In this document: in pieces, positions 1 to 6,005 of the stretch
Layout: each line of letters starts with the position of its first letter
Position numbering within the stretch: the stretch's first letter is position 1
The notes under the pieces: model-generated
Seen by the model: the letters and a program-made list of their open reading frames with translations, nothing else
The model's database searches: none
What the model was told of the DNA's origin: nothing
Translations under genes and position numbers: made by a program
Assembly: GCA_949283905.1 (NCBI GenBank)
Contig: CASDUB010000020.1
Span: forward strand, 1 to 6,005
DNA length: 6,005 nucleotides
Reading direction: 5' to 3'
Source of the DNA: an uncultured Lachnospiraceae bacterium
GTDB taxonomy: Bacteria > Bacillota > Clostridia > Lachnospirales > Lachnospiraceae

Positions 1-479
1 TCGATTTCAAGAATCTGTGTCATGAGTTCTTTTCCAAATTTATTTCCTTCGCTCGCAAACTCAATAAAAAGCTCTTTAAGATTTCTGAGCATCGCTTCTT
101 TCTGCTCATCTGATTCGAACTTCATCTCTTCGTCATAATAAGGCAGGATATCAGCCTCAAGATAAGGATCGGTCATTGAAAAATCAATGATCTGTGCCCT
201 TGTCAGTCCTTCGCATAATACTCTGATAAGATTATTCGGAAGCTTGATAACCTGTTTAATGACTCCTATAGTTCCGATTTTATATACATCTTCGAGTTCA
301 GGATATTCTTCATTGATATCTTTCTGCGCTACTAGAAAGACCTTCTGATCCTGAAGCATTGCCTTTTCAACCGCCTTTACAGAGCGGCTTCTGCTGACAT
401 CGAAGTGCATTATCATATCCGGCATCACAAGCGTTCCGCGAAGCGCTACGGCCGGCATTCTTTTCAATAAATCACTCAT
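1..479 (-). CDS. lon: ATP-dependent protease Lon (LonA type), N-terminal part, cut by window edge
   Basis: Only the first 159 codons lie in the window; the reading frame is open to the edge. Lon is a cytoplasmic AAA+ serine protease that degrades misfolded and some regulatory proteins. The visible part is the N-terminal substrate-binding (LAN/PUA-like) domain. It opens with MSDLLKRMPAVALRGT, followed by a VMPDM segment and a VSRSRSVKAVEKA segment, which correspond to the family's 'PLR..V.FP....P..VGR..S' region. A KIGTIGVIKQV segment and an LPNNLIRVLCEGL segment then match the 'GT.A.I....LP.G..RV...G' region. The AAA+ and Ser-Lys protease domains would lie beyond the edge. The start is set by AGGAG at 484-488, a few bases upstream. 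The gene begins 14 nt after the clpX stop, so the two are almost certainly cotranscribed. The family call is from recognition of the N-domain pattern; completeness cannot be judged. Confidence 0.93.
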   Translation of the reverse strand, partial: MSDLLKRMPAVALRGTLVMPDMIMHFDVSRSRSVKAVEKAMLQDQKVFLVAQKDINEEYPELEDVYKIGTIGVIKQVIKLPNNLIRVLCEGLTRAQIIDFSMTDPYLEADILPYYDEEMKFESDEQKEAMLRNLKELFIEFASEGNKFGKELMTQILEI

Positions 480-483
480 ATTT

Positions 484-488
484 CTCCT
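484..488 (-). promoter_or_regulatory. Ribosome binding site of lon
   Basis: AGGAG on the minus strand lies 4 nt before the lon ATG (477-479) and inside the 14-nt gap after the clpX stop codon. It supports this ATG as the lon start. The tight spacing is consistent with cotranscription and possibly translational coupling with clpX. Confidence 0.75.
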
Positions 489-493
489 GTTTA

Positions 494-1837
494 TCAACTG
501 ACAGCTTTTTTGCCTTCTCTTTTTTGTCTTTTGGCAGGCTCTTTATCTGTCTCTGCTTCTATATGTGTATCTTCTGTACCTCGTGTATCTTCTGTTTTAT
601 TTTCTTTTCTTATGATCCTCGGAGCTTCTGTTCCTTCGACTGCTTCTTTCGTTATCTCACATGAAACAATGCTCTCATCAGACGGAGTTTCAAACATAAC
701 GTCCATCATAGTATTTTCCATGATCGCCCGAAGTCCTCTGGCTCCTGTTTTTCTCTGAACGGCAGCTTTCGCTATAGCTCGAAGCGCGTCATCCGTAAAT
801 GTAAGCTTAACGCCGTCAAGCTCAAAAAGTTTTTTGTACTGTTTTACAAGACTGTTCTTCGGCTCTGTCAGGATGGTTACAAGCGCATCCTCATCTACCG
901 CGTCAAGGCTTACGACAACGGGAATTCGTCCGACAAATTCCGGAATCAGACCGAATTTGATCAGATCCTGCGGCATTACTTCTTTAAGAAGTTCTCCGAC
1001 ATTGCTGTCGTCAATAACGCCAAGATCAGCGTTAAATCCCATTGATTTAGTGTCTTTTCTCTGTTTGATCACTCTGTCGAGTCCCTCAAACGCGCCGCCG
1101 CAAATGAAAAGTATATTTGTTGTATCTATCTGAATATATTCCTGCTGCGGATGTTTTCTTCCGCCCTTAGGAGGAACATTCGCAATCGTTCCTTCTACTA
1201 TTTTTAAAAGCGCCTGCTGTACGCCTTCTCCGGAAACATCTCTTGTTATAGACGCATTTTCTGATTTTCTTGTGATCTTATCGATCTCATCGATATAAAT
1301 AATACCTCTCTGAGCACGCTCAACGTCATAATCAGCCGCCTGTATAAGTCTGAGAAGAATATTTTCCACGTCCTCGCCCACATATCCGGCTTCCGTAAGA
1401 TTTGTCGCGTCTGTTATAGCAAACGGAACATTTAATATTCTCGCAAGTGTCTGCGCAAGAAGAGTTTTTCCCGAACCTGTAGGACCGAGCATAAGAATAT
1501 TGCTCTTCTGAAGTTCAACATCTGTCTGCTCTGCGCTTAACACCCTCTTATAATGATTGTATACAGAAACAGCAAGCGTTTTCTTCGCTTCCTCCTGCCC
1601 GATAACATATTCATCAAGGATCTCTTTTATTTCTTTCGGTTTCATGAGCACGATATCGCTGTCATTGATTTCTTCATGCTCTTCAAAATAATCTTCTTCC
1701 GCCAGTATCTCCCTGCAAAGATCAACACACTCGTTACATATAAATATTCCGGCCGGTCCGGCGATCATTTTCTGAACCTGTCCTTCCGCTTTTCCGCAAA
1801 ACGAACATCTTGCCACTGATATACCTTTGCTGCTCAT
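494..1837 (-). CDS. clpX: ATP-dependent Clp protease ATP-binding subunit ClpX
   Basis: ClpX is the hexameric AAA+ unfoldase that feeds substrates to ClpP in the cytoplasm. The chosen start gives 447 residues. The zinc-binding domain has cysteines at 11, 14, 34 and 37. Walker A is GPTGSGKT (118-125), the pore-1 loop is GYVG (151-154), and Walker B is IIYIDEID with Asp183-Glu184. The RKH pore loop is at 227-229, the ClpP-docking loop reads MGF (266-268, the family's IGF-type motif), and sensor 2 is GARGLR (365-370). All key elements are present, so the protein should be active with the ClpP encoded just upstream. An in-frame ATG at 1876 would add 13 residues, but it lies inside the terminator hairpin and lacks a ribosome binding site. 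The ATG at 1837 has GAGGAG 6 nt upstream. The last ~37 residues are a highly charged tail with a TEDT duplication, longer than the ~424-residue E. coli protein. Confidence 0.97.
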
Positions 1838-1843
1838 CGTATT

Positions 1844-1849
1844 CTCCTC
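1844..1849 (-). promoter_or_regulatory. Ribosome binding site deciding the clpX start
   Basis: GAGGAG on the minus strand lies 6 nt before the ATG at 1837. It selects the start that begins [11 protein letters not shown], directly ahead of the zinc-finger cysteines, over the upstream in-frame ATG at 1876. Confidence 0.85.
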
Positions 1850-1862
1850 TATCCAGAAATTT

Positions 1863-1890
1863 AATTTAAATCTCAAAAAAGGGGCATCAA
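1863..1890 (-). promoter_or_regulatory. Possible weak promoter for clpX-lon overlapping the clpP terminator
   Basis: A -35-like TTGATG (1885-1890) and a -10-like TAAATT (1863-1868) are separated by 16 nt. Each matches the SigA consensus at 4 of 6 positions. The -35 lies in the descending arm of the terminator hairpin and the -10 just beyond its T-run. Transcription from here would give a short 5' UTR ending in the clpX ribosome binding site. The region is AT-rich, so such matches can arise by chance. The alternative is that clpX is reached only by read-through of the terminator. Confidence 0.3.
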
Positions 1891-1924
1891 AACTAAGGTC
1901 TAAACCTTATTTGAAACACCCCTT
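1875..1924 (-). terminator. Rho-independent terminator after clpP
   Basis: On the minus strand, starting 5 nt after the clpP stop, there is a long interrupted hairpin. AAGGGG (1919-1924) pairs with CCCCTT (1879-1884), TCAAA (1910-1914) pairs with TTTGA (1887-1891), and TAAGG (1905-1909) pairs with CCTTA (1894-1898). The loop is TTTAGA and there are two small internal bulges. A run of six T (1875-1880) follows the CCCC arm, partly shared with the stem base. There is no comparable T-run on the plus strand, so it works in the direction of tig-clpP transcription. It probably reduces, rather than abolishes, transcription into clpX-lon. Confidence 0.85.
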
Positions 1925-1929
1925 CAAAA

Positions 1930-2511
1930 TTATCTCTTTGTGATTACCTCGTCGATAAGGCCGTATTCTTTTGCCTCTTCGGCGCTCATAAAATTATCTC
2001 TTTCCGTATCAAGCTCAATACGCGATAATTCCTGTCCTGTATTTTCAGCTAAAATCGTATTGAGTTTTTTACGTGTTTTTAAAATATGTTCAGCCGCGAT
2101 CTGAATTTCGGTTGCCTGACCCTGCGCTCCGCCCAGCGGCTGATGAATCATGATCTCTGCGTTTGGAAGAGCCAGTCTCTTGCCTTTTGCTCCGCCTGAA
2201 AGAAGGAATGCTCCCATACTTGCAGCCATACCGATACAGATAGTAGAAACATCGCATTTAATGTACTGCATCGTATCGTAAATAGCCATACCGGCTGTGA
2301 CCGATCCGCCCGGGCTGTTTATGTATAAATTAATATCTTTGTTAGGATCTTCCGCTTCAAGGAAAAGGAGCTGCGCAACAACAAGCGATGCTGTAACATC
2401 ATTCACCTCTTCACCGAGAAAGATAATTCTGTCTTTAAGAAGTCTTGAATAGATATCAAATGTTCTTTCACCGTTTCCGGTCTGTTCTATTACATATGGC
2501 ACCAGACTCAT
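1930..2511 (-). CDS. clpP: ATP-dependent Clp protease proteolytic subunit ClpP
   Basis: ClpP is the tetradecameric serine protease chamber that works with ClpX (encoded next) and possibly other Clp ATPases in the cytoplasm. The protein has 193 residues, the normal length for the family. The catalytic triad is visible: Ser98 in GMAASMGAF, His123 in MIHQP, and Asp172 in LDTERDNF. The oxyanion-hole and strand region [18 protein letters not shown] (64-81) is intact. A short N-terminal segment ([11 protein letters not shown]) resembles the processed or flexible N-terminus of ClpP1-type proteins. AGGAGG (2519-2524) lies 7 nt before the ATG and fixes the start. The gap to tig is only 29 nt with no promoter that I can see, so tig and clpP are most likely one transcript. 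That transcript ends at the hairpin just downstream. Confidence 0.98.
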
Positions 2512-2540
2512 GCTTCTGCCTCCTTTTGTTTTGCCAAAGA

Positions 2541-3866
2541 TTATTCAGCTTTTTCCTCTGCTGCTTCTTCAGCTTTTGCCTCTACTTCTACAGCGCTGTT
2601 ACCTACGAGCTCTGCAGCAAGCTCTGTTCTCATATTCTCTTTGAACTGAACCATGTAAGCATCATTGAAGATCTCTTTAAGTTTATCAACTTCCATACCG
2701 TATGCTTTAGCCATATCGGCAAGTTTCTCTTCAACTTTCTCATCTGTAACTTCAATATTTTCAACTTCAGCGATCTTCTCAAGAACAAACTGTGTACGAA
2801 GCTGCTGGATAGCTTCAGGTTTCATGTTCTCTTTGACATCTTCGATCTTCTGACCTGACATTGTAAGATACTGTTCAAGATCCATGCCCTGCATTCTCAT
2901 GTTGTTAGCTGTCTGTTCGAACATGTTGTTAACCTGTTCTTCAACAAGAAGATCTGAAAGATCTACTGTAGCGTTTGCGATAGCTTTGTCCATTGCAGCG
3001 TTGATCTTAGCGTTCTCGGCATTTTTAGCTTTACGCTCTTCAATAGTCTTTTTAAGACTTTCTTTGTACTCTGCAAGTGTATCAAACTCTGATACATCCT
3101 GTGCGAATTCATCGTCAAGCTCAGGAAGCTCAAGTTTCTCGATGCGTTTTACTGTGCAGTGGAATACAGCTTCTTTTCCGGCGAGATCTTTCGCATGATA
3201 GTCTTCAGGGAATGTAACTACTACATCTTTTTCTTCTCCTGTAGATACGCCTACAAGCTGATCTTCAAATCCCGGAATAAACTGTCCTGAACCGAGAACA
3301 AGATGATGATCCTGTGCTGTGCCGCCGTCAAAAGCAACGCCATCGATAGTTCCTGCGTAGTCGATAACTACTGTATCATCCATCTGAGCTGCTCTGTCAT
3401 CAACAGTTACTGTTCTGCTGTTCTTGCTCTGCTCTGATTTAAGTTCTGCTTCTACATCTTCGTCTGTTACAACGATCTCTGTTTTCGGAACCTCTACGCC
3501 CTTGTACTGTCCGAGAACAACTTCAGGAGTAACTCCAACTTCTGCCGTAAAGATAAAATCTTTTCCTTTTTCGATCTGAACGATGTCGATCAAAGGACGT
3601 GTTAAGATTTTGAGTTCGCTTTCCTCAGCAGCTTTCGGATAATTATCTGTAAGGCAGATGTTTGCTGCTTCCTCATAAAATACTTCTACGCCGTACATTT
3701 TTTCTACAAGCTGTTTCGGAACTTTTCCTTTACGGAATCCCGGAACCGAGAAGTTCTTTTTCATCTTTTTATATGCTGAGTCAATAGCTTTTACAAACTC
3801 CTCTGCCGGAACTGTAACCGTGAGTTTAGCTGTACTCTTCTCTAAATTTTCTACCTGAACGCTCAT
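2541..3866 (-). CDS. tig: Trigger factor, ribosome-associated chaperone and peptidyl-prolyl isomerase
   Basis: Trigger factor binds the ribosomal exit tunnel and shields nascent chains. With the chosen start it has 441 residues, close to the family's usual 430-450. The N-terminal ribosome-binding domain holds the signature GFRKGKVP at 43-50, the same position as in E. coli. An FKBP-type isomerase domain spans about 155-243 ([11 protein letters not shown], then [13 protein letters not shown] at 195-207). The C-terminal helical chaperone arms cover about 245-425, and the tail is acidic and Ala/Glu-rich. A longer frame opens at 3959, but its extra 31 residues overlap the promoter and 5' UTR and do not look like trigger factor. 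The ATG at 3866 has AGGAGG 9 nt upstream, whereas the ATG at 3875 directly abuts that site. A good promoter lies ~100 nt upstream. It precedes clpP, as in many Firmicutes. Confidence 0.97.
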
Positions 3867-3875
3867 TGTGTTCAT

Positions 3876-3881
3876 CCTCCT
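3876..3881 (-). promoter_or_regulatory. Ribosome binding site deciding the tig start
   Basis: A full AGGAGG on the minus strand lies 9 nt before the ATG at 3866, giving a protein that begins [10 protein letters not shown] as in other trigger factors. The in-frame ATG at 3875 follows the motif with no spacer and is therefore unlikely to be used. Confidence 0.85.
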
Positions 3882-3969
3882 ACTTATATATAAATAATTG
3901 TAATTTTTTCGCAATGTATTATAAACCTGATAAAACAGGACAGTCTTCCACCATCGCAATCATTTCGAA

Positions 3970-3998
3970 ATTATATCACGATGATTTTGAATACGCAA
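3970..3998 (-). promoter_or_regulatory. SigA-type promoter of tig-clpP
   Basis: The -35 is TTGCGT (3993-3998). The spacer is 17 nt and the -10 is a perfect TATAAT (3970-3975). A TGA directly before the -10 makes it an extended -10. Predicted transcription would start near 3963 and give a 5' UTR of roughly 97 nt. That UTR contains only a weak 4-bp CCTG/CAGG hairpin (3926-3939) and a second TATAAT (3918-3923) with no usable -35. I see no CIRCE element and no CtsR-type heptad repeat here, so nothing points to classical heat-shock repression. Confidence 0.8.
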
Positions 3999-4044
3999 GT
4001 AAATTTATAGCCTTATTCAACTTTCTGCCCATCAGATCCCACTT

Positions 4045-5442
4045 TTATCCCACATGCAATACTTGTATAAAAAGCAGCCATGCAAGGCCGTAATATGCAA
4101 TTACTGCTACAAAGTCATTAACTGTAGTAATCAGCGGTCCTGATGCAACGGCCGGGTCAACATGAAGACTGTGAAAGATCATAGGTATGATCGTACCCAC
4201 CAGACTCGAAATAACCATTGCGATGACCAGTGCTATCCCAACGCAAAGAGCAATAGAAAACGCTTCATATACATTGCCGTGTTTAACTATCATCGTATAT
4301 ATACCGACAAAAGCAAATGCTATTATTCCTAAAAGAAGACCGTTGGAAAATCCTACTCTCATTTCCTTTAATGCAAGATATCTTTTCTTTTCGCCCGTAA
4401 GATTTTCATCCATAAGCACTCTGATCGTTACGGCAAGGGACTGCGTTCCGACATTTCCCGCCATATCAAGGATAAGCGACTGGAAGCTTATTATAATAGG
4501 TACAACGGCAACTATCGTTTCAAACATTCCGATAAAAGATGATACGGCCATACCGAGGAAAAGCAGGATCAAAAGCCACGGGAGACGCTTTTTCATGCTT
4601 TCCTTATTCGTTTCATTTAAGTCTTCTTCAGCGGTAAGACCTCCCAGCTTCGCATAATCATCGCCCAGCTCTTCATCGACTACTTCAACTATATTTTGCG
4701 CAGTAATGATTCCGACTATCTGTCCGTCGTCTGTAAGAACCGGTATTGAATCTTCCGCATAATCTTTTATGCGTTCAATACAATCGCTTATCTTTTCATG
4801 ATCGTAAACAAAAGGATAAGACGTCGTTACAATATCCTCAAGTTTTTCATAATCTCTGGCAATTATAAGATCTTTCAGATCAATTGCTCCGCAGAACACA
4901 TCATTTTCATCCGTCACATATATTGTAGAAATATTGTCATTATCGCCTGCCTGTTTAACAAGCTCGCGCATAGCCTGACGGATCGATATATTGTTTGGAA
5001 TAACAACATAATTGGTAGTTATGATGCTTCCGACTTCATCGTCATCGTAGGATCGGATAAGGTGAATATCACGGCTTGCTTCCTCGTCCAGCATCCCGAC
5101 AAGTTTTTCCTGCGTTTCCTCATCCATTTCTTCGAGTACGTCTACCGCATCGTCAGAATCCATGTTTGAAATAACTTCCGCCGCCTGCTTAAGCCCCATT
5201 TCTTCAAGGTAGATTTCCACATCGTCATCAATATAACTGAGAATCTCCGAGAATGTTTCAGGCCCTATAATATCATACAGGCGTTTACGTTCCTCGGCAT
5301 TTAACTGTACAAAAGCATCAGCTATATCGTTCTCGTGATAATCTGCAAGCCTTTCTCTGATCTCATCCTTCGGCAGATCGCTTTTTATAATGCCGAGCAG
5401 TTCCTCTACATAATTTTGTCCTTTTAATACTTTGTTTTCCAT
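4045..5442 (-). CDS. mgtE: Magnesium transporter MgtE
   Basis: MgtE is a homodimeric Mg2+-gated channel/transporter in the cytoplasmic membrane. The 465 residues show the full architecture. An acidic N-terminal helical domain (about 1-135) is followed by two CBS domains (about 138-200 and 205-262), a connecting helix (about 265-285) and five membrane segments (about 287-306, 308-327, 363-386, 393-423, 436-462). The family signatures DMAGNVGTQS (326-335) and DPAVASGPLITTVNDF (429-444) are intact. By alignment from memory, Asp443 corresponds to the pore Asp432 of Thermus MgtE. The cytosolic domains are rich in Asp and Glu, as expected for the Mg2+-sensing part that closes the channel when Mg2+ is high. 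AAGGAGGT centred at 5449-5454 lies 6 nt before the ATG. Upstream are a terminator and a small ORF rather than a clear dedicated promoter. I see no terminator between mgtE and tig. Confidence 0.97.
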   Translation of the reverse strand: MENKVLKGQNYVEELLGIIKSDLPKDEIRERLADYHENDIADAFVQLNAEERKRLYDIIGPETFSEILSYIDDDVEIYLEEMGLKQAAEVISNMDSDDAVDVLEEMDEETQEKLVGMLDEEASRDIHLIRSYDDDEVGSIITTNYVVIPNNISIRQAMRELVKQAGDNDNISTIYVTDENDVFCGAIDLKDLIIARDYEKLEDIVTTSYPFVYDHEKISDCIERIKDYAEDSIPVLTDDGQIVGIITAQNIVEVVDEELGDDYAKLGGLTAEEDLNETNKESMKKRLPWLLILLFLGMAVSSFIGMFETIVAVVPIIISFQSLILDMAGNVGTQSLAVTIRVLMDENLTGEKKRYLALKEMRVGFSNGLLLGIIAFAFVGIYTMIVKHGNVYEAFSIALCVGIALVIAMVISSLVGTIIPMIFHSLHVDPAVASGPLITTVNDFVAVIAYYGLAWLLFIQVLHVG

Positions 5443-5486
5443 CTCTTACCTCCTTACTTTTTCAACGTAAGTGCTCGAGAAAGAAT

Positions 5487-5513
5487 AAAAAAAGCCGCTC
5501 AAACAAAGCAGCT
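5487..5513 (-). terminator. Intrinsic terminator between the small ORF and mgtE, possible attenuator
   Basis: On the minus strand AGCTGCT (5507-5513) pairs with AGCGGCT (5493-5499), with one G-U pair and a 7-nt loop (5500-5506). A run of seven T (5487-5493) follows, its first T shared with the last base pair. It lies 11 nt after the small-ORF stop and 44 nt before the mgtE start. No convincing promoter follows it, so mgtE expression probably depends at least partly on transcription passing this site. Confidence 0.85.
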
Positions 5514-5552
5514 GTTACATTTGATTATTCAAAAGTGAAAATGGACAACTGC
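5508..5552 (-). promoter_or_regulatory. Candidate antiterminator pairing in the mgtE leader
   Basis: In the minus-strand RNA, GCAGUUGU (5545-5552, near the 3' end of the small ORF) can pair with ACAGCUGC (5508-5515), which is most of the left arm of the terminator. This gives 8 bp, seven Watson-Crick and one G-U, with a 29-nt loop. It would prevent the terminator from forming. The same 5545-5552 segment is also used by the large leader hairpin, so the two structures exclude each other. This is a pairing observation; a regulatory role is inferred. Confidence 0.45.
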
Positions 5553-5617
5553 TTTTCAAACGCTTTATTTATTTTTTCCCAATTCCGACTTCGTCCCATA
5601 TTGTCACAACTGTCCAT
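5525..5617 (-). CDS. Small ORF of 30 codons in the mgtE leader, candidate leader peptide
   Basis: This complete ATG-to-TAA frame encodes 30 residues. It begins MDSCDNMGRSRNWEK, continues with a basic, amphipathic-looking KINKAFEKQL stretch, and ends SIFTFE. I do not recognise the family. It is too short for a confident homology call, has no signal peptide, and has no membrane segment. What supports it as a real gene is its setting: a near-ideal ribosome binding site 7 nt upstream, a promoter at the right distance, and an intrinsic terminator just after the stop. It contains no run of identical codons of the kind seen in amino-acid attenuators. The N-terminus has Asp at positions 2 and 5. Its two ends are complementary at the RNA level, so its translation could control the downstream terminator and hence mgtE. 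It could equally be an independent small protein gene. Confidence 0.6.
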   Translation of the reverse strand: MDSCDNMGRSRNWEKINKAFEKQLSIFTFE

Positions 5618-5625
5618 TTTTTCAC
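5535..5625 (-). promoter_or_regulatory. Large leader hairpin enclosing the small ORF
   Basis: In the minus-strand RNA, GUGAAAA (5619-5625) pairs with UUUUCAC (5535-5541), UGGACA (5611-5616) with UGUCCA (5542-5547), and GUUGU (5606-5610) with GCAGU (5548-5552, three G-U pairs). This makes 18 bp interrupted only by a 2-nt AA bulge (5617-5618). The stem contains the 3' edge of the ribosome binding site and the start codon. If it forms, it could mask initiation and would leave the downstream terminator free to fold. A translating ribosome would disrupt it. The complementarity is seen directly; the function is inferred. Confidence 0.55.
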
Positions 5626-5630
5626 CTCCC
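5623..5630 (-). promoter_or_regulatory. Strong ribosome binding site of the 30-codon ORF
   Basis: GGGAGGTG on the minus strand has its GGAGG core at 5625-5629, 7 nt before the ATG at 5617. Its strength is the main reason for calling such a short ORF. Its last three bases take part in the large leader hairpin. Confidence 0.8.
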
Positions 5631-5651
5631 TGAACTTTTCTGTACATTATA

Positions 5652-5680
5652 AATCTAACATTCTGGCATCAGACAGTCAA
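5652..5680 (-). promoter_or_regulatory. Promoter for the small ORF and, by read-through, mgtE
   Basis: The -35 is TTGACT (5675-5680, 5 of 6 matches to consensus). The spacer is 17 nt and the -10 is TAGATT (5652-5657), preceded by TGT, which makes an extended -10. A perfect TATAAT lies immediately downstream (5646-5651) but has no good -35 at normal spacing. Transcription would start at about 5640-5645, leaving a short UTR before the ribosome binding site. Confidence 0.65.
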
Positions 5681-5703
5681 CTGCGTCTTTCTCTATATAT
5701 GAT

Positions 5704-6005
5704 GGTTTCATTTTTTGTTTTCTATTCGCAGTCTTCTCACCCTTACTACGAACCATATTCAAGTTTTCCATTTCTGATTCGTAGCCTTCTGCAGGCTATT
5801 ACGTATCAAATTCAAGTTTTTCATTTTTGATTCGTAGCCTTCTCCGACTTACTACGTATCAAATTCAAGTTTTTCATTTCTGATTCGTAGCCTTCTCCGA
5901 CTTACTACGTATCAAATCTAAGTTCTTCGTTTTTGATTCGTAGCACTTCCCCGCTTCCTACGAATCAAATTCAAGTTTTTCATTTCTGATTCGTAGCCTT
6001 TCTCA
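5704..6005. repeat. Tandem array of 53-bp palindrome-bearing units, truncated by window end
   Basis: The period is exactly 53 bp, with unit starts at 5704, 5757, 5810, 5863, 5916 and 5969; the last is cut by the window edge. The first unit is degenerate (roughly two-thirds identical to the others). Units 3 and 4 differ at one position only (5827 versus 5880). Each of the later units has TTCAAGTTTTTCATT-like sequence followed by TGATTCGTAG, a 14-nt loop, and CTACGTATCA or CTACGAATCA, so it can form a hairpin or cruciform. In the fifth unit the arms match perfectly over 12 bp (5932-5943 with 5958-5969). The period is not a multiple of three and stop codons occur, so it is not coding. No gene, T-run terminator or known insertion-sequence end is visible in it. 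Confidence 0.95.

Follow-up and report, generated by a model that had tools for sequence, protein, structure and literature searches.

The mgtE locus and its leader ORF

The DNA analysed, here called the window, is a 6,005-nucleotide stretch that forms one entire contig of an uncultured Lachnospiraceae bacterium whose genome is incomplete (82.6% complete, 299 contigs). On the minus strand a leader Shine-Dalgarno sequence, a leader ORF, an intrinsic terminator and mgtE follow one another in that order (Table 1). The mgtE product carries MgtE_N, CBS (two stretches) and MgtE domains as detected with Pfam. The ORFs farther downstream on the same strand (494-3959) presumably encode trigger factor, ClpP and ClpX, which their translations resemble. 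Immediately ahead of the leader promoter region, positions 5712-6000 are occupied by a tandem repeat with a 53-bp unit (5.5 copies, 84% matches), which reaches the contig end.

Table 1 Coordinates of the leader, terminator and mgtE features in the window
Feature	Position	Strand	Basis
Promoter-like site TTGACT-17-TAGATT, TG ahead of second hexamer	5652..5680	-	9/12 matches
Leader Shine-Dalgarno GGGAGGTG	5623..5630	-	read from sequence
Leader ORF MDSCDNMGRSRNWEKINKAFEKQLSIFTFE plus stop, 30 codons	5525..5617	-	sequence and ORF translation; relatives precede mgtE
Segment 1, leader Shine-Dalgarno and start region; partner, segment 2	5606..5625	-	p floor 0.010 in the window
Codons 9-10 CGA AGT, proposed ribosome waiting place	5588..5593	-	codon counts; putative pause
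Antiterminator 5' strand, codons 18-25	5545..5566	-	near-full complement of the whole terminator
Segment 2, leader ORF end; partner, segment 1 or segment 3	5535..5552	-	folding, shuffles
Intrinsic terminator, segments 3 and 4 plus seven-T run	5487..5513	-	terminator scan, folding
mgtE Shine-Dalgarno AAGGAGG	5449..5455	-	read from sequence
mgtE, Mg2+ channel gene, proposed target of control	4045..5442	-	Pfam MgtE, MgtE_N and CBS above cut-offs

A preliminary description of this DNA had listed a 30-codon ORF with a strong ribosome binding site, a terminator with a T7 run and then mgtE, all of which are present. It had also named an extended -10 promoter. A site with the TG exists, but it is weak, as one such site was found in the window versus 0.9 expected by chance. 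Scanning for terminators gave one site, whereas shuffles averaged 0.2; its stem lies at 5513-5493 and its seven-T run at 5493-5487. The leader (5645-5484) is predicted to fold at -38.5 kcal/mol (z -2.84), a value that none of 200 shuffles equalled. No Rfam match was obtained at E≤1 across the leader region, and the M-box (RF00380) is absent from the window. The leader peptide starts MDSCDNMGRS. An alternative in-frame ATG at 5647 gives a 40-codon version, and the start kept among relatives is that at 5617.

A leader family with an in-frame CGA

By sequence comparison the leader ORF of the window belongs to a conserved family with the fixed core M-D-x-x-D-S-x-x-R. The family, its core and the nearly invariant in-frame CGA had all escaped the preliminary description. 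As a sample chosen independently of the motif we took 240 genomes of the bacterial family, about one per genus, of which 65 encode mgtE at E≤1e-80 (69 genes). Upstream DNA was read for 66 of the 69 genes (those of G039, G187 and G211 were left out), two of the stretches being short (L130, 339 nt; L138, 247 nt). Leaders were recognised by peptide plus Shine-Dalgarno sequence, and by eye if the core was loose. A leader with the core precedes 41 of these 66 genes, 37 of the 41 having the in-frame CGA, and no leader was visible before the other 25. We also applied a mechanical rule, devised after the data had been seen, that demands a Shine-Dalgarno sequence, a start, Asp followed by Ser, Gly or Asn, and CGA no more than five codons on. 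It was satisfied in the sense direction at 35/66 genes, in the antisense direction at 0/66 and in ten shuffles at a mean of 0.5. Five leaders from elsewhere (L039, L042, L046, L055, L141) were added to the 41 to give a set of 46, in all of which a Shine-Dalgarno-like stretch and a start precede the core. A sub-group (L121, L046, L196) has DSYGSDGR or DSCGSSGR, starts differently and carries its CGA at codon 12, and the cores of L046 and L121 need a different alignment.

Leaders of this type are found again within the window's own genome, which has two (L034 precedes its second mgtE), and in Anaerobutyricum hallii (L042). In A. hallii DSM 3353 a CCACCGC/GCGGTGG stem precedes the T run. The peptide alone located the same ORF ahead of mgtE in a genome of the same genus (G205, E 0.0045). 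When the peptide was used in a translated search of 200 family genomes, 24 gave matches at E≤1; the only strong match was to the source genome itself, and two weak ones (G027 and G199) proved to be true leaders. Outside the bacterial family but within its class, seven of eight mgtE genes read have a leader with an in-frame CGA (L197 is the exception), these seven coming from three families and few genera.

DNA patterns gave a similar picture. Of 397 family genomes, 13 contained the core pattern, at 14 places in all, ten before mgtE and four chance-like; its backwards version, used as control, matched nine times. Allowing synonymous codons and requiring a start codon gave 13 places in 12 of the 397 genomes, 11 of them before mgtE and two not, with no control matches. 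A strict pattern matched three places in three of 341 class genomes, all before mgtE, and gave one control match; one of the three places belongs to a different family (G651, L141). With each place counted once there are 12 true matches, every one before mgtE. Five others (G191, G358, G176, G068, G318) were discarded as chance because no mgtE follows.

Where the core position holds Arg, the codon is CGA in 42 of 43 leaders. Within codons 2-12 of 45 leaders CGA accounts for 46/59 Arg codons, versus 7/59 in the remainder of the leaders and 39/518 in 29 mgtE genes. AGT likewise accounts for 89/113 Ser codons there versus 141/853 in mgtE; a few of the 45 leaders came through patterns that fix or favour the CGA or AGT letters, and the 41 sample leaders did not. 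Four sequences counted as leaders (L111, L112, L128, L132) have no CGA at the core position and were excluded from the 42-leader profiles below. The codon following CGA is AGT in 27 of the 42, and elsewhere it specifies Thr, Leu, Tyr, Lys and others.

The decoding of CGA was considered in a complete relative, G237, whose leader starts MDSCDSHGRS. At least 66 tRNA genes matched Rfam in this genome (150 of 170 candidates scored), and 65 were typed by ARAGORN. For Arg the typed genes carry the anticodons acg (two), tct, ccg and cct, and none of the 65 has tcg. The acg anticodon is edited to inosine by TadA, and the only tRNA gene found in G237 able to read CGA is this ACG (inosine) one. According to PMC4046918, a Salmonella his-leader assay placed CGA, AGU and GGU among the slow codons, with CGA slower than CGU and CGC.

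Conserved helices and the predicted switch

Two helices appear to persist in the family despite changing sequence: helix 1:2, between leader start and leader end, and helix A:3, between the segment past CGA and downstream RNA. For the 42 CGA leaders, each 15-base segment was scored for pairing with the downstream RNA of its own leader, relative to shuffles. The gain for A:3 peaked 12 nt past the first base of CGA (mean Z -1.51; p≤0.05 in 24/42), and near CGA (-3 to +3) 2-7% of leaders reached p≤0.05. The CGA+12 segment preferred its own downstream RNA over 95% of that of other leaders in 21/42 cases, and a second test gave p≤0.05 in 23 of the 46 leaders. A profile anchored on the start codon peaked nearly as well as that anchored on CGA, because CGA is codon 9 in most leaders.

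The preliminary description had paired 5606-5625 with 5535-5552 (1:2), a pairing that in the window, taking the best of six offsets, none of 100 shuffles of the start segment equalled (p floor 0.010). Across leaders it peaked at ATG-6, with p≤0.05 in 19/42. The paired sequences vary widely among genera (for example L114, L121, L113 and L099). The conservation of stems in relatives on which that description had made its proposal depend is found for 1:2, which is kept although its sequence changes. Seven leaders found later reached p≤0.05 in two cases for 1:2 and in one for A:3, so that independent support for the helices is modest. No combined probability is given because the leaders are related to one another. 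Comparison of relatives thus supports the family and the codon bias, and also both helices, the latter less strongly beyond the first leader set.

Judged from its footprint, a ribosome whose A site is occupied by CGA extends, at its leading edge, to about 12 nt past the first base of CGA. In most relatives the start of the A:3 segment appears to coincide with this edge, a positional agreement rather than proof of a pause. The antiterminator strand of the window starts 27 nt past CGA, versus the 12-nt peak of the relatives. The 2:3 pairing proposed earlier for the window exists but is longer than described, since in codons 18-25 (5566-5545) there is near-complementarity to the terminator over its full length. 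The earlier reading is supported as to a leader-ORF attenuator and the kept 1:2 stem, but the antiterminator strand of relatives peaks 12 nt after CGA and not at the ORF end.

Folding of the window leader predicts a switch that depends on ribosome position. Without a ribosome the terminator has a probability of 1.00. With the P site at codons 1-14 the antiterminator is at 1.00 and the terminator at 0.00, at codons 15-17 the states are mixed, and from codon 18 the terminator returns to 1.00. When the antiterminator-strand segment was shuffled, mean terminator probability was 0.87 versus 0.00 for the real segment. These values support the earlier proposal that a ribosome near the start of the leader ORF frees the antiterminator.

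A terminator-like site is present in 30 of the 46 leaders and was not seen in the other 16, and thus the output end of the switch varies. With a ribosome at CGA, terminator probability fell below 0.5 and was as low as 95% of 40 shuffled segments or lower in 10/30 (L028, L039, L042, L080, L090, L093, L100, L109, L113, L129), a count biased toward switching because the measure takes, per leader, the site with the largest switch. In four more (L062, L111, L112, L128) the drop beat shuffles but was smaller, and in the remaining 16 of the 30 the switch was no better than in shuffles. A first terminator measure, which scored how the eight bases ahead of the T run pair, was abandoned because the antiterminator pairs those bases too. 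Five of the ten clear switchers (L028, L042, L090, L100, L129) terminate at ≥0.9 as free RNA, and hence these would need a ribosome that stays to reach the on state. The free RNAs of L080, L093, L109 and L113 terminate at <0.2, so that there ribosome drop-off would serve equally well. Segment 3 of L054 (p 0.015) and of L123 (p 0.045) is able to pair with the ribosome binding site of mgtE.

Proposed control of mgtE and its relation to known systems

On balance we think it likely that the window leader is a ribosome-mediated transcription attenuator through which mgtE would be transcribed when a ribosome lingers at CGA. With no ribosome on the leader, its start and end would pair (1:2), the terminator would form and mgtE would be off. 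If a ribosome waited with its A site on CGA, it would cover the start region and block 1:2, leaving the RNA from about 12 nt past CGA free to form the antiterminator, and mgtE would be on. A ribosome that runs to the ORF end would cover the antiterminator strand and the gene would again be off. In relatives that lack a terminator the same switch would act on the mgtE ribosome binding site. The attenuation itself is a prediction from folding; that the ribosome pauses at CGA, and that this pausing responds to Mg2+, is our inference. Decoding of CGA, read by the inosine tRNA only, and of AGU would be weak, and Mg2+ shortage would slow both further, in the manner of the codon-specific slow translation of Salmonella mgtL. 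With just one slow codon, the pause may be only brief. That low Mg2+ is the signal is suggested by the gene under control and by analogy with mgtL.

More tentatively, the leader could be a one-codon Mg2+ sensor. Falling Mg2+ would weaken CGA decoding first (an inosine tRNA with a purine-purine wobble), and the stalled ribosome would open mgtE transcription, with the AGU codons and the early acidic residues helping. Such a device would replace the M-box in this bacterial family and beyond. If so, gut bacteria nearly devoid of the M-box would provide another, seemingly independent, case of a Mg2+ transporter controlled through translation, and with the sensor narrowed to one codon, which decoding step feels Mg2+ in the cell would become directly testable.

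The early acidic peptide could instead be the sensor, a reading we consider rather unlikely. Asp2 and Asp5 would destabilise the ribosome at low Mg2+ and cause a pause or drop-off near codon 5, as in MgtL, whose residues Glu2 and Asp4 are important for drop-off when Mg2+ is low (PMC11282234). Asp lies at codon -4 from CGA in 33/42 leaders, and since both of its codons are used (GAC 19, GAT 14) it looks to be held as an amino acid. CGA looks to be held as a codon, and the best-kept feature of the leaders is that codon, not an amino acid alone. Drop-off would also turn mgtE on in L080, L093, L109 and L113, but in the window, L042, L090, L100 and L129 the free RNA is predicted to terminate, and thus drop-off there would switch the gene off. 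Moreover, the D-x-x-D spacing is unlike the adjacent or alternate acidic residues described in that paper.

About as improbable is a genuine attenuator that answers to something other than Mg2+, namely general translation speed, charging of tRNA-Arg(ACG) or inosine modification. The kept codon does specify Arg, and in G237 a single tRNA reads it. However, all 12 true pattern matches lie before mgtE and none before genes of arginine or other amino-acid metabolism. Classical amino-acid leaders carry several codons for their amino acid, whereas these leaders have one conserved Arg codon only.

It is far less probable that the core GAYAGU...CGAAGU acts as an RNA aptamer (a riboswitch) with the ORF incidental. 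The core nucleotides are strongly conserved, but their spacing changes by whole codons, CGA standing anywhere from codon 6 to codon 12. When GAYRGT and CGA are located irrespective of frame, 60 of the 73 distances between them, which are of several lengths, are divisible by three (of the 13 exceptions, seven have two bases between, as TGC-GAY alone would give). This favours a core read by ribosomes over one that is fixed as an RNA fold. Pairing within the core is not above that of shuffles, Rfam has no match to the window, and a Shine-Dalgarno sequence and start lie ahead of the core in 46/46 leaders. Least credible is a leader without regulatory role whose pairings arose by chance: the 25/66 mgtE genes without a visible leader would fit it, but the ORF, the codon and the two helices are conserved far above shuffles and antisense.

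The proposed attenuator can be set beside known systems. In his and trp attenuators, as predicted here, ribosome position on a leader ORF selects between an antiterminator and an intrinsic terminator, and the leader start pairs with a later segment. Unlike them, the window family has a single kept CGA in place of a codon run and precedes a metal transporter gene. In the window a leader ORF with Shine-Dalgarno sequence, start and stop lies ahead of a terminator, this intrinsic terminator separates leader and mgtE, and folding gives an exclusive antiterminator that depends on ribosome position, which is clear in 10/30 leaders.

The mgtL leader of mgtA (Salmonella, E. coli) is likewise a short ORF with early acidic residues ahead of a Mg2+ transporter gene. 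Codon-specific slow translation has been proposed as its Mg2+ sensor, and slowness turns the gene on (PMC6335274 and PMC11282234): at low Mg2+ slow mgtL translation permits mgtA transcription (PMC6335274), and early acidic residues of MgtL cause drop-off (PMC11282234). The two differ in other respects. The MgtL peptide has an EPDP motif, with Pro, Leu and CGG codons; the window leader has neither this motif nor a run of early Pro codons, and no Pro codon is kept in the leader family. Control of mgtA uses Rho-dependent termination, whereas the window leader has an intrinsic terminator, perhaps replaced by the mgtE ribosome binding site in relatives. Finally, mgtL controls the MgtA pump, whereas the window leader precedes a gene for the MgtE channel. 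In the literature searched, which covered few subscription journals and no bioRxiv preprints, no description of such an mgtE leader was found.

The M-box (RF00380) also controls mgtE and other Mg2+ transporter genes elsewhere, but the window family differs from it in reading an ORF. An M-box sits before mgtE in a Bacilli MAG (L049), and none was found in the window or in nine other leader loci scanned. It was found in 1/65 mgtE genomes (G065), by a search that also detects it in B. subtilis and L. lactis and that uses stricter filters, so that weak matches are lost. The G065 M-box (L191, G065:C35) is on a contig other than that of its mgtE, and the leader of that mgtE (L128) is a doubtful member without CGA.

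Two further observations concern the leader loci. In one genome that has no such leader, a Clostridiales-1 RNA (RF01699, 101.5 bits) lies shortly upstream of mgtE, at L122:803-967. The T run after the terminator stem often continues into a common tail, TTTTTTATGCCCTTTTTT, as seen in L090, L100, L101, L111 and others, from several genera.
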